Notes under the pieces: model-generated
Databases searched by the model: none
The model's input: only the letters and a program-made list of their open reading frames with translations
Told to the model about the DNA's origin: nothing
Translations under genes and position numbers: made by a program
Part shown: positions 1 through 37,893 of the stretch, piece after piece
How the letters are laid out: each line of letters opens with the position of its first letter
How positions within the stretch are numbered: position 1 is the first letter of the stretch
Assembly: GCA_003222815.1 (NCBI GenBank)
Contig: QHXC01000424.1
Span: forward strand, 1 to 37,893
Reading direction: 5' to 3'
Origin: Acidobacteriota bacterium
GTDB lineage: Bacteria; Acidobacteriota; Terriglobia; 20CM-2-55-15
Length of the DNA stretch: 37,893 nucleotides

Positions 1-131
1 TGTTGGAACAGAAAATCCGTGAGGTCAAGCACCAGGCAGCGAGAGAGATTTTCAGAGGCATCAAGACACACTTACTCGACTTCGCAAAACCTTCAGATGA
101 CATTACCATCGTCGTCATCAAGCGGAACTAG
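1..131 (+). CDS. C-terminal fragment of a PP2C/SpoIIE-type serine phosphatase
   Basis: The window opens inside a plus-strand reading frame (codons in phase with position 3) that ends at TAG 129-131. About 42 residues are visible. They end in SDDITIVVIKRN, the usual last strand of RsbU/SpoIIE-type PP2C phosphatases, where the second Asp of the DD pair binds metal. Such proteins dephosphorylate anti-sigma-factor antagonists or act as response-regulator outputs. The domains upstream are outside the window, so the input domain and partner are unknown. The gene converges on fxsA with a 24-nt gap that holds a hairpin. Confidence 0.7.
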   Translation, partial: LEQKIREVKHQAAREIFRGIKTHLLDFAKPSDDITIVVIKRN

Positions 132-132
132 C

Positions 133-148
133 CTCGGTTTCGACCGAG
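133..148. terminator. UUCG-loop hairpin between convergent genes
   Basis: A 6-bp perfect stem (CTCGGT / ACCGAG) closed by a TTCG tetraloop lies in the 24-nt gap between the stop of the phosphatase gene (131) and the stop of fxsA (156). Position between two convergent stops suggests a bidirectional terminator. There is no clear T-run on either side, so intrinsic termination is an inference. Confidence 0.45.
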
Positions 149-155
149 CGATAAC

Positions 156-557
156 TCAGATGGAAATGCGCAATGTCCGTGTATAGATCCACTGCCGAAC
201 CAGGCGGCGCAAAAGCAGCTTGATCGGATACCTGCTCGGTGGAAACAGAAGCAGGAGGCCCGCAATATCGCTTAGGAACCCAGGTGTGATGAGGAGTACG
301 CCCGCAACAAGCACCAGCAAACCGTCGAACAGTTGCTCGGCGGGCATAGTTCCGGCTTGCAAGTCTTCCTGAATGCGGCTAAGAATTCGCAGTCCTTCCA
401 TCTTGGCAAGAATGGCTCCCGCAATGCCGGCGCCGAAGACAAGCATCAGGGTGTATAAGGTTCCAATCCGGCGGCCTATTTCGATGAGCACCGTAAATTC
501 CAGTATCGGTATCAATATGAAGAGGACTGCGAGTGTGAAGAGGACTTTTATACGCAT
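156..557 (-). CDS. fxsA: FxsA family membrane protein
   Basis: A 133-residue protein when started at ATG 557 (MRIKVLF); a longer frame to 599 has a poor leader. It has the FxsA pattern: two N-terminal hydrophobic segments (about residues 3-22 and 27-48), an amphipathic middle (MEGLRILSRIQEDL), then a third hydrophobic stretch with the signature LLITPGFLSDIAGLLLL (about residues 83-104) and a basic tail. FxsA of E. coli is an inner-membrane protein whose overexpression relieves F-plasmid exclusion of phage T7; its normal role is unknown. Length and motif fit the family well. The start is inferred from where the hydrophobic segment begins. Confidence 0.88.
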   Translation of the reverse strand: MRIKVLFTLAVLFILIPILEFTVLIEIGRRIGTLYTLMLVFGAGIAGAILAKMEGLRILSRIQEDLQAGTMPAEQLFDGLLVLVAGVLLITPGFLSDIAGLLLLFPPSRYPIKLLLRRLVRQWIYTRTLRISI

Positions 558-632
558 TATTTCTGTATGGTAGCATGCCGGCTGTGAGGCATGTCGCAAT
601 CGCTTGGGCGCTGGTTCGGTTCTACTTTCGAA

Positions 633-737
633 TCACGCCACGCGATTGGTACCGCAGACCGCCATTTCTTCCATTTCCTCCCGGTAATTATCTCCATTGG
701 AGATTGCGAACAGCTTACGGGAAGCATCGTCCACCAT
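633..737 (-). CDS. possible small ORF upstream of fxsA, unrecognised
   Basis: A 34-codon frame from ATG 737 to TGA 633 lies in the 244-nt divergent gap between fxsA and the Nudix gene. It is acidic and protein-like (residues such as LFAISNGDNYREEMEEM) and the frame stays open about 15 codons further upstream. A GGAG stands about 11 nt before the ATG. I recognise no family. It may be a real small protein, the end of a decayed gene or chance; nothing else explains the gap. Confidence 0.22.
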   Translation of the reverse strand: MVDDASRKLFAISNGDNYREEMEEMAVCGTNRVA

Positions 738-801
738 GGCCAGAAGTACTCCACGACGTTTGGCAATTTGGCGATTGGCTTCGCACTTTCAAGACGTAAA
801 T

Positions 802-1182
802 ATGTCAAAACCGGTTAAAGAATCTGTCGCAGTCATCGTCTTTAACGGGGACCAAATCTTGTTAATTCGGCGGTCCGATGATGACGACGAGTTGCCAGGC
901 ATTTGGGGACTTCCGGCGGGAACGAGCCGTGATAAGGAAACAGCCGAGGATATTATCGTTCGGATCGGCCGCGACAAGCTTGGCGTGAAGCTTGTACCCG
1001 TTCGCATGCTCGCCTCAGGCACGCAGAATCGGCCTCGCTACAGGTTGAACATGGAACTGTGGGAGGCTTCCATGGAAGGAACACCAAAATATCCGCAGTG
1101 GCAGTGGGGCCCGCGGGATCTGCTCCGTACAGGGGCGGCTTCGGGCTCGCTTTGCTGTGAACTTGCCCTGCAGCGGTTATAA
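802..1182 (+). CDS. Nudix-fold protein with degenerate catalytic box
   Basis: A 126-residue protein started at ATG 802 (MSKPVKES), because the longer frame from 697 adds an unconserved leader. It has the Nudix layout: beta strand SVAVIVFNGDQILLIRR, then GIWGLPAGTSRDKET and a helix, then strands and a C-terminal GSLCC segment. The Nudix box should read G-x5-E-x7-REUxEExGU. The G-x5-E part is intact (GTSRDKE, about residues 40-46), but the end reads RIGRDKLGV, so the metal-binding glutamates are replaced by D and K. Divergent Nudix subfamilies with R-x-G-R-E-K-L-G-V ends exist, so this may be a natural variant with altered or no hydrolase activity. Substrate unknown. Confidence 0.72.
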   Translation: MSKPVKESVAVIVFNGDQILLIRRSDDDDELPGIWGLPAGTSRDKETAEDIIVRIGRDKLGVKLVPVRMLASGTQNRPRYRLNMELWEASMEGTPKYPQWQWGPRDLLRTGAASGSLCCELALQRL

Positions 1183-1260
1183 AAAGAAAAAGCCGCGTCA
1201 GCGGATGATTGCGTTCTCGCCAGGGACGGTAGCAAAAACGGCAATCGCTCGACGCGGCTT
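1182..1260 (-). terminator. intrinsic terminator of fabH
   Basis: A long imperfect hairpin has arms 1190-1212 and 1241-1260. The outer 10 bp (AAGCCGCGTC / GACGCGGCTT) are perfect and the inner arms continue with ATTGC / GCAAT. Read on the minus strand, the stem is followed directly by a T-rich tract (TTTTTCTTTTT), the classic Rho-independent form. It lies 68 nt past the fabH stop. The plus strand lacks a comparable T tract, so it mainly serves fabH, though it directly abuts the Nudix stop. Confidence 0.8.
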
Positions 1261-1327
1261 GATAGGCTCGCTTCTGATCAATAGACCTCTCAGGTTCACA
1301 GAAAATACAATTTAATTCAAAATCGAT

Positions 1328-2323
1328 CTAAATTTCCCAGCGGAGCAGGAGGCTTCCCCATGTGAAACCGGCCCCAAAGCTCGCCATAAGGATCAGATCC
1401 TTTCGCTGAACTTGTTTAGATTCGACAGCTTCTGAGAGGCAAATCGGGATTGTGGCGGCGGTGGTATTCGCATATCGGTCGATATTGATGGCGACCTGTC
1501 CTTTGGCAAGCTCCATCTTTTCCACGGCGGCCTGGATGATTCGAAGATTGGCCTGGTGGGGAATGTAAAGCTTCAGGTCGCTGACCTTGAGTCCATGCTT
1601 ATCGAGGATCTGCTGCGAAATGTCTGCCATCCCTCGAACGGCGAATTTGAAGACACTCCTGCCGTCCTGGTGGACGTAGTGCATTCGCTTTCGGACGGTT
1701 TCTTCAGATGCGGGATTCAGGCTTCCGCCCGCAGGCATATACAAATACCGCCCGCCTGCCCCGTCGCTGCGAAGAATGAAGTCGATGATTCCCCGCTCAC
1801 CATCCTCTGCAGGTTCGATGAGAACAGCCCCGGCGCCATCGCCGAACAAAACGCATGTCGCGCGATCCTGAAAATCAATGATGGATGTCATCACATCGGC
1901 GCCAATGACAAGCACTTTATCGTGAGCGCCAGTTGCGACAAACTGCGCTGCAGTTGTCAACGCGTAAATGAAACCCGAACATGCGCCGGACAGGTCAAAA
2001 CCCCACGCTTTACCAGCGCCGATCTTCGTCTGAACCAAACATGCGCTGGACGGAAAAAACATGTCGGGCGTGACGGTGGCGACAATGATCAGGTCCAGTT
2101 CTGCGGGATCTAACCCGCGCTGGGCAAGCGCCAGCTTGGCGGCCTCGGCTCCGAGGTCGCTCGTTCCCTGACCTTTTGCGGCGACACGCCGCTCGCGAAT
2201 ACCCGTTCTTTCGAAAATCCACGTGTCGGAGGTATCGACGATTTTTGCAAGATCCTTATTCGTGAGTCGGCGCTCGGGCAGATAATGACTGACGGCCGTT
2301 ATTTTTGCGCCACGTATAGACAA
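1328..2323 (-). CDS. fabH: beta-ketoacyl-ACP synthase III
   Basis: 331 residues, the normal FabH length. It condenses acetyl-CoA (or a branched acyl-CoA) with malonyl-ACP to start fatty-acid synthesis in the cytoplasm. The catalytic triad is visible: Cys115 in DLSGACSGF, His256 in IPHQANLRI and Asn286 in ANTTAATIP, plus the C-terminal SFGAGFTWGS loop. The start is TTG at 2323 (MSIRGAKI), with AGGT about 8 nt upstream; the thiolase-like fold begins at once, so no residues are missing. It stands alone, divergent from the ferredoxin gene and ended by a strong terminator. Acyl-CoA preference cannot be read from the sequence. Confidence 0.96.
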   Translation of the reverse strand: MSIRGAKITAVSHYLPERRLTNKDLAKIVDTSDTWIFERTGIRERRVAAKGQGTSDLGAEAAKLALAQRGLDPAELDLIIVATVTPDMFFPSSACLVQTKIGAGKAWGFDLSGACSGFIYALTTAAQFVATGAHDKVLVIGADVMTSIIDFQDRATCVLFGDGAGAVLIEPAEDGERGIIDFILRSDGAGGRYLYMPAGGSLNPASEETVRKRMHYVHQDGRSVFKFAVRGMADISQQILDKHGLKVSDLKLYIPHQANLRIIQAAVEKMELAKGQVAINIDRYANTTAATIPICLSEAVESKQVQRKDLILMASFGAGFTWGSLLLRWEI

Positions 2324-2596
2324 TAATATTTACCTGGTTAAGACGTTCAAAACGCCGAAATCTAACACAACCTTTACGCGTGTTACAATGCCGTGAAGCA
2401 CGGCCGCACTCAACCCTCCATGGTAGGCGCTCAAGCCGTCCATGGGATCGCTTAGTATTATGGATCAGACATACTTCCGCCGTTCTGAATGTCTGGAAAA
2501 GCGACTCCGAACAATCAGATCGGAGAAACCCTCGAACGGATCGTCAGTCTTCGCGGTAAAATGGACTTGTAAACTTTATTAGGAGTGTACCAACAC

Positions 2597-2989
2597 GTGG
2601 CATACGATCCCAAGAAAGCAAACCCCACACTGATCATTCCGGAGGCTCCGGCGAAGATAACGAGGAAGAAAAAGAAGCCCAAGGAAATCGCAGTCGTGAT
2701 ACCCGATAATTGCACGGGCTGCGAAGCCTGCGTGAGCTTTTGTCCGGTCGATTGTATCGAACTGACGCCCCGCGATACTTCCGACGGCATCAATGTTGTG
2801 ATCCCGAACGTGCAGATCCGGTTCGATGAATGTATCGGTTGCAAGATTTGCGTGCACGTTTGCGAACGAATGGCCTGGGACGCCATCGAGATGTGGCCCA
2901 CCGAGCAGGTCGAGGGGTTTTTTGAGATCAAAATCCACGACAAGTACGAAGATGCCGTAGCCGCCCACGCGGAGAAAATGGGGACATAG
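2597..2989 (+). CDS. 2x[4Fe-4S] ferredoxin
   Basis: 130 residues from GTG 2597. An in-frame GTG at 2585 overlaps the AGGAG Shine-Dalgarno (2581-2585), so the downstream GTG is preferred. Two complete cluster motifs, CTGCEACVSFCP and CIGCKICVHVCE (CxxCxxCxxxC), occupy about residues 42-100, preceded by a lysine-rich stretch (RKKKKPK). It is a soluble electron carrier; the partner is not evident. The fold resembles NuoI/NADH-dehydrogenase-linked or 4Fe-4S dicluster ferredoxins. The last residues (EKMGT) come from one arm of an inverted repeat shared with the convergent reductase gene. A role in supplying electrons to that reductase is possible but unsupported. Confidence 0.88.
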   Translation: MAYDPKKANPTLIIPEAPAKITRKKKKPKEIAVVIPDNCTGCEACVSFCPVDCIELTPRDTSDGINVVIPNVQIRFDECIGCKICVHVCERMAWDAIEMWPTEQVEGFFEIKIHDKYEDAVAAHAEKMGT

Positions 2990-3011
2990 GGCTACGTCCC
3001 CATTTTCTCCG
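2970..3011. terminator. 16-bp perfect inverted repeat across two convergent gene ends
   Basis: Arms 2970-2985 and 2996-3011 are exact reverse complements (CGGAGAAAATGGGGAC / GTCCCCATTTTCTCCG) around a 10-nt loop. Both stop codons (TAG 2987-2989 on plus, TAG 2992-2994 on minus) lie in the loop, so each arm encodes the C-terminus of one gene. The hairpin probably ends transcription from both sides, although no T-run follows the stem on either strand. Confidence 0.65.
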
Positions 3012-4008
3012 AATTCTCCGCGACTGCTTTCATCAAAGCCTCCCCGTGGAACCGTCCGTTCTCGATAAATATTTCGCCGTTTAGACGGCCGCCGATCACG
3101 GATCCTGCCAGATATACACCCTCAACATTTGTCTCGAATGTTTGAGGATCGTATTGTGGCCGAAGTGTGTCCGGATCGTATTGCACGCCGAGCTGATCGA
3201 AGAACTTCGTCGACGGATGGTAACCGGTCAACGCGAATACATGCTGCGCGGGAATCTCGCTCGTTGTGCCGTTTTGAGCGGTCTTTACATGGTCTCTGGT
3301 GATCTGGAGGACCTTCGCGTTGAGGTGAGGTATTATCTCGCCCTTCTTGAACCGGTTCTCGATATCGGGCCGGATCCAGTACTTCACAGTCTGTCCCAAG
3401 GCCGCACCGCGATGAACTAGTGAAACTCTCGCCCCGCCTCGGAACAAGTCGAGCGCTGTTTCGACGGCCGAGTTTTTCCCGCCAATGACGACCACATCCC
3501 GATTAAAGAAAGGATGAGCTTCCGTATAGTAATGCGATACGTGCGGCAGGTCTTCGCCTGGAATACCCATCAAGTTTGGGTTGTCGTAGTATCCGATCGA
3601 AATCACGACGTTCCGGGCATCATATGCCGATTCGGTTGTATGGATCCGGAAAACGTGGGATTCGAGCTGTTCAATTCGAACCACTTCTTCGTACTGATGA
3701 ACATCGAGTTGGTAGGCCGCGACGACTTTCCGGTAATACTTGAGCCCTTCGTTTCGCGTGGGTTTTTCGCGGTCGGAAACCAGCGGCATACCGCCGATCT
3801 CGAGCAGTTCCGGCGTCGTAAAGAAGATCATCTGAGTAGGGAAGTGCAAAATGGAGTTCGTGATGCAACCCTTTTCCAGCACGGTGTATTGCAACTGATG
3901 CTTTTTCGCTTCAATCGCGCACGCCAGCCCCGACGGGCCCGCGCCTACGATGACAACGTCGAAGGGGGATCTTGAGTTTTGGGTTTCGGATTGTGGATTT
4001 GAAGTCAC
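2992..4008 (-). CDS. ypdA: YpdA-like FAD/NAD(P) disulfide reductase
   Basis: 338 residues from GTG 4008. That GTG overlaps the dapF stop as GTGA, which decides the start; a longer frame to 4212 merely runs through dapF. The N-terminal Rossmann motif VVIVGAGPSGLACAIEA binds FAD, a second motif VVVIGGKNSAVETALDLF (mid-protein) binds NAD(P)H, and a C-terminal GVYLAGSVIGG closes the FAD site. This matches the YpdA family (putative bacillithiol-disulfide reductase), which lacks the CxxC of thioredoxin reductase; none is seen here. Bacillithiol recycling is therefore a family-based inference. The gene is last in the minus-strand run and ends in the shared inverted repeat. Confidence 0.85.
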   Translation of the reverse strand: MTSNPQSETQNSRSPFDVVIVGAGPSGLACAIEAKKHQLQYTVLEKGCITNSILHFPTQMIFFTTPELLEIGGMPLVSDREKPTRNEGLKYYRKVVAAYQLDVHQYEEVVRIEQLESHVFRIHTTESAYDARNVVISIGYYDNPNLMGIPGEDLPHVSHYYTEAHPFFNRDVVVIGGKNSAVETALDLFRGGARVSLVHRGAALGQTVKYWIRPDIENRFKKGEIIPHLNAKVLQITRDHVKTAQNGTTSEIPAQHVFALTGYHPSTKFFDQLGVQYDPDTLRPQYDPQTFETNVEGVYLAGSVIGGRLNGEIFIENGRFHGEALMKAVAENSEKMGT

Positions 4009-4717
4009 AGTTCCAAGTAATTTCCTTCGGCAATGATGTTGGCCGTCGCTGTCAGCTTCAATCGTCCGTTCTGCAGCCACTCTACGGACAGCTTGCCGGC
4101 CTTCGTGTGCACCGTGACTTGCCGGCCTGTCTTTCCATTCAAGATGGAAGCCACGGTGGCGCCGCAGGAACCGGTGCCCGATGCATAAGTTACGCCGACT
4201 CCGCGTTCCCAAAACGACACTTCAATCTCAAAAGCGAGCAATGCGGATTGCCCGTCGAACATGCCGTGATCGTTACCAATTCGCCGTCGGCGGGCAACGG
4301 ATAATTCACAACTTGTTTCATTGCAACCGGCGGCAGAAAAGGAATGTCTTCCGGCGCGAGGCCCGGTACGCCCATGTCCGCCTCGTATTGCTGCCCGGCA
4401 CGGCGCAGCATGTATGCACCTGAAATCGTTTCGAGCCGGATTTCTTCTCCAGGCGAGCGTCCCGATTCGATCAGGTAGGCCGCCGCGCAGCGCAGGCCGT
4501 TTCCTGAACATTCGGCCTCGCTGCCATCCCGATTAAAAATTCTGATCCTGAAAGCATCGTTCTCTGGAGTCCAAAGGATAAGCCCATCGGCCCCGACCCC
4601 GAAATTCCGTTGGCAGATCCGTCTGGCGAATTCGGCTTTGTCCGCAGGAATGTGTGGAGTTTGTTCAACGAGAATGAAATCGTTTCCAAGCGCGTGAGTC
4701 TTGACGAACGGAATCAT
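4005..4717 (-). CDS. dapF: diaminopimelate epimerase, frame broken with an internal gap
   Basis: Converts LL- to meso-diaminopimelate for lysine and peptidoglycan. The N-terminal half runs from ATG 4717 (MIPFVKTHALGNDF) through Cys70 in AECSGNGLRC to STGNPHC. The C-terminal half continues in another frame with SFWERGVG and ends at 4005. Between GNPHC and WERG the family normally has about 46 residues; here only about 10 remain, so about 36 codons are missing and the frame changes near 4225-4250. In addition, the second catalytic site reads ASGTGSCG where ACGTGAC is expected, putting Ser in place of the second active-site Cys. The start overlaps the mgtC stop (ATGA), and the stop overlaps the ypdA start. 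As written the product would be inactive; assembly error at the gap is likely. Confidence 0.85.
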
Positions 4718-5415
4718 ACGATGCGGTCCCCGTCTTCACCGTCGGTTGGTGCCATTACCTGAGCAAAGTCCCTTGCGCTGCTGCCGGTCTCGACCTGGGT
4801 TATTTCGGGCACTTCCGATAGGCGCTGGATGACCTTCACGTTTGTCTCTTTGGGAACAAGCAGGTTGAACCAAACGCGATAGTGTCCGGCCCGCTTCTTG
4901 AAGTTGAAGCTTACGGCCGTCACGGAGCATTCTTGGAGAACCCTATTGATGGACGCTAGCGCTTGATTGAGATCGGTCACGACGAGCGCATAACTGTACG
5001 CTTTGCGTCCCTGAATCCGGTCTTCGATGAAGGATAGGAAGTAGAGAGTTACAAGGCTCATCGCGGTCGCGAAAACGGCAACGAGGTACATTCCCGATCC
5101 AAGCGCCATTCCCACACCCGCCACAACCCAAATTGTTGCGGCCGTCGTGAGCCCCAGTACGAATCCATGGGAATGCAGGACGGCACCGGCCCCGAGAAAT
5201 CCGATTCCGGAAATGATTTGTGCTGCGATTCTTGTCGGATCTCCACCGAGCAGTTGGGCAACCTTGGTTGAAATACTCATGAACAATGTCGAGCCCACAC
5301 AAATCAGAATATTGGTTCGCAGGCCGGCTGGCTTGTCGCGAATTTCCCGCTCGATACCGATGATGCCGCCCAGTATCGCGGCCAGCAGCAGCTTGATTGG
5401 GATGGAAGGATCCAT
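4714..5415 (-). CDS. mgtC: MgtC/SapB family membrane protein
   Basis: 233 residues. The N-terminal MgtC domain shows GGIIGIEREIRDKPAGLRTN followed by several hydrophobic segments (about residues 5-20, 38-55, 65-85, 90-125) and QIISGIGFLGAGAVL, the hallmark of the family. The C-terminal third (about residues 140-225) is a soluble ACT-like tail. MgtC proteins support growth at low Mg2+ and, in pathogens, inhibit the F-type ATP synthase; the housekeeping role in free-living bacteria is unclear. Its stop overlaps the dapF start (ATGA), so the two are probably co-translated. A long hairpin separates it from pfkB upstream. Confidence 0.9.
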   Translation of the reverse strand: MDPSIPIKLLLAAILGGIIGIEREIRDKPAGLRTNILICVGSTLFMSISTKVAQLLGGDPTRIAAQIISGIGFLGAGAVLHSHGFVLGLTTAATIWVVAGVGMALGSGMYLVAVFATAMSLVTLYFLSFIEDRIQGRKAYSYALVVTDLNQALASINRVLQECSVTAVSFNFKKRAGHYRVWFNLLVPKETNVKVIQRLSEVPEITQVETGSSARDFAQVMAPTDGEDGDRIV

Positions 5416-5420
5416 ATTAA

Positions 5421-5517
5421 GATTTCGGATTGCGGATTTCGGATTGCGAATTTAGGGAACCATCGCTGGCCAAGGGGTTCCCCAAGTCCGCAATCCGCAA
5501 TCCGAAATTCGCAATTG
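5421..5517. repeat. long imperfect inverted repeat of AATCCGCAATCCG units
   Basis: Left arm (about 5421-5461) is built of GGATTGCGGATTTCGGATTGCGAATTT-like units and GGGAACC; the right arm (about 5473-5517) carries GGGGTTCCCC and CAATCCGCAATCCGAAATTCGCAATT-like units in reverse complement. It fills the 104-nt gap between the pfkB stop and mgtC start, so the transcript would fold into a stem of about 40 bp between the two cistrons. It could be a REP-type element that stabilises or attenuates the message. Related single arms occur elsewhere in the window (see findings). Confidence 0.7.
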
Positions 5518-5519
5518 CC

Positions 5520-6340
5520 TCACAATTCCTCAAAATGCGTGAGCGCCTTGAACTGACGAAAACGCTCGTCGACTTCGGCTCGAGTGAGATTCGTCAGCCG
5601 GTTCAGGCTGAATTGCTCCACGTTAAACGACGCCATGACCGAGCCGAAGACGATGCCGCGCCGGAATACCCGCTCGTTCACATCACCAGCGTGCGCGAGC
5701 GCGCCCATGAAGCCGCCGGCAAAGGAGTCGCCCGCGCCAGTGGGATCAAAGACGTCTTCTAACGGGAATGCGGGGGCGCCGAAAATGGACTTTCCGTTGA
5801 ACATGAGTACGCCGTACTCGCCTCGTTTAACGATCAGCGTCTGGGGACCCATGGCGAGCACTTTGTTTGCGGCCCGTACGAGATTCGGTTCGTCCGCAAG
5901 CATTCGGGTTTCGCCACACGAGGCCGCTTGATCTGTTCGAGCACGCTGAGCTGGAGTTCAGGATCGATATTGCCAAGGAAAACGTATTCGGAAGAGCGAT
6001 ATTGTTCGGGAATGACCGGTTTGAACGTCTCGAAGACGTTGAGTTGCGTGTCCAGCGTCCGAGCCTCGTTGAGGTCGTATCCGTATTCGCCTTTCCACCG
6101 GAAGGTCTTGCCCGCTGTTCGCGTGAGGCCCTCGATGTCGATCTTATGCTTGCGGAAGATCTCGACGTGTTTGTCGCCAAAATCAGTCCCGACCACTGCG
6201 ACCACGCGCACCGGAGCAAAGTAGCTTGCCGCTACGGAAAAATACGTTGCCGAGCCACCAAGTATTTCTTCGGCTTCCCCGAACGGCGTCTTTACAGAGT
6301 CGAACGCCACCGAGCCCACAACAAGAATGGATGCAGCCAT
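5520..6340 (-). CDS. PfkB-family sugar/nucleoside kinase, frame broken with an internal gap
   Basis: The start is ATG 6340 with GGAG about 11 nt upstream. The N-terminal part holds the PfkB substrate-binding signature GGSATYFSVAASYF and a Gly-rich VVAVVGTDFGD. The C-terminal part, in another frame, holds the catalytic DPTGAGDSFAGGF, where the last Asp is the base. The frames meet near 5910-5925: EQIKRPR should be followed by about 35 residues (a DTMNFW-like strand and the VDVLxLNE strand) before GETRMLADE. That block is absent and the frame shifts there. The substrate is unknown; the neighbouring MTA phosphorylase makes a nucleoside or methylthioribose link conceivable. Broken as written, probably intact in the organism. 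Confidence 0.82.
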
Positions 6341-6348
6341 TTTCGGTT

Positions 6349-7212
6349 TTACTCCTTATTTGTTGCGCTTCCGCGCCTCCAGCTTTGAACGAGAACCGCC
6401 GAGGCGGCAAATATAAATGTTGCGAGCAACCCGCCTTCAGGGCCGTAGTCCCCGCCCAGAATAGTGTCTCTTCCCGCTATGCCCGTCGTCCAGACGGAAG
6501 CGATATCCACGCCGGATAACGGAAAACCCAGAATGAATCCAAGACCAACATTCCAGCCGACGTGGATACCGTAAGGGAACCATAAGGACCGTGTTCGAAC
6601 ATACGCGAGCGACAATAAAATGCCTGCCACCATCGTGTTTGCTGTTCCCAGTAATGAAGAATTCGGATTATTCAAGTGAACCAGGCCGAATACAGTGGAC
6701 AAGAAAAGCACGGCCGGCCATGTTCCCATACCGTCGATCAAGACCTGAAGCGGGAATCCGCGAAACATCAATTCTTCATTGCCTGCGGCCAACAGCAGCA
6801 CTCCCAGAGTGCCGGCCAATGTCCGGACGGGGACCTGACCGCCCGTCCACCCAATGCGGACGTAGCCGAATGCAAAACATCCAGCCATAAGCACCGCCAG
6901 CATCCCTGCGGCCAGAGCCAGACCAGTCCCCAGATGCCGGCGCCACTGGGGCACAAATCCTATACCAAATACCGTCAGCGGACGGCGATCTATAAGCCGG
7001 ACTATCAAGAACACCGCTGTCACGGCAGGGATGACCAATGCCACCTCATTCAGCGCGAGAAGCGTGAGTTGATCGTCCGGCAGGTTGGCCCTGGCATAAA
7101 GTACCGACACCGCTATCCCTGAAGCAATCCAAATAAGAACGAAGATTGCGACATAAACGGCGAATTTCCAGCCGGAGCGGAGCTCGTGATTAGCGTTTAG
7201 AAAAATGTTCAA
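6349..7212 (-). CDS. CPBP (CAAX-type) intramembrane metalloprotease
   Basis: 287 residues with about eight hydrophobic segments. All three catalytic motifs of the CPBP/Abi family are present: EELMFRG (Glu146, Glu147, Arg151), FGLVHLNN (His179) and HVGWNVGL (His217, Asn221). Family members cleave prenylated proteins in eukaryotes; in bacteria roles include bacteriocin immunity and membrane-protein processing, and the substrate here is unknown. The stop lies 8 nt before the pfkB start, so the two are probably co-transcribed. The start (ATG 7212) fits the first hydrophobic segment after a short basic stretch. Confidence 0.9.
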   Translation of the reverse strand: MNIFLNANHELRSGWKFAVYVAIFVLIWIASGIAVSVLYARANLPDDQLTLLALNEVALVIPAVTAVFLIVRLIDRRPLTVFGIGFVPQWRRHLGTGLALAAGMLAVLMAGCFAFGYVRIGWTGGQVPVRTLAGTLGVLLLAAGNEELMFRGFPLQVLIDGMGTWPAVLFLSTVFGLVHLNNPNSSLLGTANTMVAGILLSLAYVRTRSLWFPYGIHVGWNVGLGFILGFPLSGVDIASVWTTGIAGRDTILGGDYGPEGGLLATFIFAASAVLVQSWRRGSATNKE

Positions 7213-7254
7213 GGTCTGTGACGTCCTGGCCGGCGCTGCGAAGGCAATAATAGC

Positions 7255-7295
7255 GGGCGGCCCATTCGCGTAATTCGCGCAATTCGCGGCTCATT
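7255..7295. repeat. single-arm copy of the GCGAATTACGCGAATT repeat
   Basis: The 95-nt gap between the MTA phosphorylase stop and the protease start carries CCATTCGCGTAATTCGCG followed by CAATTCGCGGCTC. This is one arm of the palindromic repeat that is complete at 28087-28191. No stem of any length can form here. Confidence 0.6.
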
Positions 7296-7307
7296 TCTAG
7301 CTGCCTT

Positions 7308-8171
7308 TCAAACGTATTTTTTTAGCAGCAGTTCTAGCTTCGCCCGCGTTGCTTGCGGCACTTTCTTAAGATCCGTCAGGATGGCGTGCTGAAGAGATTG
7401 CTGGCATTTGCATGTACGTTCGACGGGGAGGCGTCTGACAGCGGCCCGGATGACCTTCTGGGCGTTCTCGCTGTTCTTCTTCAAATTCTGGACGACTTCG
7501 CTGACTGTGACCGCATCGTGCTGAGGGTGCCAGCAGTCGTAGTCCGTGACGAGGGCGATGGTGCTGTAGCAGATCTCGGCCTCGCGCGCCAGCTTGGCTT
7601 CTTGAAGGTTTGTCATACCGATGAGCGCCATGCCCAAGCTCCGGTAGACCTGGGATTCCGCCTTCGTCGAGAACTGAGGTCCTTCCATGCAGACGTAGGT
7701 TCCGCCGCGTTTGATCGGAATGTCCACGCTCCGCCCGCCCTGCTCTATGACATCGCCAAGCCGAGAGCAGACCGGGTCGGCGAAGCTGACGTGCACCACG
7801 ATTCCGTCACCAAAAAACGTGGAGATGCGGGTTTTCGTCCGATCATAGAATTGTTCCGGCAAAACGATGTCGAGCGGGCGCAGTTCCTCTTTCAGGGAGC
7901 CGACAGCGCTTGCCGAGAGGATCCACTCGACTCCCAGTTTTTTTAGGCCGTAGATGTTCGCACGGAAGTTGAGTTCCGAAGGCGAGATCGTGTGATTGCG
8001 ATTGTGCCGTGCCAGGAACGCTACCCGCTGGCCTTCGAGAGTACCGATGCGATACGCATCAGAGGGTTTTCCAAAGGGAGTTTCGATTTCCACCTCGTCG
8101 ATCGAAGTCAATCCTTCCATTTGGTACAAACCGCTTCCGCCGATTATTCCGATTCGGACTTCATTCGCCAT
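7308..8171 (-). CDS. mtnP: S-methyl-5'-thioadenosine phosphorylase
   Basis: 287 residues, typical of MTAP. It cleaves methylthioadenosine from polyamine or SAM metabolism to adenine and methylthioribose-1-phosphate. Signatures in order: IGIIGGSGLY (residues 7-16, phosphate loop), ARHNRNHTISPSELNFRANI, SASAVGSL, TYVCMEGPQFSTKAES and GMTNLQEAKLAREAEICY (purine and ribose pocket), then LVTDYDCWH. Its start lies 11 nt inside the 3' end of the epimerase gene, suggesting translational coupling. A sister activity on methylthioinosine cannot be excluded from sequence alone. Confidence 0.95.
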   Translation of the reverse strand: MANEVRIGIIGGSGLYQMEGLTSIDEVEIETPFGKPSDAYRIGTLEGQRVAFLARHNRNHTISPSELNFRANIYGLKKLGVEWILSASAVGSLKEELRPLDIVLPEQFYDRTKTRISTFFGDGIVVHVSFADPVCSRLGDVIEQGGRSVDIPIKRGGTYVCMEGPQFSTKAESQVYRSLGMALIGMTNLQEAKLAREAEICYSTIALVTDYDCWHPQHDAVTVSEVVQNLKKNSENAQKVIRAAVRRLPVERTCKCQQSLQHAILTDLKKVPQATRAKLELLLKKYV

Positions 8172-8559
8172 GTTCTACCAGTTCCAGTAAGACGCCGTGT
8201 GTCGAAGAAGGATGAATAAATGCCACGCGTGTATTGTATGCGCCGCGGCGGGGCGCGGAGTCGATCACCCGGACGCCGGATGCCTTGACGCGTTCGAGCG
8301 CTTGTTCAATATCATCGACTCGCACGGCAATATGATGAATGCCCTCACCTCGTTTCGACATGAATTTTTCAATCGGCGAATCCGGCCGCGTTGGCTCCAG
8401 AAGCTCGATCCCGCTCTCACCAATATGGAGCATCGCCACGCGAACGCCCTGATCGGCCACTTCGTCGTAACCGGCAACCTGCAGACCCATCGCTTGTTCG
8501 TACACCTTCACTGCATCCGATATCGATTTCACGGCGATGCCGATGTGATCAATCTTCAT
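8161..8559 (-). CDS. mce: methylmalonyl-CoA epimerase
   Basis: 132 residues from ATG 8559 (MKIDHIGIAV); an upstream extension to 8610 is unconserved. A vicinal-oxygen-chelate (glyoxalase) fold with two beta-alpha repeats. Metal ligands fit the family: His5 in DHIGIAV, a His of GIHHIAVRVDD (residues 75-76) and Glu126 in LLELVE. It interconverts the 2S and 2R forms of methylmalonyl-CoA between propionyl-CoA carboxylase and the B12 mutase. Next to meaB and an acyl-CoA dehydrogenase, it supports a propionate/branched-chain amino-acid degradation block. The mutase itself is not in the window. Confidence 0.93.
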   Translation of the reverse strand: MKIDHIGIAVKSISDAVKVYEQAMGLQVAGYDEVADQGVRVAMLHIGESGIELLEPTRPDSPIEKFMSKRGEGIHHIAVRVDDIEQALERVKASGVRVIDSAPRRGAYNTRVAFIHPSSTHGVLLELVEHGE

Positions 8560-8618
8560 GAAGTCTAATCCCCCTCCTGATTCGAGGGTGTTGCAAAACG
8601 ATAATTCCAAAAGTGGTA

Positions 8619-9573
8619 CTAATACCGTTCGAAGCGGGAATTGTTGACTATCTGTTCGACAATCGAATACGGATCTTGCTGGCGCTCCGCGATCTGCTCC
8701 ACAACTTTGTTCAGCTCTCCGTTCGGAAAAACTTTTTGAACGGCCGTATCCATCAGTCGCTCTTCAAGCAGCGTCAACAGACGCTGCCTTGCCGCGGCCT
8801 GCTTCTTTTCAGTCCGGAGAGCCGACTTCTCGAAAAACTGTTGGCATCGATCAATACTTTCAACAAGCGTATCGATGCCTTCACCCTGTGTGGCGATAGT
8901 TTTGACCACCGGTGGAAACCACCCATCGCTGCGATTCGACAGCGAAAGCATAGCCAGAACGGCTCGCTCCATTTTTTCGGTGCCGGGCCGGTCGCACTTA
9001 TTGATGACGAAGATGTCGCCGATTTCCATGATGCCGGCTTTGAGCGCCTGGACGTCGTCGCCCATGCCCGGGACCAGGACGACCACAGAAACATCAGCCA
9101 ATTTGACGATTTCGATTTCGTCCTGGCCGACCCCCTACGGTCTCCACAATGATCGGATTTCTTCCCGCGGCATCAAGCACGGTGACCACATCCGCAGTCG
9201 TTCGTGCCAGGCCTCCAAGGTGTCCGCGAGTCGCCATGCTGCGGATGTAGATGCCGGGATCGACTCCCAATGTCTGCATTCGAATACGATCGCCGAGAAT
9301 GGCGCCACCGGTGAAGGGGCTGCTCGGATCGACCGCGACAATCCCCAGCAATTTGCCGTTGCGCCGGTAAGCCACCGCAAGCCGATCGACCATCGAGCTT
9401 TTGCCCGATCCGGGACTACCAGTTATGCCGATGACGTCCGAACGCCCGGTATGGGGAAACAATTGCCGCAAGAGTTCAATGCTGTCAGCCGAGCGATTTT
9501 CCACCCGAGTGATCATGCGCGCCAACGCACGGGTGTCGCCTTTGAAGAAATCCTCTAAAAGACCCTTGTCCAT
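8619..9573 (-). CDS. meaB: MeaB/ArgK G3E GTPase, one-base frameshift
   Basis: Chaperone GTPase that protects and reloads B12-dependent methylmalonyl-CoA mutase. It starts at ATG 9573 (MDKGLLEDFF) with AGGG about 7 nt upstream. The N-terminal frame shows the P-loop GITGSPGSGKSS, VDPSSPFTGGAILGDR and MATRGHLGGLA. After IVETVG the frame breaks. Removing one base from the C5 run at about 9131-9135 restores VETVGVGQDEIEIVKLADVSVVV and the second frame continues through the guanine motif NKCDRPG to the stop at 8619. A homopolymer miscall explains it fully. Adjacent to the epimerase and acyl-CoA dehydrogenase genes. Confidence 0.92.
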
Positions 9574-9588
9574 TATTACCCTGAGAAG

Positions 9589-9634
9589 AGCCACGAATTA
9601 CGCCAAACTAGCGTAATTGGCGTACTTCGCGGCT
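9589..9634. repeat. palindromic AGCCRCGAA-TACGCCAA repeat
   Basis: The sequence begins AGCCACGAATTACGCCAA and ends TTGGCGTACTTCGCGGCT, forming arms of about 18 nt with two mismatches around a short centre (ACTAGCGTAA). It fills the gap between the acyl-CoA dehydrogenase stop (9642) and the meaB start (9573) and would form a hairpin in the shared transcript. It belongs with the similar elements at 7255 and 28087. Confidence 0.65.
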
Positions 9635-9641
9635 GATCCCA

Positions 9642-10781
9642 TCATTTCAATATCTCTCTCGCAATCACGAGCCGCTGGATTTCGCTTGTCCCTTCGCCAA
9701 TCGTGCAAAGTTTAACGTCTCTGTAGAACTTTTCGGCAGGATATTCCTTGGTGTAGCCGTAGCCACCGTGGATCTGAACGCACTCATTGGCGACCCGCAC
9801 CGCGAGTTCACCGGCGAAAAGCTTTGCCATTGACGATTGTGCGGTTGTCTGCATTCCCTGATCTTTCATCCACGCGGCACGATGCATGAGAAGGCGGCCG
9901 GCATCGATTTCTGTCGCCATATCCGCCAGTTTGAATTGAATCGCCTGAAATTCGGAGATCGCTTGGCCGAACTGTTTCCGCTGTTTGGAATAGTGGAGCG
10001 CCGCTTCATACGCACCTTGCGCCATTCCGATTGCGAGTGCAGCGATACTGATTCTGCCGCCGTCGAGCACCTTGAGCGCGTCGATAAACCCGTCACCCGG
10101 CTCTCCCAGAAGATTTTCTTTCGGAACGCGGCAATCTTCGAAGACAACGGTAGATGTGTCGCTGGCTCGCAGCCCAAGCTTGTTCTCTTTCTTGCCCGAA
10201 GAGAAACCGGGCATGCCCTTCTCGAGGATGAATGCGGAAATGCCGTGGTGTCCAGCCGACCTGTCGGTCACGGCCATGGCGACACAGATATCGCCGTAGG
10301 TGCCGTGGGTCGTGAAGGTCTTTTGGCCATTGAGAATCCAGCAATCGCCATCGAGTTCGGCGCTGGTTTGCGTGCCGGCGGCATCGCTGCCGGCTTCGGG
10401 CTCCGTGAGGCTCCAGGCCCCCAGCTTTTCGCCTTTCGCGAGGGGCACGACGAATCTTTGGCGCTGCTCTTCCGTGCCGCAGTTAAAAATGTGTCCTGTG
10501 CATAGCGAACTGTGCGCAGCCACAGAGATGCCAATCGAGCCGTCCACGCGCGACAGTTCTTCCACGATCGTGACGTATTCGGTGTAGCCCAGTCCGGCAC
10601 CACCATATTCGGACGGGATGAGAACGCCCATGAATCCGAGACCACCCAGCTTCCGGAGAACATCACGAGGAAAGGTTTGGCCTTCATCCCATTCCATCAC
10701 GTGCGGACGAATTTCGTTTTCGGCAAAGTCCCGTACGATGCGTTTAATTTCGAGCAGTTCTTCGTGGTAGCTGAAATCCAT
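9642..10781 (-). CDS. acyl-CoA dehydrogenase
   Basis: 379 residues, the standard length of short/medium/branched-chain acyl-CoA dehydrogenases. It oxidises acyl-CoA to trans-2-enoyl-CoA with FAD and passes electrons to ETF. Seen: the flavin motif [16 protein letters not shown] (about residues 122-137), [22 protein letters not shown], the C-terminal helix signature [20 protein letters not shown], and the likely catalytic Glu363 in [14 protein letters not shown] precedes ATG 10781. Adjacency to meaB and the epimerase suggests branched-chain (isobutyryl or 2-methylbutyryl) substrates, but this is an inference from context. Confidence 0.94.
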
Positions 10782-10803
10782 AAGCTCCCATCAACCGACT
10801 TGT

Positions 10804-11349
10804 TCACGCAACGGGATCGATCATCGTCCATGTCATGTCGCAATCCCCGCACCGGTATCGGTGATAGCCGGACTTCTCGACGGTATCAATGCGGATGAAC
10901 GAGGATGAACAAAATGGGCAGTAATTGATCGCACAAGGCGGATTGGAAGGCTCGCTGAGGCGGCTGCTGAACTCTTCGATCGAAGACAGCATGGTTTCAA
11001 TGACCATCGATTGGCTGCGCCGCCAATCGTTCCGTGACGGCCAGAAAATCTCGACCGCCGTCGGAATCCAGCCGTGCGGAGCAGGCGAGCTTTCCACTCC
11101 GGCCGCATAACTCAACAGGCAATCCAGCCGGCAATCCGTTCCCGCAAGCTTTCCATCAAGAATCTTCAGCAGCTCCATCAACCGGCGCAGGCCGGATGAT
11201 CCGAGGATGTTGATCTCCAGCCACAGGCTGTCTTCCGGCTTGTGACCTGCACAACAGCCCTCCAGACGGATCCACGGAAACCTGCCAAGTTCTTTTAGGA
11301 CCGGCCTGAGCGCTTTATCCGCCCTGCTGACAATATCTGAATTGGACAT
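10804..11349 (-). CDS. unrecognised protein with C-terminal zinc ribbon
   Basis: 181 residues from ATG 11349 (MSNSDIVSR). The N-terminal domain (about residues 1-110) carries IRLEGCCAGHKPEDSLWLEINI, a Cys-Cys-x-Gly-His pattern I cannot assign to a family with confidence. The C-terminal 45 residues form a two-knuckle zinc ribbon: YCPFC ... YRCGDCDMTW. No signal peptide or membrane segment, so cytoplasmic. It sits 22 nt upstream of the acyl-CoA dehydrogenase start and 66 nt downstream of thiL within the same-strand run. Function unknown; the ribbon suggests nucleic-acid or protein contact. Confidence 0.7.
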   Translation of the reverse strand: MSNSDIVSRADKALRPVLKELGRFPWIRLEGCCAGHKPEDSLWLEINILGSSGLRRLMELLKILDGKLAGTDCRLDCLLSYAAGVESSPAPHGWIPTAVEIFWPSRNDWRRSQSMVIETMLSSIEEFSSRLSEPSNPPCAINYCPFCSSSFIRIDTVEKSGYHRYRCGDCDMTWTMIDPVA

Positions 11350-11415
11350 GAACTGAGCATAACAGCAAGGCGTGGATAAGAACAAATGCGTGCAACGTAT
11401 CGCAAAACGGCTAGG

Positions 11416-12396
11416 TCACCTGAAATGCTGCCAACCTTTCGGATGGAGGACGGATTCCTGGGCGCCGTCGATCAGGAAGACTTGGTTCTCGAGCCCAGAA
11501 TCGATGATTTCGCCGACACGCGTCACGGGGATGCCCTCAACCGTTGGGGGAAGATCCGTCGCGATGATGATCAGTTCGTACTCTTCACCGCCGTGGAGGA
11601 CGTGGCGCTCCTCGACTCCCGGCGCTGCCGGAAGGCGATCCTTGTAGATTCGCGCTGAGACCCGGGACTCTTCGGCGATATGAGTGAGGTCCGTGGAGAG
11701 ACCATCGCTGATGTCGATCATGGCATGGGCTCGGTCTGCAACGGCCAGGCCCGGGCGATGCCGCGGTTCAGGGTAGAGATGACGCCGGATTGCGGGATCG
11801 TCGACCTTGCCGGCCTTCAGCCGCTCCAGGCCGAGCGCGGAAGATCCGAGCGTGCCGGTGACATAGATGGCATCGCCGGGTTTCGCTCCGGAGCGGCGGA
11901 CGGATTGACCGGAACGCACGCGTCCGATTATGGAAACATCGGCGAAAATACGATCTGACGACGAGGAGTCGCCGCCAAGCAGCGAAACCTCAAAGTCCCT
12001 GCAAGCCCGGCTGACACCGTCGAGGAAGCCTTCGATCCAGGAGAAATCGAGATCGCCAGGGGCGGCCAGGGAGATCAGGAAGTGCATTGGGATTCCGCCC
12101 ATGGCCCCAACATCGCTGACGTTGGCGGCGATGGATTTGTAGCCAACCGAGTCGGGAGGATGCAGATATCGGATGAAGTGCGTATTTTCGGCGAGAAGGT
12201 CGGAACAGAAGACAGCGGAATAGCCGGGAGGAAGATCGAAGACTGCGGCGTCGTCACCGATACCGACATGTACCTCGCCAGCCCTCACCCGGCGCGCCGC
12301 CAGTGCGCCGCCCTCTTCCGGGGTGAGAGCGCTTAGGGAAAACCTCTCCCGGATTGTGCGTATCAGAGCGCCTTCACCGATATCGCGGAGGTTCAC
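11416..12396 (-). CDS. thiL: thiamine-monophosphate kinase
   Basis: 326 residues. Phosphorylates thiamine monophosphate to the cofactor thiamine pyrophosphate. ThiL/AIRS-fold motifs occur in order: [15 protein letters not shown] (nucleotide and Mg2+), [69 protein letters not shown] and [10 protein letters not shown] near the end. The start GTG 12396 overlaps the lon stop as GTGA, which fixes the start and suggests coupling. Other thiamine genes are not in the window. Confidence 0.95.
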
Positions 12397-14725
12397 ACGA
12401 TGGCCTCTGCGCTTTTGCGAAGACGGCGGGGACTGCGCACCATCTTCGCGGGTTCGTTTTCGAGCAGGGCAGCCTTGAACACGCTCTTCACGTCATCGAC
12501 GAAGACGAACTTCATTTCCTTGCGGATGGTTTCGTTCACGTCTTCGAGATCGCGCTTATTCAGTGATGGCAGGACCACCGTGTCGATCTTTGCTCGTCGC
12601 GCCGCGAGGACTTTCTCCTTAATCCCTCCGACCGGCAACACCTCACCACGGAGCGTGATTTCACCGGTCATCGCAATCTTGCGATGGACGGCTTTTCCGG
12701 TCAGCAGCGACAGCATCGCCGTTGCCAGGGTGACGCCGGCCGACGGTCCGTCTTTCGGAATCGAACCTTCGGGTACGTGAATATGGATGTCGTGTTTCGC
12801 AAAGAAATCCTCGTTGATGCCAAACTCCTTCGCGTGCGAGCGCGCATAGCTCAGCGCAGCCTGCGCAGATTCCTTCATTACATCGCCTAGCTGACCGGTC
12901 AACATCAAAGCGCCCTTGCCCTTCATTGCAGTTGCTTCAATGAAGAGTATGTCTCCGCCAACCGGTGTCCAGGCCAGGCCCGTGGCTACGCCGACCTGGT
13001 CACGCTTCAGCAGTTCGTCTTGAAAGACTTTTGGACGCCCCAGAAATTGATCGAGATTGTCCGTGTGAATTTTCCGAACTTTCTTTTCGCCGCTTGCGAC
13101 CTGCCTGGCCACTTTGCGGCACACCGACGCGATTTCACGTTCCAGGTTTCGAAGCCCCGCTTCCTGTGTGTAGAGATTGATAATCGCCCGGATACCTTCA
13201 TCGGAGAACTGAATCTGGTCCTTCTTCAGCCCATGCTCTTCGGTTTGCTTCGGGATGAGATGCCGCTTTGCAATTTCGACCTTCTCTTCTTCGGTGTATC
13301 CCGACAGCGAGATGATCTCCATGCGGTCACGAAATGCCGGCTGTATCGGGTCGAGCATATTACCCGTCGTGATGAACATCACGTTCGACAGATCGAAGGG
13401 CACACCCAGGTAGTTATCCCGGAATGCGAAGTTCTGTTCCGGATCGAGCACTTCGAGGAGCGCCGAAGACGGATCTCCGCGAAAGTCGGCGCCGATCTTA
13501 TCGACTTCGTCCATCATAAATACCGGATTATTCGTTCCTGCCTGGTGAATGTTCTGAATGATGCGGCCTGGCATCGCTCCGACGTAGGTGCGCCGATGGC
13601 CGCGGATCTCGGCCTCGTCGTGTACGCCACCCAGGCTCATGCGAACAAACTTCCGGCCCAGCGCCCGCGCGATCGATTTGCCCAACGACGTTTTCCCCAC
13701 GCCCGGCGGCCCCACAAAGCAAAGGATCGGCCCGCGCGTGTTCTTCTTCAGTTTCCGCACGGCGAGGTGTTCGATGATCCGTTCCTTGACCTTTTCAAGA
13801 CCGTAATGATCCTGATCCAAGATGGTCTGTGCTTTTTTAAGATCGAGATTAGCCTTCCAAGTTGCCGCTCCGCCTCTTCGGTAACTTCCTGCGGCATTTT
13901 CGCCTTTTTAATTTTCTTTCGATATTGATCGATTTCTTCCTGGACTTCGTTGCCTTCGCCAAGTTCCTGCTGAATGGCTTTCATCTGCTGGCGCAAGTAG
14001 AACTCGCGCTGGCTCTTGTCCATCTCGCCACGAGCCTGAGTATTGATATCGTTCTGGATCTCAAGGACCTCGATTTCCTTCGCCATCAGGGCATGAACAC
14101 GGCGCAGCCGCTCGACGGGATCGATGAGTTCAAGCACTTCCTGCGCCTTATCGACTTTCAAATCGAGATTCGATGCGATCAGATCCGATAGCCGGGCCGG
14201 ATCGTCCAGGTTGGAAGCGATCGCTACCAGATCCGGAGAGATGTTTTTTCCCAAAGAAACCATCTTCTCGAGTGAGGACTTCGCATTGCGGATCATGGCC
14301 TCGAGCTCCACAGAATCCGGAGTGACCTGCGGTTCAGTCTTCGGTTGTACCTTCGCCGTCAGGTAAGGCTTGGATTCGTCGTAATACTCCACATGAGCGC
14401 GCGAAAACCCCTGAACGAGAATACGGACGCGTCCATCGGGCAGTTTGAGCATCCGCATAATGACGGAGACCGTGCCGAATTCATGGAGGTCTTCGGCCTT
14501 GGGGTCATCCACATTGGCCGTCTTCTGTGAAACCAGCAGGATCATTCGGTTTTCGGACAACGCTTGATCCACCGCCTTTGCAGACCGCTCACGGTTTACA
14601 AACAACGGTACGATCATGTAGGGGAACACAACCATGTCCGGCAGCGGTAGCACCGGAAGGACGTCCGGAATCGCAACCTGCTGCTGTTCGGGAGCTTGTT
14701 CGGCTTTGACGAGTTCCATGCTCAT
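12393..14725 (-). CDS. lon: ATP-dependent Lon protease, frame broken with an internal gap
   Basis: Degrades damaged and regulatory proteins in the cytosol. N-terminal LON substrate domain and coiled coil run from ATG 14725 to [10 protein letters not shown]. The second frame holds [22 protein letters not shown], Walker [14 protein letters not shown], Walker [12 protein letters not shown], and the Ser/Lys peptidase with [12 protein letters not shown] (Ser) and [11 protein letters not shown] (Lys). Between RQLGRL and NLDLKK the family has about 33 residues (the YxDWxxxLPW block), absent here. The frames meet near 13850-13860. The ATPase and peptidase half is complete. It lies 54 nt after hsp20 and overlaps thiL. 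An internal deletion in the assembly is likelier than a truncated Lon. Confidence 0.93.
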
Positions 14726-14779
14726 AATCTATATGCGCAATTCGAAGAGTTGCACGCCAAGGACTCCCCCCGAATTTCC

Positions 14780-15148
14780 TCACGAAATCGGAATGTTGCT
14801 CACTTCTGGCTTAGACGCCAGTTTCGGGAGATGGATTCTCAAGAGTCCATCCTTAAGTTCCGCCCTTGCGCGCTTGTGATCGATGGGAATCCCGATGGCG
14901 ATCTCGCGGTGGAACCTTCCATGGAACCGCTCGACGCACAAATACGTCGCCATCTTGCAGTCCGGCGGTTCCTGCCTCTTATGTCCGGAAATCATCAAGA
15001 CGCCGTCATTCCACGACAGTTGAAGATCGGATCGATCGACTCCTGGCGTTTCTACGAAAATGACGATCTCCATCTCGCGTTCGCAAACATCGACCACTGC
15101 CGTCCACGTCGCACCCTGGCGTGGCTCGGTCTGGAATTCGAAATACAT
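14780..15148 (-). CDS. small heat-shock protein (Hsp20/alpha-crystallin)
   Basis: 122 residues, short but complete. The alpha-crystallin domain spans about residues 18-112: VDVCEREMEIVIFVETPGV, DLQLSWNDGVLMISGHKR and ELKDGLLRIHLPKL, the last carrying the family GxLxxxxPK-type signature. A C-terminal IPI motif (IxI) that docks in neighbouring subunits is present. ATP-independent holdase that keeps unfolded proteins soluble; its neighbour lon degrades such proteins. The start lies 2 nt after the nrdR stop, so the two are surely co-transcribed. Confidence 0.9.
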   Translation of the reverse strand: MYFEFQTEPRQGATWTAVVDVCEREMEIVIFVETPGVDRSDLQLSWNDGVLMISGHKRQEPPDCKMATYLCVERFHGRFHREIAIGIPIDHKRARAELKDGLLRIHLPKLASKPEVSNIPIS

Positions 15149-15150
15149 AA

Positions 15151-15609
15151 CTACTCCCGCATTTTCAGGAGATCCTTGAGCTCACTCATGAATTCCTGGA
15201 CGTCCTTGAAGTCCAGGTAGACGGAAGCAAATCGAACATAGGCCACTTTGTCGAGGTTTTTCAGTTCGTTCATGATCATCTCACCCAGCACCCGAGTGGA
15301 AACCTCGCGCTCGCTCGACTCCTGGACCATCGTTTCGGCTTTGTCGGCGACAGCCTCGAGCTGAATCATCGAGACCGGACGCTTCTCGCACGCTTTCAGC
15401 AGCCCAGCGAGAACCTTTTGCCGATCGAACCGTTCCCGGCGGCCGTCCTTCTTAACGACCATATACGGGATCTCATCAATGCGCTCGTAACTGGTAAATC
15501 GCCGGTGGCACGCCAGACACTGCCGACGGCGGCGAATGGCTTCACCTTCCTTGCTCTCGCGCGAATCGACCACCTTGTCATGGAGATGGCCGCAGAAGGG
15601 ACACTTCAT
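15151..15609 (-). CDS. nrdR: transcriptional repressor NrdR
   Basis: 152 residues from ATG 15609 (MKCPFCG), the usual length. The N-terminal zinc ribbon has Cys3, Cys6, Cys31 and Cys34 with the [13 protein letters not shown] patch that contacts DNA. The ATP-cone domain follows at about residues 49-139. NrdR senses ATP/dATP and represses ribonucleotide reductase operons at tandem NrdR boxes; I did not find a box near this gene. A longer frame to 15723 is rejected because it precedes the invariant MKCPFC start. It is the first gene of a tight nrdR-hsp20-lon-thiL cluster. Confidence 0.96.
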
Positions 15610-15727
15610 ATTATTTACGGAATTCAGGCTTCGGGTTTCGGATTTTACGTGGTGTCCGGGTCCCCACCTTCGGTCCCCCCGGTAGCGGCGGCCGTCTGGA
15701 TGGCGTTTTGGCCGGTCTCCCACGCGG

Positions 15728-16705
15728 TCAGTCTGCCACAGGCGCCGTCCTGAGATCTTTCAAGGATAGTCCTTGAGAGATCATATATAAGCCTCCCGCC
15801 ACCACTGTCGGAACGTAACTCGCAACCCACGCGACCAAAGAGGTGGCGATTGCTTTCTCGGGCGGAATCAGGAAAAAGGTAGTCATGCAAAAGACCCACC
15901 CCGCCTGGAATCCCCCGCCGATGCCGGGAATCTGTGCAATAGAACCAATGGCCGAGCCCACCATCACAAGAGTTGCTGCCTGAATCGAAAACTGAAAATT
16001 CATTCCCAGCATCATGAACCAGAAAGAAAGACTGATGACGATCCAGAGCAAAAGCGAGTGTGCGATGGCGAGTCCGAAACTCGACCCGCGGTCAAGAAAC
16101 GAGAGACCCGCTGAGAAGTTTTTCATCACCGACGCGATCTTGGCCAACCGGACGTAACGTACAATTCGATGGATATTGGCGCGGAAAAAAAACAGAAAAA
16201 TCATCGCGGCCACCGAACCAATCAGCATGACCCATGAAGCATCTTTCATGAGCTTCACCGTTCGGTCCGCCGCGGCAGGAGGCTTCACCAGTAGAAGCGA
16301 CCAGCCGAAAAACATAATGATCATGAAGGTATCCAAAAACCGTTCGACGACTATCGTTGCAACAGAGGCCGTCAGCGGGGTCTGCTCCCGCCGCGCGACC
16401 CAGAGCGGCCGGATGACCTCGCCAGCCCGCCCAAGCACGAAGATTGCAGAGAAACCCACTAGGTTTGCGCTGATGAGTGGTTTAATGCGAATGGGTTTGA
16501 CCGGGTCCAAGAGGACCTGCCACCGCACGGCGCGGCATACGTAAGTCAGGAATGTCGCCGCTATGGAGGCCATGAGCCAACTGATTTGGATATTCCACAG
16601 GCTCGAGTAGAACAGCGACCAATCAAAGTCCGAACCCCACAGTCGATAGGCTACGATGAAGGCAATAACAGTCAAGATCAATAAAAACAATGACTTCCGG
16701 TTCAT
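15728..16705 (-). CDS. flippase-like (UPF0104/lysylphosphatidylglycerol synthase TM) membrane protein
   Basis: 325 residues with about eight hydrophobic segments and no soluble domain. It shows the family layout: an N-terminal TM, then [12 protein letters not shown] (about residues 60-72), [20 protein letters not shown] (about residues 80-100), [13 protein letters not shown] and a late [16 protein letters not shown]. Members include the MprF flippase half and AglD-type proteins that move or process lipid-linked substrates across the membrane. The lipid here is unknown. It begins the minus-strand run and diverges from the ECF sigma operon; a 118-nt gap follows it before nrdR. Confidence 0.87.
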
Positions 16706-16740
16706 ATCTCGGCGATTATCTCAGAAAGGCCCGAATTATT

Positions 16741-16769
16741 TGAAACTTTTCTTCTCGCCACTTCGTTGA
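16741..16769 (+). promoter_or_regulatory. ECF-sigma-type autoregulated promoter
   Basis: TGAAAC at 16741-16746 and CGTTGA at 16764-16769 are spaced by exactly 17 nt. This matches the general RpoE-like ECF consensus (GAAC/TGAAAC, 16-17 nt, CGT). It lies 52 nt before the TTG start of the sigma gene and on the same strand, so the sigma factor very probably transcribes its own operon. A divergent promoter for the flippase gene must overlap this 115-nt region but was not identified. Confidence 0.72.
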
Positions 16770-16820
16770 TTTATAAGGTACTGAGACGCGATGTAGCGGA
16801 AGCGGACGGAGCCAGATAGG

Positions 16821-17390
16821 TTGCAGACGACCGATGCGGAGCTGGTGAAAGGCTGCCTGGCCGGCGACCACGCGGCCTGGGAAACTATAGTTCGCCAATT
16901 TCATCAGCGGATCTACAATCTGGCGTATCGCTTTACGGGAAGATTTGACGAGGCCGAGGATCTGACTCAGGACATCTTCCTGAAAGTCTATCGAACTCTC
17001 ACGTCTTACCGGCCCGAATCGGGCGCGCTCGTGACTTGGATGGTCCGGGTCGGCCGCAATCATATCATCGACCAATACCGGAAATTCAAGATCGAACGTT
17101 CCCAGACCGGCTCCATCGAGGTGGAGTACGAAAAGGCTGAAGAAAATCCGGCGCGGTACGCGAGCCCGGCTCAGGCACTCGAGCAACTCGAACTCTCCGA
17201 ACGAGTGCATCGCGCTCTGCTCCGGGTTTCAGAAGATCTTCGCGAGGCGGTGGTCCTGAGAGATCTTGAGGAATTCACGTATGAGGAGATTGCGGAGATG
17301 TTGAAGCTGCCGATGGGTACCGTAAAATCCAGGATCAATCGAGGCCGTGCGGAATTGGCGAGACTGTTAAAAAGGGAGAGCCGCGGATGA
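16821..17390 (+). CDS. ECF RNA polymerase sigma factor (RpoE-like)
   Basis: 189 residues with TTG start 16821 and GGAG 9 nt upstream. Sigma region 2 (about residues 24-92) includes DEAEDLTQDIFLKVYR and GALVTWMVRVGRNHIID, binding core RNA polymerase and the -10 element. Region 4 (about residues 130-185) holds SEDLREAVVLRDLEEFTYEEIAEML and GTVKSRINRGRAEL, the -35-binding helix-turn-helix. It lacks region 1.1 and 3, as ECF factors do. It is directly followed (16 nt) by its zinc-finger anti-sigma factor. The trigger is probably envelope stress, inferred from the downstream genes. Confidence 0.96.
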   Translation: MQTTDAELVKGCLAGDHAAWETIVRQFHQRIYNLAYRFTGRFDEAEDLTQDIFLKVYRTLTSYRPESGALVTWMVRVGRNHIIDQYRKFKIERSQTGSIEVEYEKAEENPARYASPAQALEQLELSERVHRALLRVSEDLREAVVLRDLEEFTYEEIAEMLKLPMGTVKSRINRGRAELARLLKRESRG

Positions 17391-17406
17391 CGCGGATGAC
17401 GGGGAC

Positions 17407-17910
17407 ATGACCTGCGCATATTGCGAAGAACAAATGTCGGATTACTTGGAAAATGGGCTCGGCGCGGCCGAGCGAGGCGCCGTGGAGGTGCACCTTCGGG
17501 CGTGTAATGCCTGCAACGAGCTGCTTGCGGGAATGACGGAAGTGCTCGAATGGGGTAGAACGTTTCCCGTCTACGAGCCCCCGGCGTGGCTGGCGGCGCG
17601 GATTCTTGCGAATACGCCTCGTGTTGCCCGCGAGACCTGGGTAGACACATTCGTTTCGATCGGCCGTTGGATCATCGAGCCGCGCACGGCGATGGCCATA
17701 TTCACAGCAACACTTGTCCTTGGCTGGATGGGAAGTCTCGCCGGCATCTCTCCCAACTGGGCCACGATTGTTCGGGATCCGGCGGCAATTTACGACGGAG
17801 CGCAAGGCCTCGTGAACCGCGCCTACGACGAGGCGGTACGGGCCTATTACCGGTCCCCACTTGTAACTGAGATTCAATCTCGAATCGAAGAGCTCAGGGA
17901 GATTTCCTGA
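17407..17910 (+). CDS. zinc-finger anti-sigma factor (zf-HC2, membrane-anchored)
   Basis: 167 residues from ATG 17407. The N-terminal anti-sigma zinc finger is TCAYCEEQM ... VHLRACNAC, with His29, Cys33 and Cys36 in the HxxxCxxC arrangement and Cys3/Cys6 upstream. A single TM segment at about residues 95-115 (TAMAIFTATLVLGWMG) puts the C-terminal region outside. The N-terminus would hold the sigma factor at the membrane until a signal releases it. Its TGA overlaps the ATG of the next gene. Confidence 0.9.
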   Translation: MTCAYCEEQMSDYLENGLGAAERGAVEVHLRACNACNELLAGMTEVLEWGRTFPVYEPPAWLAARILANTPRVARETWVDTFVSIGRWIIEPRTAMAIFTATLVLGWMGSLAGISPNWATIVRDPAAIYDGAQGLVNRAYDEAVRAYYRSPLVTEIQSRIEELREIS

Positions 17911-18539
17911 TGAATTGTGCGTACCACGCTGAAGTTCCCAACGTCGCGTTTTGCATCCGCTGCGGCCGTGCACTCTGTACGGAGTGTGTCCACAATGTGC
18001 GTGGAAGCGTGTACTGCGAAAGTTGTCTGGCGGAGTTGGTGGGCGGAAAACCAACGCCTTCGACTCCGCCTCCCAAAGGGGTTTCGGAGTCTATTGCCGG
18101 AACGAATCCGGGCGCGGCATTCGCGCTGGGACTCATACCGGGCGTCGGCGCCATTTACAATGGCGAATACGTAAAAGCAGCGGTCCACGTGCTGATCTTT
18201 GGAACACTGATTTCGCTCGGGGACATCACACGCGCCGGCCAGCCTCTGATTGGACTGCTGACTGCGGCGTTCTATTGCTACATGCCGTTTGAGGCATATT
18301 ACACGGCCAAGAAACGAAAGATGCGCGCCGAGGGCATCGAATTGGAAACCCCAATCGACAGGCTTCAACAACAATTCGGCGAAGCCAAGGATCGAGAGCT
18401 CTGGGGCGGCATTGCACTGGTGGTTCTAGGTGGCCTGTTCCTTCTGGGCAATCTCGAAGTGCTGGACCTGGAGCGAGTCGCAAGGCTATGGCCGGTACTG
18501 CTCGTTATCGCCGGACTCTGGCTTTTGAAGAAACATTAG
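17910..18539 (+). CDS. B-box zinc-finger membrane protein with DUF5668 tail
   Basis: 209 residues; ATG 17910 overlaps the anti-sigma TGA. Residues 1-40 form a B-box type zinc finger (Cys3, His6, Cys15, Cys18, Cys23, Cys26, Cys36, Cys39). A Pro/Thr linker follows, then hydrophobic segments at about residues 68-95 and 105-130 with GLIPGVGAIYNGEY, a basic loop (TAKKRKMR), and a C-terminal DUF5668-like pair (GGIALVVLGGLFLLGNL, RLWPVLLVIAGLWLL). DUF5668 is the membrane part of LiaI/LiaF. A role in sensing or relaying envelope stress is likely, but the zinc finger partner is unknown. Confidence 0.82.
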   Translation: MNCAYHAEVPNVAFCIRCGRALCTECVHNVRGSVYCESCLAELVGGKPTPSTPPPKGVSESIAGTNPGAAFALGLIPGVGAIYNGEYVKAAVHVLIFGTLISLGDITRAGQPLIGLLTAAFYCYMPFEAYYTAKKRKMRAEGIELETPIDRLQQQFGEAKDRELWGGIALVVLGGLFLLGNLEVLDLERVARLWPVLLVIAGLWLLKKH

Positions 18540-18554
18540 GAGAAGACAACTTAG

Positions 18555-18740
18555 ATGTTAGGGCCGGTTTTGCTTATTGTGCTTGGCTTCTTGTTCCTGT
18601 TGAACAACCTGTACCCGAACGTGTTCCGGTTCGGGAAGATGTGGCCGGTGATTCTAATCGTCATTGGCGTAGCTAAAGTCCTGGACTATTTGCGTAAGGA
18701 CCGCGGCAAATCCGCTGCTGGAAAGGAGGACAACACATGA
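18555..18740 (+). CDS. DUF5668 mini membrane protein
   Basis: 61 residues: MLGPVLLIVLGFLFLLNNL, a short polar turn, MWPVILIVIGVAKVL, then a charged tail ending in KEDNT. Two TM segments in the LiaI-LiaF-TM (DUF5668) pattern, the same unit found in the genes on either side. It follows the B-box gene by 15 nt and its TGA overlaps the next ATG by ATGA, so it is co-translated. No independent function is known. Confidence 0.85.
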   Translation: MLGPVLLIVLGFLFLLNNLYPNVFRFGKMWPVILIVIGVAKVLDYLRKDRGKSAAGKEDNT

Positions 18741-20116
18741 GTATTCGTCGAAGTGCGGGAGGCATTTTCTGGGGACTCATCCTGATTGCTGTCGGTGGCC
18801 TGTTTTTAGCGAGGAACCTTGGATATTCCATCCCGATTTGGAGAGGCATCGCGCGCTACTGGCCCCTTTTGCTGATTGTGTGGGGCGGCCTGAAGCTTGT
18901 GGACTACTTCCGCTACCGGCGGTCCGGTGAAGATCGCCCTTTGTTTTCCGGAGGCGAGGTCGCGCTGCTGATCATGGTGATCCTGGCGGGTACGGCTGTG
19001 ACCACCGCTGCGAACATCAGCCCGAATTTCGGAAATATCGGAAATATTTTCGAGATAGGAGATCTCGACCTCTGGGACATTACGGGCAACAACTTTGAAT
19101 ATTCCGAACACCAGGAAGCCGACGTTCCATCTGGATCGACCATCGAGATTCTCAACATGTTTGGCAACGTCGACGTGCAGCCGTCCGACCGGGATCGCGT
19201 CATCCTCGACGTAAAAAAAACCGTTCGAGCATCTGACAAAGATGAAGCCGACCGGCGATCGAAGGACTTCACGTTTTCAATTACGAATGAGGGTTCGAAA
19301 TACCGTATTGCTTCCAACCGGGATCAGCCGGGCAGACAGCGGCGGTACTTCAAAAGCTCGATGACCATTCAAGTTCCCAAGCAGTCGCTGCTTCAGATCG
19401 ACAATCGCCAGGGAAGAGTGACTGTTCAAAACTTGCTGGGACGGCAAAATATCGTGAACCGATTTGGCCCCGTCGATGTTCGCCGCATAACAGGTGTGCT
19501 CGAAGTGGAGAATCGGAACGGCGCTGTGACTGTCGAAGAGGTGACAGAATCCGTGACGATTAACAACAGCTATTCCAGCACGAGCGCAAGAAATATTGGC
19601 GGGAACCTGGAAATCCGCAACCGCAATGGCTCGGTCAACGTGTCCGGCGTCCAAGGTACGGCGACGATAGCAAATTCATACGGCCCGATCACCGTCGAAA
19701 ATGTTCAGCGTGACGTGTCGATCACGGGCCGCAACAATTCCGTTGAGGTGGAGCGCGTTGAGGGCGGCGTGACGGTGGAAGCGTCCTACCAGAATGTGAA
19801 CGTACGCGATGCGAAGGGTTCTGTCACGGTGAAGAACCGAAATGGCGACGTGGTGATTGGATTCGCGAACCCCCCCCAGAAAGATATTTCCGTCTCCACG
19901 CAGTACAGCAATGTCACGCTGGAGCTTCCGTCAATGGCTTCTTTCAGCATCGACGCAAAGACCCGGTACGGTTCGATTGATTCGGAGTTCGACGGACTCA
20001 ACAACGACGTGTCGTCGAATCGTGAAAGGTCTTTGAGAGGCCGGCTGGGGAAGGACGGTCCTCAAATCCATATCGATACCCGCAATGGAGACATTCGCCT
20101 CGAGAAGAAAGGATAA
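18737..20116 (+). CDS. DUF5668-DUF4097 envelope protein (LiaF/LiaG-like)
   Basis: 459 residues. N-terminal DUF5668 module (about residues 8-24 and 40-55), another TM at about residues 74-95, then a long beta-rich domain of short repeats with alternating strands: EILNMFGNVDVQ, IDNRQGRVTVQNL, NRFGPVDVRRI, ENRNGAVTVEEV, NNSYSSTSARNI, RNRNGSVNVSGV, ANSYGPITVENV. This is the DUF4097 right-handed beta-helix fold. The order DUF5668 then DUF4097 mirrors LiaF plus LiaG of Bacillus cell-wall-stress operons. Co-transcription with an ECF sigma factor supports an envelope-stress role; ligand unknown. Confidence 0.85.
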   Translation: MSIRRSAGGIFWGLILIAVGGLFLARNLGYSIPIWRGIARYWPLLLIVWGGLKLVDYFRYRRSGEDRPLFSGGEVALLIMVILAGTAVTTAANISPNFGNIGNIFEIGDLDLWDITGNNFEYSEHQEADVPSGSTIEILNMFGNVDVQPSDRDRVILDVKKTVRASDKDEADRRSKDFTFSITNEGSKYRIASNRDQPGRQRRYFKSSMTIQVPKQSLLQIDNRQGRVTVQNLLGRQNIVNRFGPVDVRRITGVLEVENRNGAVTVEEVTESVTINNSYSSTSARNIGGNLEIRNRNGSVNVSGVQGTATIANSYGPITVENVQRDVSITGRNNSVEVERVEGGVTVEASYQNVNVRDAKGSVTVKNRNGDVVIGFANPPQKDISVSTQYSNVTLELPSMASFSIDAKTRYGSIDSEFDGLNNDVSSNRERSLRGRLGKDGPQIHIDTRNGDIRLEKKG

Positions 20117-20121
20117 CCAGC

Positions 20122-20517
20122 ATGTACTGCCGGCAGTGTGGGAACGAAGTCGAACAACACGCGAGATTCTGCAGCAAATGTGGTTGCGAGCTTGCGTCGG
20201 CCCAGGTCCAGCAGAAACCGCAGCATGACATGAACATGCACATCAATATCCTGGGATGGCTCTTTATCAGTGCGCCGTCCTGGTAGGCATAGTCGGCATG
20301 GTGATGATTTTTGCAGGCCAGCTCATCGGACACCTTCCAATCGTGTGGCCGGCCGAATTTCCATTCGGTGTGGTGCACCTTGCCGGATCGCTTGCCGTGA
20401 TTGCGGGTTTAGCGACGCTCGCCACTGCCGCGGGCGTCGCTTTACGCCTTCTGGGTCCTGTTCTCGGAAGAGGGCCGGGAACACTATCAGACCCTCGCGG
20501 CACGAAGCGCTGGCTGA
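20122..20517 (+). CDS. zinc-ribbon membrane protein, frame broken
   Basis: Begins at ATG 20122 with a zinc ribbon (Cys3, Cys6, Cys17, Cys20) and MHINILGWLFIS, then stops early in its own frame at 20284. The continuing hydrophobic protein (VGIVGMVMIFAGQLIG, AGSLAVIAGLATLATAAG) is in another frame, and the tail SLYAFWVLFSEEGREHYQT, ending at TGA 20515-20517, is back in the first frame. One missing base near 20275 and a missing block of about 30 residues (the GLLxRxxWARxLAxVLGxxNL segment of the family) near 20425-20440 explain this. Family: zinc-ribbon proteins of unknown function common in acidobacteria. Fifth member of the ECF operon; 18 nt before aroK. Confidence 0.72.
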
Positions 20518-20535
20518 GGACTACTATTTCGCTTC

Positions 20536-21039
20536 ATGCAACACACCCGCATTTACCTGATCGGCTTCATGGGCGCTGGAAAGACGACAGTCGGCCGGTC
20601 TCTCTCGAACAAGCTCGGTTGGGTATTCATCGATCTTGACGAGGAAATCGAGCGCCGTGAAGGCCGGCCGATTGCTAAAATCTTTCAAGACCACGGCGAG
20701 CCCCATTTCAGAAAAATCGAGCAGCGCTGTTTAGAAGACGTGTCTGGCTTAGAACGAGCTGTGATTGCGCTTGGCGGCGGTACATTCATCAATCCCCAAA
20801 ACCGTGCTTTGGCGATGAAAACAGGTCTGACCGTATGGCTGAAAGTCTCCTTCGCAAAAGTCTGGCATCGTGTGAAAATTGACGGGACGCGACCGAAATT
20901 CGGGGATAAAGACCAGGTGGAACGGCTTTATCAGACTCGAGAACCCTATTACGCTCTCGCCAAGGTTCACGTTTCAACAGACACAAGCACTCCTGAATGG
21001 GTAGCGAATGAGATTATGGGAGTCATTGAGAAGTCATGA
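20536..21039 (+). CDS. aroK: shikimate kinase
   Basis: 167 residues. Phosphorylates shikimate in aromatic amino-acid and folate synthesis. Walker A GFMGAGKTTVG (residues 10-20), the shikimate-binding FIDLDEEIE (Asp33, Asp35) and Arg59 in HFRKIEQ, the GGGTF loop (Gly80-82) and the lid with DGTRPKF are all present. It follows the zinc-ribbon gene by 18 nt and overlaps the next ATG (ATGA), so it shares the stress operon or a promoter inside it; a functional reason for this placement is not evident. Confidence 0.94.
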   Translation: MQHTRIYLIGFMGAGKTTVGRSLSNKLGWVFIDLDEEIERREGRPIAKIFQDHGEPHFRKIEQRCLEDVSGLERAVIALGGGTFINPQNRALAMKTGLTVWLKVSFAKVWHRVKIDGTRPKFGDKDQVERLYQTREPYYALAKVHVSTDTSTPEWVANEIMGVIEKS

Positions 21040-21626
21040 ATCTTTGGTTTTCGCTGTTTATGTTGCTCGCGCCCATAAAGACGGAGAGCGGGCAATTCAC
21101 GATTTATCAGGACGGCAAGAAGATCGGCACTGAGGAGTTTTCGGTCAGCCAACGGTCCGGAGGTTACCTGGCGCTAGGACACACCCAGGTTTCCGTCGAT
21201 AATCAGACGTTCGACCTCCGAAGCCGCATGGAGCTGGACCAACAGCTCAAGACGACGTTCTACGAGTTTCAGTCGAAGGGCAATATCGTTCGCCTGAAGG
21301 TCGGAAAGCCCGTTAGCGAGCTGGAATATACCCTGGACGGCAAGATCCAGCCGCATGACGTGAATTTTCCTGCCGACGGCGCGATCCTCGACGATAATTT
21401 TTTTCATCATTATCTGATCTTGCTGTACCGTGCGGGAGCCCAGGAAACCACCATTGCGACTTTCGTGCCCCAGCAGATGACGCTGGGCGCCGTTACCATC
21501 CGGCCTACCGGCAATCGAACATTTGAAATCGAAACGAGCAACGTCAAACTGGTTGCGACGACGGATCCAGATGGCCGCCTGGTGCGGATCGCTGTGCCGG
21601 GAGCAAAGGTTGTCGTTGAACGCTGA
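21036..21626 (+). CDS. secreted beta-rich protein of unknown function
   Basis: 196 residues. A short hydrophobic leader (about residues 2-14) suggests export. The rest is a chain of beta strands (QFTIYQDGKKIGTEEFSV, LRLKVG-like strands, TIRPTGNRTFEIETSNVKLVATT) with no cysteines, resembling the beta-sheet DUF3108/DUF6134-like lipocalin folds. The start overlaps the aroK stop (ATGA). No function can be named; periplasmic ligand binding or a substrate of the neighbouring envelope machinery is a guess. Confidence 0.7.
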   Translation: MNLWFSLFMLLAPIKTESGQFTIYQDGKKIGTEEFSVSQRSGGYLALGHTQVSVDNQTFDLRSRMELDQQLKTTFYEFQSKGNIVRLKVGKPVSELEYTLDGKIQPHDVNFPADGAILDDNFFHHYLILLYRAGAQETTIATFVPQQMTLGAVTIRPTGNRTFEIETSNVKLVATTDPDGRLVRIAVPGAKVVVER

Positions 21627-21654
21627 AACGGATGCAATATAGACTGAAAGCCCT

Positions 21655-22380
21655 ATGGACAGTGTTTCCATCTTCACGGCGTTTGCCGCAGGCTTAATCT
21701 CCTTCCTGTCTCCATGCGTATTGCCGCTTGTCCCGGGCTATATCTCTATTATTTCGGGCTTTACTCTGGATCAGTTGAAGGATCGACAGAAGCAGGCATC
21801 GCTCACTCGAATGGTATTGCTGAATTCCGTGATGTTCATCGCCGGATTTTCGCTAACGTTCATGGCGTTGGGCGCATCGGCAACATGGCTCGGACAGGCT
21901 CTAGCGTCCAGAATGAGGCTGTTGTCTCAAATCGCCGGGCTCATCATTATTGTTTTTGGCATTCATCTGCTGGGCATCGTCAAGATCAACTTTCTGTACA
22001 GGGACAAGCGCTTCCACAATATCGAAAAGCCGCGCGGGATTTTGGGCGCGCTGGTGCTGGGCCTGGCTTTCGCGTTCGGATGGACCCCCTGTATCGGCCC
22101 GATTCTTGCCGGGATCCTCACGATCGCCAGCACGAAGCAGACGGTGACTCAAGGCGTCTTTCTGCTGGCCATCTATTCGATGGGTCTTGGCATCCCTTTC
22201 GTGTTGACCAGTCTTGGTCTGAACAAGTTCCTGGCTTTCTACAGCCGATTCAAGCGGCACTTCCATGCGGTCGAGATGGTCAGCGGTGCCCTCGTGATCG
22301 CTGTTGGTGTCTTGATCCTCACCAATAACCTCTCGCGTCTCGCCGTGTGGTTTTCTTTCCTGAATAGATTCGCACTCTAG
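21655..22380 (+). CDS. ccdA: cytochrome c biogenesis / thiol-disulfide transporter CcdA
   Basis: 241 residues, six TM segments. It carries reducing power from cytosolic thioredoxin across the membrane to periplasmic thiol proteins. The redox pair is visible: Cys21 in SFLSPCVLPLVPGY and Cys146 in AFGWTPCIGPILAG, both in the conserved proline-rich contexts of the DsbD/CcdA core. It starts 28 nt after the previous gene, at the end of the operon. A cytochrome c gene is at 30995 but not adjacent. Confidence 0.93.
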   Translation: MDSVSIFTAFAAGLISFLSPCVLPLVPGYISIISGFTLDQLKDRQKQASLTRMVLLNSVMFIAGFSLTFMALGASATWLGQALASRMRLLSQIAGLIIIVFGIHLLGIVKINFLYRDKRFHNIEKPRGILGALVLGLAFAFGWTPCIGPILAGILTIASTKQTVTQGVFLLAIYSMGLGIPFVLTSLGLNKFLAFYSRFKRHFHAVEMVSGALVIAVGVLILTNNLSRLAVWFSFLNRFAL

Positions 22381-22636
22381 AATTGAAAGTCCTCTTGCAG
22401 CCTAGAAGTGAATTCGTGACACTCTGTCATCCAGAAAATAAGGCACGATCCGAATTTTGACGAACAGTCATGCAATACCCGTTGTGCGTGAAGTTAGCAG
22501 GGCAATCGGCATCCCGCCAGAGAGGAAAGTCGTCGGTGCAAACATCTGTGTCCAGAAGCGTTGTGACAAATTGTAAAGTAAGCGGCACGAGCTATGACAG
22601 AATGGCATGGTGATTGCCATAACACTGTAAAACCAA

Positions 22637-23674
22637 ATGATAGAGAACATTGAACAACAGATCATCGAAGCGAAAGAATGCTTGGGATGCATGCATCAAG
22701 GCCTGATTGTGACTTCAGCTGACGGCACTATTCTGGAAACCAGTCCCGCAGCAGAACGGATACTCGAAGCCCCCTCGATGAGTCTAAAAGGCAGACAAGT
22801 CCGCGAGTTTTACCTGATGGCGGACACATATGAGGAGCTCATCCGCCAGACCGATATCGCAACCCGCAGCCTTAACAGATCCGTGATCGTGCTTGCGGGA
22901 GAAAAGAAACGAAAAATCGTGAATATGTCGATGCAGCGTGTAGCGGATCGCGGGGACGTCCGATACGTGCACGTCTTTCAGGAATGCGCCGATCTACGGA
23001 CAATGGAACAGCGCCTGCTTCAGTCCGAGCGCTTGGCCACCATTGGCCGATTCGCTTCGCAAATTGCGCATGAAATCCGGAACCCGCTCAGCTCCATTTC
23101 GCTCAACGTGGAGTTGCTTGAAGACGAACTCAAGGAGTCAAACGATGAAGCGCGTAGTCTGATCCGCTCGGTGCTGAAGGAGTTGGATCGGTTGAACGAT
23201 ATTGTCAGCGAGTACTTGCAGTTTTCGCGATTTCCAAAGCCGAACCTCAAGCGTGGACACGTGGACGGCGTGATCGTGGAATTAGTGCAGACCTTCAAAG
23301 CGCCGCCGTCAGTGCGAATTGAGGTTGATCTGATGGACTCCAGCCCCGAGGTGTGGCTTGATGAGCGCTTGCTGCGTCAGGTGCTGGAAAATCTGGTACG
23401 CAATGGGGCGGAAGCTATCGATGGCGATGGCGTGGTCCGTATCGAGACAGACGTGGTGGACCGTTTCTTCGTCATCCGCGTGAAGGACACAGGTACTGGC
23501 ATTGCGCCTGAAATTCAGCCAAAACTGTTTGAACCTTTTTTCACAACCAAAGCTCATGGAACCGGGCTTGGCCTGGCCACGTCGCAACAGATTCTGTTTG
23601 AACACAACGGGCATCTTGTAGTGGAAAGCCAGCTAGGCAAAGGGGCCACATTCACCTTACTTTTACCGTTATGA
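22637..23674 (+). CDS. soluble PAS-domain histidine kinase (NtrB-like)
   Basis: 345 residues and no TM segment, so cytoplasmic. PAS domain at about residues 12-115 (TSADGTILETSPAAERIL). HisKA at about residues 128-200 with phospho-acceptor His145 in QIAHEIRNPLSS. HATPase at about residues 245-345: N box ENLVRNGAEAI, G1 DTGTGIA, F box FEPFFTTK, G2 GTGLGL. This is the NtrB/ZraS-type arrangement, which usually pairs with a sigma-54-dependent response regulator; none is adjacent, so it is an orphan here. Preceded by 256 nt with no gene and a weak ribosome site. Confidence 0.92.
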   Translation: MIENIEQQIIEAKECLGCMHQGLIVTSADGTILETSPAAERILEAPSMSLKGRQVREFYLMADTYEELIRQTDIATRSLNRSVIVLAGEKKRKIVNMSMQRVADRGDVRYVHVFQECADLRTMEQRLLQSERLATIGRFASQIAHEIRNPLSSISLNVELLEDELKESNDEARSLIRSVLKELDRLNDIVSEYLQFSRFPKPNLKRGHVDGVIVELVQTFKAPPSVRIEVDLMDSSPEVWLDERLLRQVLENLVRNGAEAIDGDGVVRIETDVVDRFFVIRVKDTGTGIAPEIQPKLFEPFFTTKAHGTGLGLATSQQILFEHNGHLVVESQLGKGATFTLLLPL

Positions 23675-23763
23675 ACAACATTCGAAAAATATCCACAATT
23701 CTGACCGGCAGCGGCCAATAGGCGGACAGATCATGTGCTACCCACACACTATAGAATCTTGGG

Positions 23764-23793
23764 TTGACACATTCAGAGCGGCACCTGTAAACA
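23764..23793 (+). promoter_or_regulatory. possible sigma70-type promoter of the secreted-protein gene
   Basis: A perfect -35 (TTGACA at 23764-23769) is followed after 18 nt by TAAACA (23788-23793), preceded by TG (extended -10). The -10 matches only three of six positions, so confidence is modest. It lies 37 nt before ATG 23831, which has a strong GGGAGG ribosome site 8 nt upstream. Confidence 0.4.
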
Positions 23794-23830
23794 CCAAGCA
23801 AGTTACGATGTTCCAGGCGGGAGGATTGTT

Positions 23831-24736
23831 ATGAGACACCGGGTACTTGGATTTGTGGCGGCCTTGGTGATCGCAGCAGCCGTGTCTGCCTTCGGCCAGG
23901 CCGCGCCGGTGGGCCAGGCGGGAGCGGCGGCTGGTCAGCAGCGCGGTCAACGCGGACCAACATTTACGACAAACGGCAACGGAGGGATCGTTGATGCGGA
24001 TGGTCAGGACGGACAACGTGCTCAACGTAGAACTGGACCGGCCCGTCCGGCTCCCCGCGGGCCGAATGGCCGGGTGATTCTGGGTCCGCCTCCGGGGCAA
24101 GCCGGTCTCTGGATCGGTGGTATCACGAATTTGACGAACCCGGATAACACCCCCATTAAAGTTCCGTACCAACCTTGGGCTCAGGCGGTGGCCCAGGACC
24201 GTCGGCAAAACCAGTTTGAGCCGCATACGCGTTGTAAGCCCTCGGGGGGACCGAGGCAGTTTCTCACGCCTTATGGAGTCGAATTTGTAGAGCTACAGGA
24301 ACTGCAACGTATCTTCATCCTTGACGTCGGTGGCCCACATTCCTACCGGATCATTTACATGGATGGGCGGGAACATCCAAAGAATTTGACTCCCAGTTAC
24401 TACGGGCATAACGTCGGCCATTGGGAAGGCGACACGCTGGTCGTCGACTCTGTCGGCTACAATGAAAGATTTTGGTTCGATAGAGGTGCACACCCGCATA
24501 CGGAACAGCTTCACCTGGTCGAACGTTTCACCCGCGTGGACTTCGACAATATTAAGTACGAAGTAACGATCGATGATCCGGGCGCTTACACAGCACCGTG
24601 GTCCGGCCAGTTTAATCTCCGCCTTGATCCGGGCGACGAACTGTTTGAATACGTCTGTCAGGACAACAATTTTGCTCCGCAACTCATGCTCGGCGTGTAC
24701 GAATCGATCGATCGCAGCAGTCCCATTATTCCTTGA
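23831..24736 (+). CDS. secreted protein of an acidobacteria-rich family, function unknown
   Basis: 301 residues. Signal peptide at about residues 1-22 (VLGFVAALVIAAAVSAFGQ), then a low-complexity Gly/Gln/Arg/Pro stretch (about residues 23-85; VGQAGAAAGQQRGQRG). The globular part carries the family signature in order: CKPSGGPRQFLTPYGVEF, DVGGPHSYRIIYMDGREHP, YYGHNVGHWEGDTLVVDSVG, NERFWFDRGAHPHTEQLHLVE, IDDPGAYTAPW and EYVCQDNNFAPQLMLG. Such proteins are very abundant in acidobacteria and some gemmatimonads, often in multiple copies, but no activity is established. The conserved His and Asp residues would suit an enzyme or metal binding. Confidence 0.85.
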   Translation: MRHRVLGFVAALVIAAAVSAFGQAAPVGQAGAAAGQQRGQRGPTFTTNGNGGIVDADGQDGQRAQRRTGPARPAPRGPNGRVILGPPPGQAGLWIGGITNLTNPDNTPIKVPYQPWAQAVAQDRRQNQFEPHTRCKPSGGPRQFLTPYGVEFVELQELQRIFILDVGGPHSYRIIYMDGREHPKNLTPSYYGHNVGHWEGDTLVVDSVGYNERFWFDRGAHPHTEQLHLVERFTRVDFDNIKYEVTIDDPGAYTAPWSGQFNLRLDPGDELFEYVCQDNNFAPQLMLGVYESIDRSSPIIP

Positions 24737-25577
24737 AAACACACGGCTGAGGCGGACCTCCGGGCCAGCCGAAAGTCCAGTCGGCCAAGCCGGTGCGGCG
24801 GAATGAAGCTGAGTACGGCAGCATCCTCCTAGTGCGATACCTCTATCAGGCGAAAGTGATAGAATTTGTGCTGTTTCCCGTCACAATCACTGAATGGTAT
24901 GGGGCCTTTTACCATAAACTACATTAACCCCGCTGACGATCCCAGTAAGAAGTAGAGGTCTCCGCAGTTCAGGATCATCGACGCGATGTGGAGTCCGCCT
25001 CCGTCTGTGGTGACATAGATTCGCTCCATGCCTGACCGCTTATCTTTTTCGGCTATGGCCCATCGCGCAATCCGCGGCTAATTTCGCCACTTTGACGCAC
25101 TCCTGAGAAAAACGCGGAAAACGGAAGCCACCGTGTTACACTACTGCCGGTTTTCGGCACCTCCGGATCGGGCCCCAGGGCCGATCGCTCAAACCAATAA
25201 GAGGTGTAAAGACCTGGGAAAGTTTTCAACCTTCCAAAGTTAATAACCTTCCGACGATTTTCTGCGTTACTCCTCGGCACTGTTTTGAGCGCTTGACCGA
25301 GAAATGAGTCGCCGTACATCTCGGTGCACACAAGACAGGTGTTTAGTGAATGGCGGGCATTTGCACTTTCCTTCTGCGATGCCAGCGAGATTTTGATGTT
25401 GAAAGGAATTGAAAAATTGATCCAACACGAATTGCCTGCTGCTGAAGAGCATGCTTTCCACTCCACAGCCGTTGCGTCGCTGCACAAACAGGGTACAGGT
25501 GCATCCGGACGTCCCGCGCACTGGCAAAGCTTCAGTCCGAGAGGGCGTTTCGGCCGGCGTCAGGGTCGCCTGGGACG
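24737..25577. other. 841-nt stretch with no supported gene
   Basis: Nothing here reaches the standard for a gene. Visible items: a CCAGTCGGCCAAGCCGGTGCG tract at about 24777-24797 that resembles codons of PVGQAGA in the secreted protein upstream, a repeat arm GCGCAATCCGCGGCTAA near 25065-25082, and a plus-strand frame at 25324-25581 whose translation has helical, protein-like composition (VFSEWRAFALSFCDAS, GIEKLIQHELPAAEEHAF) but no family I know and no good start. It may hold decayed genes. Confidence 0.5.
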
Positions 25578-26450
25578 ATGAGCCGGCCCGTGTTTGCCCA
25601 AAAGTCAGCCCAAGGGCTCTGTGAGCGTCATCCATGGACGCTCCCATGGTGGAAAGTCGAAGGAGAGAATTCGTGGACTCTCGCGTACATCGTGACAGTG
25701 CACGTTCTTGCTCTCATCGGAATCGCGATGTTCCCCGTTCCGGGATGGAAAGTATTTTTGTGGAGCCTGAGCTTCGCCAGCATGGGGGCGTTAGCGACAA
25801 CTGTGGCGTATCATCGCGGACTCGCTCACCGGGCCGTGAAGCTCAATCCAATTGTCGAGCAGGTGCTTATCTTCGCGGCGGTGTTCAATGGATCGGGGTC
25901 ACCGGACACGTGGATCGCGAACCATCGACATCACCACGCGAAAGCCGATACGATCGAGGATGTCTCCAGCCCCCGTCACGGTGGATTCTGGTGGGCCCAT
26001 CTGCGGTGGCTGTATCAATGGCAGCCATCGCCGATGAAGAAGTGGTGTCCGGATCTGATCCGGCCGCGATATGTGATTTGGGGAAACCTTCAAATCCCGC
26101 TTGTCCTCGCGTCGATCTTCTTTGGTTATTTCCTGCTTGGCTGGGCCGGCCTCTTTTGGATGGGCGCGATCCGCCTTGTCTACTGCCTTCACATGCAGGC
26201 CTTCGTGAACAGTCTTCTGCATCTGAAGCCGGGACTTGCGGAAGGAGTCGATTCCAGCCAGAACATATGGTGGCTCGGCCCGCTCCAGCTCACCGCATGG
26301 GGAGAGAACTGGCACGGCAACCACCACGCAAATCCCGCCTCGGCCCGCTTCAGCCGCCGCTGGTGGCAGGTTGATCTGGGCTGGTACGTGATCCGCGCAT
26401 TGCGCGCCGTTGGCCTCGCCACCAACGTGCGCGTGAACAAGGATAGCTAA
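25578..26450 (+). CDS. membrane fatty-acid (acyl-CoA) desaturase
   Basis: 290 residues with at least four TM segments. It introduces a double bond into acyl chains using a di-iron centre and O2. All three His boxes are present: HRGLAH (residues 79-84), HRHHH (residues 116-120) and HGNHH (residues 246-250), in the arrangement of delta-9 (OLE1/DesC-type) desaturases. The ATG at 25578 follows a weak GGGA. It stands alone after a long empty stretch; probably controls membrane fluidity. Double-bond position is inferred from the family only. Confidence 0.92.
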   Translation: MSRPVFAQKSAQGLCERHPWTLPWWKVEGENSWTLAYIVTVHVLALIGIAMFPVPGWKVFLWSLSFASMGALATTVAYHRGLAHRAVKLNPIVEQVLIFAAVFNGSGSPDTWIANHRHHHAKADTIEDVSSPRHGGFWWAHLRWLYQWQPSPMKKWCPDLIRPRYVIWGNLQIPLVLASIFFGYFLLGWAGLFWMGAIRLVYCLHMQAFVNSLLHLKPGLAEGVDSSQNIWWLGPLQLTAWGENWHGNHHANPASARFSRRWWQVDLGWYVIRALRAVGLATNVRVNKDS

Positions 26451-26515
26451 AACTATGCGATGCGGCGGCGTCCGCCTTTCACGCCGCGATGGGGACACCA
26501 ACCCGGCGCTCAAGG

Positions 26516-27382
26516 TTATTGGCCAGATTCGCTAAGCACCCGGAGTCTCTCCACGACTTCATCGTAAGAGACCTTTTCCTTCAAGCTCGCGTAAGAGCCG
26601 GGAAAGTAAACGAGGGTAAGATCCGCGCCCCCTTCGTCGAACTGGTTGAGGACGACGGCGGCGCGCTGATCGCGCGAGAGGCGCGTGTTGTCGATCATGG
26701 GGAAATCGTAATAGCCCACATGAAAGGGCCGCCTCTGTGCCTGGGAAGACTCCCGCGGCGTCCGCACGCCTAGCTCAATGGTGAGTTCCCGGCGCTGAAG
26801 ATTGATTTCGAGCACGGAGAGCATAAATTCTCTCTCCGTGTTATCGAGTGTCAACTTTTCGGGTTCCAGTTCGAGACCCCCGTGGCTGGCGCGGAACTTG
26901 TCGAAATCCACCGTGCGGCCGAATTTCTTGCCCACCTGCTCGAGCAGCACCAACTGGCGTGTTGTGATTTCTCGCGCGACCTGGTTGAGTCGGTTGACGT
27001 AGCCTGTCTTTCCGGGATCAGTCGACGCCGTAATCAGCCGGTCCATGTGCGAGAACAGAGGCTTGAGGTTCAGCGATTCATGGAAGTTGTAGGCCAGCAT
27101 TTCCAGGTTCAGCATCCTGGCTTCGAGCCCCGCCGCTTCCGGCCGGAGGAATGTTTGAATGATGGATAAGAACATGTCCTTGCGCAAACCGCTTTCGGCT
27201 TGCTCGCGACTGCTCATCAACTCGGTATAGACGCGCTCGTTGGTTTGACGGGTTTCGTTCTGGCGGAGAATGGTGGACGTGTAGTAGCCGAGCAGCGCCA
27301 CAGCCAGCGCGGTCAACAGGCCGTTCAAGGGGTGAAGGACAATGGCCGCCTTGTCCCAGAAGTCTTTCTCTTTGTTCTCCAT
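26516..27382 (-). CDS. single-TM membrane protein of unknown function
   Basis: 288 residues from ATG 27382; a GTG at 27388 that overlaps the previous stop (GTGA) is the alternative. One TM segment at about residues 12-38 (LHPLNGLLTALAVALLGYY), then a charged, helical region with RQNETRQTNERVYTELMSSREQAE (probably coiled coil), a conserved-looking LNLEMLAYNFHESLNLKPLF stretch and a beta-rich C-terminal part (about residues 195-285). Similar proteins occur in acidobacteria and other soil bacteria with no described role. Coupled to the secreted protein upstream by overlap. Confidence 0.75.
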   Translation of the reverse strand: MENKEKDFWDKAAIVLHPLNGLLTALAVALLGYYTSTILRQNETRQTNERVYTELMSSREQAESGLRKDMFLSIIQTFLRPEAAGLEARMLNLEMLAYNFHESLNLKPLFSHMDRLITASTDPGKTGYVNRLNQVAREITTRQLVLLEQVGKKFGRTVDFDKFRASHGGLELEPEKLTLDNTEREFMLSVLEINLQRRELTIELGVRTPRESSQAQRRPFHVGYYDFPMIDNTRLSRDQRAAVVLNQFDEGGADLTLVYFPGSYASLKEKVSYDEVVERLRVLSESGQ

Positions 27383-27384
27383 GC

Positions 27385-27714
27385 TCACTTTCTCTTCAGC
27401 GCGTACTGCCCACCCTGTTTTTCCAGAATCAGGTCGTACTGCACTGAGCCTTCGTAGGAGTTGATCTCAATGGACGGCGTCTGGCCCTGATAATTGACCT
27501 TCAGCAAGCACTTCCCCTTGTCCTGCACGAAGAGGTTGAACGATCCGTAGGCGTCCGTCTGCGCGGCGTTGTTGTTCGCACCGCACGTGACTTCGACCTT
27601 TACACCTTGCCCGACCGGCTTTCCACCTTCAGTGATGCTGCCATAAATTTTTCCACCAAAGGCCAGAGTGGTGAAGCCAAGAATGAGAAGCAAAAGTATG
27701 TATGCACGCCTCAT
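27385..27714 (-). CDS. small secreted carboxypeptidase-regulatory/Ig-like protein
   Basis: 109 residues from ATG 27714 with AGGAGG 8 nt upstream, which decides the start over 27735. Signal peptide MRRAYILLLLILGFTTLAFG is followed by a beta-sandwich with IYGSITEGGKPVGQGVKVEV, TDAYGSFNLFV and KCLLKVNYQG, typical of carboxypeptidase-regulatory (CNA-B-like) domains. Two cysteines (in VTCGAN and GKCLL) could form a disulfide. Its stop overlaps the downstream membrane-protein start, so the pair is likely one functional unit. Confidence 0.78.
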   Translation of the reverse strand: MRRAYILLLLILGFTTLAFGGKIYGSITEGGKPVGQGVKVEVTCGANNNAAQTDAYGSFNLFVQDKGKCLLKVNYQGQTPSIEINSYEGSVQYDLILEKQGGQYALKRK

Positions 27715-27827
27715 GGTTGTGCGCCTCCTGGCCAATATCTTATTACGTTGGGCTCGCCTTCGTATGGCGAATGATGATCTCGTTTTTGTATCAACCGGCC
27801 CATCCAGTCAGGTGCGAGGAGGCCGCG

Positions 27828-27980
27828 ATGAAACTGTGGCGTTTGGGATTCGCATTGGCTTTCGGAATTGCTGTCCGTTGCGTTTCGGGTTGCCAGAAGC
27901 AGGAAGATAACTCGTGTTGCACGCCCGTGCAGCGACGGCTATATTCCCACTTGCTGCGTGATTCCGGTTGTGTGGAGTGA
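27828..27980 (+). CDS. short lipoprotein, possibly frameshifted
   Basis: A strong GAGGAGG sits 5 nt before ATG 27828. The 50 residues begin with a lipoprotein signal: MKLWRLGFALAFGIAV, then CVSGCQKQEDNSCC, where VSGC fits a lipobox. The tail after PVQ is short and unlike a folded domain. A second frame from about 27925 reads SDGYIPTCCVIPVVW with more Cys, so the gene may continue in another frame after a lost base. A small Cys-rich lipoprotein is likely; the 3' end is uncertain. Confidence 0.45.
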   Translation: MKLWRLGFALAFGIAVRCVSGCQKQEDNSCCTPVQRRLYSHLLRDSGCVE

Positions 27981-28086
27981 TATCCACGGCAAAGGCATGC
28001 TGGACCGCGCCCTGCTTGGGAACACAGCCGAACGCGTCGTGCGCGCCGCGCGGTGCGGCATAGGCGAGGCAAAAGCCGGAACAAAG

Positions 28087-28191
28087 TTTTTGCCGCGAAT
28101 TGCGCGAACTACGCGAATGGGCCGCACAGAATTTGACTGTTGGCGTGTCAACCGCTGTGGCGGCCATTCGCGTAATTCGCGGCAAGAAAAA
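28087..28191. repeat. 105-nt hairpin of CGCGAATTACGCGAAT units
   Basis: Left arm 28087-28129 (TTTTTGCCGCGAATTGCGCG ... GGGCCGCACAG) pairs with right arm 28155-28191 (CTGTGGCGGCCATTCGCG ... GCGGCAAGAAAAA). The loop contains a second small stem (TTGAC / GTCAA). This is the complete form of the repeat whose fragments lie at 7255, 9589, 25057 and 36535. It sits 11 nt before the GNAT-synthetase start, so its role as terminator is less likely than as a REP-type element. Confidence 0.72.
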
Positions 28192-28202
28192 TCGGTTCGG
28201 AC

Positions 28203-30893
28203 ATGCATCCTTTATATATCCCCGCGCCGTATCAGGATTCGGCGGAATTCGGGCGGTTGATTCTGCGCGACGGTTCCACAGCAACCGTTCGTGTCGCGAC
28301 ACTGGACGACGCGCCGGCAGTCGTGGCCTTATTCCATAGACTCTCACCCGAATCCAGGCAGCATCGATTCTTTTCCCTCTCCGAGCCGACGCCTGAATTC
28401 GTGAGGTCTCTCTGCGACTCGTCCAATCCGCGACGGCAGCTCACTCTGGTCATCACGCGGACGTCCGGTAAGAATGACGCCATTATTGCCGCAGGCTCCT
28501 ACGTCGCCCGTGATGACAAATCGGCCGAAGTTGCCATGGCGGTTGAAGACAGATTTCAAGGCAAAGGCATCGGCACCCATTTATTGGAACGCCTGGCGCT
28601 GCTCGCGGCCCGTGCCGGCTTCACGCGATTCTGGGCCGTTACTCACCTGGAGAATCGCGGCATGGTCGAGGTGTTCCGTCACTCCGGTTTTGCACTGACG
28701 GAAAAGGTCGAAAGCGGTTGCCTGGAGCTTGATTTTTCCGTCCTCCCGACCGAATCCAGCGTACAGCTGTCGGAAATGCGGGATCGCGTCTTTACTGCGG
28801 CTTCGCTGCGCTGGTTTTTCAAGCCAGGAGCTGTTGCCGTCGCCGGCGCTTCGCGAGATCCATCCAGTATCGGCTACAGGATTCTCGAGGCACTTGTGCT
28901 GAATCGCTTTCAGGGGCCGGTTTATCCGGTCAATCCTAAAGCAAGTGTGGTCGGATCAATGCGGGCCTATCCATCCGTGAACGAGCTTCCCGATACCGTC
29001 GACCTCGCCATCATTTCGGTTCCGCGCGATGCGGTCCTCAAAGTCGTCGATGAATGTGCGGGGCGTGGGGTCAAGGCACTGGTCGTAATCACAGCCGGCT
29101 TTGCCGAGGCTGATGAGAGTGGCCGTGGTCTCCAGAAGAAGCTGCTCGAGAAGGTTCGCGGCTACGGCATGCGCATGGTCGGTCCGAACTGCATGGGGCT
29201 ACTCAACACGGATGCTTCGATTCAGCTTAACGCATCGTTTTCTCCCGTCTTTCCACCTCCCGGACGAATCGCGATGTCTTCACAAAGTGGTGCGCTGGGT
29301 CTGGCCATTCTTGCTCTCGCGACGGAGCGCCAGTTGGGCGTGTCGACTTTTGTGAGCGTTGGAAACAAAGCCGACGTTTCAGGCAACGACCTGCTTCAGT
29401 ACTGGGAAGTGGATGACAACACCGATGTGATCTTACTCTACCTCGAATCATTCGGGAACCCGCGCCGGTTCGCGCGGATCGCAAGGCGGGTCAGCAGAAC
29501 GAAGCCGATAATCGCCGTGAAAGCGGGCCGTACCATCGCAGGCCGGCGCGCAGCGGGATCACACACCGCGGCGCTCGCTGCGAACGATGTCGCTGTCGAT
29601 GCATTGTTCCGGCAAACTGGCGTCATCCGGGCCGAAACACTGCACGAGATGTTCGATATCGCGGCGGCGCTGGAAAACCAGCCGCTCCTTCAAGGCAGGC
29701 GTGTGGCCATCGTAACGAACGCGGGTGGTCCAGGCATTTTGTGCACGGACGCATGCGAAGCGGGAGGATTGGTGGTTCCCGAACTCTCGGAGAAAACAAG
29801 GACGGAGCTGCGGAAGTTCTTGCCTGCTGCGGCCAGCCTTTCCAATCCAGTCGACATGATTGCCTCCGCCCGAGCGGAGAGCTACCGCAAAACGATCGAG
29901 ACCGTATTACAATCGCCGGACATCGACGCAATGATCGTCATCTATATTCCCATCGATCGCAACGAGTCGGAAGCAATCGCCCAGGCGATTCGAGACGGTG
30001 CCGCGCTGGGACGCGCGGCGGGTGGCCATGATAAGCCGGTTCTGGCCTGTATGATGACCACTGAAGCGGCGCACAGCCTGACCACGGAAAGCGAAACGAT
30101 ACCGAGCTATCTCTTTCCGGAAGCCGCTGCAAAGGTTCTCTCGAAGTCCATAACCTACGCCGAATGGCGGTCCAAACCACTCGCGATGGTCCCCGGCTTT
30201 CCAGATGTCCAAAAGGACGCAGCGGCGCAAACCGTCGCCCGCGCTCTCGAAAAGCACGGTGCAGGGTGGTTGTCCTCCGAGGAAGTTCGCGCCGTGCTGG
30301 CCGCTTTCGGGATACCCCAGGTTGCGGGAGGCCTGGCAAAAAACCGAGAGGATGCGGTGAAGCTGGCCCAATCGATCGGTTTTCCCGTGGCTCTGAAGCT
30401 TGCGTCCGAGCATGTGGTGCACAAGACCGATGTTGGTGCTGTACGGCTGAACCTGGAGGACGAAGACTCAGTTCGGCGCGTCTTCGATGAAATCAAACAG
30501 GAGGACATGGAGGGCATCCTCGTGCAGCGCATGATCCAACGCGGCGTAGAGTTGATGATCGGTGTGACGGAAGATCCGTTATTCGGTCCGCTCATCGCGT
30601 TTGGATTGGGAGGAATCTACGTTGAGATTCTTGCCGATGTCCGGTTTCGTGTCACTCCCCTGACAGACCAGGACGCGGGTGAAATGGTCCGCGAAATCCG
30701 TGGCTACCGCCTGCTTCAGGGCTACCGGGGCCATCCGCCTGCCGACGTGATGGCGATCGAAGAAGTCTTGCTCCGCGTTTCGCGCATGGTCGAGGACATC
30801 CCGGAGATCCGCGAACTCGATCTCAATCCCATCTTTGGTCTCCCTCCTGGAGAAGGCTGTGCCGTGGTCGATGCCCGGATTCGCGTGGCCTGA
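28203..30893 (+). CDS. GNAT acetyltransferase - acyl-CoA synthetase (ADP-forming) fusion, Pat-like
   Basis: 896 residues. Residues 18-180: GNAT fold with the acetyl-CoA loop VEDRFQGKGIGTHLLERLA. Residues 200-330: CoA-binding Rossmann domain (AVAGASRDPSSIGYR). Residues 340-650: succinyl-CoA-ligase-like region with SSQSGALGLA and the phospho-His loop GSHTAALAAND (His454). Residues 680-896: ATP-grasp domain (GFPVALKLASEHVVHKTDVG, ELDLNPIF). Pat-type protein lysine acetyltransferases have these two halves, usually with GNAT at the C-terminus and a dead synthetase lacking the active His. Here GNAT is N-terminal and the His is kept, so real acyl-CoA/ADP-forming activity or allosteric sensing are both possible. 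Preceded by a hairpin. Confidence 0.92.
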   Translation: MHPLYIPAPYQDSAEFGRLILRDGSTATVRVATLDDAPAVVALFHRLSPESRQHRFFSLSEPTPEFVRSLCDSSNPRRQLTLVITRTSGKNDAIIAAGSYVARDDKSAEVAMAVEDRFQGKGIGTHLLERLALLAARAGFTRFWAVTHLENRGMVEVFRHSGFALTEKVESGCLELDFSVLPTESSVQLSEMRDRVFTAASLRWFFKPGAVAVAGASRDPSSIGYRILEALVLNRFQGPVYPVNPKASVVGSMRAYPSVNELPDTVDLAIISVPRDAVLKVVDECAGRGVKALVVITAGFAEADESGRGLQKKLLEKVRGYGMRMVGPNCMGLLNTDASIQLNASFSPVFPPPGRIAMSSQSGALGLAILALATERQLGVSTFVSVGNKADVSGNDLLQYWEVDDNTDVILLYLESFGNPRRFARIARRVSRTKPIIAVKAGRTIAGRRAAGSHTAALAANDVAVDALFRQTGVIRAETLHEMFDIAAALENQPLLQGRRVAIVTNAGGPGILCTDACEAGGLVVPELSEKTRTELRKFLPAAASLSNPVDMIASARAESYRKTIETVLQSPDIDAMIVIYIPIDRNESEAIAQAIRDGAALGRAAGGHDKPVLACMMTTEAAHSLTTESETIPSYLFPEAAAKVLSKSITYAEWRSKPLAMVPGFPDVQKDAAAQTVARALEKHGAGWLSSEEVRAVLAAFGIPQVAGGLAKNREDAVKLAQSIGFPVALKLASEHVVHKTDVGAVRLNLEDEDSVRRVFDEIKQEDMEGILVQRMIQRGVELMIGVTEDPLFGPLIAFGLGGIYVEILADVRFRVTPLTDQDAGEMVREIRGYRLLQGYRGHPPADVMAIEEVLLRVSRMVEDIPEIRELDLNPIFGLPPGEGCAVVDARIRVA

Positions 30894-30894
30894 C

Positions 30895-30956
30895 GGAATT
30901 TCGGGGACAGACCCCAATTTCTGCAACCAAGAAATTGGCGTCTGTCCTGAAATTCC
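30895..30956. terminator. GGGGACAGACCCC-type hairpin
   Basis: Arms GGAATTTCGGGGACAGACC... (30895-30921) and the reverse complement (30931-30956) pair over about 26 nt with few mismatches around a 9-nt loop. It begins 2 nt after the synthetase stop. It belongs to the widespread GGGGACAGACCCC palindrome class often linked to REP-associated transposases. Probably both REP element and transcript end; no T-run follows. Confidence 0.6.
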
Positions 30957-30994
30957 CCGAATCCGCAGTCCGCAATCCGCAATATGATTAGCAC

Positions 30995-31597
30995 ATGCGG
31001 ATCAAGTACCTGGTTCTGCTTCTCGTCGTCATCGGGTTCGCCGCTACGGGGTGGTACTTCCTTTCACGCGGCTTCAGTGCGAGGGATCAACCCAGCTTAG
31101 CAGAAACGTTCATAGCTCGGCGGCTTCGTCATCTCGCGATTCCGCGCCTTGCGCGGGAAGCGGGGAACGTGGTTCCAGCCAGTCCCGAAGTATTGTCGGA
31201 GGGGATGGCTCACTTTGCGGATCACTGCGCGTTTTGCCACGCCAACGACGGAAGCGGAAACACCGATATTGGCCGCGGACTCTATCCCAAGCCTCCGGAC
31301 ATGAGACAATCCGAAACTCAGAGCCTTAGTGACGGGGAACTGTATTACATCATTCACAATGGCGTCCGGTTTACAGGAATGCCGGCCTTTGGCGAGGAAA
31401 CGTCAAACGGGCAAGACGCGGACAGCTGGAAGCTCGTATACTTTGTTCGGCATCTTCCAATGATCACAGCCCAGGAACTGGAAGAGATGAAGAAAATGAA
31501 TCCGAAGAGTCCAGCCGAGTTAGAAGAAGAAGATGAAATCCGCAGGTTTTTGCAGGGTGAAGATCAGCCGGCTGGCGAGACTCACAGACATCAATAA
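30995..31597 (+). CDS. membrane-anchored cytochrome c
   Basis: 200 residues. An N-terminal hydrophobic segment (about residues 3-23, KYLVLLLVVIGFAATGWYFL) acts as signal anchor. Heme attachment site CAFCH (Cys78, Cys81, His82) is followed by a class-I layout with a Met ligand in FTGMPAFG (Met129) and a terminal helix (SWKLVYFVRHLP). The last 45 residues are acidic and end with HRHQ. It is a single-heme electron carrier on the periplasmic side of the membrane. It is followed 18 nt later by a small secreted protein; the partner oxidase is not here. Confidence 0.9.
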   Translation: MRIKYLVLLLVVIGFAATGWYFLSRGFSARDQPSLAETFIARRLRHLAIPRLAREAGNVVPASPEVLSEGMAHFADHCAFCHANDGSGNTDIGRGLYPKPPDMRQSETQSLSDGELYYIIHNGVRFTGMPAFGEETSNGQDADSWKLVYFVRHLPMITAQELEEMKKMNPKSPAELEEEDEIRRFLQGEDQPAGETHRHQ

Positions 31598-31615
31598 GTT
31601 TGAGGAGCAAATACC

Positions 31616-31960
31616 ATGTTGAAGCAATGTGCTGTTGGTTTACTGACGCTTTTATTATCTGCTGCCTTGTTGCAGGCGCATGGGGGCGCAACACACCTTT
31701 TGGGTACGGTTTCGGCCGTTGATGGGAATCGCGTGACGATCAAGGACAAGTCCGGCAAATCCGTCGTCGTCGTAACCAACACGAGCACGAAGTATCTCAG
31801 GGGCGAAAAGCCCGCCACAAGCGCTGAGCTGACGGTCGGCTCTCGGGTTGTCATCGACGCAAAAATGGATAACGCGACAAAGACGTACGTGGCGGAAGAG
31901 GTGCGCGTAGGCGCAGCAACTACCGCTGCAGCGAAGGCTCCCACACCGGCCCACAAATAA
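31616..31960 (+). CDS. small periplasmic OB-fold protein (DUF5666-like)
   Basis: 114 residues with GAGGAG upstream of ATG 31616. Signal peptide at about residues 1-22 (VGLLTLLLSAALLQA), then HGGATHLLGTVSAVDGNRVTIK and ELTVGSRVVIDAK, a compact beta-barrel pattern seen in DUF5666 proteins, and an Ala/Pro/Thr-rich tail. It lies directly after the cytochrome c gene, so the two are probably co-transcribed and may act together. No reaction is known. Confidence 0.7.
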   Translation: MLKQCAVGLLTLLLSAALLQAHGGATHLLGTVSAVDGNRVTIKDKSGKSVVVVTNTSTKYLRGEKPATSAELTVGSRVVIDAKMDNATKTYVAEEVRVGAATTAAAKAPTPAHK

Positions 31961-32030
31961 CGTGTGACGGAACGACCATTGGTCGGTTCGGGACCAAACT
32001 AAAGTTAACGATGACCGTACCGCCAGGACA

Positions 32031-32843
32031 TCACGCCTCGCGCCTGAGTACGGAGCGTGCAGCTTCCACGATGCTCGCGTGTATGGTTCCGCTGCTGGCG
32101 ATCACACCGTTCGAGTTCTGCAATTCGTGCCGGTTGTACTGCAGCGGAGCGTTGAACAGATCGGTCATGCGTCCTCCCGCTTCCAGAAGAATGGCTTCAG
32201 GAGCGCAGGAATCCCATTGATACGTGCCGCCGCTGGTATTCAAGTAGAGATGAGCGCGGCGCTCACAGATCATTCCGACCTTCAAGCCGATGCTGCCTGC
32301 TCGAAGCGTCTGGGTAATGGCGAGGCGATGGCGGATGGCGTCGACCCTGCGGGAATGGTGGGACCGGCTTAGTGCGATAGTCATCGCCGCAGGATCGGAT
32401 TCCGGTGACACTCGCAAGGGTATCGTCGTGTGGCCCTCTTCAAGAAAAGCTCCCATACCGGACGCTGCATAATAGAGTTTCCCGGTTAGGGGCTGATAGA
32501 CAATACCGAGTCTGGGTTTCCCATCGACGGCAAGGCCGATCATCACTGCGAATTCGTCGCAATGAGAGATGAACTCCTTGGTTCCATCCATCGGGTCGAC
32601 CATCCAGACTCGGGATTTCGTCAACCGAACCCGGTCATCGGGGGTCTCTTCGCACACGATCCCGTCCTGAGGGAACAGCCGCTTCAGTTCCGTTACGAGG
32701 AATTCGCTCGCTTCACGGTCTGCAGCCGTGACCGGATTATCGTATCCTTTCCAGTGGACGGAAACGCTTCCGGAGTAATGTCCCGCCAAAATGGCTCCTG
32801 CGCCGATCGCAAGCTCCTTTCCCGCTTCCAGTTCCTCTTTCAT
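32031..32843 (-). CDS. cysQ: CysQ-like 3'(2'),5'-bisphosphate nucleotidase (inositol-monophosphatase superfamily)
   Basis: 270 residues from ATG 32843 (MKEELEAGKELA); a longer frame to 32978 runs into a kinase remnant and is rejected. The Li-sensitive phosphatase motifs are present: EETPDD (Glu65-Glu66), VWMVDPMDGTKEF (Asp83, Asp86) and WDSCAPEAILLEAGG near the C-terminus. CysQ hydrolyses phosphoadenosine phosphate from sulfate assimilation; an inositol-monophosphatase activity cannot be excluded. It stands alone, converging on the DUF5666-like gene. Confidence 0.88.
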   Translation of the reverse strand: MKEELEAGKELAIGAGAILAGHYSGSVSVHWKGYDNPVTAADREASEFLVTELKRLFPQDGIVCEETPDDRVRLTKSRVWMVDPMDGTKEFISHCDEFAVMIGLAVDGKPRLGIVYQPLTGKLYYAASGMGAFLEEGHTTIPLRVSPESDPAAMTIALSRSHHSRRVDAIRHRLAITQTLRAGSIGLKVGMICERRAHLYLNTSGGTYQWDSCAPEAILLEAGGRMTDLFNAPLQYNRHELQNSNGVIASSGTIHASIVEAARSVLRREA

Positions 32844-32852
32844 TTCGTCAGA

Positions 32853-32945
32853 AAACCTTTCTCGATCAGCAGGTGGGTCAACTTCGCGGCCGAGCTTGCT
32901 GTCCCTGGCGCGATATACCTCACGCATTCCGCGGGCGCAGTCGAG
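32853..32945 (-). pseudogene. remnant of a PknB-type serine/threonine kinase glycine loop
   Basis: In frame with and just upstream of cysQ, the translation reads GMREVYRARDSKLGREV then DPPADRERF. This is the ATP-binding-loop end of acidobacterial protein kinases (consensus GGMGEVYRARDxxLGREVAIKVL), with the catalytic VAIK lysine and everything after it missing. About 30 codons remain. It is a decayed kinase or the scar of a rearrangement beside cysQ. Confidence 0.6.
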
Positions 32946-33088
32946 ATTCGAATTGGTAATGAGCGATCTGCTTTCCAATCATGAGACGGAATGCCGGTAT
33001 GTTATCGCGAAATTTTGCAGGACAGTCGCGAAAACAAAGCGAAAGGATCGTTCAACTGAGGTGTTCGGCCATGTTTCGGCGATTCGAA

Positions 33089-33106
33089 CGCGGGCTAAAG
33101 CCCGCG
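33089..33106. repeat. CGCGGGCT-AA-AGCCCGCG hairpin
   Basis: An 8-bp perfect stem with a very short loop (CGCGGGCTAAAGCCCGCG) in the gap between cysQ/kinase remnant and the TPR gene, followed by ACTACATG. This GCGGGCTTTAGCCCGC form is a common short palindrome in soil bacteria. No gene lies between 32946 and 33198. Confidence 0.55.
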
Positions 33107-33198
33107 ACTACATGACAGGGATTTGCGCGTGTTCAGAACAAAATAATGTCGGTTTGCGAATGACTGTGACTAGACTGAAAGCTCGGTTGAGTATCTCG

Positions 33199-34395
33199 AT
33201 GTCCCGCTATTCGCTTCTCATGCTCCCTCTTGCGCTTCTTGCGTTTGTCCAGCCTGGTCTGGCCCAACGGAACGATCAGATTCTTCTCGAAGGTTTCGAA
33301 GCGCTGTATAACCTGGATTTTGACGTTGCGGAAACACACTTTCGCCGTCTAGCGGAGCTCGACCCCCAGCGCCCTGAACCCTGGAATCAGCTTGCCGCGA
33401 CGCTCTGGCTGAAGATCGTTGCAGGCCAGGAGAAGCTGAATCTGGAGAGTTTTTCGGGAGCTTCTTTGGGCACCGACGATTCGTCAGACGCCGTTGGCGC
33501 ACAAGAGGAAAAACAACTCCGGGACACCATCGCTACCGCCGTTTCTAAAGCCGATGCCCTTTTGGCACGCAACCGCCAAGACGTTCAGGCGCTATACGCA
33601 AAGGGTGTCGCTAAAGCCCAACTGGCGGCCTTCGAAGCCGTAGCCAAGCGCTCTTACTTTGCCGCTTATCGCACAGCTCGCGAGGCGCGCGACCTGCATT
33701 CAGAAGTTTTGAAGCTGGATCCGAACTTCAAGGATGCGGCTCTCACAATTGGTGTCTACGACTACGCGGTTGCTTCCATCCCAGGTTGGCTCAAGTTTTT
33801 CCTTGGGGCTTTCGGCCTGCGCGGCGACAAAGAGCGCGGATTGGCAACAATCGTCGACGTTGCGATAAGCGGAAAATCGGCGCGGACAGACGCGAAAATG
33901 CTCCTCATCGTCATGTATAACCGGGAAAAGAAGTACGAAGAGTCCGTGGCGCTCCTTTCGGACCTTCAATCCCGCTATCCGCGAAACTACCTGCTTGAAC
34001 TCTCAAAAGCATCCGTTTATAGCCGCATCAAAGAATGGGATCAGGCGATCAATAGCTACCGATCGGTCCTGCAGAAGGTTGAAGCCGGTAACCAAGGTTA
34101 TAAACATCTGGACCGTTCCAAAGTACTTCTGCTCCTTGCGAAGGCCAACGTGGATCAGGGAAGCGTACCTGAAGGAATGGCGATTTATCAGGAAGTGATT
34201 TCCGACGGCCGTTCATCCGATAACGATCGCGCTAACGCCCGGCTATGGCTCGGCAGACTCTATGACCTCATGAAAGACCGGACGAAGGCGGTCGCTGAAT
34301 ACGATGCCATCCTCTCTCTGAAGTGCGACCCACGCCTCAAAGCCCAGGCTCAGAAATACAAGAAGGATCCATTCGGAGCGGACGGCAAGTTTTGA
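33199..34395 (+). CDS. secreted tetratricopeptide-repeat protein
   Basis: 398 residues when started at ATG 33199 (MSRYSLLMLPLALLAFVQPGLAQ), a clean signal peptide; upstream frame to 32791 has no conserved start. About 120 residues of helical repeat (ALYNLDFDVAETHFRRLAELDP is a TPR unit), a middle region with AAYRTAREARDLHSEVLKLDP and LKFFLGAFGLRGDKERGLATI, then further TPR units (YEESVALLSDLQSRYPRN, WDQAINSYRSVL, PEGMAIYQEVI, TKAVAEYDAIL). Periplasmic or outer-membrane scaffold; partner unknown. It is followed by a 16-nt palindrome. Confidence 0.82.
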   Translation: MSRYSLLMLPLALLAFVQPGLAQRNDQILLEGFEALYNLDFDVAETHFRRLAELDPQRPEPWNQLAATLWLKIVAGQEKLNLESFSGASLGTDDSSDAVGAQEEKQLRDTIATAVSKADALLARNRQDVQALYAKGVAKAQLAAFEAVAKRSYFAAYRTAREARDLHSEVLKLDPNFKDAALTIGVYDYAVASIPGWLKFFLGAFGLRGDKERGLATIVDVAISGKSARTDAKMLLIVMYNREKKYEESVALLSDLQSRYPRNYLLELSKASVYSRIKEWDQAINSYRSVLQKVEAGNQGYKHLDRSKVLLLLAKANVDQGSVPEGMAIYQEVISDGRSSDNDRANARLWLGRLYDLMKDRTKAVAEYDAILSLKCDPRLKAQAQKYKKDPFGADGKF

Positions 34396-34408
34396 CGAAC
34401 TGAACTCT

Positions 34409-34424
34409 CCTCCTTCGAAGGAGG
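34409..34424 (+). terminator. CCTCCTTCGAAGGAGG palindrome after the TPR gene
   Basis: A 16-bp perfect palindrome (6-bp stem with a TTCGAA centre) begins 13 nt after the TPR stop (34393-34395). A second small hairpin (TTCGCC ... GGCGAA) follows at about 34429-34448. Together they probably end the transcript; there is no T-run. Confidence 0.45.
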
Positions 34425-34476
34425 GCGTTCGCCGATTTGTTGGGCGAAGCCGTTCTAGTGGTTTAGACTATCGCCG

Positions 34477-36093
34477 GTGAATCTTCGCAAACTCTCTTCA
34501 TCTCCCAAAGAACTGGTTGTCTGTTCGGTTGTTTTCCTCTGCTTGACTGAAATTGGGCTGTGGTTTTTCGCGAGGACGCCGAGGGGAAGGCTCAACGTCA
34601 CTCAGATTGTTTCTGTTCTGTTTTTGGCAATCGTGATCTTCCGTTTTCGAGAAATTCGCGCGAAACGCCATCAAGCTCCTGCGAGTCCTCCGGAATCGGA
34701 ATCCATGCTGCTGCCCTACCTCGCTATACTTTTCGGAACGCTCGTCTGGACAACGATGCTTTCAGCCTACTTCATAAGCGACGACTTTGGCCTTCTTTAC
34801 ATGGCGCGCAAACCAATGCTCAGCCGGATATGGCCGGTATTCCGCTATGGCGATGGTGCGGGCGTTTTCTACCGTCCTCTGACGCTTATGAGTTTTTCGT
34901 GGGACCATGCCATCTGGGGAGAATGGCCAGTTGGTTACCATGTCACAAACCTTCTCCTCCACGCGGCTTCGGTGGCCGGGCTCTTTGTGCTCTTGCGACA
35001 GCTCGGAGCCAGGCGGCGAGTGTCGGCAATCACTGCCGGACTGTTTGCCGCAATGCCGATTCAAGTGGAATCGGTTGCCTGGATGAGCGGGCGATTCGAT
35101 GTCCTATCGACGACCATCATTTTGTGGACAACCGTTTGTTACTTGTGGGCGCGCGCGAAGAACAGCCTTGCCGGTTACTTCGCCGCGCTGGCGCTCTTCG
35201 TCCTGTCGATGTGTTCCAAGGAAACCGGCTTCGTCCTGCCTCTGCTCTTAATCGCAATCGAATTGGCGGTGTTCCGCGCTCGGCCGCCATGGAAGATTGC
35301 CGGCTTCCTTGCGATCGGGGGAGTGGCGTTCGTTTATCGGATGTTTGCACTCGGCGGGCTCGGAGGATACAAGAGCGGTGGGGTCTCGTCAGCCCTCGAT
35401 CTCGGACCGAAGACTCTCGAAGGGCTGCTCATTCGCGCACCCGCGCAAATGCTTTTTGGGCTGAACTGGACTGAGCCTGTCGGCATTCTGGCCATCACGA
35501 TAGCCTCCGTGATGGCCGCAATTCTCATGCTGCTTGTGTTTGGCGCCCGGCTCGGAACTGAACAGCACTCGATCGTCCAACTAGGACTGATTTGGACATT
35601 CATTACAATGATTCCGGCGCACTTCTTGCTGATGATCGGTCCCGGTCTGAGCAATTCGCGCGTGTTGTGCTTGCCAACCGTTGGAATCGCGATGATGCTT
35701 GGGCAGCTCCTGGGATCGCTGAGTGGACGGCGCTTCCAGACGGCGGTGTTCGCCGTTTTCGCTGTCGTGCTCAATCTGGGTGTGCTGCACAATCTGGCGG
35801 CATGGCGATCGACTGCGGCACTCGCCGAAGACACTTTGCAGCACGTCATGAGACTCGAACCGTCGCCGCCGTCGCACTCGCAGCTCGTTTTCTCGAACCT
35901 TCCGGACACCGTCCGAGGCGTCTTCTTTTTTAGAGTCGGGTTGAGCGAGAGCTTGAAAATGGCGTATGGCCGCGATGACATCAGTGCCATCCACGATTCG
36001 GATCCAGCGACAGAGGTCCCTGGATCGCCGCAAGTGCAAGTTCGCTTCTTATGGAAAGGTGAACCGGAAGAATTGTTGGTCAAAGAGAAGTAG
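34477..36093 (+). CDS. multi-pass membrane glycosyltransferase (ArnT/PMT-like)
   Basis: 538 residues with GTG start 34477 and about ten to twelve TM segments. The first loop carries SAYFISDDFGLLYMARKP (Asp-Asp pair near residue 101), then FYRPLTLMSFSWDHAIWG and VGYHVTNLLLHAASVAGLFVLL, the layout of GT-C fold dolichol/undecaprenyl-dependent mannosyl- and aminoarabinose transferases (GT39/GT83-like). The last 110 residues are soluble with a hydrophilic end. It may glycosylate lipids, glycans or proteins on the outside of the membrane. The acceptor is unknown; no sugar-nucleotide genes are nearby. Confidence 0.8.
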   Translation: MNLRKLSSSPKELVVCSVVFLCLTEIGLWFFARTPRGRLNVTQIVSVLFLAIVIFRFREIRAKRHQAPASPPESESMLLPYLAILFGTLVWTTMLSAYFISDDFGLLYMARKPMLSRIWPVFRYGDGAGVFYRPLTLMSFSWDHAIWGEWPVGYHVTNLLLHAASVAGLFVLLRQLGARRRVSAITAGLFAAMPIQVESVAWMSGRFDVLSTTIILWTTVCYLWARAKNSLAGYFAALALFVLSMCSKETGFVLPLLLIAIELAVFRARPPWKIAGFLAIGGVAFVYRMFALGGLGGYKSGGVSSALDLGPKTLEGLLIRAPAQMLFGLNWTEPVGILAITIASVMAAILMLLVFGARLGTEQHSIVQLGLIWTFITMIPAHFLLMIGPGLSNSRVLCLPTVGIAMMLGQLLGSLSGRRFQTAVFAVFAVVLNLGVLHNLAAWRSTAALAEDTLQHVMRLEPSPPSHSQLVFSNLPDTVRGVFFFRVGLSESLKMAYGRDDISAIHDSDPATEVPGSPQVQVRFLWKGEPEELLVKEK

Positions 36094-36226
36094 CCGGATG
36101 TCGCTCGCGTTCGAGTCGTGCTGAATTCCTCAATATCAAGGAGGTCTGAAATTCCTGCAGTTTCTGCAGGTCTGTGTCTACTTGAGCGTCAACATTTGAG
36201 GCCAGTTGAGCACGACGGATGCGGCT

Positions 36227-36442
36227 TCACTTTGAAGCTGCGGCAGAGTCTCCTTCGGCCACAAGCCTGAGCTGATTTTCGTAGAAGGTGGCTTTGACAG
36301 AATTGAAATCCACTTCGTACTCGGTGAATTGATCGGGAAACTTGGGATCCGGAATCACTTGCGTGACAATGCCAATTCGCATGTAGGTTGGTACAAGGGA
36401 ACCTATCCGTTCGACATGGTCCCCAACTTTGAATTTGGACAT
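36227..36442 (-). CDS. small KOW/SH3-like protein
   Basis: 71 residues: MSKFKVGDHVERIGSLVP, MRIGIVTQVIPDP, YEVDFNSVKATFYENQLRLV. The GDxV ... GxVxxV pattern of small SH3-like beta barrels (KOW-type) fits, which in other proteins bind nucleic acid or ribosome components. No signal peptide or TM. It is divergent from the RRM gene at 36672 with a 229-nt gap. Function unknown. Confidence 0.68.
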   Translation of the reverse strand: MSKFKVGDHVERIGSLVPTYMRIGIVTQVIPDPKFPDQFTEYEVDFNSVKATFYENQLRLVAEGDSAAASK

Positions 36443-36534
36443 ATGGCAGAGTAGTTGAATACGGCGTCGTATTTCGAGTTAATTTTATGTAACTCGTGAA
36501 ATAACTGCGAAGCAGGAAGCACGCGTAGGTTTTT

Positions 36535-36558
36535 TAGCCACGAATTCCGCGAATGGGA
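36535..36558. repeat. arm of the CGAATTCCGCGAATGG repeat
   Basis: AGCCACGAATTCCGCGAATGGG at about 36537-36558 copies the left arm of the 28087 hairpin. It lies in the divergent gap between the KOW-like and RRM genes; no partner arm is close. Confidence 0.5.
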
Positions 36559-36671
36559 TACAATTGTGCGGTTAAGCCAACAATCCGCGACGGCAATTTT
36601 AAATTCGCAATTTGGTAACACTCGTGCAAAGTTCCGTCCACAACATGCGGAAAAAGGAAAGGAAGGACGGA

Positions 36672-36956
36672 ATGAGCGACAAGAATGTTTCCTCACCGAC
36701 AAAACTATTGTTTTCGAATGTTCCCGTCGATTGCCAGGATGAGTATCTGAGGTTGTGGGTCGAGGCCAGAGGCTATCGTGTGTCGACCTTGACGCTCATA
36801 CGAGATAGCGTGAGCGGTACGTCTCCTAGTTTCGCCTATGTGCAGTTGATGAATCCTTCGAGACTTGATGAGGCCGCGCGTAGTCTGGACGGTCAGACAA
36901 TTCAAGGACTTAAAATCCAGGTCGTTCGCATCGAGTCATTTTCTCAGTCGAAATGA
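36672..36956 (+). CDS. RRM-type RNA-binding protein
   Basis: 94 residues from ATG 36672 (MSDKN) with AAGGACGGA just upstream; longer frames from 36612 are less likely. One RNA-recognition motif: RNP2 KLLFSNVPVDC (strand 1), RNP1-like PSFAYVQLMNP (strand 3; aromatic Phe and Tyr retained, but the leading K/R-G pair of the consensus replaced), and a final strand LKIQVVRI. Bacterial single-RRM proteins bind RNA in cold and stress responses. The target is unknown. Confidence 0.85.
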   Translation: MSDKNVSSPTKLLFSNVPVDCQDEYLRLWVEARGYRVSTLTLIRDSVSGTSPSFAYVQLMNPSRLDEAARSLDGQTIQGLKIQVVRIESFSQSK

Positions 36957-37236
36957 AAACAATTCCCGCACACACCAGCCAAGCTGACGGAATCGCCACG
37001 TACAATCCGGACGACGTTCAGTTTTCCCATAGGTAGCAAGCCGACTCCACTTTTGCTTATCGAGCGATTTGTGTCACAGTAAGCCTCGCTGCCACTCGAG
37101 CTCGACACATTGTACGTGACGCCTCCAGGTGACCCGCTCGAGCACCACACGGCTGGTTTCGCCAAGGTCATGTGCTCAGCGCGCTGCTGATGGAGGCGGT
37201 ACCGCAAAAGAAGTAGGGCGGACAGGAGAGTCTCCA

Positions 37237-37629
37237 ATGAATGAAGAGGCAATAGAACTTCAGAAAAAGATTACACAGCTTTCGGATGAGCAGTTGTTAG
37301 AAATGGTCACAGTTGAATCTGGCGACTACCGCCAAGAGGCACTGGACTACGCGAAAGCTGAACTTACGTCGCGCGGTATCGACTTCGCTCCAGCTTCTGA
37401 CGAAAAAAGGGAGTCCAGCGAGGAAAGTGCAGTACCTCCGCTCGATGCACGTGGTTTGGTTTGTCTTGGTTGTGGCGGACAGATGCGGCCCGGGGCACTG
37501 GTCGCTGAAAAAGAGTTAACGATAGTCTTTACGGATAATCACGAAGAGCGCTTTGTTCGAGTGAATGCCTGCAGCCAGTGTGGGCAATTATCGCTCGTCG
37601 CCGACTATGAGACAGACGTTCAGCCGTGA
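37237..37629 (+). CDS. unrecognised protein with a zinc ribbon
   Basis: 130 residues from ATG 37237 (MNEEAIEL) with GGAGAG a few nt upstream; a frame to 37129 is longer but unsupported. The N-terminal half is acidic and helical (KKITQLSDEQLLEMVTVESGD, EALDYAKAELTSRG). The C-terminal half carries CLGCGGQM and ACSQCGQLSLVADY, two CxxC knuckles with the middle loop DNHEERFVRVN, forming a zinc ribbon. No signal peptide. Function unknown; may bind nucleic acid or protein. Confidence 0.7.
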   Translation: MNEEAIELQKKITQLSDEQLLEMVTVESGDYRQEALDYAKAELTSRGIDFAPASDEKRESSEESAVPPLDARGLVCLGCGGQMRPGALVAEKELTIVFTDNHEERFVRVNACSQCGQLSLVADYETDVQP

Positions 37630-37674
37630 CTTGTTTAAAAATGGACGAAATAGTGGCATCATTTGTCCCGCCTC

Positions 37675-37893
37675 CTATTCCTCTGACGTCAGGCCTCTCG
37701 TGAGCAGTTTGAAGAAAAGGTTAACCACGCTCAGGACGATCGCGCCGAAGAATGCCGGTAGAAAGCCCCGAATGCTGAAGCCGGGTACGAAAGCCGCCGC
37801 CAGTTTCAACATCACGGCGTTGATGACGAACCAAAATACCCCGAGCGTAATGAGGGTGAGCGGAAACGTCACGATCTTCAAAAACAAACCGAT
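37675..37893 (-). CDS. phage-holin-4/YvlD family membrane protein, 5' end cut off
   Basis: The minus-strand frame is open to the window edge. It ends at 37675; at least 72 codons are visible: FLKIVTFPLTLITLGVFWFV, MLKLAAAFVPGFSIRGF and FFGAIVLSVVNLFFKLL. This is the last part of the phage_holin_4_2 (YvlD-type) family, small four-TM proteins. Homologues sit near stress operons with DUF4097 proteins; here it is 17 kb away from one. The start lies outside the window. Confidence 0.8.
   Translation of the reverse strand: MGLFLKIVTFPLTLITLGVFWFVINAVMLKLAAAFVPGFSIRGFLPAFFGAIVLSVVNLFFKLLTRGLTSEE

Follow-up and report, generated by a model that had tools for sequence, protein, structure and literature searches.

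The operon on the forward strand at positions 16741-20116 of the window (the whole 37,893-nucleotide stretch that we analysed, from an Acidobacteriota genome) is probably, at a rough probability of 0.7, one copy of a phylum-wide, autoregulated and PspA-independent envelope-stress module controlled by an extracytoplasmic function (ECF) sigma factor. An ECF-type promoter is followed by genes for the sigma factor, an anti-sigma factor, a B-box/LiaI-LiaF-TM protein, a small LiaI-type protein and a protein combining LiaI-LiaF-TM with a Toastrack domain. From these genes we infer an envelope-stress role for the operon. Acidobacteriota are abundant in soils, and a limited literature search turned up no experiments on how they regulate their response to envelope stress. 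The operon is a strong candidate for an unstudied response of this kind, and, with its phylum-wide occurrence behind a conserved promoter, it provides a sigma factor, a target motif and a candidate protein complex that can be tested directly.

The source assembly is fragmented and of metagenome type (5.67 Mb in 732 contigs, 88% complete). The promoter, TGAAAC(TTTTCTTCTCGCCACTT)CGTTGA, was confirmed at 16741-16769 (+), where a sequence-only reading of the window had placed a TGAAAC-N17-CGTTGA motif ahead of the sigma gene, and it is conserved in relatives of the same genus and family. On the minus strand, two divergent neighbours were identified by Pfam and synteny: a membrane protein gene of the LPG_synthase_TM family (MprF-flippase-like; 15728-16705; PF03706, 6.4e-30) and nrdR (15151-15723); both recur beside the operon, nrdR as a synteny marker. 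Scanning the window for Rfam families and tRNAs gave no hits, and no kinase or response regulator (LiaSR) was found among the ORFs of the operon. From the sigma gene to a sixth, zinc-ribbon gene, the junctions measure +16, -1, +15, -4 and +5 nt. Overlaps were said to join most of the genes; they occur at two of the five junctions only (anti-sigma/B-box, 1 nt; small LiaI/Toastrack, 4 nt), the other three being tight gaps of 16, 15 and 5 nt. The five genes from the sigma factor to the LiaI-DUF4097 protein were recovered by Pfam as listed in that reading, but the sixth, described there as a zinc-ribbon protein, is broken. Four other genomes of its family carry intact orthologues. Compared with these, the ORF starting at 20122 runs for 54 codons to an in-frame stop (20284-20286), its reading continues in another frame from a change near 20274, and roughly 37 internal residues are deleted. 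Therefore, 20122-20517 (+) is not an intact gene for a zinc-ribbon membrane protein; the gene is a family-level accessory, broken in this assembly.

The sigma gene (16821-17390) starts with TTG, as do its family orthologues. Its product matched Sigma70_r2 (5.6e-19) and Sigma70_r4_2 (8.7e-16) in Pfam and TIGR02937 (110 bits). As only the region 2 and region 4 Pfam models matched, region 3 is absent, as it is in ECF sigma factors. The adjoining gene (17407-17910) encodes a membrane anti-sigma factor matching zf-HC2 (1.1e-6), with one transmembrane segment (TM) at about residues 96-114 by hydropathy and a short C-terminal tail. It carries the ZAS zinc motif H29-x3-C33-x2-C36, each ligand of which is kept in 40 of 41 homologues. 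With a ZAS motif and a TM encoded next to the sigma gene, the two form a class I (ZAS) pair. The promoter of the operon is of the GGAAC/CGT type and, judging from its conservation, is predicted to be autoregulated.

The last intact gene (18737-20116) encodes a protein of 459 aa in which a LiaI-LiaF hairpin and a third TM precede a C-terminal DUF4097 (Toastrack) domain (Pfam 7.5e-16; 58.7 bits against a cut-off of 22.9). The AlphaFold model (mean pLDDT 87.5) has three helices and then a beta-helix, and its top Foldseek match in the PDB was 4qrk (1.2e-7), which has been named as an example of the Toastrack fold (PMC11237479); phmmer against PDB sequences gave no match for this protein. It thus unites both domains of the Lia systems, and a DUF4097 search of its own genome returned this protein only. 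Most homologues also have three hydrophobic segments at the N-terminus. The N-terminus and the loop after the second TM are positively charged. Because of the three TMs and this charge distribution, the positive-inside rule predicts that the Toastrack domain lies outside the cytoplasm, in the periplasm. This predicted placement differs from the intracellular one argued for Toastrack domains previously (PMC11237479). Upstream of this gene lies that of the small LiaI-type protein (18555-18740), which has 61 aa and two TMs (LiaI-LiaF-like_TM1, 1e-10).

The B-box protein (17910-18539; 209 aa) consists of an N-terminal finger, a TM2/DUF5683-like segment and a C-terminal LiaI-LiaF hairpin, as assigned by Pfam, a table of zinc ligands and AlphaFold. 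Its ligands are C3, H6, C15, C18, C23, C26, C36 and C39, and AlphaFold is confident over residues 1-40 (pLDDT 92-96). The match of the window's own protein to zf-B_box is under the Pfam cut-off (16.7 vs 24.1 bits), while 21 of 22 family members match the model (best 1.6e-7). The best PDB matches of the family profile were TRIM28/TIF1-beta (E 0.0015-0.008). Foldseek with the protein gave nothing significant, the only hits being non-significant ones to LIM domains. All eight ligands are retained in 127 of 151 sequences, and the finger is wholly absent from some distant homologues. In 15 sequences, belonging to at least two families, ligands 1, 2, 5 and 6 are gone and 3, 4, 7 and 8 are kept; the reverse pattern was not seen among the 151. 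As ligands 1, 2, 5 and 6 are lost together, the two zinc sites are probably paired in the cross-braced manner of a B-box. The pattern of loss fits, indirectly, what a cross-brace predicts, and a LIM-type finger, in which the pairing is sequential, was rejected on it. In evolutionary terms, the pattern speaks for a cross-braced B-box in a protein of the bacterial membrane. The finger, pointed out earlier as an unusual element of such a protein, is supported in this way; its association with this type of protein had already been noted in general terms (PMC11237479).

Conservation of gene order across acidobacteria had been set beforehand as a test that could refute the operon, and the order proved conserved. 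The sigma and B-box genes occur together in 40 of 40 loci of the same class, nearly all of which have the genes for the anti-sigma factor, the small LiaI protein and the Toastrack protein in unchanged order as well, often with the divergent LPG_synthase_TM and nrdR genes. Most of another 40 regions, of which 38 come from other classes, have the same arrangement; the small LiaI gene went undetected at some of these regions, and no anti-sigma gene was detected between the sigma and B-box genes at two loci (L243 and L262). In another collection, comprising 80 loci of named genomes that are partly the same genomes, the sigma gene lies upstream in 76/76 and the Toastrack gene downstream in 73/73 loci with enough flanking sequence. 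The best 80 named matches were all acidobacterial. A profile of the B-box protein, weak matches included, hit 275 of the 337 sampled Acidobacteriota genomes that are near-complete.

The promoter is conserved along with the genes. Within the genus and its sister genus it reads GAAACTTTTCTTC-N9-CGTT and is the sole site common to all six genomes searched; four other matches to this motif in the six genomes are single, none before a shared gene. Across the class and the phylum the consensus is GGAACTTT-N14-CGTT. It was matched at 11 or 12 of 12 positions in 21 of 43 upstream regions of the class, and at no fewer than 11 of 12 upstream of the sigma gene in 28 of 34 regions from outside the class. 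The latter count is the cleaner test, since the consensus had been derived from sequences of the class. Among 1343 windows drawn at random from these loci, 3 reached the same score, with 0.03 expected per shuffle set. The spacing is 14 in 46 of 49 cases. No promoter was recognisable at several loci (e.g. L084, L087, L088, L090, L095, L097 and L108). Together, the phylum-wide order and the promoter footprint give good support to the earlier proposal that Lia-type modules sit here behind a sigma/anti-sigma pair.

The same motif was expected to define a regulon elsewhere in the genome of the window, and none emerged. TGAAAC/CGTTGA with spacers of N15-19 gave 9 matches against 6 for the reversed control, which is chance level; only the operon site has the 17-nt spacer, and one-mismatch matching gave 4 matches, not above the control (6). 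Loose, strict and one-mismatch motifs alike returned the operon alone above chance, and an own-genome regulon was rejected. A survey of 247 Acidobacteriota genomes found 48 sites of the strict motif GGAACTTTT-N13-CGTT and 34 of its reversed control. Raw counts being only mildly above the control, the case for other targets rests on gene context. Sites outside ORFs of at least 100 aa made up 17 of 45 fetched forward sites and 2 of 30 control sites (p = 0.003), and a substantial ORF started at most 150 bp downstream of 33 of 45 forward and 10 of 30 control sites. Seven forward sites in five lineages lie 22-49 bp upstream of DUF4097 genes (L272, L290, L291) or DUF2807 genes (L278, L279 and L306, of one genus; L303), two families that the Toastrack superfamily takes in (PMC11237479), and some of the Toastrack proteins encoded at these other sites have signal-peptide-like N-termini. 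An eighth (L308) lies 49 bp upstream of a Band_7 gene, next to which a Toastrack gene runs divergently. No reversed-motif control site preceded a Toastrack or Band-7 gene. Further forward sites precede genes for zinc-ribbon (L275), PadR (L288), HlyD-type (L298) and MreB (L282) proteins, two small secreted proteins whose pairing is conserved (L299-L301 and L304), and in some cases sigma factors. Sites ahead of an S4-domain gene in one genus (L294-L297) were discounted, as they lie about 250 bp upstream and within ORFs. Few as the sites are, they are suggestive, not proof, of Toastrack-type targets in five lineages.

We propose that at rest the anti-sigma factor would keep the sigma factor at the membrane. 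Damage to the envelope would set the sigma factor free, and it would then drive transcription of its own operon, a positive autoregulation, together with that of additional Toastrack/DUF2807 and Band-7 genes in some lineages. The products of the B-box/LiaI, small LiaI and Toastrack genes may form an assembly in the inner membrane that acts as a protective scaffold, as a feedback arm on the anti-sigma factor, or both. For the phylum as a whole, we give even odds to a core PspA-independent response built on a single ancestral operon for the sigma factor, its anti-sigma factor and a membrane complex of B-box/LiaI and periplasmic Toastrack proteins, behind a conserved promoter, with more Toastrack, DUF2807 and Band-7 genes recruited by the sigma factor lineage by lineage.

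The Lia/Toastrack proteins could instead be the sensor, their periplasmic Toastrack domain and LiaI/LiaF hairpins detecting damage and holding or releasing the anti-sigma factor as LiaF restrains LiaS. We consider this a possible but less probable arrangement. The stable linkage of these genes within the operon, their near one-to-one retention with the sigma/anti-sigma pair and the short tail that is all the window's anti-sigma factor has beyond its TM speak for it. However, co-transcription behind an autoregulated promoter would suit effectors or feedback equally, and the secreted Toastrack/DUF2807 targets elsewhere resemble effectors. It is rather unlikely that the sigma factor governs something other than envelope stress, for example routine envelope growth, with the Lia/Toastrack proteins in a structural role. 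Although the neighbouring nrdR and LPG_synthase_TM genes serve general purposes and single motif sites precede mreB and an HlyD-type gene, the homologous domains belong to the psp/lia stress systems (PMC11237479), and in two model bacteria ECF regulons of similar content respond to stress (PMC8581546, PMC6767563). Chance clustering or a prediction artefact, with a promoter look-alike and a spurious B-box, might be read from the sub-threshold B-box match of the window's protein and the chance-level loose motif in its own genome, but it is extremely improbable given the zinc ligands, of which the full set of eight persists in 127/151 sequences, and is refuted for the core by the phylum-wide synteny and promoter footprint.

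The preferred reading of an ECF-controlled envelope-stress module includes independence from PspA. PF04012 (PspA/LiaH) had no match in the window's own genome, and since that assembly is incomplete (88%), this is weak evidence; the family likewise had no match in three operon carriers that are 97-99% complete (G006, G013 and G031), and it is present in some other genomes. The operon therefore appears to be able to work with no need of PspA.

The association of Toastrack, LiaI-TM, B-box and sigma factors is already known at the level of domains (PMC11237479). One passage of that work (section 27) brings together Toastrack, ZnR/DUF2089, LiaI-LiaF-TM, B-box and a sigma factor encoded in the same operon, and a sigma-linked transcriptional output was proposed there for Toastrack contexts. 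The acidobacterial operon shares this domain inventory, and a sigma-linked output is proposed for it too. Unlike the operon, the published context is a DUF2089-centred one of four genes, its passage gives neither promoter nor regulon, and the main text makes no mention of Acidobacteria. Our own search, thin on subscription journals, found no paper that describes this operon of Acidobacteriota, its promoter or its conservation across the phylum.

The operon resembles liaIH-liaGFSR of Bacillus subtilis in its LiaI-LiaF TM hairpins and its LiaG/LiaF-type Toastrack domain, and differs from it in having an ECF sigma/anti-sigma pair in place of LiaSR and in being without the PspA-type LiaH. The sigma-E of Streptomyces coelicolor is regulated by a two-component system, whereas a ZAS anti-sigma gene adjoins the acidobacterial sigma gene. 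Sigma-E nevertheless offers a parallel, as its ECF envelope-stress regulon, which includes pspA, mreB and an mprF homologue, is read from a similar promoter, GGGAAC...CGTC (PMC6767563). The contrast with two-component control in Firmicutes that the sequence-only reading had drawn goes too far, since the ECF sigma-W controls pspA-ydjGHI and two flotillins in B. subtilis (PMC8581546). The acidobacterial system is like the sigma-W regulon in its predicted ECF control of psp-type membrane-protection genes and in a candidate Band-7/SPFH partner. In the sigma-W regulon, however, the psp genes lie outside the sigma operon and PspA is central, whereas the acidobacterial Lia/Toastrack genes lie within the sigma operon of a genome in which PspA was not found. 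The acidobacterial operon suggests that Lia/Toastrack membrane modules can be connected to ECF sigma control as well as to two-component control.

A histidine-kinase-like ORF of 345 aa (window positions 22637-23674, + strand) lies 2.5 kb downstream of the sigma operon and is outside it. Three ORFs (20536, 21036 and 21655) intervene; the one at 20536 is shikimate-kinase-like. On the other side, many Acidobacteriota have nrdR and a gene for an MprF-flippase-like membrane protein (LPG_synthase_TM) in divergent orientation to the sigma operon; in the window these two genes occupy 15151-16705 (- strand).

On the - strand of the window, three genes are split: the Pfam halves of Lon (12393-14725), MeaB (8619-9594) and DapF (4005-4717) fall in separate ORFs, two per gene, which overlap but differ in frame. 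Together with the broken zinc-ribbon gene that follows the Toastrack (DUF4097-type) gene, these splits suggest indel errors in a low-quality assembly.

Two loci from other Acidobacteriota genomes (L243 and L262) carry a second sigma/anti-sigma pair and Toastrack gene no more than a few kb away from the main operon. In both, the main sigma gene adjoins the B-box gene, and no anti-sigma gene was detected between them.

Strict copies of the sigma promoter motif were also found elsewhere. In L308 (741-2847), a copy has a Band_7/SPFH gene on one side and a divergent Toastrack gene on the other. In related genera, a copy directly precedes two tandem genes, conserved as a pair, for small secreted proteins (EKWINIHVEEADDDTKVDVRVPVALL...), which belong to no Pfam family (L300, 2102-3266; L301, 2567-3731; L304, 3278-4397).
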